DNA from: Flavobacterium daemonense
GTDB lineage: Bacteria; Bacteroidota; Bacteroidia; Flavobacteriales; Flavobacteriaceae
Direction of reading: 5' to 3'
DNA length: 64,000 nucleotides
NCBI RefSeq assembly: GCF_007341385.1
Contig: NZ_VJYD01000009.1
Coordinates: 62,001 to 126,000, forward strand
Shown here one piece after another: positions 1-64,000 of this stretch. How positions within the stretch are numbered: position 1 is the stretch's first letter; every line of letters starts with the position of its first letter. Both the position numbers and the translations under genes were made by a program. The notes under the pieces were generated by a model. It saw only the letters and a list, made by a program, of their open reading frames with translations, was not told where the DNA came from and searched no databases.

Positions 1-1010
1 TAATCGATATTCCAACATTTGCATTCAATTTACCGGCATTTGTAATTACATGGATCGTTACAGCAATCCTTATAAAAGGTATTAAAGAAGCTGCAAGTAC
101 AAACAATATTATTGTAATTGTTAAAATAGCTGTAGTTCTTTTTGTAATTATTTGTGGTGCGTTTTACATCAACGTAGAAAACTGGCATCCGTTTATTCCA
201 ACAGAGGTTCCTGCATTAGACTCTCTTGGAAATGCTACAGGAAAAATGAATTTTGGATTCGGAGGTGTTTTAACTGCTGCAACAATTGTATTTTTTGCTT
301 ACATCGGTTTTGATGCTGTTTCAACTCAAGCGGGTGAAGCAATCAATCCTAAAAAAGATGTACCTTTTGCAATTATTGCATCATTAGTAATCTGTACTAT
401 TCTTTACATTCTTGTATCATTAGTATTAACAGGGATGGTTCATTATGATCAATTAGACAAAGCAGCTCCAGTAGCATCTGCTTTTAGTGAAAATGGATTA
501 ACATGGGCCGTGTTTATTATCACAATTGCAGCAACAGCAGGTTTAACTTCTGTAATGCTAGTTATGATGTTAGGTCAGACTCGTATTTTCTTAGGAATGT
601 CTAGAGATGGTTTACTTCCTCCATTCTTCAGCAAATTACATACTAATTTCAAAACTCCATATAAAAGCACTTTCTTAGTGGGAACAATTATTTCAATTGT
701 TGCTGCACTTACTCCAATTGAAAAAGTAAGTGAAATGTGTAGTATGGGAACATTATTAGCGTTTGGAATGGTTTGCGTTGCGGTAATGATCTTGAGATAT
801 AAAAAACCAGAATTAGAAAGACACTACAAAACACCTGCTGTATACCTAGTTGGAACTTTAGGAGTATCTTTCAATTTATTTTTAATGACACAAGTAAGAC
901 ATGAAACTTGGATCGCATTTTTATGCTGGGGAACTTTAGGTCTTATCGTTTACTTTGCTTACAGCAAAAAAAGAGCTAAACTAAACAGTCCAGAAACGGA
1001 AAATGAATAA
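1..1010 (+). CDS. Amino-acid permease (APC family), 3' part
   Basis: This is the C-terminal part of a polytopic inner-membrane amino-acid transporter of the APC superfamily, cationic amino-acid transporter/YfnA-like. The reading frame is open from the first bases, so the gene starts outside the window; the ATG at 246 is internal. The stretch before it encodes transmembrane sequence and the conserved KGIKEAASTNN loop, followed by a motif reading NWHPFIP. Further hydrophobic segments follow, with a typical FFAYIGFDAVSTQAGE segment at about 262-340. Family members import amino acids by proton symport or exchange; the substrate cannot be told from sequence. A strong hairpin terminator follows at 1039. 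Family assignment is firm, specificity is not. Confidence 0.9.
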   Translation, partial: IDIPTFAFNLPAFVITWIVTAILIKGIKEAASTNNIIVIVKIAVVLFVIICGAFYINVENWHPFIPTEVPALDSLGNATGKMNFGFGGVLTAATIVFFAYIGFDAVSTQAGEAINPKKDVPFAIIASLVICTILYILVSLVLTGMVHYDQLDKAAPVASAFSENGLTWAVFIITIAATAGLTSVMLVMMLGQTRIFLGMSRDGLLPPFFSKLHTNFKTPYKSTFLVGTIISIVAALTPIEKVSEMCSMGTLLAFGMVCVAVMILRYKKPELERHYKTPAVYLVGTLGVSFNLFLMTQVRHETWIAFLCWGTLGLIVYFAYSKKRAKLNSPETENE

Positions 1011-1038
1011 TTGATTACTTAAATCAAAATAAAAAAAA

Positions 1039-1069
1039 CCTGTTCAAAATATTGAACAGGTTTTTTTTT
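1039..1069. terminator. Hairpin terminator, probably bidirectional
   Basis: CCTGTTCAA (1039-1047) pairs with TTGAACAGG (1052-1060) and is flanked by A-runs on the left and a T-run on the right. It lies between the permease gene and the convergent PspC gene and can stop transcription from both sides. Confidence 0.85.
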
Positions 1070-1094
1070 ATGCTTTTCTAAATCTTAGTTTAAA

Positions 1095-1322
1095 TTACAA
1101 ATCAAATACTGAAGTTCTTTTAGCTCTAATTAAATCCTTTAATCTTATCCAAAAGGCAAGTGTCAAATAAACTCCAAATCCTAAACCTGCGGTAACAAAG
1201 GATATATAAATAAAAAACAATCGCACACTTGTAACACGCATTCCTAATTTATCTGCAAGACGAGACGAAACATGAAATCCGTATTTTTCAAAGAAAAATT
1301 TAAGTTTTAAAATTGCCGACAT
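1095..1322 (-). CDS. PspC domain protein
   Basis: A 75-residue protein that is almost entirely a PspC domain (phage shock protein C family). The family signature is visible as a short helix with SSRLADKLGMRVTSVRL, followed by a hydrophobic segment of about 30 residues that probably crosses the inner membrane. Family members are small membrane proteins linked to envelope-stress sensing; in Bacteroidota they often occur without the rest of the psp operon, as here. The next gene upstream on the same strand is the DUF2851 gene, whose stop is 92 bases away, so co-transcription is possible. Confidence 0.85.
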   Translation of the reverse strand: MSAILKLKFFFEKYGFHVSSRLADKLGMRVTSVRLFFIYISFVTAGLGFGVYLTLAFWIRLKDLIRAKRTSVFDL

Positions 1323-1339
1323 TTTTACATTTTAGATTT

Positions 1340-1435
1340 AAGTGTTTAGATTTCTTGAGCTTCACTCAAGATGACAAAAGTACAAATTATCTTATTATTA
1401 CATTTTCTAACTATCTAATTATTTTTGAGCAGCTC
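1340..1435. repeat. 7/8-bp periodic tract
   Basis: The start of this gap reads as heptads (TTTAGAT TTAAGTG TTTAGAT). Its end reads as octads ending in TAA or similar (TTTTCTAA CTATCTAA). It belongs to the periodic tracts seen at many gene boundaries in this window and reaches the 3' end of the DUF2851 gene. Confidence 0.5.
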
Positions 1436-2686
1436 CATTCCAACTGCGCATTTCAAACAAGCTTTTCGATCGCAGTATTCATTTTTGAGTTCTAATAAGG
1501 TCTGGCTTTCAAATGCATTTTTTGATTTAATTCCGAAGGAAGCAAACTTATCAATAATAGAGTTTTTCTCTGAAGAAACATCAGTCATAAAATCAATTAA
1601 ATCTTCTGCAATGGCTTCACCGAATCTATTTGAATAAGCAAATTGAAGTGGAATTATAGTGTTTATGATCAGTAAATCTAAAAAAGAATTGGAAAGTCTT
1701 TTTACTTTTTTCGGGCTTTCTTTATCAAATTGATAATGATTCTGCCAATATAAACTGGTTGAAACGGAAAGTAAATCATAAACACTTTCCGCCGAGTTTA
1801 ATTCAATAATTTTCGAAAATAAATTTTGATATTTGTGATATAAACTTGCTAATTGAGAAAGCCGTATAGTGGGAAAATTATCCGGTCTATGCTTAAAAAA
1901 CTGAACCGGATCAACATATGTTTGTTCCAAATTATATTTATGAAGCAGAAAAAAATATCTAAACTTCAAATCTTTAAAGTAAACATCTTCCTTATCTCCA
2001 TTCAACAAACCGCATACTCCAAAAAATAAAGCTTCTAAATTTTCAACTTCAAAACTTTCTTTCCTAAAGACAGAAAAAGGCATTGACTTTGCCATTTGCA
2101 AAAACGAATTCCCATTAGTATTAAGTCCAAAATTTTTAGCTAGCAAGCAAAACAAAACAGCTTCCCAATCTTGATTAGTTTCTTCCAATAACTGAAAAAC
2201 AAACTGTGATTTGCGTTCTAACTTTTCAAAAAATAATCGTTCCTGCCAATTTTTAAAAACAAAACCATCAATTTCTTTAAGGTGCTTTTCGCAGGAAATC
2301 CAAGTCTTAACAGCAATAAGTGCGTTATAATTTTCTACAATTTCTTTTGAAACATAATCCTTTAAAACTAAAACAGGAATTTCAGAATTATTTTCTCTGA
2401 ATATTTCGGTATCATGTTCCCACACAACATGCAAAATTACATTTTCGTAGGAAGCATCTTTTTCATGGTTATGCAAATACCAATCAGATGATTTTAAATG
2501 GATTTCGACGTTTCCTGCCCATTTTTGTTCACCAATTTTAATTTGAGCGTTAAAAAAGTCAGGGCCTGCAAGCTCTAAATAGTCGCCCGTTTTATAGATG
2601 ATAATCTGTTCATTTTGAGCCGTTTTTAAATTCAAGGCATCAAATTTCTTAAATTTCCAGAGATGATGAAGAAAATCTTCTTTCAT
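1415..2686 (-). CDS. DUF2851 family protein
   Basis: A 423-residue soluble protein that matches the DUF2851 family of Bacteroidota. The N-terminal region has the family-typical WKFKKFD and GDYLELAGPDFFNAQI segments, then NVEIHLKSSDW and ILHVVWEHD. The C-terminus has a cysteine cluster (C405, C410, C413) that could bind a metal; this is inference. No signal peptide or membrane segment is visible. The biochemical function of the family is unknown to me. The ATG at 2686 directly precedes the conserved N-terminus and is a good start. Confidence 0.85.
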   Translation of the reverse strand: MKEDFLHHLWKFKKFDALNLKTAQNEQIIIYKTGDYLELAGPDFFNAQIKIGEQKWAGNVEIHLKSSDWYLHNHEKDASYENVILHVVWEHDTEIFRENNSEIPVLVLKDYVSKEIVENYNALIAVKTWISCEKHLKEIDGFVFKNWQERLFFEKLERKSQFVFQLLEETNQDWEAVLFCLLAKNFGLNTNGNSFLQMAKSMPFSVFRKESFEVENLEALFFGVCGLLNGDKEDVYFKDLKFRYFFLLHKYNLEQTYVDPVQFFKHRPDNFPTIRLSQLASLYHKYQNLFSKIIELNSAESVYDLLSVSTSLYWQNHYQFDKESPKKVKRLSNSFLDLLIINTIIPLQFAYSNRFGEAIAEDLIDFMTDVSSEKNSIIDKFASFGIKSKNAFESQTLLELKNEYCDRKACLKCAVGMELLKNN

Positions 2687-2760
2687 TTTTATGTTTTATA
2701 ACAAATTACAAAACCTAAAAATAGATAAAATTTTAAAACTATTCCTACAAATTTATAATT

Positions 2761-3243
2761 TTAACGCATCAAATACAATTTAGCACAAGCTCTAGCATCT
2801 GATAATGCTTCGTGGTGATTTAATTTTATGTTCATTTCACGACAGCAATCGCTTAATTTTGTAGGCTTTATACCTTTTGCTTTATAGATTTTCACTGTAC
2901 ATTCCCATTTTGAAGCAATATTCAAATCATCATAATTTAAGCCATTTGCCAGCATAGATTTGACTAAAACATTTCGGTCAAAACTTTCATTATGCGCTAC
3001 AACAACTCTATTTTTCAATCTTTTTTCGATTTCAGGATAAACTTGTGCAAACGATTTTGCATTGACTGTATCACGAGGATAAATACCGTGAACTTGAATT
3101 GTAAAAGGATTATAAATGTTGTTTGGGGGTTTGATCAAAGTAACAAACTCATCGACAATAATACCGTTCTGTACAGTAACAATCCCAACTGAACAAGGAT
3201 GAAATCCTGTTGCAGTTTCAAAATCTATTGCGGTAAAATTCAT
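2761..3243 (-). CDS. DEDDh 3'-5' exonuclease (DnaQ/RNase T-like)
   Basis: A 160-residue stand-alone exonuclease domain of the DnaQ superfamily. The four acidic metal ligands and the general base are visible: D7 and E9 in FTAIDFET (Exo I), D89 in AHNESFDRNVL (Exo II), and H144 and D149 in HHEALSDARA (Exo III, DEDDh type). Such proteins remove nucleotides from the 3' end of DNA or RNA. This one has no polymerase or helicase partner domain and is not next to dnaE. Whether it proofreads, repairs or processes RNA cannot be decided from sequence. Confidence 0.9.
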   Translation of the reverse strand: MNFTAIDFETATGFHPCSVGIVTVQNGIIVDEFVTLIKPPNNIYNPFTIQVHGIYPRDTVNAKSFAQVYPEIEKRLKNRVVVAHNESFDRNVLVKSMLANGLNYDDLNIASKWECTVKIYKAKGIKPTKLSDCCREMNIKLNHHEALSDARACAKLYLMR

Positions 3244-3329
3244 TTTTTATAAATTTTTGAAAAAGAAAATCCATAAAACTAGTTGCCCAATTACAATTAG
3301 CTTTATGGATAAATTTTATTTTAAGTGTC

Positions 3330-4691
3330 TTATTTTATTGAACCAATAATATCATACTTTGTGATAATATGATGAGCACCATTTCCTAATTCAACTAAAA
3401 CTGCGTCATTTTCTTTTGTAAAAAGTTTTGACACTTCTTCAATTGGAGTTCCCAATTTAACTATTGGAAATGGTTTGCCCATTACTTCCTTAATTGGCTT
3501 CTCTGCAACATTTTTGTCGGCAACATAACTCCTGAATAAGTCTGTTTCATCAACAGAGCCCACAAAACCATTTATGTCAACAACAGGAATTTGAGAAATC
3601 TTATATTTACGCATACGCTCAATTGCATGCGAAACCAGTTCTTCAGTACGAACAACAATCAATTCCTTATCGATATGATCTTTGATTACATCTTCTGCTT
3701 TTGTAACATTTTCTTCCAAAAATCCACGTTCACGCATCCAATCATCATTAAACATTTTTCCAACGTATCGGCTTCCAGAATCATGAAATAAAACCACTAC
3801 AACATCTTCTGGCTTAAAATGTTCTTTTAACTGCAATAAACCTTTTATACAAGCGCCAGCAGAATTCCCTACAAAGATTCCTTCTTCAAGTGCAATTTTT
3901 CTAGTGTAGACTGCGGCATCTTTATCAGTTACTTTTGTAAAGCCATCAATTAAAGAAAAATCAACATTTTTTGGCAAAATATCTTCTCCAATTCCTTCCG
4001 TGATATAAGAATAGATTTCGTTTTCGTCAAAAATTCCTGTTTCGTGGTATTTCTTGAAAACAGAACCATAAGTATCAATTCCCCAAATTTTAATATTTGG
4101 GTTTTTCTCTTTCAGATATTTTCCAACCCCAGAAATTGTTCCACCTGTTCCTACTCCAACAACAAAGTGTGTAATTTTACCATCTGTCTGTTTCCAGATT
4201 TCAGGTCCAGTTTGCTCATAATGCGCCAATGAATTTGACATGTTATCGTACTGATTTACATACCAAGAATTTGGAGTTTCTTCAGCCAAACGTTTTGAAA
4301 CCGAATAATATGAACGAGGATCTGTTGGCTCAACATCTGTAGGACAAACTACTACTTTTGCACCAACAGCGCGAAGTATATCCATTTTCTCCTTAGACTG
4401 CTTATCAGATATTACGCAAATCAATTTATAGCCTTTAACAATAGCTACAAGAGCTAATCCCATTCCGGTATTTCCTGAAGTTCCTTCAATAATAGTTCCA
4501 CCAGGTTTTAATCGCCCGTCAGCTTCTGCATCTTCAATCATTTTAACGGCCATTCTGTCTTTTACAGAATTTCCTGGATTAAAAGTTTCGACTTTTGCCA
4601 ACACTAACGCATCAATTTCAGCAACAATTTTGTTGAGTTTTACAAGCGGCGTATTGCCAATTGTTTCTAAAATATTATTTGAAAAGTCCAT
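3330..4691 (-). CDS. Cystathionine beta-synthase-like PLP enzyme with CBS domains
   Basis: A 453-residue fold-type II PLP enzyme. Residues 1-330 are the cysteine synthase/cystathionine beta-synthase core, with the PLP lysine K44 in NSVKDR, the substrate loop TSGNTG at 71-76 and the phosphate-binding GTGGT at 181-185. Residues from about 340 form a tandem CBS (Bateman) pair, which in related enzymes binds adenosyl ligands and regulates activity. The N-terminal haem domain of animal CBS is absent. The expected reaction is beta-replacement on serine or O-acetylserine with homocysteine or sulfide; the exact substrate is open. It stands alone between an exonuclease and a porin-like gene. Confidence 0.88.
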   Translation of the reverse strand: MDFSNNILETIGNTPLVKLNKIVAEIDALVLAKVETFNPGNSVKDRMAVKMIEDAEADGRLKPGGTIIEGTSGNTGMGLALVAIVKGYKLICVISDKQSKEKMDILRAVGAKVVVCPTDVEPTDPRSYYSVSKRLAEETPNSWYVNQYDNMSNSLAHYEQTGPEIWKQTDGKITHFVVGVGTGGTISGVGKYLKEKNPNIKIWGIDTYGSVFKKYHETGIFDENEIYSYITEGIGEDILPKNVDFSLIDGFTKVTDKDAAVYTRKIALEEGIFVGNSAGACIKGLLQLKEHFKPEDVVVVLFHDSGSRYVGKMFNDDWMRERGFLEENVTKAEDVIKDHIDKELIVVRTEELVSHAIERMRKYKISQIPVVDINGFVGSVDETDLFRSYVADKNVAEKPIKEVMGKPFPIVKLGTPIEEVSKLFTKENDAVLVELGNGAHHIITKYDIIGSIK

Positions 4692-4738
4692 TTTGTATTT
4701 ATTTAATATTTGGTTTTAAAATAAATCAAGACCTAATT

Positions 4739-6706
4739 TTATTGGAAGAAGTTCCAAACTAAACCAAATCGTATTAAGAAATCACGATATGGATTATTAG
4801 GTGCAGAGTAATAATCATTTTTAGAAAAAGAAGAATTAAAGTGCTCCAACTTTAAATAAAAACGAGTTTGACGAATTCTTGCATTAACAAAAAAATCGAA
4901 AGTAGCATAATTACCAATTTCCTTAGTATTTTGAACAAAAAACTCGCCAACAACTGGATTGTAATCATTTCCGTAATATTTCGTAAAATAATTAAATACA
5001 AGTCCGGTTTGCATAAACAAAGCTTTTTTGAAAAAATAACTAGAATAATACAATGTGTTTCTAGTCACAAAATCGGGCACATTTAAAATTAATTCAGATT
5101 GATCCACTTTTTGATATAAAAGCGTGTTGTCAAAACCAAATCTTCCAAATTTAAACTCTTTGTTCGCTTTTATAGAAAAATAGTTTATCGCATTCCCATA
5201 TTGCGCAGGGTTTATAATTTGAGTATGAACCTTTTTCTCTTCATCTGTTGAAACATCAGCAAAATATAAATGATCCTTTAAAACAGAATATTGAACTTCG
5301 GCATTCAACCAAGGCGTATAAACATTTGCTCCAAGCTGATTTATTTTTTCATTCTTAAAATCATTAGACCAATTATATTCAACATAACTGCTTTGGTACA
5401 AATTATAATTATTATTTGGGAGCTTATTTATGTTTCGGTATCTAAAATCAAACTGAATATCTTTATTTAAAGTGTATTTCAATTTAGCATCTAGATCTGA
5501 AAGCGACTGATTTGTGATCGATCTCGTATATAAGAAACGTCCATTCCATTTATTCTTCTGATATTCATACTGTCCTCCAAAATTATTAATCTGAACAAAC
5601 AAATTATCAGGAATAACATGGCCGTCCTGCTTAACTATAACCCTGTTGTACTCATAATTTGATCTGTAATCATCAATAAAAAAATAGAATTTTCCTAAAA
5701 GGGAATTTTCATAAGCAAGTCCAGCTTTGTTATATAATTTTTCAAAACGAGTGCGGTCATTAATATTGCTAGTCACATACGATTCTCCAAAACGTGCAAC
5801 CGGAGTTGTTTCTACATATGAAAGTACAGTTGGCTGTTTGTATTCATAAAATTTATACTCATAATTAAACTGATGTGTAACAAATAAATTATTATCACCT
5901 CCCTTTGGATTTATTCTAAATGCATGATCAAAAAAGAAACGATGCCCCTTCAACAAAGATTTAGCATCTGTTAAATATACCTGCAAACGCTGACGATTTT
6001 TAAAATCAGGGTCATTACTTTCAAAATCTTCAGGGCTGGTAATACCTCCATTTTCCTCATTTGTAATATCCTGATACGTAACATGCGCGTTCAGAATATA
6101 TCTTTTGTTAGTTGTGGCATAGCTAGTCGTAAATCTAAAGTTACCTGCACTAACTAATTGATTGATATAATTCCCTTCTGAACGAAGACCTCTATAAGCA
6201 AAAGAAAAATTTAAATTCTTAGACGTATTTAACGTAATAAATGAATCTACATTTTGACCTTTATTTATTGTTGTATTAAAAAACAATTCAGTAAACGGTG
6301 TTGCCGCCGAGTAATATTTAATATCCGAAGGCTGCATATAATCAAAATGTTTGCCTGAAAAACCAATTTCTGGATATGGAGAAAAACTCGTTAGACCGTA
6401 ATTTAAAGTATTGTAAGTTTGTCCAATATTGGAAAATTCTAAAAGTCCGAAATTATCTTTTCTAAGATAATTTTGTCTGTAAGCGCTTTTTAGCGTTAAC
6501 GACGTATCTGCATAAGTCGTATCATGTTCTAGAGTGATAATTTGATATTGTTCAATTTTAGCTACTAAAGATTTTTTCTTTTTTACGGTATCAGTAATGC
6601 TTGAATATTTGGTGTTCATATCCAAATTACTTTTAGAAGTGTTTTTTTCTTGAGAAAACAATAAGGCGGGCATTATCATTAGATATAGAAAAAAGAGTAT
6701 TCTCAT
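4739..6706 (-). CDS. Putative outer-membrane porin (Porin_10-like)
   Basis: A 655-residue secreted protein with a signal peptide (MRILFFLYLMIMPALLFSQ). It is rich in alternating aromatic and polar residues and ends in a strand finishing VWNFFQ, which together indicate an outer-membrane beta-barrel. It resembles the large putative-porin family common in Flavobacteriia. No plug domain or TonB box is visible, so it is not a TonB-dependent receptor. The transported substrate is unknown. It is transcribed on its own, with its promoter region in the gap before the SusCD terminator. Confidence 0.75.
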   Translation of the reverse strand: MRILFFLYLMIMPALLFSQEKNTSKSNLDMNTKYSSITDTVKKKKSLVAKIEQYQIITLEHDTTYADTSLTLKSAYRQNYLRKDNFGLLEFSNIGQTYNTLNYGLTSFSPYPEIGFSGKHFDYMQPSDIKYYSAATPFTELFFNTTINKGQNVDSFITLNTSKNLNFSFAYRGLRSEGNYINQLVSAGNFRFTTSYATTNKRYILNAHVTYQDITNEENGGITSPEDFESNDPDFKNRQRLQVYLTDAKSLLKGHRFFFDHAFRINPKGGDNNLFVTHQFNYEYKFYEYKQPTVLSYVETTPVARFGESYVTSNINDRTRFEKLYNKAGLAYENSLLGKFYFFIDDYRSNYEYNRVIVKQDGHVIPDNLFVQINNFGGQYEYQKNKWNGRFLYTRSITNQSLSDLDAKLKYTLNKDIQFDFRYRNINKLPNNNYNLYQSSYVEYNWSNDFKNEKINQLGANVYTPWLNAEVQYSVLKDHLYFADVSTDEEKKVHTQIINPAQYGNAINYFSIKANKEFKFGRFGFDNTLLYQKVDQSELILNVPDFVTRNTLYYSSYFFKKALFMQTGLVFNYFTKYYGNDYNPVVGEFFVQNTKEIGNYATFDFFVNARIRQTRFYLKLEHFNSSFSKNDYYSAPNNPYRDFLIRFGLVWNFFQ

Positions 6707-6736
6707 TTGATAGCTTTATATTGAAATTATATTCGA

Positions 6737-6758
6737 CAAAATTAGTCAAGCAAAGGTA
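6737..6758 (-). promoter_or_regulatory. Candidate promoter of the porin-like gene
   Basis: On the minus strand two matches to the Bacteroidota -7 element TAnnTTTG occur close together: TACCTTTG (6751-6758) and TAATTTTG (6737-6744). Both lie within 55 bases of the start codon at 6706. No clear TTG element at the right distance was found, so the choice is uncertain. Confidence 0.4.
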
Positions 6759-6830
6759 AAAGATAAAAACGTATAAAAAAACAAATCAGTATGATTGAGA
6801 AGTTTTTATCACAATTAAATCAAAATAGAA

Positions 6831-6862
6831 AAACCCCCAATCAAAAAATGATTGAGGGTTTT
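6831..6862 (-). terminator. Terminator of the susCD operon
   Basis: A hairpin whose arms read TGATTGAGGGTTTT and AAACCCCCAATCA (one mismatch) with a five-base loop. It is followed on the minus strand by T-rich sequence, 24 bases after the SusD stop. Confidence 0.8.
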
Positions 6863-6886
6863 AAAAAAATCAAAATATTTATTTTC

Positions 6887-8470
6887 TTACCATCCTGGGT
6901 TTTGTTGAATACCTAGGTTAGTATTCATTTCAATTTGTGGTATAGGCCATAAGTATTTGTAATCAGTATATGGAATAGCATCAACTGGAGTTGTTACCAC
7001 ATAATTACTTGTTAAATCAAATGCTGCTTTTGGCGGAGCAATACCACTAGCCACTTTAGCAGGAACTCCAGAAATTGGAGCTAAATCATCACCTTGCAAT
7101 CTATGGATATCAGACCATCTGCGTCCTTCTTGTAAGAACTCAATTCTTCTTTCTTTAAGAATTAATTTTACTAAATCTGCCTGAGAAGTATATGATGCAG
7201 AAGTATATGCCTGAGCTGCAGGATTAGCTAACGATCTATTTCTAACTTGGTTCAATAAAGTTAATGCTGCTGGTAAGTTTGTACCTAAACGTGCCTGAGC
7301 TTCAGCCATGTTTAAAACAACTTCAGCATATCTAATAACTGGAGCAGGATCAGTCAAGTTAGTAATATCAAAGTATTTGTTAGTATATTTAACTCCATTG
7401 GTTGGCGCTGTATAGATAAATTTACCATCTTCTCTACGTTTATCATCAGCTAACCATTGTGAATCTCTCCAAAGAATTGGACTAATACAAACTAAAGCTC
7501 TATTTCTTAAGATACTTGCTAAAGCAGCATTAGTATTAGGATTCAGTGTTGCAGTATGTACAATAGAGAAAATAGATTCACTATTAGCTATATTAAGTGC
7601 AAAAGGAGCATAAGGATCTGCAGTTAATGCATAACGCCCTGTTAATTTTGATCCTTCAGCAATTACGTTTGCCCAGTCTCTTTTTTGAAGGTAAACTCTA
7701 GTTTTGAAAGCGATTGCTGCAGCTTTTGAAGCTCTACCAATAACTAGTGTACCAGTAGCAGCACCAGTACCTGTACCTCTACCAACAGTAGCAATTAATT
7801 TTTCAGCATCATCTAAATCAGCTAAAACTTTAGCATAACATTCAGCAACAGTATTTCTTGGCTTATTATCTTCTGAAGTTAGTTCAGCTGCTGTATTAAT
7901 ACCAACTTCTCTGTAGATAACTCCAGGGTGAGTAGCTCCAGCAGTAAATTGATATGGTTTTGCAAAATAATTCAACAATTCAAAATGCGTAATTGCTCTT
8001 AAAAATTTAGACTGCCCAATATAATCATCGGCAACAGCTTGAGTAATAATACCTTTTGCTACAGCACCTTGAGCACCTTCAATCATAAGGTTACATCTGT
8101 TGATTAATTTATAACCATCAACCCAGTAAAAAACATTGTTTGGAGATGATGCATCATTAGTCGCTTTATAAGTCAACTCATAAAAAGTTTGCATATTAAC
8201 AACATCTTCTCCTCTTGCTTCTCCTTGTTCAACAAAAGCAGCACCCCAAACATAACCACGACCACCATTTGGAGTTGTTGAGTTATACATACCAATAGCA
8301 GCGTTATTGTAAACACCAACCATATATGACTGGATTAAAGTAGGTGTTGAAAATGCATCCTGATCAGAAATATTATTGATTGGATTCAAATCCAGTATTT
8401 TGTCTTCTGAACATGAACTCATCCCGAGTACCATTGCAGAAAGTAAAATTGTTTTAAATATATTTTTCAT
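6887..8470 (-). CDS. SusD/RagB family outer-membrane lipoprotein
   Basis: A 527-residue surface lipoprotein of the SusD/RagB family. It has a lipoprotein signal peptide ending LGMSSC (lipidated C20) and then the typical LDLNPINNISDQDAF region. The alpha-helical body ends with the family-typical ILKERRIEFLQEGRRWSDIHRL and a C-terminal LWPIPQIEMNTN segment. SusD proteins cap the partner SusC barrel and bind the nutrient, usually a glycan or peptide. The gene follows susC by 11 bases, so both are on one transcript. No hydrolase or regulator gene is next to the pair, so the ligand is unknown. Confidence 0.95.
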   Translation of the reverse strand: MKNIFKTILLSAMVLGMSSCSEDKILDLNPINNISDQDAFSTPTLIQSYMVGVYNNAAIGMYNSTTPNGGRGYVWGAAFVEQGEARGEDVVNMQTFYELTYKATNDASSPNNVFYWVDGYKLINRCNLMIEGAQGAVAKGIITQAVADDYIGQSKFLRAITHFELLNYFAKPYQFTAGATHPGVIYREVGINTAAELTSEDNKPRNTVAECYAKVLADLDDAEKLIATVGRGTGTGAATGTLVIGRASKAAAIAFKTRVYLQKRDWANVIAEGSKLTGRYALTADPYAPFALNIANSESIFSIVHTATLNPNTNAALASILRNRALVCISPILWRDSQWLADDKRREDGKFIYTAPTNGVKYTNKYFDITNLTDPAPVIRYAEVVLNMAEAQARLGTNLPAALTLLNQVRNRSLANPAAQAYTSASYTSQADLVKLILKERRIEFLQEGRRWSDIHRLQGDDLAPISGVPAKVASGIAPPKAAFDLTSNYVVTTPVDAIPYTDYKYLWPIPQIEMNTNLGIQQNPGW

Positions 8471-8481
8471 ATGTATTTTTA

Positions 8482-11400
8482 TTATAAACTTACATTTATT
8501 CCCATTGAGATCACTTTAGAACGTGGAGTACCATTTACATCTACTCCAGACGTTTCCATTTCAGGGTTAATACCTTTATAGTCTGAAATCAACCAGATAT
8601 TTTGTGCTTGAACAAAAAGTCTAAAGTTATCAACTCCAATTTTATCCATTACCGATTTTGACAATGTATAACCGAAACTAATGTTATCAAGTGAGATAAA
8701 ATCACCTTTTTCAACAAAACGAGAAGTTGCTGCACTCGTCAAGTTTGTACCTGTGTTTGAACTACCATATAATTTTGGTGTCCATCCATCACCAGGATTA
8801 TCAATACTTTGCCATCTTCCTAAAATTTCTGTTCCATTGTTGTTAAAGTTTGTATTCAACAACTCTCTTCTTGTAGCATTGAAAATTTTATTACCACCAC
8901 TGAATCTAAACATGAAACCTAAATCAAGATTTTTGTATTTCATGCTTGAAGTAAATGATCCAAAATAAGTTGGCAATGTATTTCCTAAAATTACTTTGTC
9001 AGCATTACTCAATGTCGTAGCAGCACCAACAGCAGTAGGATTGTTTGGATCAAAGATTGTTAAACCAGTACCCGGCAACATACCTTGCGCCAAAGTTCCA
9101 TCAGCTTTATAGTAAACTGGGTTACCATTTGCTTTGTTAACTCCCCAATATTTATAACCGTATAATGAATTGATTGATTCACCTTGTCTAATAATAATAT
9201 TAGGAGCAATATTTGTATCTGTTGAAGAACCACCAATGATATCTTGTCCAGCAACTAAACCAGTAACTACGTTTTTAGTCAATGTTAGGTTAGCTCCAAC
9301 ATCCCATGTAAAGTTACCATTATTAATAGCTTTGAAGTTAGCTGCAAACTCATATCCTTGGTTATACATAGAACCAATGTTAGAGTTAACAAAACCACCA
9401 TTAGCTCCAGGAATACCCATAGAAGGATCAACTGGCGCTTGCAATACAATACCATCAATATTATTTCTGTAATAATCAAATTGTAAAGTCAAACGATTAT
9501 CAAGAAAACCTAAATCAACACCAAAGTCAGTTTTGAAACTAGTTTCCCATTGTAACAAGTTGTTACCATACTGAGAATATCCAATACCATTAGCACCACC
9601 ATTAGGAGAACCTACAGTAAGACCTTTAGAAGGATAAGCTGTCCCACCTAATACGTCAACGTTTCCAACCTCAGAGTAAGAACCTCTTACTTTTAAATCA
9701 GAAACCACTTTACTAATTCCTTCCATGAAGTTTTCTTTAGAAACTGTCCAACCAGCAGAAACTCCAGGGAAGTTGTGCCATCTAACATCTTTCTCATATT
9801 GAGAAATTCCGTCACGTCTAAGAGATCCTTGAATAAAGTATTTTTCTTTATAGTTATAAGTAGCACGTCCTAAATAAGAGATAATCCCTTTTTCAGTAAC
9901 ACCTCCACCAGTATCTTTTGTGTTAAAAGTATTGGTTACTAAGTTTTTACTAAAGAAATCACTTAACATATCGCTTCCTTGGCCCCAGAAATTTTGGTTT
10001 CTAGATTTTTGATATTCAGCAACACCTGTTAATCCAACGTTATGATCTTCAGCAAAAGTATGCTTATAGTTTAAGATATTTTGCCAGTTCCATCTCATAA
10101 GATTTGTGTTGTCTTGATACAAACTTCCATTTGAAGTACGTCCATCACCATGTACTGGATTCCAGTATTGAAGACCATCAGTACTAGCATTATCAGCACT
10201 TACTTGTAATTTATAACTTAAATCAGAAGTAATTTTTGCATTAGCAAAAGTACTGAATATAATTCTTGTCGTTTTTGACTGATATTTATTATGATCAAGA
10301 ACATAGATAATATTTGTAATATTATCCCCAGCTTCAACATTGTTATCCCATTTACCAACTGTTGCGTTGTTTGGAGAAAGGTTGTAACCAGTTGGATCAG
10401 CAGCATCATAAATTGGTGTATTTGGCAATTGTCTGATAGTATTAAAAATATTTCCTGACAATGCACTTGCACTACTGTTTAATCCATTGATTTCAGTTCT
10501 ACTTAGGTTTAAATTCGTACCAATACTTAACCATTTGTTGATTTCTTGATCGATGTTAGCTCTAACAGTATACTTTTTTTGGTCATTAGATAAGTTGATA
10601 CCATCTAAATCTTGGTAACCCAAAGATAAGTAATATTTAGTTTTATCTGAACCTCCGCTGAAGTTAAGATTATGTGTCATTTGAGGAGCATTTCTCAAAA
10701 CTGCTGATTGCCAGTCAGTATTGTATGTATTTCCAACTGCCCATATACCTAACTTAGCATTTGCACTTTTCTCATTTGAAATTGTAATGAAATCAGGAGT
10801 TTGTAACAAATCATATTTTTTTGCAGCACTAGCAACACCAAGTACGCTTGAATAGCTAACTTTTAAAGTACCTTTTTTACCACTTTTTGTTGTAATCAAG
10901 ATTACACCATTTGCAGCTCTAGATCCATAAATAGCTGTCGCAGCTCCATCTTTTAATACATCAAAAGACTCAATATCTTCTGGATTGATGTCAGCTAAAC
11001 CATTTGTAGGCGAAGCACCTCCAATGTCTCCAGAAAAAATAGGCATACCATCTACAACGATTAATGGCTCAGTAAGACCAGAAATTGTAGAAATACCTCT
11101 AATTCTAATTTTTGGTGCAGCACCAATAAGACCTGTGTTAGTTAAAACCTGAACTCCAGTTGCTCTACCTGCTAAAACACCTTCGAAAGATGGAGTTACC
11201 AAGTTAGAGATGTCTTTTCCAGCAATTTTAGAAATAGAACCTGTAACTTCTTTTCTTTTCTGAACACCGTAACCTACTACTACTACTTCATTCATTAATT
11301 GTGCCTCAGACTCCATCTCCACATTGATCGTGTTTGAATTTCCAACAGTCACAGTTTTGTTATTCATACCTACATATGAAAAAACTAAAACGTCTCCTGT

Positions 11401-11595
11401 TTTCGCTTTCACAGAATAACTTCCGTCAAAATCTGTCTGAGTATTAACCTTTGTTCCTTTAACAAGAACATTTACTCCTGGAATAACACCTGTTTTATCA
11501 GATACCTTTCCAGTAACAGTTCTCTCTTGAGCGAAAGAAAACTGCATAGATAACGCTACAAGGAGCGTAAAAATCCATTTAAATTTTAATTTCAT
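8482..11595 (-). CDS. SusC/RagA family TonB-linked outer-membrane protein
   Basis: A 1037-residue TonB-dependent transporter. It starts with a signal peptide (MKLKFKWIFTLLVALSMQFSFAQ), then a carboxypeptidase-like regulatory domain at about 25-95 containing VSDKTGVIPGVNVLVKGT and FDGSYSVKAKTGD. The SusC signature follows: EVVVVGYGVQKRKEVTGSIS, then the plug with GILITTKSG-like sequence (VILITTKSGKKG). The long C-terminal part is the barrel, ending GINVSL. With the downstream SusD lipoprotein it forms a lidded uptake complex energised by TonB-ExbBD. The pair lacks adjacent sigma/anti-sigma or hybrid two-component genes, so its regulation is not visible here. Confidence 0.96.
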   Translation of the reverse strand: MKLKFKWIFTLLVALSMQFSFAQERTVTGKVSDKTGVIPGVNVLVKGTKVNTQTDFDGSYSVKAKTGDVLVFSYVGMNNKTVTVGNSNTINVEMESEAQLMNEVVVVGYGVQKRKEVTGSISKIAGKDISNLVTPSFEGVLAGRATGVQVLTNTGLIGAAPKIRIRGISTISGLTEPLIVVDGMPIFSGDIGGASPTNGLADINPEDIESFDVLKDGAATAIYGSRAANGVILITTKSGKKGTLKVSYSSVLGVASAAKKYDLLQTPDFITISNEKSANAKLGIWAVGNTYNTDWQSAVLRNAPQMTHNLNFSGGSDKTKYYLSLGYQDLDGINLSNDQKKYTVRANIDQEINKWLSIGTNLNLSRTEINGLNSSASALSGNIFNTIRQLPNTPIYDAADPTGYNLSPNNATVGKWDNNVEAGDNITNIIYVLDHNKYQSKTTRIIFSTFANAKITSDLSYKLQVSADNASTDGLQYWNPVHGDGRTSNGSLYQDNTNLMRWNWQNILNYKHTFAEDHNVGLTGVAEYQKSRNQNFWGQGSDMLSDFFSKNLVTNTFNTKDTGGGVTEKGIISYLGRATYNYKEKYFIQGSLRRDGISQYEKDVRWHNFPGVSAGWTVSKENFMEGISKVVSDLKVRGSYSEVGNVDVLGGTAYPSKGLTVGSPNGGANGIGYSQYGNNLLQWETSFKTDFGVDLGFLDNRLTLQFDYYRNNIDGIVLQAPVDPSMGIPGANGGFVNSNIGSMYNQGYEFAANFKAINNGNFTWDVGANLTLTKNVVTGLVAGQDIIGGSSTDTNIAPNIIIRQGESINSLYGYKYWGVNKANGNPVYYKADGTLAQGMLPGTGLTIFDPNNPTAVGAATTLSNADKVILGNTLPTYFGSFTSSMKYKNLDLGFMFRFSGGNKIFNATRRELLNTNFNNNGTEILGRWQSIDNPGDGWTPKLYGSSNTGTNLTSAATSRFVEKGDFISLDNISFGYTLSKSVMDKIGVDNFRLFVQAQNIWLISDYKGINPEMETSGVDVNGTPRSKVISMGINVSL

Positions 11596-12153
11596 TTTAA
11601 TTTATTTTGAATTAGTATGCGACAAACATCTTAATTATTTCTTAAAATAACAAACTATTTGAATTTAAATTTCCTTAAGATTATTAACAAAAGCTTAATA
11701 CTTTCTTGCAAAATGTAACTATTATCGACTTTATATATTATTTTTCTTTCAAAACAAAACTAATTCACACACTTTTAAATGCTAAAAATTTAATAAATTT
11801 TAACATTTAGGAAAATCAAATCATAAAACTCATAAAAAACAGTAATTTCTTTTATTAAGTTCTTTAATTTGACATGTTTTTTTGAAGTTTTGACAAAAAC
11901 AAGGCTCAAATAACACAAAACATCATTTTTTTTAAAGCTTTTTGAATATTTAACTTTAAAAAACTCAAAAAAAAATTACTTAGCAACCAAAATTATTAGG
12001 ATAAAGTGTAAAAAATATGGAAAATCGCCATTGAAAAATGTCAGCAAATCATAAAATTTACTAACGCCATTAAACCTTTACACTTAAATTTAGTCGTCAT
12101 TTTATCTATTTGCTGAATTTTTTATAATCTTTGCTATCCAAAAAAGTATAAAA
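11596..12153. other. Long AT-rich intergenic region upstream of susC and rnhB
   Basis: This gap lies between the divergent susC and rnhB genes and is very AT-rich. On the minus strand TAGTTTTG (11755-11762) matches TAnnTTTG and could be the susC -7 element, leaving a leader of about 160 bases. Next to rnhB there is TATAATCTTTGC at about 12122-12133, a near match with one extra base. I saw no credible gene, RNA gene or strong hairpin in the rest. Confidence 0.4.
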
Positions 12154-12813
12154 ATGCTCGAAAAAAATTTCTCAGGATTTATTTTAGAAACCGGCACAGA
12201 TGAAGCAGGACGAGGTTGCCTTGCTGGCCCTGTAACGGCCGCGGCAATAATTTTGCCTCAACATTTTGAAAATCAAATTTTAAACGACAGTAAACAATTG
12301 TCTGAAAAGACTAGAGCGCTTTTAAAACCAATTATAGAAGAGCACGCTGTCTGTTTTGCTGTGACACATTTGTTTCCTGATGAAATTGACGAAATAAACA
12401 TTTTGAATGCTTCCATGAAAGGAATGCAAGAATGTATTTTAAAATTAAAACATGTTCCCGAATATATTATTGTAGATGGCAATCGATCTCTGAATGCGAA
12501 ACTCGGACTTAAAAATTCTTTTGGGAAACAATTTTCATCAACCGAAATAGAATTGCTGAAATCTATACCCAACAAAAGCATTATTAAAGGTGATGCTAAA
12601 TATTTAAGTATTGCCGCTGCTTCGGTTTTGGCAAAAACTTACCGTGACGAATATATGGATCAAATTCATGAAGAATTCCCAATGTATAATTGGAAACAAA
12701 ACAAAGGCTACCCAACTAAAGAGCATCGGGAAGCAATTAAAAAATATGGAACTACAAAATACCATCGAATGAGTTTTAGGCTTTTGCCTGAGCAACTCAG
12801 TCTAGAGTTTTAA
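12154..12813 (+). CDS. rnhB: Ribonuclease HII
   Basis: A 219-residue ribonuclease HII, which cuts the RNA strand of RNA-DNA hybrids and removes single ribonucleotides from DNA in the cytoplasm. Catalytic acidic residues are visible: D16 and E17 in GTDEAGRG, D108 in [10 protein letters not shown], and D165 in [11 protein letters not shown]. The [17 protein letters not shown] motif is also typical. Length matches the family. It is a single gene ending in a terminator shared with the convergent NTF2-like gene. Confidence 0.97.
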
Positions 12814-12814
12814 T

Positions 12815-12850
12815 AAAAAAAGCGACTTAATATATTTAGGTCGCTTTTTT
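12815..12850. terminator. Bidirectional terminator after rnhB
   Basis: A-run, AGCGAC (12821-12826), a 13-base loop, GTCGCT (12840-12845) and a T-run. The symmetry serves both rnhB on plus and the NTF2-like gene on minus. Confidence 0.85.
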
Positions 12851-12862
12851 ATAAACTATTTT

Positions 12863-13714
12863 TTATTTCTTGCTTTTTAAAAATTCAACAAATTGTTTTG
12901 TGTCATAATAAAAAGGTCGGATTGCTGTAATTTTTCCATTTTTCAAATCAAAATGTTCTGAAATTGGCATCGAAAGCGTTTTGCCGGATTTTTTTGATTT
13001 GCAATTTATGGTAAAATAAATAATCACTTCGTTTTTTGTGGCATCGCTAAAATAAACAGGCTCCTTTTCTATCTGCAATTCAAAAAACTCAGCAGATTTT
13101 GCAAACATGGTAGTCCATTCCTGAAAACCAACATAAGTTCCTCCATATGGCAATCCTGTTGCTTGCGTATAAACAGCCCCATCTTCAATTAAAGTTGCCA
13201 TTGTGTCAAAATCTCTGGTTTTAAAAAGACATTCATAATATTTTGCAACAACTTTAAAGTTATCCGCTTCAAGGTTTTTCAAAAGATCTTCTTCAGTCAA
13301 AGTCACGCCTGTATCCCAAAAACTAATAATTTTGCTCACTTGGCCTTTACCATTTAATCTGGCGAAATCTCGGCCACCCATTACAAGTTTATTTTTAGAA
13401 TCGGCAATTTTCCATTCCCACGTAATATAATTGTCTTTAACGACTTTTGCCCCAGAAGTTAAAACTGCGTCAGGATTTTTTTTATAAAATTCAGCGATCA
13501 GACTATTCAATGCTGCGATACCTTTTATAGATGCCGAAGGATCTTCAAAAGTACTGTCATCCAGCCAGATCGTTTTAATCAATTTTAATCGCGCATCACT
13601 ATTTTTTTCTTGCCAAGCTTTTTCGTAAATCGTAACGGGGTATAATTTATCTTTCTTTTGAGCAAAAAGACCATTAAGCATGAAAAGGAAACAAAGTAAG
13701 TAGAGTTTTCTCAT
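12863..13714 (-). CDS. Secreted protein with two NTF2/SnoaL-like domains
   Basis: A 283-residue protein with a signal peptide (MRKLYLLCFLFMLNGLFAQ) and two consecutive halves that look like NTF2/SnoaL-type folds. The first (about 28-145) contains IWLDDSTFEDPSASIKGI and ends in a strand with ISFWDTG. The second (about 155-283) has a parallel layout with TLIEDGAVYTQ, GFQEWTTMF and ISEHFDLKNGKITAIRPFYYD. NTF2-like proteins are often binding or small-molecule enzymes, but no function can be assigned here. It is a single-gene unit facing rnhB. Confidence 0.65.
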   Translation of the reverse strand: MRKLYLLCFLFMLNGLFAQKKDKLYPVTIYEKAWQEKNSDARLKLIKTIWLDDSTFEDPSASIKGIAALNSLIAEFYKKNPDAVLTSGAKVVKDNYITWEWKIADSKNKLVMGGRDFARLNGKGQVSKIISFWDTGVTLTEEDLLKNLEADNFKVVAKYYECLFKTRDFDTMATLIEDGAVYTQATGLPYGGTYVGFQEWTTMFAKSAEFFELQIEKEPVYFSDATKNEVIIYFTINCKSKKSGKTLSMPISEHFDLKNGKITAIRPFYYDTKQFVEFLKSKK

Positions 13715-13872
13715 AAATTATTTAGGTTAGATTAATTGCAACATAAACTATAAACCCAAATTTAGCATAAATACAGCAGAAAATTACATTATTGTCCTAA
13801 ATATAAATGCTGAAGAAAACAACCTTAAAATTGTTGCTTTCTTCAGCATTCTGAATTTTTCAATAAGTCTTT

Positions 13873-14571
13873 CTAAACAAATTCTGCTTCAAACAATTCT
13901 TTTACATGTTTTAGAATTTTCGTTTTTACTTCTTCTTCATCTACTTTTTCTACTCCAAGTTCGACATTTAAAGATGTAACACCTTTACCGCGAATTCCAC
14001 ACGGAATAATATTATCAAAATAGCCTAAATCGACGTTTACATTCAAAGCAAAACCGTGCATGGTTACCCAGCGTGAAGCACGAACACCCATCGCACAAAT
14101 TTTTCGTGCAAACGGAGTGCCGACACCAAGCCAAACTCCTGTTTCTCCCTCACTTCTGCCCGATTGTAATCCATATTCTGCCAATGTCAAAATGATGGCT
14201 TCCTCAAGAAAACGTAAATACTTATGAATATCGGTAAAGAAATTTTCTAAATCAAGAATTGGATACCCAACAATTTGTCCGGGTCCGTGATACGTAATAT
14301 CACCGCCTCGATTTATTTTATAAAATGTAGCGCCTTTGGCTTCGAGCTGTTTTTCGTTTAATAATAAATTTTCGAGATCGCCACTTTTTCCTAACGTGTA
14401 AACATGTGGATGCTCAACAAACAATAAATAATTAGGAGTTGGCAAGTCTAGTTCTTCTCTTCGGTTTTTGATTTTTAAATCGACTATATCTTTAAATAGT
14501 TCTTCCTGATATTCCCAAATCGATTTATAATCTCTGTTTCCCAGATCCTGAAGTTGAATTTTTTTATTCAT
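13873..14571 (-). CDS. lipB: Octanoyltransferase LipB
   Basis: A 232-residue lipoyl(octanoyl) transferase that moves octanoate from acyl carrier protein to lipoyl domains of 2-oxoacid dehydrogenases and the glycine cleavage H protein. The signature RGGDITYHGPGQIVGYP is at 88-104. The catalytic cysteine is C191 in IIPCGIRGKGVTS and the conserved lysine is K157 in FARKICAMGVR. It starts 5 bases after the stop of the upstream lipoprotein gene on the same strand, which suggests one transcript. No lipA lies in the window. Confidence 0.96.
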   Translation of the reverse strand: MNKKIQLQDLGNRDYKSIWEYQEELFKDIVDLKIKNRREELDLPTPNYLLFVEHPHVYTLGKSGDLENLLLNEKQLEAKGATFYKINRGGDITYHGPGQIVGYPILDLENFFTDIHKYLRFLEEAIILTLAEYGLQSGRSEGETGVWLGVGTPFARKICAMGVRASRWVTMHGFALNVNVDLGYFDNIIPCGIRGKGVTSLNVELGVEKVDEEEVKTKILKHVKELFEAEFV

Positions 14572-14576
14572 TTTAA

Positions 14577-15335
14577 TTATTTTTCAAACTCAACATCAAA
14601 GTTAAGTTTGTCCGGATTCTCCATATAATCCGTAAAAGAGTATTGAATTGTAACTGATTTTCGGTCCTCACTGAACAAAGCATTCGGATTCGAGACCTTT
14701 TTTATTTTCTTCGGAAAATGATATTTGATGATATAATTTGATGAAGCAAACATCATTTTAGACATATCTGCTGCCGAATCTTTTTTTATTTCTGCCAGTT
14801 TTTGCTGGTCAATTGTTGCTTTTCGGGTAAATTTCTTTCCGTCGTAAGTATAGCTTAATTTGCTGTTGTTATTTCCAAAGCCATTTCCTAATGGACTAAC
14901 TGGAGCTGATGCACCTTCTAATTTTTGAAGCGCACTTGCCGTTTGTAAAACATCCTGCAGTTCGTTTACGTTTTTAAAATCAGTAGCAAAAGTCATTAAA
15001 AATTGTTTTTTCTCAGCACTCATTTTAGTCGTAACAACAAAGTTTTCGAGCTTTTTAAGTTCTTTTTGTGTTTCTGGAGAAAGCTTGGCAATGCTGTCTT
15101 TTTTCTCTTCAAATAATTGCTTGAAAGTAAAAGTAGAATCGATATCTTTTTTTGCATCCGCTCCCATTTGATTGCCAATTTGGTCACCAGCCATTTCCAT
15201 CAAAGCCGAACCATCCATATCAACAGAGAATTTTCCGCTTCCGTTATCATTAATTGTAATATTTTCAGTGAAAGTACAGCTTGTTAATGTCGCTATTAAA
15301 AAAGAAAAACTCAAAAGTTTATATAATTTTACCAT
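14577..15335 (-). CDS. Lipoprotein of unknown function
   Basis: A 252-residue lipoprotein with a signal peptide ending LIATLTSC (lipidated C20). The mature part starts with beta-type sequence (ENITINDNGSGKFSVDMDGS), has charged helical sequence in the middle, and ends with a strand-rich part (VTIQYSFTDYMENPDKLNFD). I do not recognise a named family. It is probably exported to the periplasmic face of a membrane. It lies 5 bases upstream of lipB and is probably co-transcribed; a functional link to lipoylation is not evident. Confidence 0.75.
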   Translation of the reverse strand: MVKLYKLLSFSFLIATLTSCTFTENITINDNGSGKFSVDMDGSALMEMAGDQIGNQMGADAKKDIDSTFTFKQLFEEKKDSIAKLSPETQKELKKLENFVVTTKMSAEKKQFLMTFATDFKNVNELQDVLQTASALQKLEGASAPVSPLGNGFGNNNSKLSYTYDGKKFTRKATIDQQKLAEIKKDSAADMSKMMFASSNYIIKYHFPKKIKKVSNPNALFSEDRKSVTIQYSFTDYMENPDKLNFDVEFEK

Positions 15336-15540
15336 AATCTAATTTTTTATCAAAGATACGAAGTCTATTTTGTTTTTTGAAGATTCTAAGATACTATCCC
15401 GAGGTTTCGGGACTGAGTTGCTAAGATACTAAGTCTCTGAAATATTTTCTTATATATTTTTTTTATTGCCAAAATATTGTCATTCCTCGTTCCTGGGAAT
15501 GACAAGAATACATTAAAACTTTGATGCACTCCAACTCAAG

Positions 15541-15660
15541 CGTCTTTTGAAAACAAAAACGCCTAATCTAGCCCCGATAGAAGCGGTATCCTTTTTATCC
15601 GCCTTTTTTGCGGATAAAAAGATACAAGCGGATAGCGGGACAAAACGTCCTTGAAACCCA
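15541..15660. ncRNA. Structured, RNA-like element (possibly Flavo-1 class)
   Basis: A long hairpin is formed by GTATC-C-TTTTTATCCGC (15586-15602) and GCGGATAAAAAGATAC (15610-15625) with one bulged C. Around it CCCG (15573-15576) can pair with CGGG (15636-15639), leaving a purine-rich internal loop of GATAGAAGCG opposite AAGCGGATAG. This layout resembles a structured element I recall as repeated in Flavobacterium genomes and possibly the Flavo-1 RNA motif, but I could not check this. The strand of transcription is not known. Confidence 0.4.
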
Positions 15661-15718
15661 ATAAATTGCTGCTCCAAAAAATCTAAAATCTGCATTCTAA
15701 AATCTGCATTCTTTTCTT

Positions 15719-15726
15719 TATCTTTG
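15719..15726 (+). promoter_or_regulatory. lysS promoter -7 element
   Basis: TATCTTTG matches the Bacteroidota -7 consensus TAnnTTTG, 24 bases before the lysS start codon. No TTG at the usual spacing is obvious. Confidence 0.5.
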
Positions 15727-15750
15727 CACACTTAAAAAACAGAGCACAAA

Positions 15751-17454
15751 ATGGCATTATCAGAACAAGAAATCATCAGAAGAGAAAAACTTCAAAACTT
15801 ACGCAATCTGGGAATCAATCCTTACCCAGCTAATCTTTTTCCTGTAAATCATACTTCGAAGCAGATAAAGGAAACTTTCGAGGAAGGTAAGAAGGTTATT
15901 GTTGCGGGACGTTTGATGAGTGTTCGTGATCAAGGTAAAGCTTGTTTTGCTGAGTTACAAGACAGCGAAGGACGTATTCAATTATACGTAAATCGCGATG
16001 TTTTATGTGAAGGCGACGATAAAACTTTATACAACCAAGTATTCAAAAAATTAACTGATTTAGGTGATTTTATTGGAATTGAAGGTGAATTATTCACTAC
16101 GCAAGTTGGTGCAAAATGTATTCGTGTAAGTGGTTTTACTTTCTTGAGTAAAACATTGCGTCCGTTGCCTTTGCCAAAAGTTGACGAAGAAGGAAACGTT
16201 CACGATGCTTTCAACGATGCTGAATTGCGTTACAGAATGCGTTATGTAGATTTAACTGTAAATCCGCAGGTTAAAGAAACATTTATTAAGCGTACAAAGT
16301 TGTTCAGCGCGATGCGTGGTTATTTTAACGATGCAGGATATCTTGAAGTTGATACTCCGGTGTTGCAGTCAATTCCTGGTGGTGCTTCGGCAAGACCTTT
16401 TATTACGCATCATAACTCGCTTGATATTCCGCTTTACATGCGTATTGCGAATGAGCTGTACTTAAAAAGATTAATTGTTGGTGGATTTGAAGGTGTCTAT
16501 GAGTTCTCTAGAAACTTCCGTAATGAAGGAATGGACAGAACACATAATCCTGAGTTTACTGCAATGGAAATATATGTAGCTTATAAAGACTACAACTGGA
16601 TGATGGAATTTGCAGAAGGCTTATTAGAGCATTGTGCGATTGCTGTAAATGGAACTAGTGAAGTTACTTTTGGCGAACACAAAATCAACTTTAAAGCGCC
16701 TTACGCACGTGTAACAATGACAGATTCTATCAAACACTTTACTGGTTTTGATATTTCTGGAAAATCTGAGCAAGAATTGTTTGAAGCAGCGCGCGGAATG
16801 GGAATCGAAGTTGACGAAACAATGGGTAAAGGAAAATTGATTGATGAGATTTTTGGAGCAAAATGTGAAGGAAATTATATTCAGCCAACTTTCATTACGG
16901 ATTATCCTAAAGAAATGTCGCCGCTTTGTAAAGAGCACCGCGATAATCCAGATTTAACTGAGCGTTTTGAATTAATGGTTTGTGGTAAAGAAATCGCAAA
17001 TGCTTATTCTGAATTAAATGACCCAATTGACCAAAGAGAGCGCTTTGAAGACCAAATGCGTCTTTCTGAAAAAGGTGATGATGAAGCAAACGGAATTATC
17101 GACGAGGATTTCTTAAGAGCTCTTGAATACGGTATGCCTCCAACTTCTGGAATGGGAATTGGAATGGATCGTTTGATTATGTATTTGACAAACAACGCTT
17201 CTATTCAAGAAGTTTTATTGTTTCCACAAATGCGTCCTGAGAAAAAACAAGCTCAGATCGAATTGACTGAAGAGGAAAAAGTAATTATTACTTTGCTAAA
17301 AGGAAACGAAAATAAAATGGAATTATCGCAACTTAAAGTTACTGCTAATTTAAGCGGTAAAAAATGGGATGCCTCTATGAAAAACTTATCTAAACACGGT
17401 TTGACTAAAGTTGTCGTTGACGGCGAGTTTAAGACTGTGGAATTGGTGGGATAG
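15751..17454 (+). CDS. lysS: Lysine-tRNA ligase with C-terminal extension
   Basis: A 567-residue class II lysyl-tRNA synthetase that charges tRNA-Lys. The N-terminal OB-fold anticodon-binding domain (about 50-150) is followed by the catalytic core with motif 2 (FRNEGMDRTHNPEFT) and motif 3 (GMGIGMDRLIMYLT). The core ends near LFPQMRPE at 490-497. About 70 further residues follow (IELTEEEKVIITLLKGNENK, then SQLKVTANLSGKKWDASMKNL), which look like a small winged-helix domain. Typical bacterial LysRS ends near 505 residues, so this tail is an addition. The gene is alone, with its own promoter and terminator. Confidence 0.97.
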   Translation: MALSEQEIIRREKLQNLRNLGINPYPANLFPVNHTSKQIKETFEEGKKVIVAGRLMSVRDQGKACFAELQDSEGRIQLYVNRDVLCEGDDKTLYNQVFKKLTDLGDFIGIEGELFTTQVGAKCIRVSGFTFLSKTLRPLPLPKVDEEGNVHDAFNDAELRYRMRYVDLTVNPQVKETFIKRTKLFSAMRGYFNDAGYLEVDTPVLQSIPGGASARPFITHHNSLDIPLYMRIANELYLKRLIVGGFEGVYEFSRNFRNEGMDRTHNPEFTAMEIYVAYKDYNWMMEFAEGLLEHCAIAVNGTSEVTFGEHKINFKAPYARVTMTDSIKHFTGFDISGKSEQELFEAARGMGIEVDETMGKGKLIDEIFGAKCEGNYIQPTFITDYPKEMSPLCKEHRDNPDLTERFELMVCGKEIANAYSELNDPIDQRERFEDQMRLSEKGDDEANGIIDEDFLRALEYGMPPTSGMGIGMDRLIMYLTNNASIQEVLLFPQMRPEKKQAQIELTEEEKVIITLLKGNENKMELSQLKVTANLSGKKWDASMKNLSKHGLTKVVVDGEFKTVELVG

Positions 17455-17480
17455 ATTTTGTTTTATTCTATTATAAATAC

Positions 17481-17515
17481 AACCCGATAGGTTTATAACT
17501 TATCGGGTTTTTTAT
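17481..17515 (+). terminator. lysS terminator
   Basis: AACCCGATA (17481-17489) pairs with TATCGGGTT (17501-17509), followed by a T-run, starting 27 bases after the lysS stop. Confidence 0.85.
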
Positions 17516-17554
17516 TAAATTCGTACGAAACAATAAATTTTAATCACCTCAATA

Positions 17555-18028
17555 ATGCCTTATATCATACTGCTTCTAATCATGTCAATGGTTTTTTGTT
17601 ATGAAATTTTCTTCGAAAAAGCCATTGTAACAAAAATTACTTCAAAAAGAAGGCAGAAAATTTTCGAATTATTAAAAAACAAATATGAAGGACTAAAAGA
17701 AAATGATTTAGGTTTCTTTGAATATTCGATAAGCAATAAAACTCTTTTGTTTGAATATATTTTAACAGAAGGCAGAAATAGATTAAATATCCTAAAGGTC
17801 TACTTAGACATTTCAACAATTGAAGAAGATATTAAACAACTCTGCAAAATCCATTTCTATTGTAAAAAAATTGACAATCGAGATTGGGTAGAAATGCCAG
17901 TAGAAGTGTTTTTTGATACATTGAATAATTTAGTAAAAAATTCAAGCAAAACCGTTTCCAATATAATCGCTGAAACCGAAAGTTATATTTCAGAAAAAAG
18001 AGTAGAAAGAGATAAAAATAAACGATAA
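17555..18028 (+). CDS. Hypothetical protein with N-terminal membrane segment
   Basis: A 157-residue protein that I do not recognise. Residues 1-20 (MPYIILLLIMSMVFCYEIFF) form a hydrophobic anchor or signal. The rest is charged, lysine- and glutamate-rich, and mostly helical, ending in a basic tail. The start is chosen because it directly precedes the hydrophobic segment. A 46-codon frame begins two bases after its stop, so the two are probably one transcript. The very high AT content and isolated position between two terminators are compatible with a transferred cassette, but this is weak inference. Confidence 0.6.
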   Translation: MPYIILLLIMSMVFCYEIFFEKAIVTKITSKRRQKIFELLKNKYEGLKENDLGFFEYSISNKTLLFEYILTEGRNRLNILKVYLDISTIEEDIKQLCKIHFYCKKIDNRDWVEMPVEVFFDTLNNLVKNSSKTVSNIIAETESYISEKRVERDKNKR

Positions 18029-18030
18029 CT

Positions 18031-18171
18031 ATGAAAATTTCAAAATTTTATCAATTCGAACAGCATGAATTAGATATGCTAAAAGAAAGCGAAGAAGATA
18101 TAAAATATGGCAGAGTTATTTCTCAAGAAGATTTAGACAATGAAGATCTTGAATGGCTCTCCGAAATATAA
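18031..18171 (+). CDS. Small acidic protein, resembles an antitoxin tail
   Basis: A 46-residue ORF starting two bases after the previous gene and ending five bases before a terminator. The product begins MKISKFYQFEQHELDMLKES. It continues with an acidic stretch reading EEDIKYGRVISQEDLDNEDL and a hydrophobic end with EWLSEI. The IKxGRxISxEDL pattern is reminiscent of the short C-terminal parts of Bacteroidota type II antitoxins, but no RelE/ParE toxin gene follows. The tight spacing suggests it is expressed with the 157-residue protein. Coding status is likely but not certain, and the function is unknown. Confidence 0.5.
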   Translation: MKISKFYQFEQHELDMLKESEEDIKYGRVISQEDLDNEDLEWLSEI

Positions 18172-18175
18172 ATTC

Positions 18176-18208
18176 AAACCCGACAGGTTTTAAAAACCTG
18201 TCGGGTTT
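18176..18208. terminator. Palindromic bidirectional terminator
   Basis: A near-perfect 33-bp palindrome beginning AAACCCGACAGG, followed by T-rich sequence. It lies between the 46-codon ORF and the convergent lipoprotein gene. The identical 33 bases recur at 49083-49115. Confidence 0.85.
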
Positions 18209-18217
18209 ATTTTTTTT

Positions 18218-18814
18218 TTAAAACGAATACTTCTCAAATTTTTTATCTGTAATATCCAAAACCTTGGTACTTTCTTTGGGACTTACGCCTTTCCAAATTT
18301 CCTGAACCGATGGATTTGATGGATATTTTCCATCTTTCATTCTTACAATGTGAAATTCATTGTTGCTTTCTATTATTAAATCAGAAAAATTTTCAGTGGA
18401 TGTATTTGCTATAAGAATTGGAAAATCGGTTACTGAAAAACGATTTATCAAGCTTCCGTCATTATTTAAAATATAACCTGAACAGCCTCCGCTTCCGCAG
18501 AAATAGGAGTTGGAGAAACCAACAAAATATTCGTTTTTATTATCATTATTTAGATCAAAAGCTTGGTAGTAAAAAAATCGGTCTGCTTTTGTCATGGCTG
18601 GCAAATCTTTCTCAAGCAAAATATTTAATTGTTTCCTAATCAATTCAACAGCTTTATCGTCTCTTGGCGGTGCATCACTTAAATTTGCCGTTCCGCCAAC
18701 TGTTTTTGACAAGGTATCTTGAATAATAGTTTTAACAATATTACTTGATTCTTTTTTGTTTTGGCAAGAATACAATGCCAGAATCCCGATTAAAATTAGA
18801 ATTTTACTTTTCAT
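18218..18814 (-). CDS. Lipoprotein of unknown function
   Basis: A lipoprotein of about 198 residues. I place the start at an internal ATG so that the product begins MKSKILILIGILALYSC, a clean lipoprotein signal; the longer frame starts with TTG and adds 11 residues with no role. The mature part contains FFYYQAFDLNNDNKNEYFVG, a calcium-loop-like DLNNDNKNE sequence, and then a Cys-Gly-rich segment (YFCGSGGCSGY). It ends with beta-type sequence. It may be an envelope protein with a repeat-like beta fold; no named family was recognised. It is downstream of the dehydrogenase gene on the same strand, 44 bases away. Confidence 0.65.
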   Translation of the reverse strand: MKSKILILIGILALYSCQNKKESSNIVKTIIQDTLSKTVGGTANLSDAPPRDDKAVELIRKQLNILLEKDLPAMTKADRFFYYQAFDLNNDNKNEYFVGFSNSYFCGSGGCSGYILNNDGSLINRFSVTDFPILIANTSTENFSDLIIESNNEFHIVRMKDGKYPSNPSVQEIWKGVSPKESTKVLDITDKKFEKYSF

Positions 18815-18858
18815 AATCTGAAATTTTAAATCAATACTACTTTTCAATATGGAATAAT

Positions 18859-19881
18859 CTAAACAAGCAATGCTGCTTTATTTTCAATATCATTTTGTAT
18901 CAATAATGATTTTATATTATTAAAGGTCACCAAAGCAATCTGTGTCAAAGCTTCGTTAGTAAAAAACGCCTGATGCGCCGTTACCAAAACATTCGGAAAA
19001 CTCATTAAACGCTGAATGGCGTCATCTTGAATAATATCTGCAGATAAATCTCTGAAAAAAAGCTTTTCCTCTTGTTCATAAACATCAATACCTAAGTAAC
19101 CAATTTTCCCTTCTTTCAAACCTTCAATAACTGCTGAAGTTTCAATTAATCCACCACGACTGGTATTGATTATCATCACGCTGTTTTTCATCAACGCAAT
19201 CGAATCGTCATTTATTACATGTTTTGTCTGATCGTTTAACGGACAATGAAGCGAAATAATATCGCTTGATTTGAAAATCTCATTTAAACTGACAAAAGAA
19301 ACGCCGTCTTTGATCATTTCTTCATTTTGCACAATATCATAAGCCAAAACTTTACATCCAAATCCTAAAGCAATTTTAGCAAAAGCTCGCCCGATATTCC
19401 CTGTTCCAATAATTCCGATTGTCTTTCCGAATAAATCAAAACCCAGCAATCCGTTTAAGGAGAAATTCTGCTCGCGGACTCTGTTGTAGGCTTTATGTGT
19501 TTTTCTATTTAAAGTCAAAATCATTGCCATGGCATGTTCTGCAACAGCTTGTGGTGAATAAGCCGGAACTCGGCAGACTTTTATATTGTATTTTTTTGCC
19601 GCTTCTAAATCGACATTATTAAAACCAGCACAACGCAAGGCAATAATTTTTACATTTTTTTCTGCCAATTGTCTAATTACAGCTTCACTTACAATATCGT
19701 TTACAAAAACACATACAATACTTGCATTTTCAATCAAAACAACTGTTTGGAGATTAAGCTGTGTTTCATAATAATCCAATTCAAAACCAAAATCGCTGTT
19801 GTATTTATTAAAAAAAGCTTTGTCATACGGCTGAGTCGAGAAAAAAGCAATTTTATTGTTTAATGCAGTATTTGAGCTCAT
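18859..19881 (-). CDS. D-2-hydroxyacid dehydrogenase (LdhA-like)
   Basis: A 340-residue NAD-dependent D-2-hydroxyacid dehydrogenase, most like D-lactate dehydrogenase. The nucleotide-binding GTGNIG is at 159-164. The catalytic set is visible: R242 in NTSRGGLI, a glutamate in DVYEQEE (near 269-271) and H303 in VTAHQAFFT. The substrate part contains ALRCAGFNNVDL and RVPAYSPQAVAEHAM. The expected reaction is pyruvate to D-lactate with NADH, in the cytoplasm. A divergent gene starts 193 bases away. Family certain, substrate likely. Confidence 0.9.
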   Translation of the reverse strand: MSSNTALNNKIAFFSTQPYDKAFFNKYNSDFGFELDYYETQLNLQTVVLIENASIVCVFVNDIVSEAVIRQLAEKNVKIIALRCAGFNNVDLEAAKKYNIKVCRVPAYSPQAVAEHAMAMILTLNRKTHKAYNRVREQNFSLNGLLGFDLFGKTIGIIGTGNIGRAFAKIALGFGCKVLAYDIVQNEEMIKDGVSFVSLNEIFKSSDIISLHCPLNDQTKHVINDDSIALMKNSVMIINTSRGGLIETSAVIEGLKEGKIGYLGIDVYEQEEKLFFRDLSADIIQDDAIQRLMSFPNVLVTAHQAFFTNEALTQIALVTFNNIKSLLIQNDIENKAALLV

Positions 19882-20074
19882 ATCATTTTGTTCTAAGTTC
19901 TTAAATGAGTTGATACTTTAAAAATAAGCAATTATTTTTATACTATTAGCCTTCTTGTTAACGTTTTAATGAATTACGAATCAATATGTTAAATAAAACA
20001 CAAATCTGTAGATTAAAATTAAACCTATTGAATTTGATATAGTCTTATGGATATAACAATTAAAAAACGCAATC

Positions 20075-20515
20075 ATGAAAAAATTATTTATCGCAGCTTT
20101 GCTATTTGTTGGAGTAGCATCTTTTGCACAAGAAATGGATCAACAACCAGCAGGAAACCAAAGAGAAAGAATGACGCCAGAACAGCGTAACGAAAAACAG
20201 CTGAAAAAATTAACAACAGAATTGAATTTAGATGCTAATCAACAAGCGCAGGTAAAACAACTGTTGGCTGATCGAAGCGCTAAAGCAGAAAAAATGAGAG
20301 ACGCTCGTCAAGCAAGTAAAGACAGTGGAACAAAACCAACTGCAGCTGAAAGAGAAGCTTTCAAAAAAGATATGATGGCTGAAAGAGATGCAAACGATGC
20401 TAAAATGAAATCAATTCTGAATGCTGACCAATACACTAAATGGAAAAAAATTCAGGAAGAAAACAAAGACAAAGCGAGAGAAAAAATGAAAGAATACAAA
20501 AATGACAGCAATTAA
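20075..20515 (+). CDS. Small secreted helical protein, Spy/DUF4890-like
   Basis: A 146-residue secreted protein with a clear signal peptide (MKKLFIAALLFVGVASFAQ). The mature part is charged and helical. It has a segment LKKLTTELNLDANQQAQVKQ and, further on, MKSILNADQYTKWKKIQEEN. This two-helix layout, with an LTxxLNL and a ILxxxQxxKW pattern, is typical of the Spy/CpxP-like and DUF4890 periplasmic proteins of Bacteroidota. Spy-like proteins act as periplasmic chaperones; for this one that is inference. It ends at a terminator shared with the metalloprotease gene. Confidence 0.75.
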   Translation: MKKLFIAALLFVGVASFAQEMDQQPAGNQRERMTPEQRNEKQLKKLTTELNLDANQQAQVKQLLADRSAKAEKMRDARQASKDSGTKPTAAEREAFKKDMMAERDANDAKMKSILNADQYTKWKKIQEENKDKAREKMKEYKNDSN

Positions 20516-20530
20516 TTTGCTGACATAAAA

Positions 20531-20556
20531 AAAGAGGCTTTTAGAGCCTCTTTTTT
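20531..20556. terminator. Bidirectional terminator
   Basis: AAAGAGGCT (20531-20539) pairs with AGCCTCTTT (20545-20553) with flanking A- and T-runs. It separates two convergent genes. Confidence 0.85.
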
Positions 20557-20570
20557 GTTTTCTAAAACTA

Positions 20571-23042
20571 TTATTTGATGGGATTTAAAATCAAATCAAT
20601 TCGTTTGATGCAATCTTCATAATGGTATTTTGTTTCTGTATTTACCGCAGTTGCTTTTGCCGCAACTAGCGATTTTTTCAACGTATTTAATTCCCCGCGA
20701 ACCAAAGCTCTCAAATCTGATTGTGCTACATTGTAGTAAGTTCCAAATCGGTCGTTAGGTTTAAGTTCCTCTGTCATTAAAGCTCCCATTCGGTCAATGT
20801 AAGCTCGTTGCAGATTTCTGCGATAAATAGTAACATTTGATGCAGCAGCAGTCTCTTTCCAAATTCCTTTACGAAGATCTTTAAAGAAATCTAATGCTTT
20901 GTATGTATCTGCACCTAAAATTTCATTGTCCATTAATCTTCCAATGCGAGGCAAACTCAGTAAATTGTTCAAATGTCTTACTTGAATACTTCTGAATGTT
21001 TCTGTATAACCTGCATATTCTGTATTTTTTAATGTATTGATGTTTACAATCCAGGTTGGCGATGCAAAAGCATTTGCTTGAAGCCAATTCATCGCTTCGA
21101 TTTGTTTTGCTTTTGGAACAACTTCATAAACGTTTCCAGCCTGATTTGGATTTTTTGTATTTTCATAAACACCGCCAACATTCGTTACAACGTGCCCAAC
21201 ATATCTTCCCCAAACGTCCAGCATTTCTTTATATAACTCGCTTAAGTCATCATAATCGTTAGTTACGCTACTTGTCCATTCGCTTAAATGATTTGCTACG
21301 TACTCTAAGTTTTTCATTCCGTATGTACTGGCTTTCATTGAATTATTCCCAATATCTTCTGTTTGAGAAGATGGATCAAAAGTACTGCTCTGTTTTCCGA
21401 ATTTATAAATCGGATTTCCTGCTTTGTCTAAAATCCATTTATCTAAGGTCGCTTTTTCGTCCTGTGGAGATTTTGCATTTGGAATCACTCTGTATCCCCA
21501 ATTCAGCGCATAATGATCGTAAGCACCCATTTTACGAATAAAGCGAATATTTTGATCGCCAGGCTGTGCAATATAATTATAACGCGCATAATCCATTATA
21601 CTTGGCGAAATACCGTTTTTCTGTGTAAATTCTCCGTTTCTATAACTTTCACAATCATACGATGAACTTGCTCCCATATTGTGCGGAAATCCTAATGCGT
21701 GCCCAACTTCATGTGCAATAACCATTCGCATCATTTCGCCCATTTCTTCGTCGCTTGTCTGCAATGTTCTTGCTGACGGATTTGCAGCTCCTGTTTCTAA
21801 TAAATATCTGTTTCTGTACGAACGCAAATGATTGTGATACCAAATAACATCACTTTCGATAATTTCTCCCGTTCTTGGGTCAGAAACACTTGGCCCAACT
21901 GCATTTCTTGTTGTGCTTGCTACATAACGAATCACAGAATAACGAACATCCTCTGGACTAAAATCTGGATCTTCTTCTTTTGTTGGAGCATCTTTTGCAA
22001 TAATTGCATTTTTGAATCCAGCCGTTTCAAATGGTTTTTGCCATTCTTCAATTCCTTGTTTGATGTATTTTTTCAATTTTTGAGGAGTTGCAGGATCTAA
22101 ATAATACACAATTGGTTTTATTGGCTCAACTAATTCTCCTCTTGCGTATGCTTCTGGGTCTTTCGGCTCTAATCTCCAACGACGGATATAGGTCTTTAAA
22201 TCTGATTTTAATTCATTGCTTCCATAATCGTATTGACTTACCGTAAAAAAGCCAACTCGCGGATCTGCCAATCTAGGCTTCATCGGAATTTCTGGCAATA
22301 AAATCATTGATTGATTCATTTGAACACTGATTGATTCCGATTCTTCCAACATTGACGGTTTTGAAGCATTGTACGTCATGTCCTGAATAACTTCAATATT
22401 CATTGGAAAGCTTTTGATTTTATTGATAAAACTTCTCGATTCATCAAGCCCCTTTACTTTGTAAGTGTCACGCATTTCTGCAGAAATTCCGCTGATTGCC
22501 TTAACATCTGTACTATAAAATTTAGTCACATCGATAACCGTATTAGCCGAATCTTTGCTGAAAGCTACAATATCAAAAGCAAATAATGTCGGCTCGTAAT
22601 TGTTTGATTTCACCGAAATACTGATTGGCAAAGTATCATTCGCAACAGAGTTATATGATTTTGATTTGATTAAAATTTTATCTTGAAAACGCTGCCAAAC
22701 GATCAATTGTTCATTAGTTTCAGAACCAGCGTTTACATACCCTCCGCCTAAGTTTGAAGGCAATTTTGCTAATCTGCTTACCAGCAACATATCTTTATCT
22801 AAATATTTGTTCGGAATTTCGAAGTAGTATTTTTTATCTACTTTGTGAACTGTAAATAGTCCTTCGTCTGAAACAGCATCTTTTGTAATTACTTTGCTGT
22901 ATTCTTTAATTGTTGATTCAGGCTTTTTTTCTGCTGGAGCAGCAACTTGAGTTTCACCTTTTTTCTTCTTAGATTGGGCAAATTGGTTGGTTGGAAATAG
23001 CGCGAAAGTCGCTATTGTAGATAAAATGAAAAATTTCTTCAT
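20571..23042 (-). CDS. Secreted zinc-dependent metalloprotease (DUF5117/DUF4953 type)
   Basis: An 823-residue exported metalloprotease with a signal peptide (about 1-23). The zinc site is HEVGHALGFPH at 444-454, with H444, H448 and H454 as ligands and E445 as the base. It is followed by NMGASSSYD and the turn SPSIMDYARYNYIAQPGD, a Met-turn-like sequence, so it is metzincin-like. The layout fits the Bacteroidota proteins annotated with DUF5118, DUF5117 and DUF4953. They are predicted to act in the periplasm or at the cell surface; the substrate is unknown. No T9SS sorting tail is visible. Confidence 0.9.
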   Translation of the reverse strand: MKKFFILSTIATFALFPTNQFAQSKKKKGETQVAAPAEKKPESTIKEYSKVITKDAVSDEGLFTVHKVDKKYYFEIPNKYLDKDMLLVSRLAKLPSNLGGGYVNAGSETNEQLIVWQRFQDKILIKSKSYNSVANDTLPISISVKSNNYEPTLFAFDIVAFSKDSANTVIDVTKFYSTDVKAISGISAEMRDTYKVKGLDESRSFINKIKSFPMNIEVIQDMTYNASKPSMLEESESISVQMNQSMILLPEIPMKPRLADPRVGFFTVSQYDYGSNELKSDLKTYIRRWRLEPKDPEAYARGELVEPIKPIVYYLDPATPQKLKKYIKQGIEEWQKPFETAGFKNAIIAKDAPTKEEDPDFSPEDVRYSVIRYVASTTRNAVGPSVSDPRTGEIIESDVIWYHNHLRSYRNRYLLETGAANPSARTLQTSDEEMGEMMRMVIAHEVGHALGFPHNMGASSSYDCESYRNGEFTQKNGISPSIMDYARYNYIAQPGDQNIRFIRKMGAYDHYALNWGYRVIPNAKSPQDEKATLDKWILDKAGNPIYKFGKQSSTFDPSSQTEDIGNNSMKASTYGMKNLEYVANHLSEWTSSVTNDYDDLSELYKEMLDVWGRYVGHVVTNVGGVYENTKNPNQAGNVYEVVPKAKQIEAMNWLQANAFASPTWIVNINTLKNTEYAGYTETFRSIQVRHLNNLLSLPRIGRLMDNEILGADTYKALDFFKDLRKGIWKETAAASNVTIYRRNLQRAYIDRMGALMTEELKPNDRFGTYYNVAQSDLRALVRGELNTLKKSLVAAKATAVNTETKYHYEDCIKRIDLILNPIK

Positions 23043-23072
23043 TTATTGCAGGTTTAATGGTTATTTGATAAA

Positions 23073-23102
23073 CAAAAATAATTTTTGATTGCAATAACAC
23101 AA
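23073..23102 (-). promoter_or_regulatory. Promoter of the metalloprotease gene
   Basis: On the minus strand TTG (23102-23100), 19 bases, then TATTTTTG (23080-23073). This fits the Bacteroidota TTG-N19-TAnnTTTG layout, about 30 bases before the start codon. Confidence 0.6.
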
Positions 23103-23154
23103 GTCATTATGTCTTCATTAACTTTTTATTAACTACAACATAAGGATTATAATA

Positions 23155-23186
23155 ATAAAAAAAGGTTCAGCTAAAAAACTGAACCC
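23155..23186 (-). terminator. hemL terminator
   Basis: On the minus strand GGTTCAG pairs with CTGAACC (23164-23170 and 23179-23185), followed by a T-run. It lies about 20 bases after the hemL stop. Confidence 0.8.
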
Positions 23187-23207
23187 TTGAAAAATATTTT
23201 ATTTGAT

Positions 23208-24494
23208 TTAAAATGTTTTCGAAACTTTATCGATCGCATTAATTGTAAAATCTAAATCTTCATACGTCAAAGCATCGGTAATAAACCAAGTTTCATATGC
23301 CGATGGTGCAATGTAAACACCTTCTTGCAATAATCCGTGGAAGAATTTTTTAAAGGTTTCATTATCTCCTTTTGCAGCTGTTTGAAAATCGGTTACCGGA
23401 TTTGCATCAAAATGAACCGAAATCATAGAACCTACTCTATTGATCGTAAAAACAATATTATTTGCTTTTAAAACTCGGTCGATTCCTGCTTCTAAATACG
23501 CTGTTTTTTCTTCTAAACGAGTAAAGATTTCTTTATCATTATTCAACGATTGCAACATTGCTAATCCTGCCGCCATTGCTAACGGATTTCCAGACAATGT
23601 TCCCGCCTGATAAACTGGTCCAAGTGGTGCTAAGTAATTCATGATTTCTTCACGCGCAGCAAAAGCACCAACCGGAAGTCCTCCTCCAATTACTTTCCCG
23701 AAAGTTACGATATCAGCATTGATATTATACAATTCCTGAACGCCGCCACGAGCCAAACGGAAACCTGTCATTACCTCATCAAAAATCAATAAGATTCCGT
23801 TTGCAGTACATAATTCTCTTAAACCTTCTAAGAAGCCTTTTGCAGGTGGAATACAACCCATATTTCCTGCTACCCCTTCAATAATAATTGCCGCAATTTC
23901 ATCTTTATTCGCTTCGATTAACGTTTTTACGTTTTCTAAATCATTGTATTTTGCCAATAAAGTATCTTTTGCAGTTCCTTGAGTAACACCCGGACTATTT
24001 GGCGAACCAAAAGTCACCGCTCCGCTTCCTGCCTGAATCAAAAACGAATCAGAATGTCCGTGGTAGCAACCTGCAAATTTGATGATTTTATCTCTTTTTG
24101 TAAATCCGCGAGCGAGACGAATCGCGCTCATACAAGCTTCTGTACCCGAATTTACAAAACGAATTTTATCAATATTCGGAACCATAGAAACGGCTAAAGC
24201 AGCAATTTCAGTTTCTAATTCTGTTGGCATTCCAAATGAAGTTCCTAGTTTTGCTTTTTCAATTACGGCATCAACAACCGGCTGATATGCATGACCCAAA
24301 ACCATTGGTCCCCAAGAGTTGATGTAATCAATTAATTTATTGCCGTCTTCATCATACAAATAAGCACCTTTGGCACTTTTTACAAAAATTGGAGTTCCAC
24401 CAACTGCTTTAAATGCTCTAACTGGTGAATTTACTCCTCCCGGAATTACTTTTTCTGCTTCAGCAAAAAGCTGACTACTTCTTTTATATAACAT
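23208..24494 (-). CDS. hemL: Glutamate-1-semialdehyde 2,1-aminomutase
   Basis: A 428-residue fold-type I PLP enzyme that converts glutamate-1-semialdehyde to 5-aminolevulinate in haem synthesis (C5 pathway). The PLP lysine is K267 in [33 protein letters not shown] at 19-33, [17 protein letters not shown] at 113-129 and the [10 protein letters not shown] motif are all present. Length matches the family. No other hem gene is adjacent. The region just before the start codon is a heptad tract, and the next upstream frame is a damaged small gene. Confidence 0.97.
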
Positions 24495-24499
24495 TCTTA

Positions 24500-24534
24500 T
24501 TTTTGATTTTAGAGTTTAGATTTTAGATTATTGA
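24500..24534. repeat. Heptad tract upstream of hemL
   Basis: TTTTGAT TTTAGAG TTTAGAT TTTAGAT runs through the short gap between hemL and the small frameshifted gene. Confidence 0.55.
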
Positions 24535-24778
24535 CTTAAACCCTGATCTAAAACAAACTCATTGAAATATTTTTGTTCTCTTTTTTCTTGTTCTGAAAGC
24601 TCTTCAATCTTTTTATCCGACATTCCAATTGGTGAATAAAAAGTCCATTTCCAAGTTGGTCTATGTTTTATAAAAAAATGTTTTTCAGGAAATTCATCAT
24701 GCTGATAGACTCCACAAAACATCTAATTGTTACAACTATTGCCAAAATAAAAATTCCAATTGAGATTTTGCTTTTCAT
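24528..24778 (-). pseudogene. Small exported protein gene with a probable one-base deletion
   Basis: The ATG at 24778 opens a frame coding a clean hydrophobic signal (MKSKISIGIFILAIVVTI) but stops after 36 residues. The overlapping frame, one base shifted, encodes a coherent charged protein with EFPEKHFFIKHRPTWKWTFY and a C-terminus of ELSEQEKREQKYFNEFVLDQ. The distance from ATG to final stop is 251 bases, one short of 84 codons. Adding one base near 24709-24713 (GTGGAG) would join signal and body. The second frame could also start at the ATG at 24722 and give a 64-residue protein with no signal. It lies downstream of the GH73 gene. Confidence 0.5.
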
Positions 24779-24782
24779 TAAT

Positions 24783-24812
24783 AATTCACAATTAACAATT
24801 GATAATTATTTA
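24783..24812. repeat. Heptad tract at the 3' end of the GH73 gene
   Basis: AATTCAC AATTAAC AATTGAT AATTATT run in register next to the stop codon. Confidence 0.55.
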
Positions 24813-25714
24813 ACTTTTAGTCTCTGTCCTATTGAAATGGCATTATCAGTTAGATTATTTTTTTGTTTTAGATCATCAACCAATACATTGAATTTTTTTG
24901 AAATAGAATACAGCGTATCTCCTTTTTGAACTTCATATAAATTCGGATCGCTTGCGTTCATATTTATTTTTGGATCAGAATTCACATCATAAGTTGGTTT
25001 TCTTGCTGGAGCTGTTTTATTGATCGCAACATAATTTTTCCCTGTAACCTGACAATCATATTGATGCAGATTATAACGCTCAATATAACTTATTAATTTA
25101 TCTGGATAATTTGGATCTGTTGCATAACCGCAGGCTCTCAAACCTTTGGCCCAAGCTTTATAATCATCTTTTTCATATGTAAATAAACTTGCATATCTGT
25201 TTTTTCCAACCAAAAATAAAGCGTGATCTCTGTATGATTCTGAAGCTTCTGGATACTTTCTAAAACATTCTTGCTCCGCATCATCGTCATGGCGGACACT
25301 TTCGCCAAGCCAATCTTTATGACATTTTATTCCGAAATGATTATTAGCTTCAACCGCCAAATCTCCTTTTCCTGCACCTGATTCCAAAATTCCTTGAGCC
25401 AGAATAATACTCGCCGGAATTCCGTACTTCTGCATATTTCCCATTGCAATATCTTTAAATTGCAAGATGTAAGCATTAACTAAATCGCTGGTAACAACTG
25501 TTTTTGAAGTAGATTGGATAACCTCAGTTGTATTATTTGTAGAAGGGTAATTTTTACCAATTGGTTTAACTGGAGTTTGTTTTTTGGTCGCCACTGTCTT
25601 AGGCCTCGAAACTGCTGCTGCCGCTTGTTTTTTAGTCGTCGCAATAGCAGGTTTGCTTGACGAACAGCTTGCCAAAACTATAACTGTAAAGAGCAATACT
25701 ATTTTTTTAATCAT
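24806..25714 (-). CDS. Lipoprotein N-acetylglucosaminidase (GH73) with LysM
   Basis: A 302-residue lipoprotein (lipobox LASC, C17). A low-complexity linker rich in Lys, Ala and Thr precedes a GH73 glucosaminidase domain at about 75-220, with the catalytic glutamate E111 in QGILESGAGKGDLA. A single LysM domain follows at about 258-302 (YEVQKGDTLYSISKKF). Such enzymes cut the glycan strands of peptidoglycan for cell separation or remodelling; the LysM anchors them to the wall. Its start overlaps the end of the ACC-deaminase-like gene by 8 bases, so the two share a transcript. Confidence 0.93.
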   Translation of the reverse strand: MIKKIVLLFTVIVLASCSSSKPAIATTKKQAAAAVSRPKTVATKKQTPVKPIGKNYPSTNNTTEVIQSTSKTVVTSDLVNAYILQFKDIAMGNMQKYGIPASIILAQGILESGAGKGDLAVEANNHFGIKCHKDWLGESVRHDDDAEQECFRKYPEASESYRDHALFLVGKNRYASLFTYEKDDYKAWAKGLRACGYATDPNYPDKLISYIERYNLHQYDCQVTGKNYVAINKTAPARKPTYDVNSDPKINMNASDPNLYEVQKGDTLYSISKKFNVLVDDLKQKNNLTDNAISIGQRLKVK

Positions 25715-26615
25715 GTTTTTTGAGTATTGGTAATTTTTTCTGCTTCAATTTTAAATTCATTCCTTCAATTCCCTGTAATCCGCCGGTGTGAATGAGTAAA
25801 ATTTTTGAATTCGCAGGAAAATAATTTTTGCCGATTAAATCTATAACGCCAAAAACCATCTTTCCTGTATAAATTGGATCTAAGGGCACTTTTGTCTCTT
25901 CTAAAAAAGCATTAATAAATTCGATTAATTCTAAATTTATCTTGCCATATCCTCCAAAATGATAGTCAGAAATTAAATTCCAGTTATCTTTTTTTGCAAA
26001 AATACGAATTTCATCGTTTAAAAAATCACCTTTTACAGCCGGAAACCCTAAAATTTTCTGATTTGGCAATGCACTATTTATTAATCCACAAATGGTTCCA
26101 CCAGTTCCAACTGCACAACAAACGTAATTGAAAACCGAATCTTCCTCGGTCAAAATCTCTTCGCAACCTTTTACGGCAAGTTCATTTGTTCCGCCTTCGG
26201 GAACCAAATAAAAATCTCCAAACTTATCTTTCAGTTTTTCTAAAAATGATTTTTCGTTTTTTAATCGATAATCTTCTCTAGAAACAAACTCAAATTCCAT
26301 TCCGTTTTCCTGAGCAAATTTCAAGGTTGGATTTTCTTCAATTTTATCAAAAAGTTCGTCTCCGCGAATAATTCCGATTGTTTTAAAACCTTGTTCTTTT
26401 CCGGCAAAAGCCACCGCTGCAATATGATTCGAAAATGCACCACCAAAAGTCAGCAAAGTGTCTTTTTTTTCGGCTTTCGCCTGAAGCAAATTGTACTTTA
26501 ATTTTCGGAATTTATTCCCCGAAACAAACGGATGAATAAGATCTTCGCGTTTTATTGTCAACGAAATATCATTCGGAAAAGCAATGGAAATATGTTGATT
26601 GAAAACTGGATTCAT
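25707..26615 (-). CDS. ACC deaminase/D-cysteine desulfhydrase family protein
   Basis: A 302-residue fold-type II PLP enzyme. The predicted PLP lysine is K35 in VSGNKFRKLKYN, and TFGGAFSNHIAAVAFAGKE is the family signature for 1-aminocyclopropane-1-carboxylate deaminase and D-cysteine desulfhydrase. A glycine-rich cofactor loop (AVGTGGTICG) and a C-terminal HTGGLQG motif are also present. It degrades a small amino acid such as D-cysteine or ACC to a 2-oxoacid and ammonia; which one is not visible. It overlaps the GH73 gene by 8 bases on the same strand. Confidence 0.88.
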   Translation of the reverse strand: MNPVFNQHISIAFPNDISLTIKREDLIHPFVSGNKFRKLKYNLLQAKAEKKDTLLTFGGAFSNHIAAVAFAGKEQGFKTIGIIRGDELFDKIEENPTLKFAQENGMEFEFVSREDYRLKNEKSFLEKLKDKFGDFYLVPEGGTNELAVKGCEEILTEEDSVFNYVCCAVGTGGTICGLINSALPNQKILGFPAVKGDFLNDEIRIFAKKDNWNLISDYHFGGYGKINLELIEFINAFLEETKVPLDPIYTGKMVFGVIDLIGKNYFPANSKILLIHTGGLQGIEGMNLKLKQKKLPILKKHD

Positions 26616-26617
26616 TT

Positions 26618-26665
26618 TTTAAAGTTGAAAGTCGAAAGTGTAATTCATGTCTTGATATCTTAAAA
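26618..26665. repeat. Heptad tract between two genes
   Basis: The gap reads AAAGTTG AAAGTCG AAAGTGT AATTCAT GTCTTGA TATCTTA AAACTTA in a constant 7-base register. Confidence 0.55.
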
Positions 26666-26666
26666 C

Positions 26667-27002
26667 TTAGTGCCGTTTGATATATTTCAGAAATTGAAAA
26701 AATGATCTGTTTTTCAAATAATTCATATCGATTTCTTTGGCGTAAGCCTCTCTTTCAAAACTAATATTTCGATACGCCAAAGCTCCATTTTTGTATTGAA
26801 TCAGCCGAATTAAATATTCTAAAAAATACCATACAAAAAACGGAATTACCAACAATTCTAATTGCTGTCTTAAATGAATTTTTTCATGGTTGACAAAAAT
26901 GCTATTCGTTTTATCAAAATCATATTTTACCAAAACAAACGGAAAAACAGCCATTCCTCGATATCCTTTCGGAATTAAATATTTGGCAACAATCAGAAAC
27001 AT
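26667..27002 (-). CDS. Small membrane protein with HEXXH motif
   Basis: A 111-residue protein with HEKIHLRQQ at 39-47, a hydrophobic helix at about 48-68 and a following FEREAYAKE at 82-90. The HEXXH plus a downstream glutamate (E83 or E85) is the arrangement of gluzincin zinc peptidases in minimal form. The protein is much shorter than known M48 or M56 peptidases, so activity is uncertain. I do not recognise a named family. It precedes the ACC-deaminase-like gene by about 50 bases on the same strand, and a divergent DUF5522 gene lies on the other side. Confidence 0.7.
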   Translation of the reverse strand: MFLIVAKYLIPKGYRGMAVFPFVLVKYDFDKTNSIFVNHEKIHLRQQLELLVIPFFVWYFLEYLIRLIQYKNGALAYRNISFEREAYAKEIDMNYLKNRSFFQFLKYIKRH

Positions 27003-27118
27003 TGGCTGTAAAATTTATAAATTTGTAGCTATAAAATTATTCGATTTCATTAAAATCATAATCAAATATTTTTATTTTTGATTTTTAAAGTTATCGAAAA
27101 CGAACGCGAAGCAGGTTT

Positions 27119-27304
27119 ATGAAAGAGCAAAGTAATGAAAATAAATTAATCGAAGGTGAAGATTTTTACTATACGCCCGAAGGTTATAAATGCTTTACTG
27201 AAAAACATCATTTAAAAAGAGGTTATTGCTGCAAAAGCGGCTGTCGTCATTGTCCCTACGGTTTCGATAAACGAACAGGCGAAATAAGAAAGAAAGCTAA
27301 TTAG
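27119..27304 (+). CDS. DUF5522 small cysteine-rich protein
   Basis: A 61-residue protein of the DUF5522 family. The core is EGYKCFTEKHHLKRGYCC followed by KSGCRHCPYGFD. The conserved cysteines are C25, C37, C38, C42 and C45, and a CxxCPYG motif is typical for a metal or Fe-S-like site; this binding is inferred. The protein is soluble and small. The octad tract begins at 27299, overlapping its stop codon. Family assignment is good, function unknown. Confidence 0.85.
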   Translation: MKEQSNENKLIEGEDFYYTPEGYKCFTEKHHLKRGYCCKSGCRHCPYGFDKRTGEIRKKAN

Positions 27305-27659
27305 ATAATTTGAAAATGTGTCAATTAGATAGTTCAACAATCTAAAATCAACAATCTAAAATATCATATGGATATCCATTCACGAAAATTCAGGATTAAG
27401 ATCCACAAATCCTATCACAGGTCGGATATCCGCTATCCTTAGTTTTTTTTAATTAGAAAATGTACCAATGCGAGAATGTGTCAACTTGAAAATGAGATAA
27501 TGCAAATAATTCCAAATTCCAATTGCACTCAATTAAGCATTCGCGCATTTGAAGTTCCATTCAATCGAAATAATTTAAAAAACAAAAAATTAATCTGTTG
27601 TTAATCTAACCGCAATATCTTAGCATCTTAGATCCTCAGCATCTTAGAATCTTAAAAAA
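27299..27659. repeat. Periodic-tract and palindrome gap before hutU
   Basis: The gap is almost filled by periodic tracts. Six octads run from 27299 (AATTAGAT AATTTGAA, then AATGTGTC AATTAGAT), followed by heptads of the ATCTAAA type. Seven octads run from 27451 to 27506 (AATTAGAA AATGTACC AATGCGAG and on), and ATCTTAGC/ATCTTAGA octads end at the hutU start. Between them, 27368-27450 holds two palindromes and a hairpin with a T-run. No gene is seen. Confidence 0.6.
27368..27450 (+). other. Unexplained palindromic element ending in a terminator-like hairpin
   Basis: The palindrome ATGGATATCCAT (27368-27379) and a second GGATATCC palindrome (27423-27432) flank sequence with AGGATT and AAATCCT arms. 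The end reads GGATA-TCCGC-TATCC (27424-27438) followed closely by eight Ts. This could be the 3' end of a small RNA, or a degenerate copy of a mobile palindrome. The stem is short. Confidence 0.3.
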
Positions 27660-29636
27660 ATGACTTTCAAAGAACAAATACAGCAAGGAATTCCAAATAT
27701 ATTACCTCAAAAAAAGGACTACGATCCAGCAATTAATCATGCACCAAAACGAAAAGAAATTCTTTTGGCAGAAGAAAAAAAGCTGGCTTTAAAAAATGCT
27801 TTGCGCTATTTTGAGCCAAAACATCACGCCGAATTACTTCCTGAATTTTCAGAAGAATTAGAAAAATACGGGCGTATTTATATGTATCGCCTGCGTCCGG
27901 ATTACAGAATGTATGCGCGACCAATTGATGAATATCCTGGAAAATCATTGCAAGCGAAAGCGATTATGCACATGATTCAGAATAATCTGGATTATGCCGT
28001 GGCTCAGCATCCGCACGAGTTGATAACGTATGGAGGAAATGGTGCTGTTTTCCAAAATTGGGCCCAATATTTATTGACGATGCAATACTTGTCTGAAATG
28101 ACAGATGAGCAGACTTTAACAATGTATTCAGGTCATCCAATGGGATTATTTCCTTCGCATAAAGAAGCGCCAAGAGTTGTGGTTACAAACGGAATGGTGA
28201 TTCCAAATTATTCTAAACCGGACGATTGGGAAAAAATGAATGCGCTAGGAGTTTCACAATATGGTCAAATGACAGCCGGAAGTTATATGTACATTGGCCC
28301 ACAAGGAATCGTACATGGAACTACGATTACGGTTTTGAATGGTTTCAGAAAAATAAAACAAAATCCTGAAGGAAGTTTATTTGTAACTTCTGGATTGGGA
28401 GGAATGTCTGGCGCACAGCCAAAAGCCGGAAATATTGCAGGTTGTATTACGGTCTGCGCCGAAGTAAATCCGAAAATCACCAAAATCCGTCACGAGCAAG
28501 GATGGATTAATGAAGTCGTTACCTCAACAGACGAATTGGTTGCCAGAGTAGCTTTGGCGAAAGCCAATAAAGAAACCGTTTCGATTGCTTATTTAGGAAA
28601 TGTAGTTGATGTTTGGGAACGTTTTGATCAGGAAAATATCAAAATTGATTTGGGTTCAGATCAAACTTCGCTTCATAATCCTTGGGCTGGAGGTTATTAT
28701 CCTGTCGGAATTTCATTTGAAGATGCTAACAAAATGATGGCTGAAAATCCAGAACTATTCAAAGAAAAAGTTCAGGAAACACTTCGCCGTCATGCTGCAG
28801 CAATCAACAAACACACTGCAAAAGGAACGTACTTTTTTGATTACGGAAATGCCTTTTTACTTGAAGCTTCACGCGCTGGCGCTGATGTAATGGCCAAAAA
28901 TAATATCGATTTTAAATATCCGAGCTACGTTCAGGATATTATGGGACCAATGTGTTTTGATTACGGATTTGGTCCTTTCCGTTGGGTTTGTACCTCAGGA
29001 AAACCAGAAGATTTGCTGAAGACAGATGCCATTGCATGTGAAGTTTTAGAAAAAATGGCTGAAACGGCTCCAAATGAAATTCAGCAACAAATGCAGGACA
29101 ACATCAAATGGATTAAAGGCGCACAAGAAAATAAATTGGTCGTAGGTTCTCAAGCGAGAATTCTTTATGCCGATGCTGAAGGAAGAATCAAAATCGCAGA
29201 AGCTTTTAACCAAGCGATTGCAAAAGGCGAAATTGGCGCGGTTGTTTTAGGACGCGATCATCATGACGTTTCAGGAACTGATTCGCCTTATAGAGAGACT
29301 TCAAATATTTATGACGGTTCTCGTTTTACAGCCGATATGGCAATTCATAACGTGATTGGAGACAGCTTTAGAGGTGCAACTTGGGTTTCTATTCATAATG
29401 GCGGCGGCGTTGGCTGGGGAGAGGTTATAAACGGCGGATTTGGTATGGTTCTTGATGGTTCTACAGAGGCTTCAAAGCGTTTAGCATCAATGCTTTTTTG
29501 GGACGTCAACAACGGAATTTCAAGACGAAGCTGGGCTCGAAATGAAGGTGCTGTTTTTGCTATAAAAAGAGCAATGGAAGTTGAGCCTTTATTAAAAGTA
29601 ACTTTACCAAATATGGTAGATGAAAATCTGCTATAG
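27660..29636 (+). CDS. hutU: Urocanate hydratase
   Basis: A 658-residue urocanase, which adds water to urocanate to give imidazolone propionate in histidine breakdown, using a tightly bound NAD+. Family motifs are YGGNGAVFQNWAQYL, TSGLGGMSGAQPKAGNIAG and the NAD-site region DYGFGPFRWV. The length exceeds the common 550-560 residues and matches a longer variant that occurs in some Bacteroidota. No other hut gene is adjacent. The start at 27660 directly follows an octad tract; no Shine-Dalgarno is seen. Confidence 0.95.
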   Translation: MTFKEQIQQGIPNILPQKKDYDPAINHAPKRKEILLAEEKKLALKNALRYFEPKHHAELLPEFSEELEKYGRIYMYRLRPDYRMYARPIDEYPGKSLQAKAIMHMIQNNLDYAVAQHPHELITYGGNGAVFQNWAQYLLTMQYLSEMTDEQTLTMYSGHPMGLFPSHKEAPRVVVTNGMVIPNYSKPDDWEKMNALGVSQYGQMTAGSYMYIGPQGIVHGTTITVLNGFRKIKQNPEGSLFVTSGLGGMSGAQPKAGNIAGCITVCAEVNPKITKIRHEQGWINEVVTSTDELVARVALAKANKETVSIAYLGNVVDVWERFDQENIKIDLGSDQTSLHNPWAGGYYPVGISFEDANKMMAENPELFKEKVQETLRRHAAAINKHTAKGTYFFDYGNAFLLEASRAGADVMAKNNIDFKYPSYVQDIMGPMCFDYGFGPFRWVCTSGKPEDLLKTDAIACEVLEKMAETAPNEIQQQMQDNIKWIKGAQENKLVVGSQARILYADAEGRIKIAEAFNQAIAKGEIGAVVLGRDHHDVSGTDSPYRETSNIYDGSRFTADMAIHNVIGDSFRGATWVSIHNGGGVGWGEVINGGFGMVLDGSTEASKRLASMLFWDVNNGISRRSWARNEGAVFAIKRAMEVEPLLKVTLPNMVDENLL

Positions 29637-29673
29637 TTAGAGTTCACAAAAGTTTTGTCATAAAAACAAAATA

Positions 29674-29709
29674 TCATTCTGAGCTTGGTTTAGAGTTCGT
29701 TCAGAATGA
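29674..29709. repeat. Inverted repeat after hutU
   Basis: TCATTCTGA (29674-29682) pairs with TCAGAATGA (29701-29709). It is related in sequence to the larger GTCATTTCG palindromes but much shorter. Confidence 0.5.
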
Positions 29710-29742
29710 CAAAAAAAGCCAAGAACATTAAACATTAAACAT

Positions 29743-30291
29743 ATGAAAACATTCAAATTAATTCCGATTTTTTTGCTTTTGATACTTGCAGCATCATGCG
29801 ACACGGTAAGTGCTTACTCTGATTATGACAAAACGGTTGATTTCACGCCTTATAAAACATACGCCTATTTTAAACCCGGAATTGATAAGGTCGAGATTTC
29901 TGATTTGGATAAAAAAAGAATCCTGAAAGCAATAGACGATCAAATGGCAGCAAAAGGCTTTACCAAAAGCGAAGATCCTGATGTATTGATAAATATTTTC
30001 ACGAAAGCAAAAGAACAAGTTAATATAAGTCAATACTATGCTGGATACGGTTACGGATGGGGCTACGGCTGGGGATGGGGTTACAGCCCTTATATGTATG
30101 GAGGAACATCGGTTTCAAGATATACTGAGGGAACTTTATTCATTGATATAATTGATGCTAAGAAGAAAGAAATGATCTGGCAAGGTCAAGGTATTGGTAC
30201 TTTGTACAAAAACATAGACAAAAAAGATGCTCGAATTACTGAGTTTGTGACCAAAATTTTAGCACAATATCCGCCAGTAGTTAAAAAATAG
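29743..30291 (+). CDS. DUF4136 lipoprotein
   Basis: A 182-residue lipoprotein with lipobox LAASC (C19). The mature part fits DUF4136: a segment with SDYDKTVDFTPYKTYAYF, then a middle with KSEDPDVLINI and a glycine/tryptophan-rich YGYGWGYGWGWGY stretch at about 104-116. The end contains GTLFIDIIDAKKKEMIWQG. Such proteins are found at the outer membrane of Bacteroidota; function is not known. It precedes the ilvA leader by 100 bases, and that leader appears to have its own promoter. Confidence 0.85.
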   Translation: MKTFKLIPIFLLLILAASCDTVSAYSDYDKTVDFTPYKTYAYFKPGIDKVEISDLDKKRILKAIDDQMAAKGFTKSEDPDVLINIFTKAKEQVNISQYYAGYGYGWGYGWGWGYSPYMYGGTSVSRYTEGTLFIDIIDAKKKEMIWQGQGIGTLYKNIDKKDARITEFVTKILAQYPPVVKK

Positions 30292-30339
30292 TTCTCAGTT
30301 ACAATTGTTCGTTTTGAGATTTTTATTAAACTTAAAATG

Positions 30340-30374
30340 TTGTGAACTATTTTCAGAAATAATTAATACATTTG
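30340..30374 (+). promoter_or_regulatory. Candidate promoter of the ilvA leader
   Basis: TACATTTG (30367-30374) matches TAnnTTTG, 18 bases before the leader start. A TTG at 30340-30342 lies 24 bases upstream, a somewhat long spacing. Confidence 0.5.
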
Positions 30375-30391
30375 CTTTTCAAACAAGAAAA

Positions 30392-30451
30392 ATGAAAAAC
30401 TTTAATAACATTTTTATCGCTATTATCAGCATTATTGCAATTCAGCAGTGA
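30392..30451 (+). CDS. Isoleucine-rich leader peptide of ilvA
   Basis: A 19-codon ORF encoding MKNFNNIFIAIISIIAIQQ, with seven isoleucines. It is followed by an intrinsic terminator before ilvA, the first step of isoleucine synthesis. GAGGT (30456-30460), just after the leader stop, can pair with ACCTC (30493-30497), the left arm of the terminator, giving an antiterminator. ATAACA inside the leader (30405-30410) could pair with TGTTAT (30460-30465), protecting the terminator. This is the layout of classical translation-coupled attenuation: stalling at scarce Ile codons would free the antiterminator. The mechanism is inferred from sequence only. Confidence 0.8.
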   Translation: MKNFNNIFIAIISIIAIQQ

Positions 30452-30491
30452 TGGCGAGGTGTTATATAAGTAAGTAAAATATATTTTATAG

Positions 30492-30516
30492 AACCTCCCA
30501 AAACGGGAGGTTTTTT
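30492..30516 (+). terminator. Attenuator terminator before ilvA
   Basis: AACCTCCC (30492-30499), loop AAAAC, GGGAGGTT (30505-30512), then a T-run. It is inside the leader transcript, 120 bases before the ilvA coding region. Confidence 0.9.
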
Positions 30517-30537
30517 ATTTTAAGAAATAATTAAATG

Positions 30538-30622
30538 TTGCCACGAATTACACAAATTAACACGAATTATTTTTTCCTGAAAGACGAGAAAAATTAGTGC
30601 TAATTTGTGTAATTCGTGGCAA
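30538..30622. repeat. Palindromic element upstream of ilvA
   Basis: A perfect 22-bp inverted repeat: left arm 30538-30559 starts TTGCCACGAATTACACAAAT, right arm 30601-30622 is its reverse complement, with 41 bases between. The outer end GCCACGAATT is shared with the element at 38034-38159. It lies between the attenuator and the ilvA start. Confidence 0.8.
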
Positions 30623-30636
30623 GAAAACAAAACATC

Positions 30637-31881
30637 ATGAGTTTATTCAACGAAGTACTGAACGCAAAAAAGCAACTTGAAAATGTCGTTGCCGCAACGC
30701 CTTTGACCCAAAATTTAAATCTTTCAGACGAATTTAAATCGACGATTTTATTAAAAAGAGAAGATCTGCAAATCGTTCGTTCTTATAAAATCAGAGGCGC
30801 TTACAACAAGATTTCATCGCTGAACGAAAAAGAAAAAGCACATGGAATTGTTTGTGCCAGCGCAGGAAATCACGCACAAGGCGTAGCTTATTCTTGCAAT
30901 CTTTTAAAAATAAAAGGCAAAATCTACATGCCAAAAACAACTCCGAAGCAAAAAGTAAAACAAGTACAATTGTTTGGAAAATCATTTGTTGAAATTGTTT
31001 TAACTGGAGATACTTTTGATGATGCCTACGCCTCTGCAACTGCAGATGCCATAAAAAATCACAAAACATTTATTCATCCTTTTGACGACCAAAAAGTAAT
31101 TGCCGGACAAGGAACTGTTGGTCTAGAAATTTTGGAAAACTTCAAAGAACCAATCGATTATGTTTTTGTCCCAATTGGCGGTGGCGGGCTAGCTTCTGGA
31201 TTATCTGAAGTTTTTAAGCATTTGAGTCCGAATACGAAAATCATCGGTGTTGAACCAAAAGGTGCTCCTTCGATGAAAACTTCAATCAGAGAAAACAAAA
31301 ATACGGCACTAAAAACAATCGATAAATTTGTTGACGGCGCAGCAGTAAAGCAAGTCGGTGATATGACTTTTGAAATCTGCAAAGACAACTTGGAAGATAT
31401 TATTTTGGTTCCCGAAGGAAAAGTCTGCACGACAATTTTACGATTGTATAACGAAGAAGCAATGGTAGTTGAGCCAGCAGGCGCTTTGACAATTGCGGCT
31501 TTGGATTTTTACAAAGATAAAATCAAAGGAAAAAATGTGGTTTGTATTGTCAGCGGAAGCAATAATGATATTGAAAGAACTGCCGAAATTAAAGAACGTT
31601 CACTTCTTTACGAAGGTTTGATGCACTATTTTATGATTCAGTTTCCGCAGCGTCCCGGAGCTTTAAAAGAATTTGTAAATAATATTTTAGGCCCAGATGA
31701 TGATATCACTTATTTTCAGTTTCATAAAAAAAACAATCGCGAGGTAGGTTCCGTTGTGGTTGGGTTGGAATTAAAAAACAAGAAAGATATCATGAATATC
31801 AAATTGAATATGACCAAAAATGGTTTTGAATTTCAATATTTAAACGATAATCAAGATTTATTTACACAATTAATTGGATAA
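30637..31881 (+). CDS. ilvA: Threonine ammonia-lyase (threonine dehydratase), biosynthetic
   Basis: A threonine dehydratase that turns threonine into 2-oxobutyrate and ammonia, the first committed step of isoleucine synthesis. With the ATG at 30637 it has 414 residues; a GTG at 30616 would add seven residues but sits inside a repeat. PLP lysine K51 is in SYKIRGAYNK, and the phosphate loop is GGGGLASG. Residues from about 330 (YFMIQFPQRPGALKEFV) form an ACT-like regulatory domain, so feedback by isoleucine is expected. The leader and attenuator upstream point to repression when isoleucine is plentiful. Confidence 0.95.
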   Translation: MSLFNEVLNAKKQLENVVAATPLTQNLNLSDEFKSTILLKREDLQIVRSYKIRGAYNKISSLNEKEKAHGIVCASAGNHAQGVAYSCNLLKIKGKIYMPKTTPKQKVKQVQLFGKSFVEIVLTGDTFDDAYASATADAIKNHKTFIHPFDDQKVIAGQGTVGLEILENFKEPIDYVFVPIGGGGLASGLSEVFKHLSPNTKIIGVEPKGAPSMKTSIRENKNTALKTIDKFVDGAAVKQVGDMTFEICKDNLEDIILVPEGKVCTTILRLYNEEAMVVEPAGALTIAALDFYKDKIKGKNVVCIVSGSNNDIERTAEIKERSLLYEGLMHYFMIQFPQRPGALKEFVNNILGPDDDITYFQFHKKNNREVGSVVVGLELKNKKDIMNIKLNMTKNGFEFQYLNDNQDLFTQLIG

Positions 31882-31917
31882 AAAAAGGCTGTCTATTAAC
31901 CGTAGACAGCCTTTTAA
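31881..31917. terminator. Terminator shared by ilvA and the GH30 gene
   Basis: GGCTGTCTA (31887-31895) pairs with TAGACAGCC (31903-31911), with an A-run before and a T-run after. The two genes converge here. Confidence 0.9.
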
Positions 31918-31958
31918 AATCAAATATAAAATTACTAATTGAATTCTAGATTTGTAAT

Positions 31959-34364
31959 TTATTGTTTCAGCACTTTTCTAGAATAAGTTCCCGTGCTGTC
32001 ATTTACTCGTACGACATAAATTCCTTTTGGCAATCTTGAAATCTCAATTTCAGCCTGACTTCCTTCAAAATTTACGTTTTTCTTCAAAACACTTTGACCC
32101 TCAACAGAGAAAATTTCAAGGCTAGCATTTCCTTTATGATTGGTATCAATTTTTAAATAATCATTTGACGAATTAATAAAAATCGTCATATCATTTGGAC
32201 TTTCTTCTTCTGCCGAAACAGTCTGAACCAAAGCTTTTTTTGCCGTTGATTCTACCTGAACAAATTGCCATTGCTGGTTTAGTCCGCCAGTATAATCCCA
32301 AACCTGAATATTTGCTCCATTTGCTGTAGAAACATTTTCGACATCAAGGGATTTACCCGTATTTACATTGATAATTTTATAATATCCTCCAGTCAAACTT
32401 GAAACTGTCCATTTAAATTCATTTGAATTAGAAAAAGTTCTTTGTTGTATTTTCAGTCCATTTGTCGTTCCGTTATTCTCAACCGCAAGATACATTCCTG
32501 TTGACTTTACAATGATGTAGTAATTGCCGCTTCCGTCAGAAACAAATTTCCATCTTTGATTGCTTCCTCCTCCATTTGTGACATCGTATTGCTGAATTCT
32601 TCCACCGCTACTTGTAGAATTATCGGCAACATCTAGACCTTTGTTGCTGTTTCTTGAAAGTATATTATAGTATCCCGGAAATCCCGTTGACGAAGCATTT
32701 ACTGTAATTGCACTTGTTGCCGTTTTAGCTCCATCAACCGTTGTAACCGTAATTGTAGCGTTTCCTGCCGCGACTCCCGTTACTAAACCGTTTGAATTGA
32801 CAGTTGCTACCGAAGTATTGCTTGAACTCCAATTTACCGACGTATTTGTCGCATTACTAGGAGAAACTGTTGCTGTCAATTGCTGTGTTTGTCCTGCCGT
32901 AATTGTTGCAGAAGTTGGATTTACACTCACTCCCGTTACAGCAACTGGGCTTCCTGAGCCCCATGTAAATGTAACTGCTGAAGAACCCGGAACCGCATAA
33001 TTAAATGCTGATGATCCTGAAATCACTTTTATAGTATTTGATGAGCCAGAAGTATTGTAAAGCACAAGAGCAATAGATCCGTCAGGGTTTTTAAATCCAA
33101 CCGACAATATGCTTCCGCTTGTGCTAGAAGAACTGATTCTTACTGCCCCCGGTTTCACATATTTAGAAATTTGGCCGATAATATAGTAGGCAACGTTTTT
33201 AGTATAACTTGTACTGCTATTTACCGTCACAGCTCCTAAACAGGTATTACAACCTCCCGGAGTATGCGGTCCTATACTTGAATTATTTGCAGCATTCCAT
33301 TCTAAAACTGTTTTTGCCCAGTTGTTTGTACTGCCAATCACAACATTTTGCATGTGCCAACCAAAATCGCCGCTGAAGCTTCCTCCAGAACCTGTGTATT
33401 GTTCTGTGAAATAAACGTTTTTATTAGTTTGCGTTCTTACGGTTGACATTGCAGAGATATTTCCTAAATATAAATGAAACGCTGCACCGTCAACATAACT
33501 GCTGTTGTTTAAAACATCAATTGGATAAGCTGTATTATCGCAATTGTGATCAAAAGCAATAATTTTAACACCACCATATCCAGCAGCAGCCAATTGTGGT
33601 CCAAGTTGCTGATTAATAAAATTCTTTTGTTCTGTAGAATTCATCAGCATACTTGGCTCGTTGTTTGGATTTTCAGGTTCGTTTTGTGGTGTGATTGCCC
33701 AAATCGAAATTCCTTGCGCTTGCATTGCTGCAATATACTTTACAAAATATTTAGCATAAGCCGCATAATATTGTGTCTGCAAACTTCCTCCAACCCAAGA
33801 CCCGTTGGTTTTCATCCAGCGAGGAGGCGACCAAGGTGTTGCTAGAATTTTTATATTTGGGTTGATCAGCTGAATTTTTTTGATAATCGGAATCAAATAG
33901 GTTAAATCTGGGCCGTTTAGGCTAAAATTATTCATATTTGTATCTCCTGAAGTTTCATTATAACTATAAGAAGAACTGCTTAAATCTGAAGCTCCTATAC
34001 TAATACGGATTACATTTGCGTTTAAACCAGTATTCGGATTATACAAATCATTTAATAATTGATTTTGCTGCGTTGCCGCCATTCCGCTAATCACTTCGGC
34101 ACTACCTTCTGTAAGCGTATAACCGAAGCCTTCCATGGTTTGATAGGTTGTTCCCGCATTAACGGTTACTGTAGAAGGATTGGTTCCAGAATTTGTCCCG
34201 AAACTTACAGTTGCCTGTTGCTGTAGTAATTTGGTTTGATCGCTAGATGTTATAAATGGCGTGACCGTTTGGGCATTCGTTTTTGTAATAAGCAAAAACA
34301 GCATCATGAAACATAATGCTCTTGTTATTACTCGGTTTGTAGGTTTTTGAGTAGTTTTGTGCAT
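31959..34364 (-). CDS. Secreted GH30 glycosidase with Ig-like, ricin-type and T9SS domains
   Basis: An 801-residue secreted hydrolase. A signal peptide (to about residue 31) precedes a GH30 catalytic domain at about 55-465, with acid/base E229 in ITPQNEPE and nucleophile E321 in YFTEQYTG. Next are a Big_2 bacterial Ig-like domain (about 475-555, VTGVSVNPTSATITAG), a ricin-type beta-trefoil carbohydrate-binding domain (about 560-700) and a T9SS type A sorting tail (about 725-801, ending YSRKVLKQ). GH30 enzymes attack beta-glucans, beta-xylans or glucosylceramide; the substrate is not visible. It is probably exported to the surface or medium through type IX secretion. Confidence 0.94.
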   Translation of the reverse strand: MHKTTQKPTNRVITRALCFMMLFLLITKTNAQTVTPFITSSDQTKLLQQQATVSFGTNSGTNPSTVTVNAGTTYQTMEGFGYTLTEGSAEVISGMAATQQNQLLNDLYNPNTGLNANVIRISIGASDLSSSSYSYNETSGDTNMNNFSLNGPDLTYLIPIIKKIQLINPNIKILATPWSPPRWMKTNGSWVGGSLQTQYYAAYAKYFVKYIAAMQAQGISIWAITPQNEPENPNNEPSMLMNSTEQKNFINQQLGPQLAAAGYGGVKIIAFDHNCDNTAYPIDVLNNSSYVDGAAFHLYLGNISAMSTVRTQTNKNVYFTEQYTGSGGSFSGDFGWHMQNVVIGSTNNWAKTVLEWNAANNSSIGPHTPGGCNTCLGAVTVNSSTSYTKNVAYYIIGQISKYVKPGAVRISSSSTSGSILSVGFKNPDGSIALVLYNTSGSSNTIKVISGSSAFNYAVPGSSAVTFTWGSGSPVAVTGVSVNPTSATITAGQTQQLTATVSPSNATNTSVNWSSSNTSVATVNSNGLVTGVAAGNATITVTTVDGAKTATSAITVNASSTGFPGYYNILSRNSNKGLDVADNSTSSGGRIQQYDVTNGGGSNQRWKFVSDGSGNYYIIVKSTGMYLAVENNGTTNGLKIQQRTFSNSNEFKWTVSSLTGGYYKIINVNTGKSLDVENVSTANGANIQVWDYTGGLNQQWQFVQVESTAKKALVQTVSAEEESPNDMTIFINSSNDYLKIDTNHKGNASLEIFSVEGQSVLKKNVNFEGSQAEIEISRLPKGIYVVRVNDSTGTYSRKVLKQ

Positions 34365-34670
34365 TTTTTGTGGTTTTTGAGGTTTGTTGATAGTTAAATT
34401 TTTCTCATTTTATTATGATTATTTTTATAAAAACGCATTAAAATTATATCAATTTTCACGAAATCGATATAATTAAAACTTTACAAATACACATCATTTG
34501 TAAAATTTACCTTAACAAAAACTTATCCATTAAAAACATAACTAATTGATTATCAAAAACAAAATACAGATAAAAGCACAAAAAATCTTACTTTTAAATT
34601 TCATTACATTTTTATCATCATTCTTAAAGCCGATTTAATTGTGTTGCGGACTAAAAAATCTACTTGTTAA

Positions 34671-34684
34671 ATGACAAATGTCAT
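34671..34684. promoter_or_regulatory. Crp/Fnr-type operator candidate
   Basis: ATGACA-AA-TGTCAT, a perfect dyad with core TGAC-N4-GTCA, which is typical of sites of Crp/Fnr family regulators such as HcpR or Fnr. Its centre is about 44 bases before the predicted start point of the globin transcript (taken near 34722), where such activators often bind. Confidence 0.5.
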
Positions 34685-34707
34685 AGAAATAAGAAGGACT
34701 TAAATCG

Positions 34708-34715
34708 TATTTTTG
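34708..34715 (+). promoter_or_regulatory. Globin gene -7 element
   Basis: TATTTTTG matches TAnnTTTG, with the start codon 24 bases downstream. No TTG lies at the usual -33 distance, as expected for an activator-dependent promoter. Confidence 0.55.
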
Positions 34716-34738
34716 CAATTCACATTTAGAAACAAAAA

Positions 34739-35149
34739 ATGGACGCGCTTAAAGATATTTCGACGATAGAAGACATCAAACAAATGGTTAATAGTTTTTA
34801 CGATAATGTTCGGAAAGACGATCTTATAGGACCCATTTTTAACGATAAACTTCAAGATCGTTGGGAACCGCATTTACAGAAAATGTATGGTTTCTGGCAG
34901 ACTATTTTATTCGATGTTCGTGCCTATTCTGGAACTCCTTTTCCTCCTCACAAACAATTACCGGTCGATAAAACGCATTTTGACCGCTGGATCGAAATTT
35001 TCAACTCAACAATTGACAAGCAATTTGCTGGTCCAGTAACGGAAGAGGCTAAAATGCGCGCCACCAATATGGCTTTTATGTTCAATCATAAAATTGAATA
35101 TTTTAGAAATGCCGAGAATGAATTACGAAATTCCATCAAAAAGCCATAA
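34739..35149 (+). CDS. Group III truncated hemoglobin
   Basis: A 136-residue single-domain globin of the truncated, group III (trHbP) type. The proximal histidine is probably H80 in DKTHFDRWIEIF, the B10 tyrosine Y21 in VNSFYDNVRKDD, and WQTILFDVRAYSG is typical of the group. Such globins bind oxygen and nitric oxide and are linked to microaerobic growth and NO defence. A predicted Crp/Fnr-type site lies upstream. It precedes the aromatic hydroxylase gene on the same strand by 136 bases; an oxygen-related link is possible but unproven. Confidence 0.9.
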   Translation: MDALKDISTIEDIKQMVNSFYDNVRKDDLIGPIFNDKLQDRWEPHLQKMYGFWQTILFDVRAYSGTPFPPHKQLPVDKTHFDRWIEIFNSTIDKQFAGPVTEEAKMRATNMAFMFNHKIEYFRNAENELRNSIKKP

Positions 35150-35285
35150 AAATCTAAATTACGCAAATCATCAAAATCTATAAAAACGCAATAAAACATA
35201 CTTTCGAATAAAAAATTTGTGATGAATAGCAAAAATTAGCGGTCTAAATTCGTAATTTTACATTCTAACTCACAAAGTTTTCGAA

Positions 35286-37043
35286 ATGAATGCGTCTATA
35301 GAAACCAATCCGTTATTAGAGCGATTGCCTAAACATTTAAAGCAATTTATTAAACCTCAGGATTATAGCGATTACACACCTATCAATCAAGCGGTTTGGC
35401 GTTATGTAATGCGCAAAAATGTCGATTACCTTTCTAAAGTTGCACATCACTCCTATTTAGATGGTTTGAAAAAAACCGGAATCGAGATTGATTCTATTCC
35501 GAGTATGTACGGAATGAATCGCATTCTTACCGAAATTGGCTGGGCTGCAGTTGCCGTTGACGGATTTATTCCGCCGAATGCTTTTATGGAATTTCAGGCG
35601 TATAACGTTCTGGTTATTGCTTCAGATATCAGACAATTGGAACATATCGAATACACGCCTGCGCCAGATATTATTCACGAAGGTGCGGGCCATGCTCCTA
35701 TTATTGCGAATCCTGAATATGCTGAATATTTGAGACGCTTTGGCGAAATTGGATGCAAAGCGATTTCTTCTCACAAAGATTATCAAATGTACGAAGCGAT
35801 TCGTCTGCTTTCGATTTTAAAAGAAGCCGAAGATACGCCACAAGAAAAAATTGATGAGGCCGAAAAAGCAGTTGCCGATTTGCAAAACAACATGGGCGAA
35901 TTGTCTGAAATGGCTCAAATTCGAAATTTACATTGGTGGACAGTGGAATACGGCTTAATTGGAACAGTTGAAAATCCAAAAATATATGGCGCCGGATTGC
36001 TTTCTTCAATTGGCGAAAGCGCTCACTGTATGACCGATAATGTGAAGAAAATCCCTTATGATATCTCGGCCGCAAATCAAAATTTTGATATCACGCAATT
36101 ACAACCTCAACTATATGTAACGCCAACGTTCTCTTATTTGAGTTTGATTTTAGAAGAATTTGCAAATAAAATGGCTTTACGCACGGGAGGTCTTTCTGGA
36201 ATTCAGAAATTGATTCAGTCGAATGCTCTTGGAACAATCGAATTAAGCACTGGTTTACAGATTTCTGGCGTTTTCACGAATGTGATTGAAGAGGAAGGAA
36301 AACCGGTTTACATTCAGACAACTGGAAAAACGGCTCTGGCTTACCGCGAAAAAGAATTAGTTGGACACGGAACTTTAACGCATCCGCACGGATTTGGAAG
36401 TCCGATTGGGAAACTGAAAGGCTTCAATTTAGCAATTGAAGATATGAGTCCGAAGGATTTACAGGCTTACAGCATTGTTGAAAACGAAACGGTAAAACTG
36501 GAATTTGAAGGCAATATTATTGTGGAAGGTGAAATTATTACGGGTTCTAGAAACTTGCATGGTGAAATTATATTGATCAGTTTTAGAAACTGTACCGTTA
36601 CTCATGGCGAAACGATTTTATTTCAGCCTGACTGGGGAAATTATGATATGGCGATTGGCAAAAAAGTAGTTTCTGCTTTTTCTGGCCCTGCCGATGTGAA
36701 TAGTTTTGACTTGATTAATATTGTTCCGACAACAAAAACTATAAAAGCAAAACATACAGACGAACGCGATGAATTAGAAATTTTGTACGCAACTGTTCGA
36801 AACATCCGAAATAATAAAGATGCTAAAACGGAATTAAAATCTGTTTTTGAGAAATTAAAAAACAATCATGCTAACGATTGGTTGTTATCTGTCGAAATTG
36901 CTGAACTTTTGAAAGATTCTGATGATAAACAACTTTTGCAAGAAGTACTAGTTTACTTGGATCAACTGAAAACAAAACGCCCTGAAATTGCACATTTAAT
37001 TTCTGGCGGTTTGGATTTGATTTTTGATAAAGAAACAGTTTAA
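35286..37043 (+). CDS. Biopterin-type aromatic amino-acid hydroxylase with long C-terminal region
   Basis: A 585-residue protein. Residues about 30-320 form the iron- and pterin-dependent aromatic amino-acid hydroxylase domain, with ligands H131 and H136 in IIHEGAGHAPII and E221 in WWTVEYG. The expected reaction is phenylalanine to tyrosine with a tetrahydropterin and oxygen. Typical bacterial enzymes are about 260-300 residues. Here some 260 extra C-terminal residues follow, starting with a beta-rich part (TGLQISGVFTNVIEEEG, then LVGHGTLTHPHGFGSPIGKL), ending with helical sequence. This C-terminal domain has no function I recognise. The start lacks a visible Shine-Dalgarno, as usual in this genome. 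Confidence 0.88.
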   Translation: MNASIETNPLLERLPKHLKQFIKPQDYSDYTPINQAVWRYVMRKNVDYLSKVAHHSYLDGLKKTGIEIDSIPSMYGMNRILTEIGWAAVAVDGFIPPNAFMEFQAYNVLVIASDIRQLEHIEYTPAPDIIHEGAGHAPIIANPEYAEYLRRFGEIGCKAISSHKDYQMYEAIRLLSILKEAEDTPQEKIDEAEKAVADLQNNMGELSEMAQIRNLHWWTVEYGLIGTVENPKIYGAGLLSSIGESAHCMTDNVKKIPYDISAANQNFDITQLQPQLYVTPTFSYLSLILEEFANKMALRTGGLSGIQKLIQSNALGTIELSTGLQISGVFTNVIEEEGKPVYIQTTGKTALAYREKELVGHGTLTHPHGFGSPIGKLKGFNLAIEDMSPKDLQAYSIVENETVKLEFEGNIIVEGEIITGSRNLHGEIILISFRNCTVTHGETILFQPDWGNYDMAIGKKVVSAFSGPADVNSFDLINIVPTTKTIKAKHTDERDELEILYATVRNIRNNKDAKTELKSVFEKLKNNHANDWLLSVEIAELLKDSDDKQLLQEVLVYLDQLKTKRPEIAHLISGGLDLIFDKETV

Positions 37044-37356
37044 TTTTTAAGGTTCAAAGGCGCAAAGTTACATAGCTACAAAGGTTTCTCTTCATTTTAT
37101 GTCATTTCGACGTAAGGAGAAATCACACTAGTAATTCTACAAAGATTGGCGATTTTGCAGATTTTTTTTAATCTCGCAAACATAAAGTTATAACTTCATT
37201 TTTGTCATTTCGAGGAACGAGAAATCTCCGCAAGTAACTCCCCAACGAGAATCCAATCTTTGTAGAGCTACTTGCGGAGATTTCTCGTTCCTCGAAATGA
37301 CAAGATTGCGAAAATAAACTTTGCCTCTTTGCAACTTTGTCCCTTTGAACCTCGCC
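37044..37356. repeat. Nested inverted-repeat region
   Basis: This gap is filled by repeats. The outer arms AAGGTTCAAAGGCGCAAAG (from 37049) and its partner CTTTGTCCCTTTGAACCT (ending 37352) face each other. Inside lie a half copy of the GTCATTTCGACG element (37100-37160) and a full palindrome with perfect 34-bp arms (37203-37236 and 37269-37302). No gene is seen. Confidence 0.8.
37203..37302. repeat. Long perfect palindrome (34-bp arms)
   Basis: Left arm 37203-37236 begins TGTCATTTCGAGGAACGAGA; right arm 37269-37302 is its exact reverse complement. The loop includes CCAATCTTTGTAGAGC, which is the reverse complement of CTACAAAGATTGG found in the related elements at 37100 and 46901. Confidence 0.9.
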
Positions 37357-37986
37357 CTAAAACTTCAAATCCTGAGTCAATTCTGTTTCCGACTCAATTG
37401 TTTTTCCGTTGTATTGTAGTTTCCAGCCCATTGAATTGGTCATAATCAAGATTTTAGACAATTCGCTTATAAGTCGGTTTTGGGCATTTGTTTTTAAAGT
37501 CGATTTTTCAATTTTCTTAGCTAGATTTGCCTTTACAGATTTGTTGATTTTATTGTAATCATCTCCTGTAAACGGATTCAGTTTGCTTTGTTCTACATCA
37601 TAAAACTGAATGTCGGGATTTATTGTGATTTCTTCTTTTGGGATATTTAAAATCGTAATCGTTTTATTTTTTTCATCGATATCGTATTTCATTTTATGCA
37701 AATCGTAGGCAACTGTCACATTTGCATTAACGACAACAAGCGCTTTCTTCTCAAAAGAAATCATGTCCATGAAATATTTCTGCTGATTTTTATACGTAAT
37801 GACTTCTGAAAAATGTCCTTCGGTAACAACCAATTTCCCAACATTTAGAATCTGCTGCTGAATTAAATTAGTATTATACTGAATATCAGAATCGTCATCT
37901 TTTTTAAATTGGCAGAATTTGAAAGCCAGAATAATGACTAAAACAATAACACTGATCCCGATAATTCTTTTGACTAAGTTTCGCAT
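37357..37986 (-). CDS. DUF4230 protein
   Basis: A 209-residue protein with one N-terminal membrane segment (IIGISVIVLVIILAFKF) and a mostly extracytoplasmic body matching DUF4230. The family motifs are LVVTEGHFSEVITYKNQ, then VNANVTVAYDLHKMKYDIDE and ITILNIPKEEITINPDIQFYD. The C-terminal part has a helix with KANLAKKIEKSTLKTNAQNR. The function of the family is unknown. It lies downstream of tamL on the same strand, separated by a palindrome (38034-38159), so it may be a separate transcript. Confidence 0.85.
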   Translation of the reverse strand: MRNLVKRIIGISVIVLVIILAFKFCQFKKDDDSDIQYNTNLIQQQILNVGKLVVTEGHFSEVITYKNQQKYFMDMISFEKKALVVVNANVTVAYDLHKMKYDIDEKNKTITILNIPKEEITINPDIQFYDVEQSKLNPFTGDDYNKINKSVKANLAKKIEKSTLKTNAQNRLISELSKILIMTNSMGWKLQYNGKTIESETELTQDLKF

Positions 37987-38033
37987 TCCTCTAAAATATT
38001 TTAGACCAATTTACTTCTTTTTTTAGTTTTTTC

Positions 38034-38159
38034 GCGACGAATTTCACTAATTACACTAATTTTTTGGAACGTTTACATTTTAATTTTTTCGAATTTTTAA
38101 TTCGTAAAATTGAAAAATACAGAAGAGAAATTTGTGCTAATTCGTGAAATTCGTGGCAA
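38034..38159. repeat. Palindromic element, GCCACGAATT family
   Basis: The left arm (38034-38062, with GACGAATTTCACTAATTACA) and the right arm (38128-38159, ending TCGTGAAATTCGTGGCAA) are imperfect inverted repeats. The sequence family is that of the palindrome upstream of ilvA. An internal smaller inverted repeat (TCGAATTTTTAATTCG) lies between. Confidence 0.7.
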
Positions 38160-38167
38160 AAAAACCT

Positions 38168-40462
38168 TTAAAATGGATAGCCAATAGCAATATTCAAAAT
38201 CAAGTTTTCTTTTCGCCATGGTCCGCTTCCAAAATCGATGTCTTTAATTACCCATCGTTCCCCTTCAGGTAAATAGGGTTTTCTCAATGGGAAAGCCAAA
38301 TCAGTTCTTAGAATAAAGAACGAAACATCAAAACGCAGACCAACTCCCGCACCTACAGCAAGTTCCTTCATAAAATCTTTAGAAAATTCAGCGCCAGGTT
38401 TATTTGGATCGGCATTTACAAGCCAAATATTTCCCGCATCAATAAAAGCAGCACCTTTTACAATACTGAAAAGTTTCGCTCGATATTCGGTGCTAAATTC
38501 CAGTTTCAAATCTCCCGATTGATCAGGCAGATAATCATTTGTAGTTGGTGCATTGTAATAACTTCCCGGCCCAAGTGATCTAGCTCTAAAAGCTCGAATA
38601 CTATTTGTTCCTCCAACTACAAATTGTTTGGATGTTGGTAAAACACTCGAATTTCCATAAGGAATTCCGGCTCCAACTATTATTCTGCTGGCTAATTCAC
38701 TTTCTTTTCCAAGTTTCAAATAATGCCTAAAATCACCTCTGATTTTCGCATATTGACTAAAAGGGACATCAAAGATTTTAATTGTATCGTTCTTTTTAAT
38801 GTTTGCTCCGGTAACCAAACCTGTTATGTTTCCTGCCAAATCCAATTCTCCACTAAAATAAAACGTATTCTTTTTACGCTTCTGCATGGTATTCGTGTAC
38901 GTATAAGTGTAGGTCGGCCCAAAAATCAATTGTTTTTCAATTACTTTTCCTAACGACGGATCATCTTTAATATCATCTAAATATTCCTGCGTGACATGAT
39001 TCGGACTAACATAAGTAATATCAAAAACGTTTAATTGGTGTTCTTTTCGCGCATTTTCTTTCCATAAATAACCAAAAGAAGTTTTAAACGAATTTAAAGC
39101 ATACAATTGTGTTCTGTTTTGAAATTCATAGCGCAGCGAGGCTTTGGTTCTTGGAACATATTCGCTTGAACCTTCAATATGAAAAGGTGTAATAAATCTC
39201 GGCCAAGTCAAGCTGGTTTCTGTTCCTATTTTATATATATTTTTTCCCTTATTTACACCACCAAGCTGAAAATCGGCACCGCCAAAAACAGAAACAGTCA
39301 GCAATTCTGCACCTCGAAACAGATTTCGATTGTTCCAGTTTACATTCAGTTCTGTACCAGTATAACTCGCCGAATTTGTTTTTCCTAAAACCTCAACGCG
39401 AATGAATTTCTTTGGCAAAAGTGTCAAATAATAATACGAATCCAACGCATTTTTTATACTGTCGGAAGTTCTGAATTCGTTTTTCACAAAACTGAAAGTT
39501 CCAAGATTTACAAATCTATTTAAGGTCAAATTATGATCTTTTCTGTTGTATAAATCACCTTTTTTAAAATAGATTGTTCGGTCAAAAACATTTGGTTTAA
39601 AAGTATTTGCCGAATCAATAATTGTAAAATCTTTGTACTGCACAATATCTTCTGGCTTATATTTTACGCTATCTTTTGAAATCGAAAAATTTGGGTAAAC
39701 AAAAATTTTATCAATTTTATAAGCCGTCAACGCTTTTGGTGGCGCATCATCTTTTATGACTAATCTTATTTTTACTTCGTGATCACCTTTGCTGCTGTCC
39801 ACTTTAGCCAAAATATAATCGGGATTAAAATAGTAATATCCTTTCTCTTTCAATCTGGCATCAATTCGCTCTCTTTCGGCTTTTATAACATCCAAATCAT
39901 ACGGATTTCCTACTTTTAATAAACTTCTTCGGCTTGATCTTCCAATAATTCTTGACATCGCCAATGAATCATCAGGAAAAGTGACACTTTTGATGATGTA
40001 TTGTTTTTTCGGCACAACAATGTATTCGGCAGTAACTCTTTTGTTTCGAACAGTAGAATCGGCACTAACTCGGGTTTTAAAATAGCCCTTGTTTTCGGTA
40101 AAATTTCTTAAAACGGATGCATTATAATCTAAATCGACTTTACTGAAAAGTACTGGTTCCTCGCCTACTTTTGTTCGGAGCCAATATCGAAATCCTTTGT
40201 CTTTTTTTGGCTGGCCGGCAATATTGTAAATCCATAATTTCGGGCGAAGACCTAAAAATTGTTTGTTCGGTTTTGGTCGAAGCAATCCTTCTAGCTGGTT
40301 TTCTAAAGCTTTTCGATCTTTCTTTTTAATAATCGAATCTTTCACTTTTACAGAAGCACCAGTGTACAATAAATCGCCTTCCGGCAGATATTTCGTATTG
40401 CTGCATCCAAAAACAAAAAATAGAGACAGCAGAATAAAATATTTTATATATCTGTTTTTCAT
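38168..40462 (-). CDS. tamL: TamL, lipid-anchored BamA-family outer-membrane protein
   Basis: A 764-residue outer-membrane protein with a lipoprotein signal (LSLFFVFGC) rather than a usual signal peptide, followed by TKYLPEGDLLYTGASVKV. The N-terminal half contains POTRA-like repeats and the C-terminal half a 16-strand barrel. The barrel has the FVVGGTNSIRAFRARSLGPG loop that is typical of the Omp85/BamA family. The lipid anchor and its position after tamB fit the TamL variant of Bacteroidota, part of the translocation and assembly module. It starts 4 bases after the tamB stop. The role in lipid transport or barrel assembly is inferred. Confidence 0.9.
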   Translation of the reverse strand: MKNRYIKYFILLSLFFVFGCSNTKYLPEGDLLYTGASVKVKDSIIKKKDRKALENQLEGLLRPKPNKQFLGLRPKLWIYNIAGQPKKDKGFRYWLRTKVGEEPVLFSKVDLDYNASVLRNFTENKGYFKTRVSADSTVRNKRVTAEYIVVPKKQYIIKSVTFPDDSLAMSRIIGRSSRRSLLKVGNPYDLDVIKAERERIDARLKEKGYYYFNPDYILAKVDSSKGDHEVKIRLVIKDDAPPKALTAYKIDKIFVYPNFSISKDSVKYKPEDIVQYKDFTIIDSANTFKPNVFDRTIYFKKGDLYNRKDHNLTLNRFVNLGTFSFVKNEFRTSDSIKNALDSYYYLTLLPKKFIRVEVLGKTNSASYTGTELNVNWNNRNLFRGAELLTVSVFGGADFQLGGVNKGKNIYKIGTETSLTWPRFITPFHIEGSSEYVPRTKASLRYEFQNRTQLYALNSFKTSFGYLWKENARKEHQLNVFDITYVSPNHVTQEYLDDIKDDPSLGKVIEKQLIFGPTYTYTYTNTMQKRKKNTFYFSGELDLAGNITGLVTGANIKKNDTIKIFDVPFSQYAKIRGDFRHYLKLGKESELASRIIVGAGIPYGNSSVLPTSKQFVVGGTNSIRAFRARSLGPGSYYNAPTTNDYLPDQSGDLKLEFSTEYRAKLFSIVKGAAFIDAGNIWLVNADPNKPGAEFSKDFMKELAVGAGVGLRFDVSFFILRTDLAFPLRKPYLPEGERWVIKDIDFGSGPWRKENLILNIAIGYPF

Positions 40463-40466
40463 ATTC

Positions 40467-43400
40467 TTATGTTTTTATTTCGCTACCTTTAATTTGATTA
40501 TCTTCTTCCTTTTTCTCTTTTTCTTTCTCTTCTTTATCCTTTTGTTTTTGTCGTTCTTTACGCAGTTTTTCTTCTTTAATCATTTCTTTTTCTGCAGCGG
40601 TACGATGAAAAAGCTCACGGAATTTATTGTAGCTCATCGTAATTATAAAAGCAACTCCGGTCTCAATAACTTGACCTTCAACCGCCACCTGATATTCGTT
40701 TTTTCGATACGCACGCAACATATAACGCCCGTCTTTTGTCAATTGATAATCTAAAGCAACGTCGCCGGCAATATTAGTACTTTGCTCATTGGCGCGTTCT
40801 TGTCCTTCGACTGCAAAACTGCTTCCTACGGTCACTTTCAATCGGTCATCCAGGAGTTTTTTAGAAACGCCAACATTCAAATCGGTTCTGTTTTCCATCG
40901 TTCCTGTCGTGTAATCTTCCGTCGATTCTAAATCAAATTCCAATTGAACGCCACTTATCAATTCGCCTGCGAAATCATTTAATTGCTGCGAAAGAATCTT
41001 GCTAACACTTTGTCGCGCCAAAGATTCTGCACTTGTACCGCCACTTTCGCTCGCAAACGGATTTTCGCCAATAAATCGATTCAATAATAAAAGGGCAAAA
41101 ACTTGTTTGTTCATCTCCGCTGGTTCTTGGCGCAACTGCTCCAGTTTGGCACGCGACATATCTACAACATCGGCAGAAACCCCATAATTCCCTTCCGGAA
41201 GGACAATATCAAAAGTGATTTCTGGCTTCAATAATTCACCATTCATTTTTAAGTGTGTCTCAAAAGGTATTTTTTGTTTGAATGTATTTTTTTCGGTCTG
41301 TGTTTTATCACCTAGCTGATTTCCAAGCAAATCAATTGGCGCAGTGCTTACTTTGTAAATTGCCGTGATATCCAAACTTGCCATTGTTGGTTCGCCGTTC
41401 CAAGTAATCGAACTTCCTTTCTGAATATTGAATTTTCTTCGAATCATATTGAAATTCATCTCATATGCACCATCTGAAAATTCATATTTACCCGTTAAAG
41501 TTGTTTTTCCCGAAGGATCAATTCCGCCGGTCAACTGCGCCTCGCCTTTCAAATTCAGATAATCTCCATTTCCTTTGTCAATAATCAAAGTAAGTTCTGC
41601 TTCTTTGTCAATCGTAATCTCAACGCTGACATCCATTCCAATCAATTCCGACTGATTCAGCTTTTTCTCCATTGCAGCGGTTTCTCTCAAATATTGATTG
41701 TCTTCATCTACAAATTCTACAATTCCTTCTCTATCAGCAATCGAAGGATCTGATTGTGGCAAAACAACCGTGAATTTTGTTTCTTTATTGACTTTAATAT
41801 TTCCGCCAATTACAGGATTTTCAAGCGTTCCTTTTACGTTTAATTTGGTATCCAAAAATAAATCTCCATAAAACAAATCATTGTCTGGAGCTTTAGAATG
41901 GATCGCTCTAAAATCATCAGCAGTAATCGTTAAACCAAAATTATATTTCTTGAAATCTGGCGACTGAATGGTTCCGTCAACCGATAATTCGTTATCATTT
42001 TCATCATGAAGCGTAAACTTATCAAAAGTGATGACGCCGTCATTAAAAGTGATTTTCTCTTGATCCGTTTTAAAATATGAGTTCAATTGTGTTACCCTAA
42101 AAGCAGCGTCATTAAAATTAAGTTCTCCATTAATTTTAGGCGCATCAGTCGTTCCTTGAATTTTAAATTTTCCCGATAAATAACCTGTTCCTTCAGAAAT
42201 ATTATCCATGCTGAAACCCTGAATACTCTTGATATTCAGTTTATTTATTGCCAAATCAAAGTCAAAAGTTCCAGCATCAATTACATAATCTCCCGTCAAG
42301 TTTAAGTCGTTTCCTTCATCGCTCAACTGTACGTTTGCATTTAGAATATTCGCCGTTTTATTATCAACTTTTACTTCTAAATCGCCAACTTTATCTCCTT
42401 TAAAAGTAAAATCGTCAATTTTTAAATCAGATGTAAAAGTGGGTTTTGTCATTACATTTTCAACCACAGCATTTCCATTGATCAAACCTTGCATGAGTAA
42501 TTTGTCTTTTTTGACAATGTTCATGATGGTTTCAATTTTGAAGTTCACAAAATCAACCTGAATTGGCGCATTAACTTGTGTTCCCTGCGATTGAATTTTC
42601 AATTCATTTCCGTCATTCGCAAGGAAAAACTTGTTGATGTAAAGCTGATTTTTTCCAAGTTCAATTGCATTTTCTGGATCAATTTTCCATTTGTCGTAAT
42701 TTAAAACAAAGTTTTCCGCATCAATTTTGAAGATATTTTTAGAATCTTCGGCCTTAAATTGACCGCCAATAAAATATTGTTGTTTGTCTTTTGCATCTTT
42801 TATTTCAAGTGCATAATCTAGGATATTATTTTCTACTTTACCTGATAGACTGGTATACGGAATTTTTAATGAACCGCTTTCAATTGTCGCAACCGAAACT
42901 GCATATTCTAACGTATTTTCTTTGGTTTCAATGTTGATTTTTCCGTCAGAAATAGTATTTCCGGCATAAACAATTCTCGGAATTGTTCCTTTTATTTCCA
43001 ATGAATCGGCAACATTATTGTATTTTCCTGTAATTTTAATCGGCTCTAAATCTGTAAGTTTCGGAATCAGTTTGAATAATATTGGATCGTTATCAACCGT
43101 TAAAGTAAAAGCCAATCTTTGTTCGTCAGATTCCCCATTTGCTTTCGGATTTTTCAAATCAATATATTTCGACAATGATTTTTTTACTGCCGATGCCAGT
43201 GTCGTCAATTTGTATTTTCCGTCAACTTCTGCTTTTAAAAACTGCGAGGAAACTTTGATATTATTTCGGGTGTTATCTGAAAAAGCGATTACGCGAACCG
43301 AATCCAAAACGATTGGTTCTTTGTCTTGCAAAATCTGAATGTTTGAAAGAAACACTTTTCCGTTCAAAAAATCGGGATTGCTGTTTGCAATATCAGCATC

Positions 43401-45572
43401 AACATTTCCTCGAAGTTTCATTGGTCCGGCGTGAAGATTCAGTTTTTCTAAATCGGCGATATCAAGGTTCAATTTTAATTTTACAGTCGGATATTTTTCT
43501 TTTGTATTACCGCTTGCAACCAAATCAAAATTCAAATTTGGATCTTTCATTCCCGATTTTAGGGCAAAAGATCCATTTTCAATATTTCCTTTTAAAGCCA
43601 AATCTTTATAGGTATATTTATTGAAAACCGCTTTTTGAACCAATCCGTCCACTACAGCATTAGCTGTTTTTGGATCTAAACCAGTTCCTTTGACTTTCGC
43701 TTTAAGCGTAATTTTTCCGATCGAATCGTTTTTGATTAATCGGCCAACATTAAAATCTAACAAATAAACCGTCGCATCATATTTCTCCCTTTTTTTGATG
43801 CGCTGATCAAATAATGCATCGACTTTTGCATTTCCGAAACTGCTATTCAAGGCCAGATTTGTCTTGAAATTCTGAACCGAACCTTTAAATTTTCCTTGTA
43901 AACTCAGCTGTTGCGGAATTTGAATATTGGTCGGAATTGTTCCCTTTGGCACAAACGAATAAATATCTTTTGAAGTACTAGAGAGTTTTTTGATATTCAA
44001 ATCGTAATAAGCTTTTTGAGCATCAGGCAAACCTTTTATTTTCCCCGAAAGGGAAACTTTTGTAGCCCCAATTCCGCTCATTTCAAATAACGGAATATTC
44101 AAATCACCGACTTTGCCGTTCACATGGCTGTTTACAGATAAAATGGCATTTGGATTACTTTTAAACGGATTTGTATTTCGTAAATCTGGTGCAAACAGTA
44201 AAATGTCTTTGAAACCAATTTTAGAATTCTTCACATTAGCTTCAATCGAAAGGTTTGCAAGATCTTTTTGAAGAGCTTTGAGCGATTTATATTCTACTTT
44301 AATTTTATCTTGAAGAAACGTTTGCGGTGTTTTTAAATATAAATTGTTCAAATAGGCATTTTTCGGTCCGTAGAAGAAATCTGTTTTTAAAGCCTGAATA
44401 TTTAAACCGCTTTTTTCTGCAACTGTGAGAGAATTAATATTTCCCGAAATCGTGTCATTTGCATAATACAATTTCTCTGCTTGAAAATTAAAATTACTCA
44501 AGTCCAAATGACTGTAATCTAAACCTTTTGAAACGGGTTTTGATTCCATATTATCAAACTTGAACGCTATATTTTCTAAATTGGTTTTATTTAATTTTAG
44601 TTTCCAGCCCGATTGTTTTATTGCAGTTGTATCTAAATTTGGAGCGTCGATTTGTTTGTCTTTTGCGCCTAATCTTAAGTTTCCTTTTAAATCTTTTAAT
44701 TCGAAAGTATCAAAATCCAAAAACTGATTGTTCATATCAATTTTGTTTACCGATAAGTCAAGATTTCCCAGTTTTATGCCCGAATCTAATTTTGAATCTT
44801 TATTATCATAAGCAATATCAATTTTTGACAACCTGATTTTTCCGAGCTTTAAATTGAAATCTGGTCGTTTGGAAATCGTATCAACTGTTTTCACTGAAAC
44901 TTCGGCGATTTTCTCTACAACATCTTGATTTAAAACCAATTTCAATCCATCAAGATCGATATTCGGAATATCAAAATTCATTTTATCCAAATCAAATTCT
45001 TTGAATTTCGTATCAAAATGAGTCAGTTTTACGCGAATATCATTTTTAGAAAAATCGTCTTTAAAATTGAATTTGACATTATCTAAATTGACTTTTACGA
45101 CTGAAATTTTAAATGGCTTAGCATTTGGATCTTTTGGTTTTTCAGGTTCTTTTGATTCGAATGCTTTTATGATATAATCAAAATTGAAAACGCCATTTTT
45201 GTCGCGAGAAATATTCGCTTTTACATTTTCAAATGAAACCGAATTGATTTCGAGTTCGCTGCTGGCTAATTTAAAAAGGTCAACGTCGAGTTCTAATCGT
45301 TTGCCGGCCAACAAAGTATCTTTTTTTTGATCTTCAAAATAGAAACCTTCCAAGACTACATCTTTCGGAAACTTAATGGAAATATGATCTAAAGAAACCT
45401 TTGTTTTTATTTTATTATGGAGATAGGAAATCGCTTTGTCCTTAGCAAAATTCTGCACGGACGGCACCTGAATCAAAACAATCAAAAGCAACAAAAGTGC
45501 AACTACAGAAATCACGCACCAAAGAAGTACACGAAGTGTTTTTTTTAGAAAATGAATTGATTTCTTATTCAT
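40467..45572 (-). CDS. tamB: TamB-family translocation/assembly module protein
   Basis: A 1701-residue AsmA/TamB-like protein. An N-terminal inner-membrane segment (LLWCVISVVALLLLLIVLIQ) is followed by a very long beta-rich periplasmic body (residues about 45-1400) and a DUF490/TamB C-terminal domain with GKYEFSDGAYEMNFNMIRRKF and the downstream VFALLLLNRFIGENPF. The C-terminus is highly charged. TamB-like proteins span the periplasm as a hydrophobic groove between membranes and act with TamA/TamL in envelope assembly or lipid transport. It is the first gene of a two-gene unit with tamL. Confidence 0.95.
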   Translation of the reverse strand: MNKKSIHFLKKTLRVLLWCVISVVALLLLLIVLIQVPSVQNFAKDKAISYLHNKIKTKVSLDHISIKFPKDVVLEGFYFEDQKKDTLLAGKRLELDVDLFKLASSELEINSVSFENVKANISRDKNGVFNFDYIIKAFESKEPEKPKDPNAKPFKISVVKVNLDNVKFNFKDDFSKNDIRVKLTHFDTKFKEFDLDKMNFDIPNIDLDGLKLVLNQDVVEKIAEVSVKTVDTISKRPDFNLKLGKIRLSKIDIAYDNKDSKLDSGIKLGNLDLSVNKIDMNNQFLDFDTFELKDLKGNLRLGAKDKQIDAPNLDTTAIKQSGWKLKLNKTNLENIAFKFDNMESKPVSKGLDYSHLDLSNFNFQAEKLYYANDTISGNINSLTVAEKSGLNIQALKTDFFYGPKNAYLNNLYLKTPQTFLQDKIKVEYKSLKALQKDLANLSIEANVKNSKIGFKDILLFAPDLRNTNPFKSNPNAILSVNSHVNGKVGDLNIPLFEMSGIGATKVSLSGKIKGLPDAQKAYYDLNIKKLSSTSKDIYSFVPKGTIPTNIQIPQQLSLQGKFKGSVQNFKTNLALNSSFGNAKVDALFDQRIKKREKYDATVYLLDFNVGRLIKNDSIGKITLKAKVKGTGLDPKTANAVVDGLVQKAVFNKYTYKDLALKGNIENGSFALKSGMKDPNLNFDLVASGNTKEKYPTVKLKLNLDIADLEKLNLHAGPMKLRGNVDADIANSNPDFLNGKVFLSNIQILQDKEPIVLDSVRVIAFSDNTRNNIKVSSQFLKAEVDGKYKLTTLASAVKKSLSKYIDLKNPKANGESDEQRLAFTLTVDNDPILFKLIPKLTDLEPIKITGKYNNVADSLEIKGTIPRIVYAGNTISDGKINIETKENTLEYAVSVATIESGSLKIPYTSLSGKVENNILDYALEIKDAKDKQQYFIGGQFKAEDSKNIFKIDAENFVLNYDKWKIDPENAIELGKNQLYINKFFLANDGNELKIQSQGTQVNAPIQVDFVNFKIETIMNIVKKDKLLMQGLINGNAVVENVMTKPTFTSDLKIDDFTFKGDKVGDLEVKVDNKTANILNANVQLSDEGNDLNLTGDYVIDAGTFDFDLAINKLNIKSIQGFSMDNISEGTGYLSGKFKIQGTTDAPKINGELNFNDAAFRVTQLNSYFKTDQEKITFNDGVITFDKFTLHDENDNELSVDGTIQSPDFKKYNFGLTITADDFRAIHSKAPDNDLFYGDLFLDTKLNVKGTLENPVIGGNIKVNKETKFTVVLPQSDPSIADREGIVEFVDEDNQYLRETAAMEKKLNQSELIGMDVSVEITIDKEAELTLIIDKGNGDYLNLKGEAQLTGGIDPSGKTTLTGKYEFSDGAYEMNFNMIRRKFNIQKGSSITWNGEPTMASLDITAIYKVSTAPIDLLGNQLGDKTQTEKNTFKQKIPFETHLKMNGELLKPEITFDIVLPEGNYGVSADVVDMSRAKLEQLRQEPAEMNKQVFALLLLNRFIGENPFASESGGTSAESLARQSVSKILSQQLNDFAGELISGVQLEFDLESTEDYTTGTMENRTDLNVGVSKKLLDDRLKVTVGSSFAVEGQERANEQSTNIAGDVALDYQLTKDGRYMLRAYRKNEYQVAVEGQVIETGVAFIITMSYNKFRELFHRTAAEKEMIKEEKLRKERQKQKDKEEKEKEKKEEDNQIKGSEIKT

Positions 45573-45748
45573 ACGTCAGCAAAACACGATTAGATTAAAG
45601 TTGCGTTTTTATAAGGCTGTAATTACACAGTTTACAAAATTGTAAATTTTAAACCTTAACAATTTACATAATTATCCGCAATTATTCTAAAATTTCACTG
45701 TAAAAGGGTTAGTTTTTGGTTTTTACTTTAACGAAAGAATGAATAAAA

Positions 45749-45834
45749 CTTTGCGCTTTTGCGTCTTTGCGAGATTAAAAAAAGTCTGTTTTAATAGCTT
45801 AGAAACAATCTCGCAAAGACGCAAAGGCGCAAAG
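45749..45834. repeat. Inverted pair of 7-bp periodic arms
   Basis: Two 28-bp arms (45749-45776 and 45807-45834) are almost exact reverse complements. Each contains CTTTGCG-type heptads (left CTTTGCGCTTTTGCGTCT, right AGACGCAAAGGCGCAAAG). They lie just before the 3' end of the GSCFA gene. Confidence 0.8.
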
Positions 45835-45841
45835 AAAAATT

Positions 45842-46801
45842 TTAGAATTTGATTTGTGGAAGCTTTTCACCTAAAAGATTTATTTTCTTTTGAAGATTTG
45901 CTAAGAATTTCTGATGTTGTTCTGACTCTGGATTGAAGCTTCTATGACGCAAACTTTTCTGGATTTCATCTACTTCCTGCATTATTAAAATACTTTCTTG
46001 TGAAATATAATTTTCACTAAAAAGCTTCCAGATATAGTCAATCGCGATTTGATTTGGATGCAGCATATCTTCGGCATAAAAACGATAATCGCGAAGTTCG
46101 TCCATCATGATTTCGTACGAAGGAAAATAATTGTGAATTGTAAATTGTGAATTGTGAATTTTTAAAATCTGATGCAGAGACGTGAATAAATGTGATTTGC
46201 TTAATTGATTTTCGATAAATCCGTCTTTTATGTGGCGAACTGGCGAAACGGTGAAAATGAAATTTATGTTTGGATTTAATGTCTGAATTAAATCGATCGT
46301 ATTTTGAATGTTTTTCTGGATGACTTCAGTCGACAATAATTCTTTTGAGAATTGTTTTTGAGGCACTTTATGACAATTCGCTACAATTTCTTCACTTTCC
46401 AGATTTCTGTAAATCCAAGAAGTTCCGTATGTGATGATAATATGCGAAGCTTCTTTTAATTGTTTATTGGTTTCTGTAATTGCTTTATTTAAAGTTTCAA
46501 GCAATTCTTGTCGGTCGGAATTACTTAAATCAGAATGCACTTCATAGGAATGCCAACGCTCGTTATGAAAGAAAACGTCTTTTTCCTGATAAAAATCCAA
46601 CTCACAAACTCTTCGAAATAATTTCTCAATCGAAACTGGATTAAAAATAATCCCAAACGGATTTGTTTCATTCTGAAATTTAAAATAATCAAATTTCTCC
46701 GCCATATTTTCAGCAAAACAAGAACCAATAGAAAGTATTTTCGAATTATAATCGATTGGATTATTACTTTTTGAAATTGGAATTTGAGTTCTGAATTGCA
46801 T
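45842..46801 (-). CDS. GSCFA domain protein
   Basis: A 319-residue protein of the GSCFA family, probably an SGNH-like hydrolase. The name-giving motif is in KILSIGSCFAENMAE at about 25-39. The region with FIFTVSPVRHIKDG and the later DMLHPNQIAIDYIW resemble hydrolase blocks II-V with a catalytic HPN. Residues about 213-225 (KIHNSQFTIHNYF) are encoded by a heptad repeat, so this loop may be an insertion. No signal peptide is visible. The start at 46801 follows a -7 element at 46818-46825. The substrate is not known. Confidence 0.85.
   Translation of the reverse strand: MQFRTQIPISKSNNPIDYNSKILSIGSCFAENMAEKFDYFKFQNETNPFGIIFNPVSIEKLFRRVCELDFYQEKDVFFHNERWHSYEVHSDLSNSDRQELLETLNKAITETNKQLKEASHIIITYGTSWIYRNLESEEIVANCHKVPQKQFSKELLSTEVIQKNIQNTIDLIQTLNPNINFIFTVSPVRHIKDGFIENQLSKSHLFTSLHQILKIHNSQFTIHNYFPSYEIMMDELRDYRFYAEDMLHPNQIAIDYIWKLFSENYISQESILIMQEVDEIQKSLRHRSFNPESEQHQKFLANLQKKINLLGEKLPQIKF
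46129..46163. repeat. Heptad tract inside the GSCFA gene
   Basis: Five in-register heptads (AATTGTG AATTGTA, then AATTGTG AATTGTG AATTTTT) lie within the coding region and stay in frame. The encoded part is the polar HNSQFTIHN loop. Confidence 0.75.
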
Positions 46802-46900
46802 AATTTAGAGTTTGAAACAAAGTTAAAGATTACTGACCACTCTTTTGATAGAATTTATAAAAAGAAAATCATGCAAAGTCGTGACACTTTTGCTCACTTT

Positions 46901-47002
46901 TGTCATTTCGACGTAAGGAGAAATCACACGAGAAGCTCTACAAAGATTGGCGATTTTGCAAGTGGAATTTCTTGTGTGATTTCTCCTTACGTCGAAATGA
47001 CA
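46901..47002. repeat. Long perfect palindrome (29-bp arms)
   Basis: Left arm 46901-46929 begins TGTCATTTCGACGTAAGGAG; right arm 46974-47002 is its exact reverse complement. The centre contains CTACAAAGATTGGCGATTTT, shared with the half copy at 37100. A related palindrome is at 37203. Confidence 0.9.
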
Positions 47003-47120
47003 AAAAGAACGTGGATCTTGTTGTTATAACAAATCATTCGACTTCACACGAATTAAACAACTATTAAAAGAATTACATTTTTAATAACAAAAATCAACAC
47101 CACAAACCCAAACAATTCCT

Positions 47121-47128
47121 TACTTTTG
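47121..47128 (+). promoter_or_regulatory. ABC transporter gene -7 element
   Basis: TACTTTTG matches TAnnTTTG, 27 bases before the start codon. Confidence 0.5.
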
Positions 47129-47154
47129 CATCTTCCACTTTTCTAAAAAATCAT

Positions 47155-48900
47155 ATGAAATTATTATATTCTTATATAATCAAACACAAAATGCTTTTGT
47201 TTTTTGCTTTGATTATGGCTTCTATAAACATTTGTTTCAGTTTATCAGACTCAATTATTACCGGTAAATTAATGCAGGATTGCGGTGTTGGACTACATAA
47301 ATATGCAGGAAACGCGACCGGTTTTATAAAATCATTATCATTCTGGCTTGGGCTTTCGCTTGGCGCTGCGATGATTTCCAGAATTACCAAAAACTTTCAG
47401 GATTACTTTACGAATGTTGTCATCCAGAGAACCGGTGCTCAAATGTACACGGACGGAATCAAAAAATCTTTAGATCTTCCTTATGCCGAATTTGAAGACC
47501 AACGAAGCGGTGAAACTTTGAGCAAACTGACTAAAGTTCGTTCTGATTCTGAGAAATTGATTACGCTTTCGATCTCGCTGATTTTTCAAACCATCATCGG
47601 GTTCATATTTGTAATTGTGTACGTTGCCCGAATTGATTATCGTATTTCGATTATCTTTTTAATTACGGCGCCAATTATTGCTTTGGTAAGTTCGTATCTA
47701 GGCAAAAAAATCAAAGTCGTTTCTAAAAAAATCGTGAACCAAACCAATGCCTTAGCGGGTTCTACAACAGAAAGTTTACGAAATATTGAATTGGTAAAAA
47801 GTCTTGGATTAACGTACCAAGAAGAAAAGCGTTTGAATTTAAACACTTTTAAAATTCTACAATTAGAGTTAGAGAAAATCCGCTTTATAAGAAGTTTGAG
47901 TTTTATTCAAGGAACAACAGTTCACTTTTTAAGAACTTGCGTTGTTTTTACGCTGTATTATTTCTTGTTTGGAGGAAAAATTATTGTTGGTGATTTATTG
48001 ACAATGGTATTCTTCACTTTCTTCATTTTTGGACCTTTACAAGAACTCGGAAACTTTATTATTGCAATTAATGAAACCAAAGTTTCGATGGAAAACTTTA
48101 GAGTTTTATTGAATGCTCCTAAAGAATTCCGCCCAAAAACGCCAAAACATGTTGGTGCAATTCAGTCGTTATTATTTTCGAATGTGAGTTTCAAACATAA
48201 AACAGCCAAATTTAAAGCGGTTGAAAACATTAATTTCGAAATCAAACAAGGACAGACCGTTGCATTTGTAGGGCCGTCGGGTTCAGGAAAAACCACTTTA
48301 GTAAAATTGCTTGTTGGTTTATATACACCGGCCGAAGGTCAGGTTTTATACAACGATATTGATTCTACAGAAATTGACTTATTGGATTTAAGAAAACAAT
48401 TAGGATTTGTTACTCAAGATGCTCAATTATTCTCAGGAACTATTCGTGAAAACTTATTATTCGTGAAGCCAAATGCAACCGATGAAGAATTATATGACGC
48501 CCTTAAACGTGCAAGCTGCGATAAACTTTTAAGACGTGCCGAAGATGGCTTGAACACCACAATTGGTGAAGGCGGAATTAAAGTTTCAGGTGGAGAAAAA
48601 CAACGTTTGTCTATTGCCAGAGCGATTTTAAGAAATCCGAATTTATTGATTTTTGACGAAGCAACTTCTGCTTTAGATTCGATTACCGAAGAAGAAATTA
48701 ACGCTACGATTAGAAATATTTCAGATAAAAACAGAATTACGGTTTTAATCGCACACCGTTTATCAACTGTTATGCACGCTGATAGAATTTTTGTTTTGGA
48801 ACAAGGTAAAATCATCGAGCAAGGAAAACACGAAGATTTGATCGTCGAGAAAGGATTGTATTACGCAATGTGGCGCCAGCAAATTGGGGAAAGAAAATAG
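47155..48900 (+). CDS. ABC exporter (fused membrane and ATP-binding domains)
   Basis: A 581-residue half-transporter that would work as a homodimer. Residues 1-310 form the six-helix membrane domain. The ATP-binding domain has Walker A GPSGSGKTT at 373-381, signature VSGGEKQRLSIARAIL, Walker B LLIFDEATSALD and the H-loop IAHRLSTVMHADR. The order and length match MsbA- or multidrug-type exporters. The cargo is not visible; no adjacent accessory gene helps. It has its own promoter element and ends near a nested repeat region. Confidence 0.95.
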   Translation: MKLLYSYIIKHKMLLFFALIMASINICFSLSDSIITGKLMQDCGVGLHKYAGNATGFIKSLSFWLGLSLGAAMISRITKNFQDYFTNVVIQRTGAQMYTDGIKKSLDLPYAEFEDQRSGETLSKLTKVRSDSEKLITLSISLIFQTIIGFIFVIVYVARIDYRISIIFLITAPIIALVSSYLGKKIKVVSKKIVNQTNALAGSTTESLRNIELVKSLGLTYQEEKRLNLNTFKILQLELEKIRFIRSLSFIQGTTVHFLRTCVVFTLYYFLFGGKIIVGDLLTMVFFTFFIFGPLQELGNFIIAINETKVSMENFRVLLNAPKEFRPKTPKHVGAIQSLLFSNVSFKHKTAKFKAVENINFEIKQGQTVAFVGPSGSGKTTLVKLLVGLYTPAEGQVLYNDIDSTEIDLLDLRKQLGFVTQDAQLFSGTIRENLLFVKPNATDEELYDALKRASCDKLLRRAEDGLNTTIGEGGIKVSGGEKQRLSIARAILRNPNLLIFDEATSALDSITEEEINATIRNISDKNRITVLIAHRLSTVMHADRIFVLEQGKIIEQGKHEDLIVEKGLYYAMWRQQIGERK

Positions 48901-48904
48901 TTTT

Positions 48905-49165
48905 TCTAAAGGTTCTGAGATGCTAAGATACTAAGGGACTAAGTTTTTTTGAATAGCGTCCAACTTTAGCTGGATGGGTGATAAATTAAAGTTGAAGGGC
49001 TTTAGCCAAACGTAATCGTTTGGCTAAAGCCCTTTTATTCACCATTTCATCATCCAGCTAAAGCTGGACGCTATTAAACACAAAACCCGACAGGTTTTAA
49101 AAACCTGTCGGGTTTACTTTTATAAAAAACTTAGAACCTTAGTCCCTTAGCATCTTAGCATCTTT
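48905..49165. repeat. Nested inverted-repeat region after the ABC transporter
   Basis: Outer arms are octad tracts: TTCTGAGA TGCTAAGA and on (48913-48944), and the inverse ACTTAGAA CCTTAGTC and on (49129-49160). Inside lie arms with AATAGCGTCCAACTTTAGCT (from 48952) and AGCTAAAGCTGGACGCTATT (to 49075). Innermost is GGGCTTTAGCCAAACG facing CGTTTGGCTAAAGCCC (about 48998-49033). A separate 33-bp palindrome follows at 49083. It lies between convergent genes. Confidence 0.8.
49083..49115. terminator. Palindromic terminator, copy of that at 18176
   Basis: A 33-bp palindrome identical to 18176-18208, followed by T-rich sequence. It lies 49 bases before the alaS stop, between convergent genes. Confidence 0.8.
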
Positions 49166-51794
49166 ATTTAACGAAATCCACCGCTTTAGCAAGCGCCTCA
49201 GCAATTCCGTCAACATTTTTACCCCCTGCAGTTGCGAAGAAAGGCTGACCTCCTCCTCCACCTTGGATGTATTTTCCTAATTCGCGAACCACTTGTCCTG
49301 CATTTAGGTTTTTCTCTGCAACAATTTCTTTAGAAATATAACAAGTCAACATTGGTTTTCCTTCATGAGCTGTAGCGAAAACTACAAATAAGTTGTGATA
49401 CGAATTACCTAATTCGTAAGCCAAATCTTTTGCGCCTTCCGGATTTAAATCTACTTGTTTTGCTAAAAACTGAACTCCATTGATTTCTTGCAACTCTTTA
49501 GCCAAATCAGCTTTCATGTTTTTCGCTTTATCTTTTAATAAAGCTTCTAATTGCTTTTTCAACTGTGCATTTTCATCTTGCAATGCTAAGATTGATTTTA
49601 CAGGATCTTGAGCATTTTTCAGCGCTTCTTTAATTTCGTTTAAAGCAACAGCTTGAGACTCAAAATACTCTTTTGCTGCTTCACTTGTGATCGCCTCAAT
49701 TCTTCTTATTCCTGACGCAACTGCACCTTCTGAAACAATTTTGAAATGCCAGATATCAGATGTATTTGGAACGTGTGTTCCTCCGCATAACTCAACAGAA
49801 TCACCGAATTTAATCATACGAACCAAATCACCATATTTCTCACCAAATAAAGCTATTGCGCCCTCTTCAAGTGCTTGCTCTTTTGGGATTGCTCTTTTTT
49901 CAATTAAAGGCAAACTCTCACGAATTCTCGCATTTACAAAGTTTTCTACTTCTTCTAATTCCTCATCGGTAACTTTAGAAAAATGAGAAAAGTCAAAACG
50001 CAATGAAGCGTTTCTTACCATCGAACCTTTTTGCTCGATATGTGTTCCTAAAATCTTGCGTAAACCTTGGTGCAACAAGTGCGTAGCCGTGTGGTTTGAC
50101 GACGTTTTGGCTCTTTGAGTTGCATCAACAACTGCATTAAAAGTTGCTGTAATATTTTCTGGCAACGATTGTGTTAAATGAATCGTCTGATTGTTTTCTT
50201 TTTTAGTATCGATGATATAGGTAATATCTCCGTTTTGAGATTCTAAATATCCTTTGTCACCCGTTTGTCCTCCGCTTTCTCCGTAAAATGGAGTTGCATT
50301 GAAAACCAATTGGTAGATTTCGCCGTCTTTTACACTGTCAACTCTACGGTATTTAGTGATTTTTACTTGATGTGCTAATCTGTCATAACCAACAAATTCC
50401 TGAATATCATCTTCAACAATGACGTTCCAGTCTCCAGCAGTAACTTTTGATGCGGCACGAGATCTTTCTTTTTGCAATTGCAATTGTTCTTGGAACCCAG
50501 CTTCATCTAATTTCAATCCTTTTTCAGAAAGAATCAAAGCCGTTAAATCGATTGGAAAACCATAAGTATCATACAATTCAAATGCTTTTTTACCATCGAT
50601 TGTATCTCCTGTATTGTTTAAAATTACAGCATCTAAAAGAATCAATCCTTGATCTAGCGTTCTTAGGAAAGAACTTTCTTCTTCACGGATAACATTTGAG
50701 CAAAGTGCTTTTTGAGATCTGATCTCTGGGAAAGAATCGCCCATTTGCTCGCTCAAAGTTTCAACCAATTTATAAATAAACGGTTCTTTAATTCCTAAGA
50801 AAGTAAATCCGTAACGAATTGCACGACGCAAAATTCTACGAATTACATATCCAGCCCCAGTATTAGATGGCAATTGTCCATCGGCAATAGCAAAAGCTAC
50901 AGCACGAACGTGATCTGCCACAACGCGAATAGCAATATTTACTTTTTCTTCAGCTTCGTTTGACGCTTTAACGGTATATTTTGCACCTGTAATTGTTTCG
51001 ATTTCTCTAATCAAAGGCATGAAAACATCAGTATCATAGTTTGATGTTTTTCCTTGTAATGCCATACACAAACGCTCAAATCCCATTCCAGTATCAACGT
51101 GTTGTGCAGGAAGTTTTTCTAACGAACCATCAGCTTTACGGTTGAATTCCATAAATACGTTATTCCAGATTTCAACTACTTGCGGATGGTCATTGTTTAC
51201 CAAGCTTTTTCCAGATACAAGCGCTTTTTCTTCCTCAGAACGTAAATCAACGTGAATTTCAGAACAAGGTCCGCATGGTCCTTGATCACCCATTTCCCAG
51301 AAATTGTCTTTTTTGTTTCCAAGGATAATTCGGTCTTCGTCAATTAAAGTTTTCCAGATATCCCAAGCTTCTTGATCAAACGGAACATTATCTTCTTTGC
51401 TTCCTTCAAAAACAGAAACATAAAGTTTGTCTTTCGGAATTTTATAAACTTCTGTCAATAATTCCCAAGCCCAGTTGATTGCTTCTTTTTTGAAGTAATC
51501 ACCAAAGGACCAGTTTCCTAACATTTCAAACATAGTGTGGTGATACGTATCAATACCCACTTCTTCAAGATCGTTATGTTTTCCTGAAACACGAAGACAT
51601 TTTTGCGTATCGGCGATTCTTGGGCTTTTTGGCGTTCCGTTTCCTAAGAAAAATTCTTTAAACTGGGCCATTCCCGAGTTGTTGAACATTAAGGTTGGGT
51701 CGTCTTTAAGCACAATAGGAGCCGAAGGAACGATTGTATGCCCTTTGCTCTCAAAAAAATCTAAAAATTGTTTACGTACGTCTTGTGATTTCAT
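49164..51794 (-). CDS. alaS: Alanine-tRNA ligase
   Basis: An 876-residue class II alanyl-tRNA synthetase. The catalytic core begins [19 protein letters not shown] and includes the [16 protein letters not shown] motif. The editing domain has the zinc-site HTATHLLH (HxxxH) and the CGGTHV motif. The C-terminal DHHA1-like domain contains the glycine-rich [15 protein letters not shown]. Full length and normal. It charges tRNA-Ala and clears mischarged Ser or Gly. The gene is alone on the minus strand, divergent from the M23 peptidase gene. Confidence 0.98.
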
Positions 51795-51799
51795 ATTTA

Positions 51800-51972
51800 A
51801 ATTAGAAAATGTGTCAATTTGATAATGTGATAATTTGAAAATATGTTAATTAGATAATTCATCAATCTGAAAATCTGACCATTAGATTTTTAATTAAAAA
51901 CGGTAAAATTTAAAACAACAAATTCCGTTTTTAATACATTATCTAATTATCAAATTGACACATTATCTAATT
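51800..51972. repeat. Octad tract with inverted partner upstream of alaS
   Basis: Eleven consecutive octads run from 51800 to 51887 (AATTAGAA AATGTGTC, AATTTGAT AATGTGAT, AATTTGAA AATATGTT and on). An inverted partner of five octads (ATCTAATT ATCAAATT, GACACATT ATCTAATT) runs from 51933 to 51972. The register is exact while the octad sequences vary. Several octad words recur at 27299-27506. Confidence 0.85.
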
Positions 51973-52015
51973 GCTTTATTCTTGAAAAAAAGCGTCGGAC
52001 AGCTGAAACATTTAG

Positions 52016-52023
52016 TAATTTTG
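52016..52023 (+). promoter_or_regulatory. M23 peptidase gene -7 element
   Basis: TAATTTTG matches TAnnTTTG, 48 bases before the start codon. Confidence 0.45.
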
Positions 52024-52070
52024 TTCGACTAACTTATTTTACAAGCTGCAAAAATAGCGTATTTTAAAAT

Positions 52071-53048
52071 ATGGCGAAAGTAAAATATTATTACGACTCA
52101 GAAAATCTGGCTTATACAAAAATAAAAACCAGAAAAAGAATCAAAATTGGCTACGCCTTGCTGTTTTTGCTGGCTTCAGCTTTATTTGGCTTTTTAATTT
52201 TGGTGCTTCTAATTAATACTCCTTATTTTAAAACTCCAAAAGATCGTTTGCAGACACGTGAAATTGAAAACCTAAAGCTTCAATACGCCATTTTAAACAA
52301 AAAAATGGATGAAATTGATGATGTTGCCGAAGCTTTAGAGGAAAGAGACAATAATATTTATCGCATTTATTTTAATAAAGCCGAAATTCCGGATTCAATC
52401 AGAAAAGAAGGTTTCAGAGATCCGAACAGATATAAAAAATTAGAAGGCTACAACAATTCACAATTAGTACTAAATACGACAAAACGAATTGATAAACTTT
52501 CGAAAGAATTAGCTATTCAATCCAAATCATTAGATGAAATTTTGAAATTAGCGAGTACAAAAGGCAATTTATTGCTGGCGATTCCGGCAATTCAGCCTGT
52601 TCAAAATGAAAATTTAAAACGCGTCGCTTCGGGTTTTGGATACAGAATCGACCCTTTCACGAAAGTGCGAAAAATGCACAACGGAATGGATTTTACTGCC
52701 AATACTGGCTCTCCCGTATATGCAACCGGCGACGGAGTAATTGAAAGAGCCGACAATACTGCTTCTGGATATGGAAATCATGTGGTGATCAGGCATGGTT
52801 TTGGCTACGAGAGTTTGTATGCGCATTTGAGCAAATACAATTGCAGGCCGGGACAAAAAGTAAAAAGAGGCGATATTATTGGTTATGTGGGAAGCACGGG
52901 AAGATCTGAAGGACCACATTGCCATTATGAAGTTCATAAAGACGGAAAAGTCGTAAATCCGCTGAACTTTTATTACGGAAATATTTCGGCTGTCGAATAC
53001 GTTGCAATTTCGCATATGGCCAACCAAGAAAATCAGTCATTAGATTAA
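52071..53048 (+). CDS. M23 family metallopeptidase, membrane-anchored
   Basis: A 325-residue peptidase with one membrane segment (about 27-49, YALLFLLASALFGFLILVLL) and a coiled-coil-rich stretch to residue 165. The M23 (LytM/peptidase) domain is at about 185-305. Zinc ligands are visible: H203 and D207 in KMHNGMDF and H285 in HCHYE; H252 in SLYAHLSKY completes the site. Such enzymes cut peptide cross-links in peptidoglycan or regulate wall hydrolases. The MerR gene starts 46 bases downstream, and LemA and TPM genes follow on the same strand. Confidence 0.93.
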   Translation: MAKVKYYYDSENLAYTKIKTRKRIKIGYALLFLLASALFGFLILVLLINTPYFKTPKDRLQTREIENLKLQYAILNKKMDEIDDVAEALEERDNNIYRIYFNKAEIPDSIRKEGFRDPNRYKKLEGYNNSQLVLNTTKRIDKLSKELAIQSKSLDEILKLASTKGNLLLAIPAIQPVQNENLKRVASGFGYRIDPFTKVRKMHNGMDFTANTGSPVYATGDGVIERADNTASGYGNHVVIRHGFGYESLYAHLSKYNCRPGQKVKRGDIIGYVGSTGRSEGPHCHYEVHKDGKVVNPLNFYYGNISAVEYVAISHMANQENQSLD

Positions 53049-53094
53049 TACTATAAAAAGTGTTATTTTTGAAATAAATTAGAAATACAAAAAC

Positions 53095-53427
53095 ATGCAC
53101 ATTGAGCTTTCAAAAGATAAAAGATATTACAGTATTGGCGAAGTCGCCAAAGCTTTTAATGTCAATGCATCCTTGATACGATTTTGGGACAGTGAATTTG
53201 ATATCCTCAAACCAAAAAAGAACGCCAAAGGCAACAGAATGTTTACGCCCGAAGATGTTACCAACTTACAATTGATTTATCATTTAGTCAAAGAAAGAGG
53301 TTTTACGCTAGAAGGAGCTAAAACACACTTAAAAGAGGGTCAAAAGAAAACATTAGATAAATTCGAAATAATACGTAAATTAGAGTCCATTAAAATACAG
53401 TTGAACGACATCAAAAACGAATTGTAA
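53095..53427 (+). CDS. MerR family transcriptional regulator
   Basis: A 110-residue regulator that is essentially a MerR-type winged helix-turn-helix (YYSIGEVAKAFNVNASLIRF) and a short dimerisation helix. Recognition part is WDSEFDILKPKKNAKGNRMF, then DVTNLQLIYHLVKERGFTL. It has no C-terminal ligand domain or cysteine site, so the signal it senses is unknown. It is encoded between the M23 peptidase and lemA. Confidence 0.92.
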   Translation: MHIELSKDKRYYSIGEVAKAFNVNASLIRFWDSEFDILKPKKNAKGNRMFTPEDVTNLQLIYHLVKERGFTLEGAKTHLKEGQKKTLDKFEIIRKLESIKIQLNDIKNEL

Positions 53428-53461
53428 TTAAAAATAGAAATAAACTTAAATCAAAACAGAT

Positions 53462-54043
53462 ATGAAAAAATGGTTAATCCCCGTAGGAATTATTATTGCA
53501 CTAATTGCGATCATTGCTTTTTGGTCAATTGGAATAAAAAATACTGGTTTGCAAAAAAGTCAAGCAGTTAATAAAGAATGGGGAAATGTTCAAACAGCTT
53601 ATCAAAGACGTAATGATCTTATTGGAAATTTAGTAAACACTGTGAAAGGTGCAGCTGATTTTGAAAAATCGACTTTAACGGCAGTTATTGAAGCTCGTGC
53701 AAAAGCTACTTCAGTAACAATTGATCCAAGTAATGTGACTCCAGAGCAATTAAAAGAATTCAACCAGGCTCAAAGTGGCGTAAGTTCATCATTGTCAAGA
53801 TTATTGGTTTCTGTTGAACAATATCCAACTTTGAAGGCAAATGAGAATTTCTTGAAATTACAAGATGAATTAGCAAGTACAGAAAATCAAATTTTAACAG
53901 CTAGAACTCGTTTCAACGAAGCTGTACAAGATTACAATGGTTACGTTCTTTCGATTCCAAACAAATGGTTCTTGGACTATAAGGAAAAACCATATTTCGA
54001 GGCCTCTACTGGAGCAGACAAACCTGTTGAAGTAAAATTCTAA
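53462..54043 (+). CDS. lemA: LemA family protein
   Basis: A 193-residue LemA protein. One N-terminal membrane segment (WLIPVGIIIALIAIIAFWSIG) is followed by a helical body with the family segments VNKEWGNVQTAYQRRNDLIG and ENQILTARTRFNEAVQDYN. It ends with FLDYKEKPYFEASTG. LemA proteins are inner-membrane, with a coiled-coil body outside or inside the cell; the exact role is unclear. Its usual neighbours, TPM-domain proteins, follow 31 and about 470 bases downstream. Confidence 0.94.
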   Translation: MKKWLIPVGIIIALIAIIAFWSIGIKNTGLQKSQAVNKEWGNVQTAYQRRNDLIGNLVNTVKGAADFEKSTLTAVIEARAKATSVTIDPSNVTPEQLKEFNQAQSGVSSSLSRLLVSVEQYPTLKANENFLKLQDELASTENQILTARTRFNEAVQDYNGYVLSIPNKWFLDYKEKPYFEASTGADKPVEVKF

Positions 54044-54073
54044 AATCTACAATCTAAACTCTAAAATCATTCC
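54039..54073. repeat. Heptad tract starting at the lemA stop codon
   Basis: TCTAAAA TCTACAA TCTAAAC TCTAAAA TCATTCC run in register through the gap between lemA and the first TPM gene. The first heptad contains the TAA stop of lemA. Confidence 0.7.
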
Positions 54074-54074
54074 C

Positions 54075-54512
54075 ATGTCACAAGTAGAAGATTTTTTATC
54101 CAAAGAAGAAGAACAAGAAATTGTTGAAGCTATTCGCGTGGCCGAAAATAATACTTCTGGCGAAATTAGAGTACATATAGAACAAACAACTTCTAAAGTT
54201 CCTTTTGACAGGGCTTTAGAAGTTTTTCATGAATTGCGAATGAATGAAACCCAGCAACAAAATGGCGTTTTATTTTACTTTGCCGTAGCCGATAAAAATT
54301 TTGCTATTTGCGGAGACAAAGGAATAAACGATGTCGTATCTGATGATTTTTGGGATAGTACCAAAGACAAAATGGTCGAACAATTTAAGGCTGGAAACTT
54401 TAAAAAAGGTATTGTCGAAGGTATTTTGAATGCTGGAGAGCAATTAAAAAAATACTTTCCGTGGTCTGAAGACGATACTAATGAATTATCTAACGAAATC
54501 TCAAAAGGATAA
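54075..54512 (+). CDS. TPM domain protein
   Basis: A 145-residue protein that is nearly all a TPM domain (TLP18.3/Psb32/MOLO-1). The core is EIVEAIRVAENNTSGEIRVH, followed by VLFYFAVADKNFAICGDKGI and the later GNFKKGIVEGILNAGEQLK. No signal peptide or membrane segment is visible, so this one is probably cytosolic or peripheral. The TPM domain is of unknown activity in most bacteria; some plant members are phosphatases. It sits between lemA and a second TPM gene, only 3 bases away. Confidence 0.88.
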   Translation: MSQVEDFLSKEEEQEIVEAIRVAENNTSGEIRVHIEQTTSKVPFDRALEVFHELRMNETQQQNGVLFYFAVADKNFAICGDKGINDVVSDDFWDSTKDKMVEQFKAGNFKKGIVEGILNAGEQLKKYFPWSEDDTNELSNEISKG

Positions 54513-54515
54513 ATA

Positions 54516-55331
54516 ATGAAAAATTCCAATCTTAAAATCTCAAATTCCAATAGAATTTTTCAGTTTACTTTTTTATTTATCGCGTTTTTTATCTGCAATA
54601 CTATTTTTGCGCAATTTACAATTCCCGAAATTCCAAGTGAACAAACTTCTGTTTATGATTATGCCAATCTTTTAAGCCCGACTGAAAAAGCACAGCTTGA
54701 AGAGAAACTTATTCGCTACTCAGATTCAACTACCACTCAGATTGTTGTCATAACAATTGAAAGCCTGAAAGGAGAAGATGTGAGTCAATTAGCGACAAAT
54801 TGGGGGCAAAAATGGGGAATTGGAGGAACCGCAAAAGATGATAACGGTGTTATTATTCTACTAGCAAAAGACGAGAAAAAAATCGCCATAAATCCTGGTT
54901 ACGGACTCGAAGATCGTTTGACAGCAGGAATTGGCGGTACTATAATTAGAAATATAATTGTCCCTGAATTTAAGGCGGGAAGTTTTTACAATGGCCTTGA
55001 TAAAGGTACAGATGCTATAATTGATGTTTTTAAAGGAAAATTCAAAGGAGAACGCAAACAATCCAAACAAAAAGATTTCCCGATATTGCCATTTATCGTT
55101 ATTATTGTAATCATACTAATCTTGCTTTCTCGCAATAAAAGAGGTGGCGGAGGAAATTCTGGGAATAATGGTGGAGGCCCTAGCCTTATGGATATCATTC
55201 TGTTAAGCAGTCTTGGCAGAAGCAGCGGAGGCGGATTTGGAGGTTTCGGCGGCGGATCATCTGGAGGTGGCTTCGGCGGTGGTTTCGGTGGCGGCGGATT
55301 CTCAGGAGGAGGTTCTAGTGGAGGCTGGTAA
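54516..55331 (+). CDS. Secreted TPM domain protein with glycine-rich tail
   Basis: A 271-residue membrane protein. The signal peptide (FQFTFLFIAFFICNTIFAQ) is preceded by a polar extension, KNSNLKISNSNR, encoded by a heptad repeat. The TPM domain is at about 40-165 (QTSVYDYANLLSPTEKAQL). One membrane segment is at about 187-203 (PFIVIIVIILILL). The last 40 residues are Gly/Ser/Phe repeats (GGFGGGSSGGGFGGG). With the other TPM protein and LemA, it forms a conserved membrane module, possibly in protein quality control; this is inference. Confidence 0.9.
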   Translation: MKNSNLKISNSNRIFQFTFLFIAFFICNTIFAQFTIPEIPSEQTSVYDYANLLSPTEKAQLEEKLIRYSDSTTTQIVVITIESLKGEDVSQLATNWGQKWGIGGTAKDDNGVIILLAKDEKKIAINPGYGLEDRLTAGIGGTIIRNIIVPEFKAGSFYNGLDKGTDAIIDVFKGKFKGERKQSKQKDFPILPFIVIIVIILILLSRNKRGGGGNSGNNGGGPSLMDIILLSSLGRSSGGGFGGFGGGSSGGGFGGGFGGGGFSGGGSSGGW

Positions 55332-55349
55332 GAATTTTTGTTTGAAGTT

Positions 55350-55398
55350 TTCTTTGTTTCACGTTTCAAAGTCTAGGTTTCAATCTTAAAAAATCATA
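55350..55398. repeat. Heptad tract after the TPM gene
   Basis: GTTTGAA GTTTTCT TTGTTTC, then ACGTTTC AAAGTCT AGGTTTC AATCTTA run in register. Confidence 0.55.
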
Positions 55399-55425
55399 CA
55401 TTTACACTTTACAATTTATTAATAG

Positions 55426-55839
55426 ATGTTATCACATAAAGCAAAATACGCCCTTAAGGCCTTACTTTATTTAGCTGAACAAGATGAAAATCACATTTCT
55501 AGAACTATAGAAATTGCTGATGGAGCCAACATACCTAAAAAGTTTTTAGAACAGATTCTTTTAGATCTAAAACGAGGACGTTTTGTAAGCAGCAAGCAAG
55601 GAAAATTTGGTGGATATTATCTGATAAAATCAAAAAATGACATCACTTTGGCAGAAATTCACCGATTATTTGACGGTGCAATTGCACTTTTGCCATGCGC
55701 TTCTTTAAATTTTTACGAGCCTTGCTCTGATTGTAAAACCGAGTCTGAATGCAGTCTGCGTCACGGTTTAATGCTAATTAGAGATAAAACTTTGAAGGCT
55801 ATGGAAGGCATCACAATTGCTTCATTAGTAAAAAAATAA
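55426..55839 (+). CDS. Rrf2 family transcriptional regulator with four cysteines
   Basis: A 137-residue regulator of the Rrf2 family (IscR/CymR/NsrR relatives). The winged helix is at about 5-70 (KYALKALLYLAEQDENHI; IPKKFLEQILLDLKRGRFV, then SSKQGKFGGYYL). Cysteines C91, C100, C103 and C109 occur in the region where IscR and NsrR hold an iron-sulfur cluster; their spacing (C-x8-C-x2-C-x5-C) differs from the common one. A cluster or thiol-based sensor is possible. It is directly upstream of the Cys-rich leader ORF and the TonB receptor, on the same strand, so regulation of that receptor is likely. Confidence 0.9.
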   Translation: MLSHKAKYALKALLYLAEQDENHISRTIEIADGANIPKKFLEQILLDLKRGRFVSSKQGKFGGYYLIKSKNDITLAEIHRLFDGAIALLPCASLNFYEPCSDCKTESECSLRHGLMLIRDKTLKAMEGITIASLVKK

Positions 55840-55881
55840 AAAAATATTTTCTAAAGTCTAGTAAATCGATAGAATTAATTA

Positions 55882-55889
55882 TATATTTG
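55882..55889 (+). promoter_or_regulatory. -7 element of the Cys-leader transcript
   Basis: TATATTTG matches TAnnTTTG, 39 bases before the leader start. Upstream is a weak dyad (TTCTA at 55850 and TAGAA at 55871, roughly), which might be an operator for the Rrf2 regulator. No TTG at the usual distance is present. Confidence 0.5.
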
Positions 55890-55928
55890 CCAAAAAATAA
55901 TTAACAAACCATTACAAATATTTAACTC

Positions 55929-56039
55929 ATGAAAGTAGATTTCGGTTTATTAGGCGTAACAACAAGTCTTTGGCAAACAAACTCAAATAGTCAGTTCAAA
56001 ACTGCAAAAAGCATTTCCTGTATGATGTGTATGTGTTGA
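55929..56039 (+). CDS. Leader ORF ending in a Cys/Met cluster
   Basis: A 36-codon ORF beginning MKVDFGLLGVTTSLWQ and ending with SCMMCMC just before the stop TGA. The ORF is 51 bases before the TonB receptor start, with its own -7 element. Three of the last six codons are TGT and the other three are ATG, apart from the leading ones, so translation should slow when charged tRNA-Cys (or Met) is scarce. Poly-Cys upstream ORFs controlling sulfur genes are known from actinobacteria; here a similar function is inferred. No strong terminator hairpin lies downstream, so control would be by coupling or Rho, not by a classical attenuator. The peptide itself has no signal or known domain. Confidence 0.65.
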   Translation: MKVDFGLLGVTTSLWQTNSNSQFKTAKSISCMMCMC

Positions 56040-56090
56040 TAAAAAAAATTTTATTATAAACTCTACTAATCATATATACTTAATATAAAA

Positions 56091-58637
56091 ATGAAAAATT
56101 CGATTAAAAATATACTTACAATATTAGCCGTTTTAACTGTTTCAATCTCATTTGGACAAAACATAGAAGGTTTCGTTAAAACAACAGAAAATACTCCATT
56201 AGAAGCCGCAAATGTTGTTATTAAAGGAACAACTACAAATACAATTACAGACGCTACCGGAAAATTTACTATCGATACAAAAGGAAAACTTCCGGTAACA
56301 CTTTTAGTTCAGTATGTTGGATATAAAACAACTGAAATCGAGATCGATGATTTACCTGCAACGCCTTTGCAAGTCATTTTAAAAGAAGAAAATGAACTTG
56401 TTGAAGTGGTGGTTTCTTCTCGACGCAGAATCGAAAAAGTACAAGATGTGCCAATTGCTATTTCTGTAATTACAGGAAAGCAGGCTGAACAAACAGGAGC
56501 TTTCAACGTTAACCGCATTAAAGAACTTGTTCCATCGCTACAACTTTATTCTTCAAATCCAAGAAATACGGGAATCAACATTCGTAGTTTGGGTTCTCCA
56601 TTCGGATTGACAAATGACGGAATCGATCCTGGAGTTGGTTTTTATGTTGACGGTGTTTATTACGCTCGTCCGGCTGCAACTACTTTGGACTTTATTGATG
56701 TTGAACAAATTGAAGTTTTGCGCGGACCACAAGGTTCTTTATTTGGAAAAAACACTACTTCGGGCGCTTTCAATATTACTACTAGAAAACCGAGTTTTTC
56801 TACAGGAGCAGATTTTGAAGTAAGCTATGGAAATTACAACTTTTTACAAGCTAAAGCATCGGTTACTGGGGCTTTGGGCAAAAAAGTTGCCGGAAGAATT
56901 TCGTTTTCAGGAACTCAAAGAGATGGTTTGATTGATAATATTGCGACAGGAAGACCAACAAATACTTTGAACAATCAAGGGATTAGAGGACAATTACTTT
57001 GGACGCCTTCTGTAAATACAAATATTATTTTGGCTGCTGATATCACAACACAACGTCCTGACGGATATGCACAGGTTGTGGCTGGTGTTGCTCCTACTCA
57101 AAGAGCTGCTTACCGTCAGTTTGATGCAATCATCAAAGATTTAAATTATCAATTGCCAAGTTTAAATGCTTTTGACCGTAAAATTGATCAAGATACACCT
57201 TGGCGTTCAAATCAAGATATGGGAGGTATTTCGCTTAATATTGATACGAAAATTGGCCCAGGAACTTTGACTTCAACAACAGCTTGGAGATTCTGGAACT
57301 GGGATCCATCAAATGACAGGGACTTTACAGGACTTCAAGTATTGGCTAAATCACAAAACCCAACAAGACAAACGCAGGTAACGCAAGAGGTTCGTTATGC
57401 GGGTCAGCTTTCTTCAAAAGTGAGCGGTGTTGCTGGAGTGTTTTTTATTGATCAAACTTCACAAACTGATGGTACAGAAGAATCTGGAAATGCACAATGG
57501 AGATTCTCTCAAAGTACAACGAGCCCATTATGGAAAACTCCGGGACTTTTTGAAGGATATGGAATCAAAACCGATGCAAACATTAGATCATCAAGTGCTG
57601 CAGTATTTGGACAAATTGATTGGGCGGTTACAGAACGCTTTCACGTTTTGCCTGGTTTAAGATATAACTTCGATAAAAAAGATGCTCATTATGCACGTAC
57701 AACTTACGGAGGTTTGCAAACTAATGATCCAGCATTGATTGCTTTGAAAAAATCAGTTTACTCTGATCAGGCTTTTGATTCAAGTACAGACAATACCGAT
57801 TTTTCAGGAAACTTGACATTGACCTATAAAGTTACAGACAAAATCAATGCTTATGCAACATACGCTAAAAGCTACAAACCAGTTGGTGTAAACGTTGCTG
57901 GCCTTCCAACAGATGCAAAAGGCAATCCTATGCTTGATCTTGCGGTAATTAAACCAGAAAAAGTTAATCATTATGAAATTGGAGTAAAAACTTCTCCATT
58001 CAAAAATTCGATTTTCAACTTGACGTTCTTCAACACAGATATTAAAGATTTTCAAACAAACGTTCAAGCTGCTGAATTAGGTGTAAACCGTGGTTATCTT
58101 GCAAATGCTGACAAAGTACGCGTAAGAGGTGCCGAATTAGATGCGAGCTTTGTTTTCAGCACACATTTAACTGTAAATGCTGCCGCAACTTATACAGATG
58201 GAAAATATGTGAAATTTACAAATGCTCCGCTTCCATTAGAAGAAACTGGCGCTCCTGTAGCTTTCAAAGATGTTTCAGGAACTGAATTACCTGGAGCTTC
58301 AAGATGGGCAGGATCATTGGGCGGTGAGCTTTCTGACAATGCAACATTCTTTGGAAACAAAGGGAAAATATTTGTAGCTGTTGATTCATACGCACGTTCT
58401 GAATTTTCATCAAGCCCTTCGGCTTCAAAATATTTAGTTGTACCAGGTTATGCTATTTTTAATGCACGTTTAGGTTTCCGCGCTTCGCAAGGTTTATCTG
58501 TTCACTTTTGGGGACGCAACTTGTTGAATAAAGATTATTACGAGCAATTATTGCCTGCTGGAGGTAATGCAGGACAATATGCTGGTGTTCTTGGTGATCA
58601 AAGAACTTACGGAGTTACTCTAAAATATTCTCTGTAA
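56091..58637 (+). CDS. TonB-dependent receptor
   Basis: An 848-residue TonB-dependent outer-membrane receptor. Signal peptide (about 1-23), a carboxypeptidase-like regulatory domain at about 24-105 (GFVKTTENTPLEAANVVIKG), then plug (VEVVVSSRRRIEKVQDVPIA; PGVGFYVDGVYYARPAATTL; VLRGPQGSLFGKNTTSGAFN), and a barrel ending GVTLKYSL. It is not SusC type and has no SusD partner. The plug resembles receptors for small organic or iron-chelate ligands. An Rrf2 gene and the Cys-rich leader upstream suggest a sulfur-related nutrient; this is inference. Its 3' end is followed by a terminator. Confidence 0.94.
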   Translation: MKNSIKNILTILAVLTVSISFGQNIEGFVKTTENTPLEAANVVIKGTTTNTITDATGKFTIDTKGKLPVTLLVQYVGYKTTEIEIDDLPATPLQVILKEENELVEVVVSSRRRIEKVQDVPIAISVITGKQAEQTGAFNVNRIKELVPSLQLYSSNPRNTGINIRSLGSPFGLTNDGIDPGVGFYVDGVYYARPAATTLDFIDVEQIEVLRGPQGSLFGKNTTSGAFNITTRKPSFSTGADFEVSYGNYNFLQAKASVTGALGKKVAGRISFSGTQRDGLIDNIATGRPTNTLNNQGIRGQLLWTPSVNTNIILAADITTQRPDGYAQVVAGVAPTQRAAYRQFDAIIKDLNYQLPSLNAFDRKIDQDTPWRSNQDMGGISLNIDTKIGPGTLTSTTAWRFWNWDPSNDRDFTGLQVLAKSQNPTRQTQVTQEVRYAGQLSSKVSGVAGVFFIDQTSQTDGTEESGNAQWRFSQSTTSPLWKTPGLFEGYGIKTDANIRSSSAAVFGQIDWAVTERFHVLPGLRYNFDKKDAHYARTTYGGLQTNDPALIALKKSVYSDQAFDSSTDNTDFSGNLTLTYKVTDKINAYATYAKSYKPVGVNVAGLPTDAKGNPMLDLAVIKPEKVNHYEIGVKTSPFKNSIFNLTFFNTDIKDFQTNVQAAELGVNRGYLANADKVRVRGAELDASFVFSTHLTVNAAATYTDGKYVKFTNAPLPLEETGAPVAFKDVSGTELPGASRWAGSLGGELSDNATFFGNKGKIFVAVDSYARSEFSSSPSASKYLVVPGYAIFNARLGFRASQGLSVHFWGRNLLNKDYYEQLLPAGGNAGQYAGVLGDQRTYGVTLKYSL

Positions 58638-58666
58638 GCGGTTAAGTTAGTTAGTTTAAAATCATT

Positions 58667-58704
58667 AAAACGAGGCAAGTTTATAAAATTTGTCTCGTTT
58701 TTTT
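58667..58704 (+). terminator. Terminator after the TonB receptor
   Basis: AAAACGAGGCAAGTTT and AAATTTGTCTCGTTTT form a hairpin with one mismatch, followed by T-rich sequence. Confidence 0.8.
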
Positions 58705-58803
58705 ATTTTCTGAAATCACAAAATAGTACTGAAACCAAATTTTAATCTGCTCTAAATCAATTCTGATTTATATATATTCGCAGCCTGAATGTATAGAGAT
58801 TAA

Positions 58804-59541
58804 ATGAAATTTCTCAAATTATTGGTTTTATTCGGATTAGTAAGTCCGCTTTTATCGGCACAAAATGTAAAAAAAACTGATCAGCAGACTTTAAGCTGGA
58901 TTCGTTATTACAACATTTTGCCTTTAAGCGAAAAATGGGCACTTCATTCTGAATTTGATAATCGTTTTTTTCTCAATCCAGTTCACGAAAATCTTTTTGT
59001 ACTAAGATCTCAGGTTCGTTTTCGTGCCAGCAAGCTTGTCGAATTAGGAGGTGGTTTGGCTTTTTTCAGCGTAAATACACAAAACCCAGACATTGATCCA
59101 AATTTTTCTGTTCCAGAATATCGAATCCAGCAAGATATTACGTTGATTAATGACATTGCAAAAATCACTTTTCACAATCGTTTTCAGCTTGAAGAACGCT
59201 TTATCGAAAAAGCTTCACGAACAGAATTACTAGACACTTTCTCATTTGCACTCCGATTCCGTTACCGATTACAGTCGACTTTTGATCTTTGGAAAAAAGA
59301 TGGGAGAAGCTTAAAAGGTACAATTTCAGATGAAGTAATGTTCAATTTTGGAAAAGACAACAAACTAAATACTTTTGATCAAAACCGATTTTACGTCGCG
59401 CTCCGTTATCACTTTAATCCCAATTTAGGTTTAGAACTTGGTTACATAAAAAACTTTCAAAGACGCGCCAGCGGTATCGATTTTTATGATCGCGATATTA
59501 TTCGTTTTACAGTTTATCATCGAATTGATAGGAAGTTTTGA
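58804..59541 (+). CDS. DUF2490 outer-membrane protein
   Basis: A 245-residue secreted protein with a signal peptide (MKFLKLLVLFGLVSPLLSAQ) and alternating strands typical of a 10- to 12-strand outer-membrane barrel. The family features are SWIRYYNILPLSEKWALHSE and the C-terminal FYVALRYHFNPNLGLELGYI. It has no known ligand. It follows the TonB receptor gene after a terminator and 160 bases, so it is probably an independent unit. Confidence 0.85.
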   Translation: MKFLKLLVLFGLVSPLLSAQNVKKTDQQTLSWIRYYNILPLSEKWALHSEFDNRFFLNPVHENLFVLRSQVRFRASKLVELGGGLAFFSVNTQNPDIDPNFSVPEYRIQQDITLINDIAKITFHNRFQLEERFIEKASRTELLDTFSFALRFRYRLQSTFDLWKKDGRSLKGTISDEVMFNFGKDNKLNTFDQNRFYVALRYHFNPNLGLELGYIKNFQRRASGIDFYDRDIIRFTVYHRIDRKF

Positions 59542-59543
59542 AA

Positions 59544-59673
59544 AAAGGTGCAAAGGGACAGAGGGTCAAAGGTCCAAAGTTTAAAGGAGTAAAATCAAAA
59601 TAGAAGTTTGATTTACCCCTTTTTTCACAATTTTAAAACCTTTGTTCCTTTGATCCTCAGCTCCTTTGAACCT
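59544..59673. repeat. Heptad tract with inverted partner
   Basis: AAAGGTG CAAAGGG ACAGAGG GTCAAAG and on (59544-59585) faces CCTTTGT TCCTTTG and ATCCTCA GCTCCTT (59639-59673). The pair lies between two convergent genes. Confidence 0.75.
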
Positions 59674-59729
59674 TCAAAAAAAAGCCTTAAAGAGACGCAC
59701 TTTCATACGTCTCTAAAGAAAGACAAAAC

Positions 59730-62486
59730 CTACTCCTCTCTTTCTCGGCCTCTTCTCTTACCTTTTTCATTTCCTGCAAAATTCCCGATTTTGTAGGCCA
59801 ATGAAAACATGATATATCTTTTTAAAACGGTGTTTTCTTCATCGCGGATTGAAGTTGCTGAAATTGTTCTTACAGCACTTTGATTCTGATTTAAAACATC
59901 ATATACTTTCACTTTTGCGTACAGTTTTTTATCTAAAAATCCGTATGACAAACTCGTATTCCATAAGTAGAAATCTTTTTTGAAATCGCTTGAAATATTC
60001 GAATTGTATGTATATCCAAAATCATTTCCAAAAATCAACTTAGCAGGCCAGTAACTTGTTGTCTGCAAATTGATTCGGTGTACAACATTTGAGGTTGCAT
60101 CGCGGGTATAATTCTCATATTTCGTCTCATTATACGTCAAACTATATGATGGCGCAATAACCAGCAATTCGCCATATTCATATGCCAAATAGATTTTTGG
60201 CGTTACGGCAGTACCTTTTGCATTATACAAAACTCCATTTGTGTAGCCTTTATCAAAATTGTAAGTTCCGTTTAACTGTAAACCGTAACGAAGCGTGTGC
60301 GCATCTCTTTTAACCGACTGATTCCAGTTTCCTCCGACAGAAAAAGTATAAGTATCAGACAAATTCAGATACGTTGTAGTTCTTTTTCCACTATCGTCAT
60401 AAAATGAAGTCGAATAAATATCATTCGCATAATAGTCTCCTCGTGCATAAAGACTATAACCTGAACGCGTACGGAAATCAAAATTTCTGAAACTGAAATT
60501 GATACTGTTTTTTTCAATTGGATCCAAATTTGGATTTCCAATAATGGTATTCAGCGGGTTACTCAAATTAGCAATTGGCAGTAAAAAACTCGAAGCCGGG
60601 AGCGTATTTGAATAGTCGTATTTAAATGTAAAATTCTTTGAACGGCTAAACTTGTAACGAAACTGTGCAGTAGCATAAGGCAACGCATATTTCTGATTCA
60701 AATCGGTTGATTTTCCTAAATAAAAACCGTGATTGTCATAATCAATAATCGAAGTTTTTGTGTCTAAATTTACCGTGAATTTATTTTTTTGAAGCGTAAT
60801 TCCAAACTTCGGACTAATCGAATTTTGCTTTGAAGTCGTATAAGTTGTCAACGATTCATTTATCTGAGAATATGACTGAGAACTAGCATCAAAATCAAAT
60901 GTTTTTTGATCTTTTATTTCTTTCTGCCAATCAAAATCAGAACCAAATCGAATGCGCAATGAATCTGTAATTGGTTCCGTATATTCAATATCTAGCGAAT
61001 AAGCATCGTTCACGTTATCATTTCTCGTTTTTTGATTTCGCTCATCATTTGGTTTGTTGTCCTGATAAAAAATAGTTTCCGAAACATTGACTCCATCTGT
61101 AATTGCATCAGTATTATTGTTATCAAAAACAAAACTCAAATTACGGTTCTTTTTCGCAAAAGCTTTGTTGAAATTAAGTGTATTTGCAAAATTGGTCGTC
61201 GTATTTTCTCGATGAGAAACCGCCGTACTTTCGTTTAAGGGCTGATTATTTTCATCTTCAGAAGAACTTGAAGAAGACGAATCGCTATCAACTCTTGTTT
61301 GATTAAATTTTGGAGTAAAAACAATTCGGGTGCTTGGATCTAGTTTGTATTCAAATTCAAAATTGGCTTTATTTCCTGTATTCTCATTTTTGGTTTTAGA
61401 ATCAGAAGCGGTCAAGATATTTCCCGTCGGCAAAAAATTCAGCTGATTTGCTTTGCTGTCGTTATTTGTAATGGTGTTCGAAAAATTATAACTTCCTGTT
61501 GCTGTAAAATCTTTAAACCAGTCATCAGAATAATTGATTCCGGCCAAATTAGATTGTGTAATTCCCTTGCCAGTTGTCGTGCTGGCCTGATTTACACTAT
61601 TATTTCTTCCGCCTCCCATATTGTCAAAAACATCATCCATAGAGAAACCAGTCGAATTAATATTATTTGACGAAGCCAAAACACTAATCTTCTGATTATT
61701 ATTGAAGAAATTCATCAACAAACTGCTTTCATAACGATTATCAGAACCGTAACCGGCAAGTGCTTTTTCAAAAAAACCTTTATTTTTCTTTTCGTCGATT
61801 GTGAAATTAATTGATGAATTATCGGAGCTGGATTCCTGCTTGGCAAGTTCTTCTTTCTTGGTTTTATAATCGGAAACCTGAACTTTTTTAATTATTTCAG
61901 CTGGCATATTCTTCAATAAAAGCTGTCCATCTTTATCAAAAAATGCTTTTCCGTTGACTAAAAACTGCGTTACTTCTCGCCCATTTACAGTGACTTTTCC
62001 GTCATTATCAACATCAACACCAGGCAGTTGTTTTAATAAAGTTTCAACATTGGCATCTGGCCTCACTTTAAACGCCGAGGCATTAAATTCCAAAGTATCT
62101 TTTTTAATGGCGACTGGAGGCGCTTCGGTTTTAATGACTACATTTTCAAGCGCATTTATATTTTCTGCCAAATAAAGCTTTCCAAAATCCTTGCTTTCTA
62201 TCAGCTCTTTCTGTTCTTCAACCAAAGTTTGATAGCCCATATAATTGACTTTCAAATAAACAGGCTTATTTATTTTTTTTGTATTTATTCTGAAAACTCC
62301 ATTTTTGTCGGTAGTTGCATATTCAATTACAGCAGAATCCTTTACGGTTGTAAAATATACAGTCGCCATTTCAAGCGGAACCTGTGTGTTAAGATCTACG
62401 ACGGTTCCTTTGAGAATAATATCATTTTGCGCATTGGCGGCAACGCAAAAAAGAAAAAATAATAAATAAGAAAAATACTTGGTCAT
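59730..62486 (-). CDS. Outer-membrane beta-barrel protein with TonB-receptor-like plug
   Basis: A protein of about 918 residues. I place the start at 62486 because the product then begins MTKYFSYLLFFLFCVAANAQ, a clean signal peptide; the longer frame adds 12 residues. A carboxypeptidase-like domain (GTVVDLNTQVPLEMATVYFT) is followed by a plug with DTLEFNASAFKVRPDANVET and QLPGVDVDNDGKVTVNGREV, the hallmark of the large outer-membrane barrel family related to TonB receptors. The barrel ends before a basic tail (GNEKGKRRGREREE). The family is thought to transport unknown substrates. Divergent regulators are not visible. Confidence 0.9.
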   Translation of the reverse strand: MTKYFSYLLFFLFCVAANAQNDIILKGTVVDLNTQVPLEMATVYFTTVKDSAVIEYATTDKNGVFRINTKKINKPVYLKVNYMGYQTLVEEQKELIESKDFGKLYLAENINALENVVIKTEAPPVAIKKDTLEFNASAFKVRPDANVETLLKQLPGVDVDNDGKVTVNGREVTQFLVNGKAFFDKDGQLLLKNMPAEIIKKVQVSDYKTKKEELAKQESSSDNSSINFTIDEKKNKGFFEKALAGYGSDNRYESSLLMNFFNNNQKISVLASSNNINSTGFSMDDVFDNMGGGRNNSVNQASTTTGKGITQSNLAGINYSDDWFKDFTATGSYNFSNTITNNDSKANQLNFLPTGNILTASDSKTKNENTGNKANFEFEYKLDPSTRIVFTPKFNQTRVDSDSSSSSSSEDENNQPLNESTAVSHRENTTTNFANTLNFNKAFAKKNRNLSFVFDNNNTDAITDGVNVSETIFYQDNKPNDERNQKTRNDNVNDAYSLDIEYTEPITDSLRIRFGSDFDWQKEIKDQKTFDFDASSQSYSQINESLTTYTTSKQNSISPKFGITLQKNKFTVNLDTKTSIIDYDNHGFYLGKSTDLNQKYALPYATAQFRYKFSRSKNFTFKYDYSNTLPASSFLLPIANLSNPLNTIIGNPNLDPIEKNSINFSFRNFDFRTRSGYSLYARGDYYANDIYSTSFYDDSGKRTTTYLNLSDTYTFSVGGNWNQSVKRDAHTLRYGLQLNGTYNFDKGYTNGVLYNAKGTAVTPKIYLAYEYGELLVIAPSYSLTYNETKYENYTRDATSNVVHRINLQTTSYWPAKLIFGNDFGYTYNSNISSDFKKDFYLWNTSLSYGFLDKKLYAKVKVYDVLNQNQSAVRTISATSIRDEENTVLKRYIMFSLAYKIGNFAGNEKGKRRGREREE

Positions 62487-62574
62487 AATGGGTTGGTTAG
62501 AACTATTAAGACCCAGAAACAACTTAAAGGTTTAATTTTAAGTTTAACAATTAGCGCGCATTTTGTTTAAAAAC

Positions 62575-62605
62575 AAAAAAATCCCCTTTTTACAGGGGAT
62601 TTCAT
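62575..62605 (-). terminator. der terminator
   Basis: ATCCCC (62581-62586) and GGGGAT (62595-62600) form a short hairpin with A/T-rich flanks. The minus strand runs into a T-run directly after the der stop. Confidence 0.8.
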
Positions 62606-62607
62606 TT

Positions 62608-63921
62608 TTATTTTTCTCGGATATAAATATCGATCGGCACTCCGGCAAAGTCCCAATTTTCTCTAATTTTATTTTCAAGATATCGTTTATACGGCTCTTT
62701 AACGTATTGCGGCATATTGGCAAAAAACACAAACTGAGGCGTTGGTGTTGGCAACTGCATACAATATTTAATTTTTACGTATTTACCTTTTGTCGCTGGT
62801 GGCGGATATGCTTCAATCACCTTCAACATATATTCGTTGAATTTTGAAGTCGAAATTCTTTGTTTTCTGTTTTCGAAAACCTGAACTGTAGCTTCCAATG
62901 CTTTCAACAAACGTTGTTTTGTTAATGCTGAAACGAATAAAATTGGCACATCAGTAAAAGGCATTAATTCTTTTTTGATTTTCTCTTCGTAATCACGCGT
63001 TGACATGGTATCTTTTTCAACCAAATCCCATTTGTTTACCAAGATTACAACGCCTTTACGGTTTTTCTCAGCCAACCAGAAAATACTCTGATCCTGGCCT
63101 TCAAATCCGCGGGTTGCATCAATAACCAAAATACAAATATCGGCATGCTCGATTGCTCTTACAGAACGCATTACAGAATAAAATTCTAAATCTTCCTTAA
63201 CTTTTGCTTTACGACGAATTCCAGCAGTATCAACCAAGTTGAATTCGAAACCAAAACGGTCAAATTTTGTATCAATTGCATCACGAGTTGTTCCTGCAAT
63301 ATCTGTTACAATATAACGATCTTTACCAATCAAGGCGTTGATAAAACTAGATTTTCCAGCATTTGGGCGTCCAACAACTGCAAAACGAGGCAATTCAACT
63401 TCTGGAGTTTCAGGTTCAGGTTTTTCTGGAAAAGCTTCAATCAAAGCATCCAACAAATCTCCTGTTCCACTTCCAGAAATACTTGCAAAAGTGTAATATT
63501 CACCTAAACCAAGGTTATAAAACTCCACTGCATCTTTCTCACGCATAGCATTATCCACCTTATTTACGGCTAATAAAACTGGTTTTGTTACTTTACGAAG
63601 CAATTTTGCAACAGTTTCATCCATTGGCGTAATTCCTTCTTCAACATCAACCACAAAAATAATAACATCGGCTTCGTCGATAGCAAGTTCTACTTGTTTA
63701 CGGATTTCACCTTCAAATACGTCATCAGATCCGCGAACATATCCGCCGGTATCAATTACAGAAAACTCTTTTCCGTTCCACTCGCTTTTACCATAGTTTC
63801 TATCACGGGTAACCCCAGATACTGAATCTACAATAGCTTCTCTTCTTTGTATCAGCCTATTAAAAAGGGTCGATTTCCCTACATTAGGTCTTCCTACTAT
63901 CGCAACAATGTTATTACTCAT
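62608..63921 (-). CDS. der: Ribosome assembly GTPase Der
   Basis: A 437-residue GTPase with two tandem G domains and a C-terminal KH-like domain. The first P-loop is [12 protein letters not shown] at about 10-21, and the second [14 protein letters not shown] at about 186-199. Switch motifs DTGG (first) and DTAG (second), and NKVD and NKWD specificity motifs, are all present. Der is needed for assembly of the large ribosomal subunit. Its start is close to the end of the window, and a heptad tract lies just upstream. Confidence 0.97.
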
Positions 63922-63934
63922 TTTATTGAATTTT

Positions 63935-64000
63935 AGTCCCGAGGCTTCGGGATTAGATTTTGGATTTCAGATTCTTAGCTTCCTAAAAACCTAATCACTT
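63935..64000. repeat. Heptad tract upstream of der
   Basis: TTAGATT TTGGATT TCAGATT CTTAGCT TCCTAAA AACCTAA run in register, preceded by the short hairpin CCCGAGGCTTCGGG. Confidence 0.55.

Follow-up and report, generated by a model that had tools for sequence, protein, structure and literature searches.

A cysteine/methionine-ended leader ORF that probably links sulfur-amino-acid supply to a TonB-dependent receptor in Flavobacterium and related families

We propose that a short leader peptide ending in cysteine and methionine codons, together with an Rrf2-family regulator, controls a probable sulfur-nutrient receptor according to the supply of sulfur amino acids, a reading that we consider likely on the strength of sequence comparison. 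Comparison reveals that the Cys/Met end of the leader ORF (uORF) is under selection; it also reveals Cys codons in mostly unrelated uORFs ahead of the receptor in other families, operator-like palindromes, links with sulfur genes and an adjoining tRNA-Cys gene. Since many relatives in three families keep Cys codons before the receptor, the cell probably sets the level of this protein by sulfur-amino-acid supply.

The leader ORF and its conservation within Flavobacterium

The window, that is, the whole stretch of 64,000 nucleotides of Flavobacterium daemonense DNA that was analysed, contains the following features at the locus.

55426..55839, plus strand: 137-aa transcription regulator of the Rrf2 family, which probably controls the receptor (PF02082, E 2.5e-32)
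55857..55873, no strand assigned: O1, operator-like palindrome TCTA-N9-TAGA, immediately 5' of the promoter element (position kept in 78 of 81 leaders)
55882..55889, plus strand: presumed promoter element TAnnTTTG, TATATTTG (from sequence and conserved position)
55929..56039, plus strand: leader ORF of 36 codons, MKVDFGLLGVTTSLWQTNSNSQFKTAKSISCMMCMC, stop TGA (from sequence and pN/pS)
56019..56036, plus strand: Cys-Met-Met-Cys-Met-Cys codons, presumed sensor (116 of 118 distinct uORFs have two or more Cys in their final 7 residues)
56062..56078, no strand assigned: O2, operator-like element TCTACTAATCATATATA, right half imperfect (present in 81 of 81 leaders)
56091..58637, plus strand: TonB-dependent receptor (PF00593, E 1.7e-41; PF07715; PF13715)
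58804..59541, plus strand: DUF2490 outer-membrane-type protein, possibly in the receptor operon (PF10677, E 3.7e-36)

The first-pass annotation described a 36-codon ORF with a Ser-Cys-Met-Met-Cys-Met-Cys end lying between an Rrf2 regulator and a TonB receptor, and this is what we find: the sequence bears out the ORF, Pfam bears out both neighbours (PF02082; PF00593 and PF07715), and the spacer from the uORF stop to the receptor ATG on the same strand is 51 bases (56040-56090). The TAnnTTTG element, which we take to be the Bacteroidota -7 promoter element, likewise lies 39 bases 5' of the uORF start, as described. Two operator-like elements absent from that description flank the uORF (55857-55873 and 56062-56078). 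DUF2490-like proteins follow the receptor in many compared loci, as judged by eye, with L318 alone tested by Pfam.

A search for the ORF pattern and for codon-level conservation, which had been suggested as a check, supports the annotation within the genus. An ORF ending with two nearby Cys codons is present in 79 of the 81 leaders of receptor orthologs in Flavobacterium, and also in 68 of 70 loci retrieved through the O2 pattern. Environmental strains with the locus include F. denitrificans DSM 15936 (L033) and F. resistens DSM 19382 (L032). Across the 118 distinct uORFs pN/pS is 0.17 over the last 8 codons and 0.82 over the remainder, which indicates that the end matters while the remaining peptide hardly does; and since selection acts on the reading frame, translation of the uORF is supported. 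The Cys+Met fraction reaches 0.80 in the last 6 residues but is 0.004 before the last 8, so that the presumed regulatory codons are clustered near the stop, and Cys is encoded there by both TGT and TGC. As far as comparison of sequences can tell, a Cys-ended frame in 79 of 81 leaders with this pN/pS is more than chance.

These values also bear on a rival reading, in which the uORF product is a small peptide, either secreted or with a function of its own, such as a modified metallophore precursor, that the receptor takes back up, with no sensor involved. A precursor-like short ORF adjoining a TonB receptor gene, with a conserved Cys-rich C-terminus, would fit such a role, yet there is almost no constraint on the N-terminal part, most of the peptides show no relationship from one family to another, and no peptide-modification gene was noticed when the listed neighbours were inspected by eye rather than by dedicated search. 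We regard this reading as extremely improbable.

The uORF matched no Pfam or NCBIfam family at E values up to 1, and the four Rfam matches up to E 5 at 55300-56400 all fall far below gathering scores. Searched as a protein, it gave matches below E 1 in 32 of 199 family genomes (second best outside its own genome E 0.02 to 0.05), among which the one in G127 (E 0.048) does lie in a receptor leader; two of the remaining loci, L002 and L008, were checked for the MCMC pattern and lack it, and the others were taken as chance. The MCMC pattern itself matched 17 times in 16 of the 199 genomes, and since G000 and G127 are the only genomes where a match lies in a receptor leader, this sample shows the exact motif limited to the genus. 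A looser form of the pattern gave 2 matches in the window's own genome against 3 for a reversed control.

Cysteine codons ahead of the receptor in other genera and families

Beyond the genus, the claim of a conserved Cys-ended leader ORF stands in part. In a second family (f4), 42 of 70 receptor leaders contain a short ORF where two or more Cys fall within 4 codons (shuffle mean 6.3, antisense 8), and 20 of 70 have at least 3 Cys in 4 codons (shuffle mean 0.22, antisense 1); a third family (f3) provides a Cys-run uORF before the receptor in L305 (SSCCCC). The uORF peptides of f4 and Flavobacterium are mostly unrelated, and the number, spacing and place of Cys residues are highly variable across families. 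Cys-run ORFs thus precede the same receptor in two families besides that of the window, but homologous loci without a Cys end, which the first-pass annotation had named as evidence against its proposal, do occur: the remaining 28 of 70 f4 leaders have no short ORF bearing a Cys pair, and only one of three Flavobacteriaceae orthologs from other genera (G094) has a Cys-pair candidate ORF, while the uORF of G110 has 18 codons and no Cys, and none was seen in 420 nt of G172.

A further observation from f4 counts against the Cys-sensor reading. In 29 of 70 leaders the same exact octamer, CGATGTTG, is present, a degree of nucleotide identity beyond what a Cys sensor would need. It could be taken to mean that DNA or RNA sequence alone is at work, as a double Rrf2 operator with the uORF as by-product and its end kept as a nucleotide motif, and the very strong conservation of O1 and O2 in the genus and a hairpin in the window that spans the stretch from the uORF end to O2 (z -2.45 over 106 nt, but +0.79 when the complete leader is folded) point the same way. 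Such a reading does not explain why pN/pS is so low at an end where both Cys codons are used, why an upstream ATG shares the reading frame of the octamer in 27 of the 29 leaders, or why Cys runs occur in f4 without the octamer (L335, L369, L373, L374). Nor does the hairpin covary: with 58 of the 81 leaders included, 0 of 5 consensus pairs had changes on both sides, and we rejected a conserved RNA hairpin at this position. We therefore think the nucleotide-motif explanation very unlikely.

Operator-like palindromes, the Rrf2 regulator and sulfur genes

The two operator-like elements hold fixed positions around the uORF in Flavobacterium. O1, in the form YCTA-N9-[AT]AGR with TAnnTTTG starting 24-27 nt later, is found in 78 of 81 leaders. 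O2 is found in every one, with the following ATG 10-14 nt away in 79; in L036 and L045 an out-of-frame ATG lies 4 nt after it. The exact O2 pattern occurs in 69 of 249 genus genomes, and the palindromic form of O1 is also present ahead of the cys operon of the window's own genome. In f4 an operator palindrome is present in 56 of 70 leaders (1.05 in shuffles) and starts no more than 75 nt from the receptor ATG in 24; among the 42 Cys-pair leaders, exact operators lie on both sides of the uORF in 8, only before it in 14, only after it in 12, and on neither side in 8. The pattern is not enriched by number. With 2 mismatches it matches 38 times in the window's own genome against 44 for the reversed control, in the window 3 were found where 2.02 were expected, and in the cys region 2 were found against 0.47 expected, a count reached by 15 of 200 shuffles and so not significant. 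The weight of these putative operators is in their position and in the comparison, not in the pattern by itself.

The sulfur link proposed for the locus is supported by its regulator and neighbours. The Rrf2 regulator passes the NCBIfam superfamily cut-off (101.7 against 73.3 bits) and falls below the equivalog cut-offs for CymR (50.5 of 195 bits) and IscR (56.4 of 207.55). Rrf2 paralogs are found at sulfate-assimilation loci; one, 50% identical (G000:C29:152346-152747), is separated by roughly 1.2 kb from an operon with TauE and PAPS-reductase domains. No Cys-run uORF was seen between paralog and PAPS-reductase genes at 13 loci in other genera. Sulfur-linked neighbour genes include ChrA (chromate-type), TauE, siroheme and a Cys/Met PLP enzyme. 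A tRNA-Cys(GCA) gene lies 3' of the receptor in 10 of 70 f4 loci, where the only other tRNA is one tRNA-Ala, and in G094 a second genomic copy of tRNA-Cys lies within the receptor leader itself.

In the window's own genome a Cys/Met PLP enzyme gene is preceded by two Met/Cys leader ORFs, accompanied by terminator-like hairpins, and G127 has one such leader. A protein search with this leader matched 15 of 199 genomes at E values up to 5; the G127 match is real, and no Met/Cys leader was recognised in the 9 genomes checked among the 13 others. These leaders resemble the receptor leader in that the peptide is rich in codons for the amino acid concerned, and differ in carrying terminator-like hairpins, which the receptor leader does not.

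Proposed mechanism, known systems and significance

In proposing a mechanism, we suggest that the Cys and Met codons of the uORF gauge charged tRNA-Cys and tRNA-Met. A shortage of sulfur amino acids would slow the ribosome at the uORF end, and the slowed ribosome would raise expression of the downstream receptor, and perhaps of the DUF2490 protein too, the ligand of the receptor presumably containing sulfur. Rrf2, probably a sulfur regulator, would control this unit as well, by binding to O1 at the promoter and to O2 immediately in front of the receptor gene. With no terminator seen in the window and no covarying hairpin, the output step does not show in the sequence. A terminator scan of the window leader found nothing, in agreement with the first-pass annotation, and we rejected an intrinsic terminator as the general mechanism, terminator-like structures being present in 1 of 81 Flavobacterium leaders (L087) and 6 of 70 f4 leaders. 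Coupling would most likely occur through a stalled ribosome that protects the spacer, which contains hardly any G, from Rho or decay; alternatively, it might act on RNA polymerase held at O2. Separately, 16 of 42 f4 leaders with a Cys uORF (2.9 in shuffles) have a T7 tract between that uORF and the receptor, with no stable hairpin in front (mean z -0.31).

The second form of coupling can be extended into a leader with two inputs: RNA polymerase would be held by an Rrf2-type sulfur repressor at O2, and the uORF ribosome, trailing by about the distance from the uORF to O2, would decide between release and termination; in some lineages the operon would make its own tRNA-Cys and so feed back on the sensed tRNA. 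We offer this as a speculative and rather unlikely elaboration.

A different reading takes the Cys/Met end as a nascent-peptide metal sensor that binds copper(I) or another metal, with the receptor importing a metal complex. Soft metals are bound well by sequences such as CMMCMC and poly-Cys, and among solved structures the top-scoring relatives of the receptor are receptors for pesticin, colicin I and siderophores. There is also a precedent in CruR (PMC9426467), a copper-sensing DUF2946 protein of 145 residues whose CXXC and RAPP motifs keep a conserved spacing and for which export is predicted; its uORF stands ahead of the TonB receptor gene bfrG, with Rho-dependent rather than intrinsic termination. 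The window uORF resembles it in its place directly before a TonB receptor gene, its Cys residues and the lack of an intrinsic terminator. However, it has no DUF2946 match, its C-MM-C may be there by chance or design, and RAPP is absent from all uORFs listed for Flavobacterium and f4; the widely varying arrangement of Cys residues and the nearby sulfur genes and tRNA-Cys also argue against metal sensing, which we judge distinctly unlikely.

The sulfur-sensing leader that we favour has analogues in the polycysteine leader ORFs that precede cys genes in actinobacteria (Seliverstov 2005, PMC1262725; PMC4633059; Canestrari 2020), for which, in mycobacteria, no intrinsic terminator was found and Rho was suggested (PMC1262725). 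The two share a short ORF, a run of Cys codons near the stop, no intrinsic terminator and a suggested role for Rho, the actinobacterial leaders standing ahead of sulfur genes. They differ in phylum and in the target, here an outer-membrane receptor; moreover, the Flavobacterium uORF has Met besides Cys codons and operator-like palindromes on both sides, is probably not leaderless, given the 39 nt from promoter element to start, and some loci here include a tRNA-Cys gene. Amino-acid leader attenuators have been described in flavobacteria (PMC9723704) and leader-like sORFs in Bacteroides (PMC7366714), with neither a cysteine leader nor a TonB receptor leader peptide named in the available text of either source. 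We found no comparable published case in the open-licence literature, which covers few subscription papers.

If the proposal is true, leader peptides built on amino-acid codons would govern outer-membrane import as well as biosynthesis, and the Bacteroidota would possess a cysteine form that shows no apparent relationship to its actinobacterial counterpart. It would also give a TonB receptor family a physiological role, in sulfur supply, and provide a ready reporter of sulfur limitation.

Codon-level selection at the end of the leader ORF

The upstream ORF (uORF), its Cys/Met end, the 51-base gap to the receptor gene and the TAnnTTTG promoter element are all present as the first-pass annotation described them, and Pfam upheld the named flanks, an Rrf2 regulator gene 5' and a TonB receptor gene 3', with a DUF2490 protein gene coming next after the receptor. 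Searches with the uORF peptide at E up to 1 matched no family in Pfam or NCBIfam, and in the window leader, the DNA ahead of the receptor gene, no Rfam model came close to its gathering score. The elements compared below are:

55857-55873: O1, an operator-like palindrome upstream of the promoter element
55929-56039 (+): the uORF, 36 codons
56062-56078: O2, an operator-like element

Comparison among relatives shows that the Cys/Met codons at the uORF end, lying between these two operator-like elements, are under codon-level selection. Two sets of loci carry this conclusion. Set 1 comprises 81 leaders, from the window and the best 80 of 493 relatives in a receptor search (all named Flavobacterium except four records given as Flavobacteriaceae or [Flexibacter]), whose receptors are 79-96% identical over the best segment. 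The uORF ends with two nearby cysteines in 79 of the 81, the exceptions having a single one (L085, MMCMWW; L103, MMCMS). Set 2 was found through the O2 pattern alone, which occurs in 69 of 249 genus genomes with 70 matches; the reversed pattern gave none among the matches listed for the same genomes. O2 is preceded by a uORF with Cys among its last 7 residues in 68/70 and followed immediately by an open frame of more than 300 codons in 65/70; three loci have an extra ATG before that frame (L254, L278, L281) and two are unrelated (L243, L277).

When the sets, which have species in common, were pooled, 151 of 153 leaders yielded 118 distinct uORFs. At least two cysteines stand among the last 7 residues in 116 of these, and C-x-C inside the last 8 in 113. 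In every leader the uORF was taken to be the longest ATG-started frame, 20-70 codons in length, that stops at most 45 nt before O2 and has Cys or Met among its last 6 residues. The Met+Cys fraction is 0.80 in the last 6 residues vs 0.004 before the last 8. Cysteine is encoded by TGT 227 times and TGC 46 times. A crude pN/pS, from uncorrected counts over pairs at most 25% different, is 0.17 in the last 8 codons vs 0.82 in the first part of the uORF. Stop-to-O2 spacers occur in all lengths from 18 to 27, plus 29 and 31, with a multiple of 3 in 39/118. The uORF end is therefore selected as codons, the outcome for this genus of a test that the first-pass annotation had proposed.

Cysteine-rich leaders beyond the genus

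Receptor orthologs at E up to 1e-100 occur in five of 199 family genomes (198 genera): the window's own genome, a second Flavobacterium (G127), and three genomes from other genera, G094, G110 and G172. G110 has Rrf2, a palindrome, a promoter element and, as its uORF, 18 codons that include none for Cys, MKSPLTSSLYKQAPIRIR; in G172 a palindrome is present and 420 nt gave no ORF containing two Cys. In G094 the leader contains a tRNA-Cys(GCA) (L196 6599-6670, - strand; another tRNA-Cys lies elsewhere in the genome), then a candidate Cys-pair ORF, MPSTRYDMKGPGTCCSGNFKHKNILFI, which ends 25 nt short of the receptor ATG. Homologous loci lacking a cysteine end, which the first-pass annotation had held would speak against its proposal, thus exist in G110 and G172, and the G094 ORF counts in favour of a cysteine sensor. 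Its suggested search for Cys-ended ORFs before bacteroidotal receptors was similarly divided, failing in these two genomes and succeeding in Flavobacterium and at some loci of two other families, f3 and f4.

Across the phylum, 26 of 395 genomes have a receptor ortholog at E up to 1e-120, and 11 lie outside the family (L296-L306). Four of their leaders carry Cys-run uORFs, L296 has a possible MCC uORF, and the remaining six have none or a weak one.

Cys-run uORFs outside the family
L297, family f4: HCCCCCCC
L300, family f4: RCCCCNSTC
L298, family f4: RCCMCS
L305, family f3: SSCCCC

In f4 the ortholog is present in 71/339 genomes, and 70 loci were analysed, a partial match (G955) being left out. 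With ORFs defined by an ATG start and at least 6 codons, and 100 dinucleotide-shuffle runs and the antisense strand as controls, at least two Cys in 4 codons were found in 42/70 leaders (shuffle mean 6.3, largest 13; antisense 8/70), and at least three in 20/70 (shuffles 0.22; antisense 1). Cys codons aside, the peptides are for the most part unrelated, but close species have them in common (e.g. L323, L325, L329). Arginine precedes the pair in 24 of the 38 uORFs with adjacent cysteines, and its codon is CGA in 24/25. The exact octamer CGATGTTG (Arg CGA, Cys TGT, TG-) occurs with differing flanks in 29/70 leaders, 27 of which have an ATG upstream in its frame; in L313 it lies 96 nt before the receptor ATG.

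Operator-like elements and the output step

O2 was found in all 81 set 1 leaders, immediately before the matched receptor start in 76; L096, L102 and L110 have a further ATG 12 nt past O2, upstream of the match start, and L036 and L045 have an out-of-frame ATG in between. Ahead of the promoter, YCTA-N9-[AT]AGR, with a relaxed right half, occurs in 78/81 Flavobacterium leaders. The exact form, YCTA-N9-TAGR, is in 56/70 f4 leaders (shuffles 1.05, largest 3), with at least two copies in 20/70 (shuffles 0). Among the 42 f4 Cys-pair leaders, exact palindromes flank the uORF on both sides in 8, precede it only in 14, follow it only in 12 and are absent from 8; the one-sided copies count against a cysteine sensor acting together with Rrf2. 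The bare pattern is not enriched genome-wide in the window's own genome, nor in the window; in a 20-kb stretch of that genome both matches are intergenic, ahead of a TauE/PAPS-reductase-domain operon, which links the palindrome to sulfur genes. G110 (L191/L195) has one palindrome before the promoter element, CCCTACCAAATAGGTAGGG, and a second between that element and the uORF, CATACTAAAAAGGTATG.

If charged tRNA-Cys or tRNA-Met were low, the ribosome would slow at the uORF end. As an output step the receptor leader offers neither a terminator nor a covarying hairpin, and a terminator scan bore out the stated lack of an intrinsic terminator after the uORF. The last 50 nt of the leader are 0.7% G and 10% C, a composition that would suit Rho but may equally have no special meaning. 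Because O2 sits directly before the receptor start, its position suggests a putative repressor roadblock or a second promoter. Of the f4 Cys-pair leaders, 16/42 have at least seven consecutive T in the stretch from uORF to receptor, in most cases close ahead of O2, and no stable hairpin precedes this run; an A-run has a similar place in 77/81 Flavobacterium leaders.

Sulfur context and known leader systems

The sulfur region of the window's own genome (locus L194) is predicted to hold sulfur genes under RNA control of several types:

17320-18348 (-): a pair of Met/Cys leader ORFs in tandem, MKLIICNMMSCQMSEFSAEILL and MKTIAKNMMCCRMMQMCIPTCCCQK, preceding a metY-like Cys/Met PLP enzyme gene
13667-13775 (-): SAM riboswitch RF00162, 78 bits
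18183-18289 (+): SAM-II RF01726, 49.2 bits, just ahead of a SAM synthetase gene

Sequence and fold indicate a terminator-like hairpin and T-run after each leader ORF; the second of these ORFs, with a nearly identical terminator, also occurs in G127.

The same genome encodes a second Rrf2 protein, a paralog 50% identical to that of the window, and similar proteins are found in 141/199 family genomes. Rrf2 relatives adjoin PAPS-reductase-like or Cys/Met PLP-enzyme-like genes in many of 28 other-genus loci, calls made by eye and confirmed by Pfam for two L162 neighbours and for the L194 cluster. For the receptor, Pfam assignments cover ten chosen neighbouring proteins and are not a census.

Pfam assignments beside receptor orthologs
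Chromate-type transporter: L102, L195, L320
TauE: L195, L323, L331
Siroheme-synthesis domain: L323
Cys/Met PLP enzyme: L323

In L294 (G635) the gene after that of the receptor encodes a substrate-binding protein of the PBP_like_2 type (PF12849), possibly hinting at an anion ligand. Shortly 3' of the receptor, and on its strand, a tRNA-Cys(GCA) gene stands in 10/70 f4 loci (L300=L313, at 4238-4309 (+) in L300; L314, L317, L318, L320, L325, L326, L328, L348, L349), and none was found in the window or in the 18 scanned of 80 Flavobacterium loci. Two other RNA genes came up at f4 loci, one for tRNA-Ala in L359, far upstream, and one for tmRNA in L337.

Actinobacterial cys leaders have Cys runs close to the stop and lack a terminator (PMC1262725; PMC4633059), and citing papers call a mycobacterial set cysteine-responsive (Canestrari 2020). 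CruR is likewise a uORF before a TonB receptor gene, but it senses copper (PMC9426467). Leader-peptide attenuation has been inferred before amino-acid operons in a flavobacterium (PMC9723704). The open-licence literature searched yielded neither a bacteroidotal Cys leader nor an amino-acid leader of a TonB receptor, in agreement with the earlier remark that no described case was known for outer-membrane uptake in Bacteroidota.

The proposal that sulfur-amino-acid supply controls the receptor now has, from these comparisons, more support than a single sequence allowed. If O2 does act as a roadblock, its combination with the uORF would constitute a new circuit.
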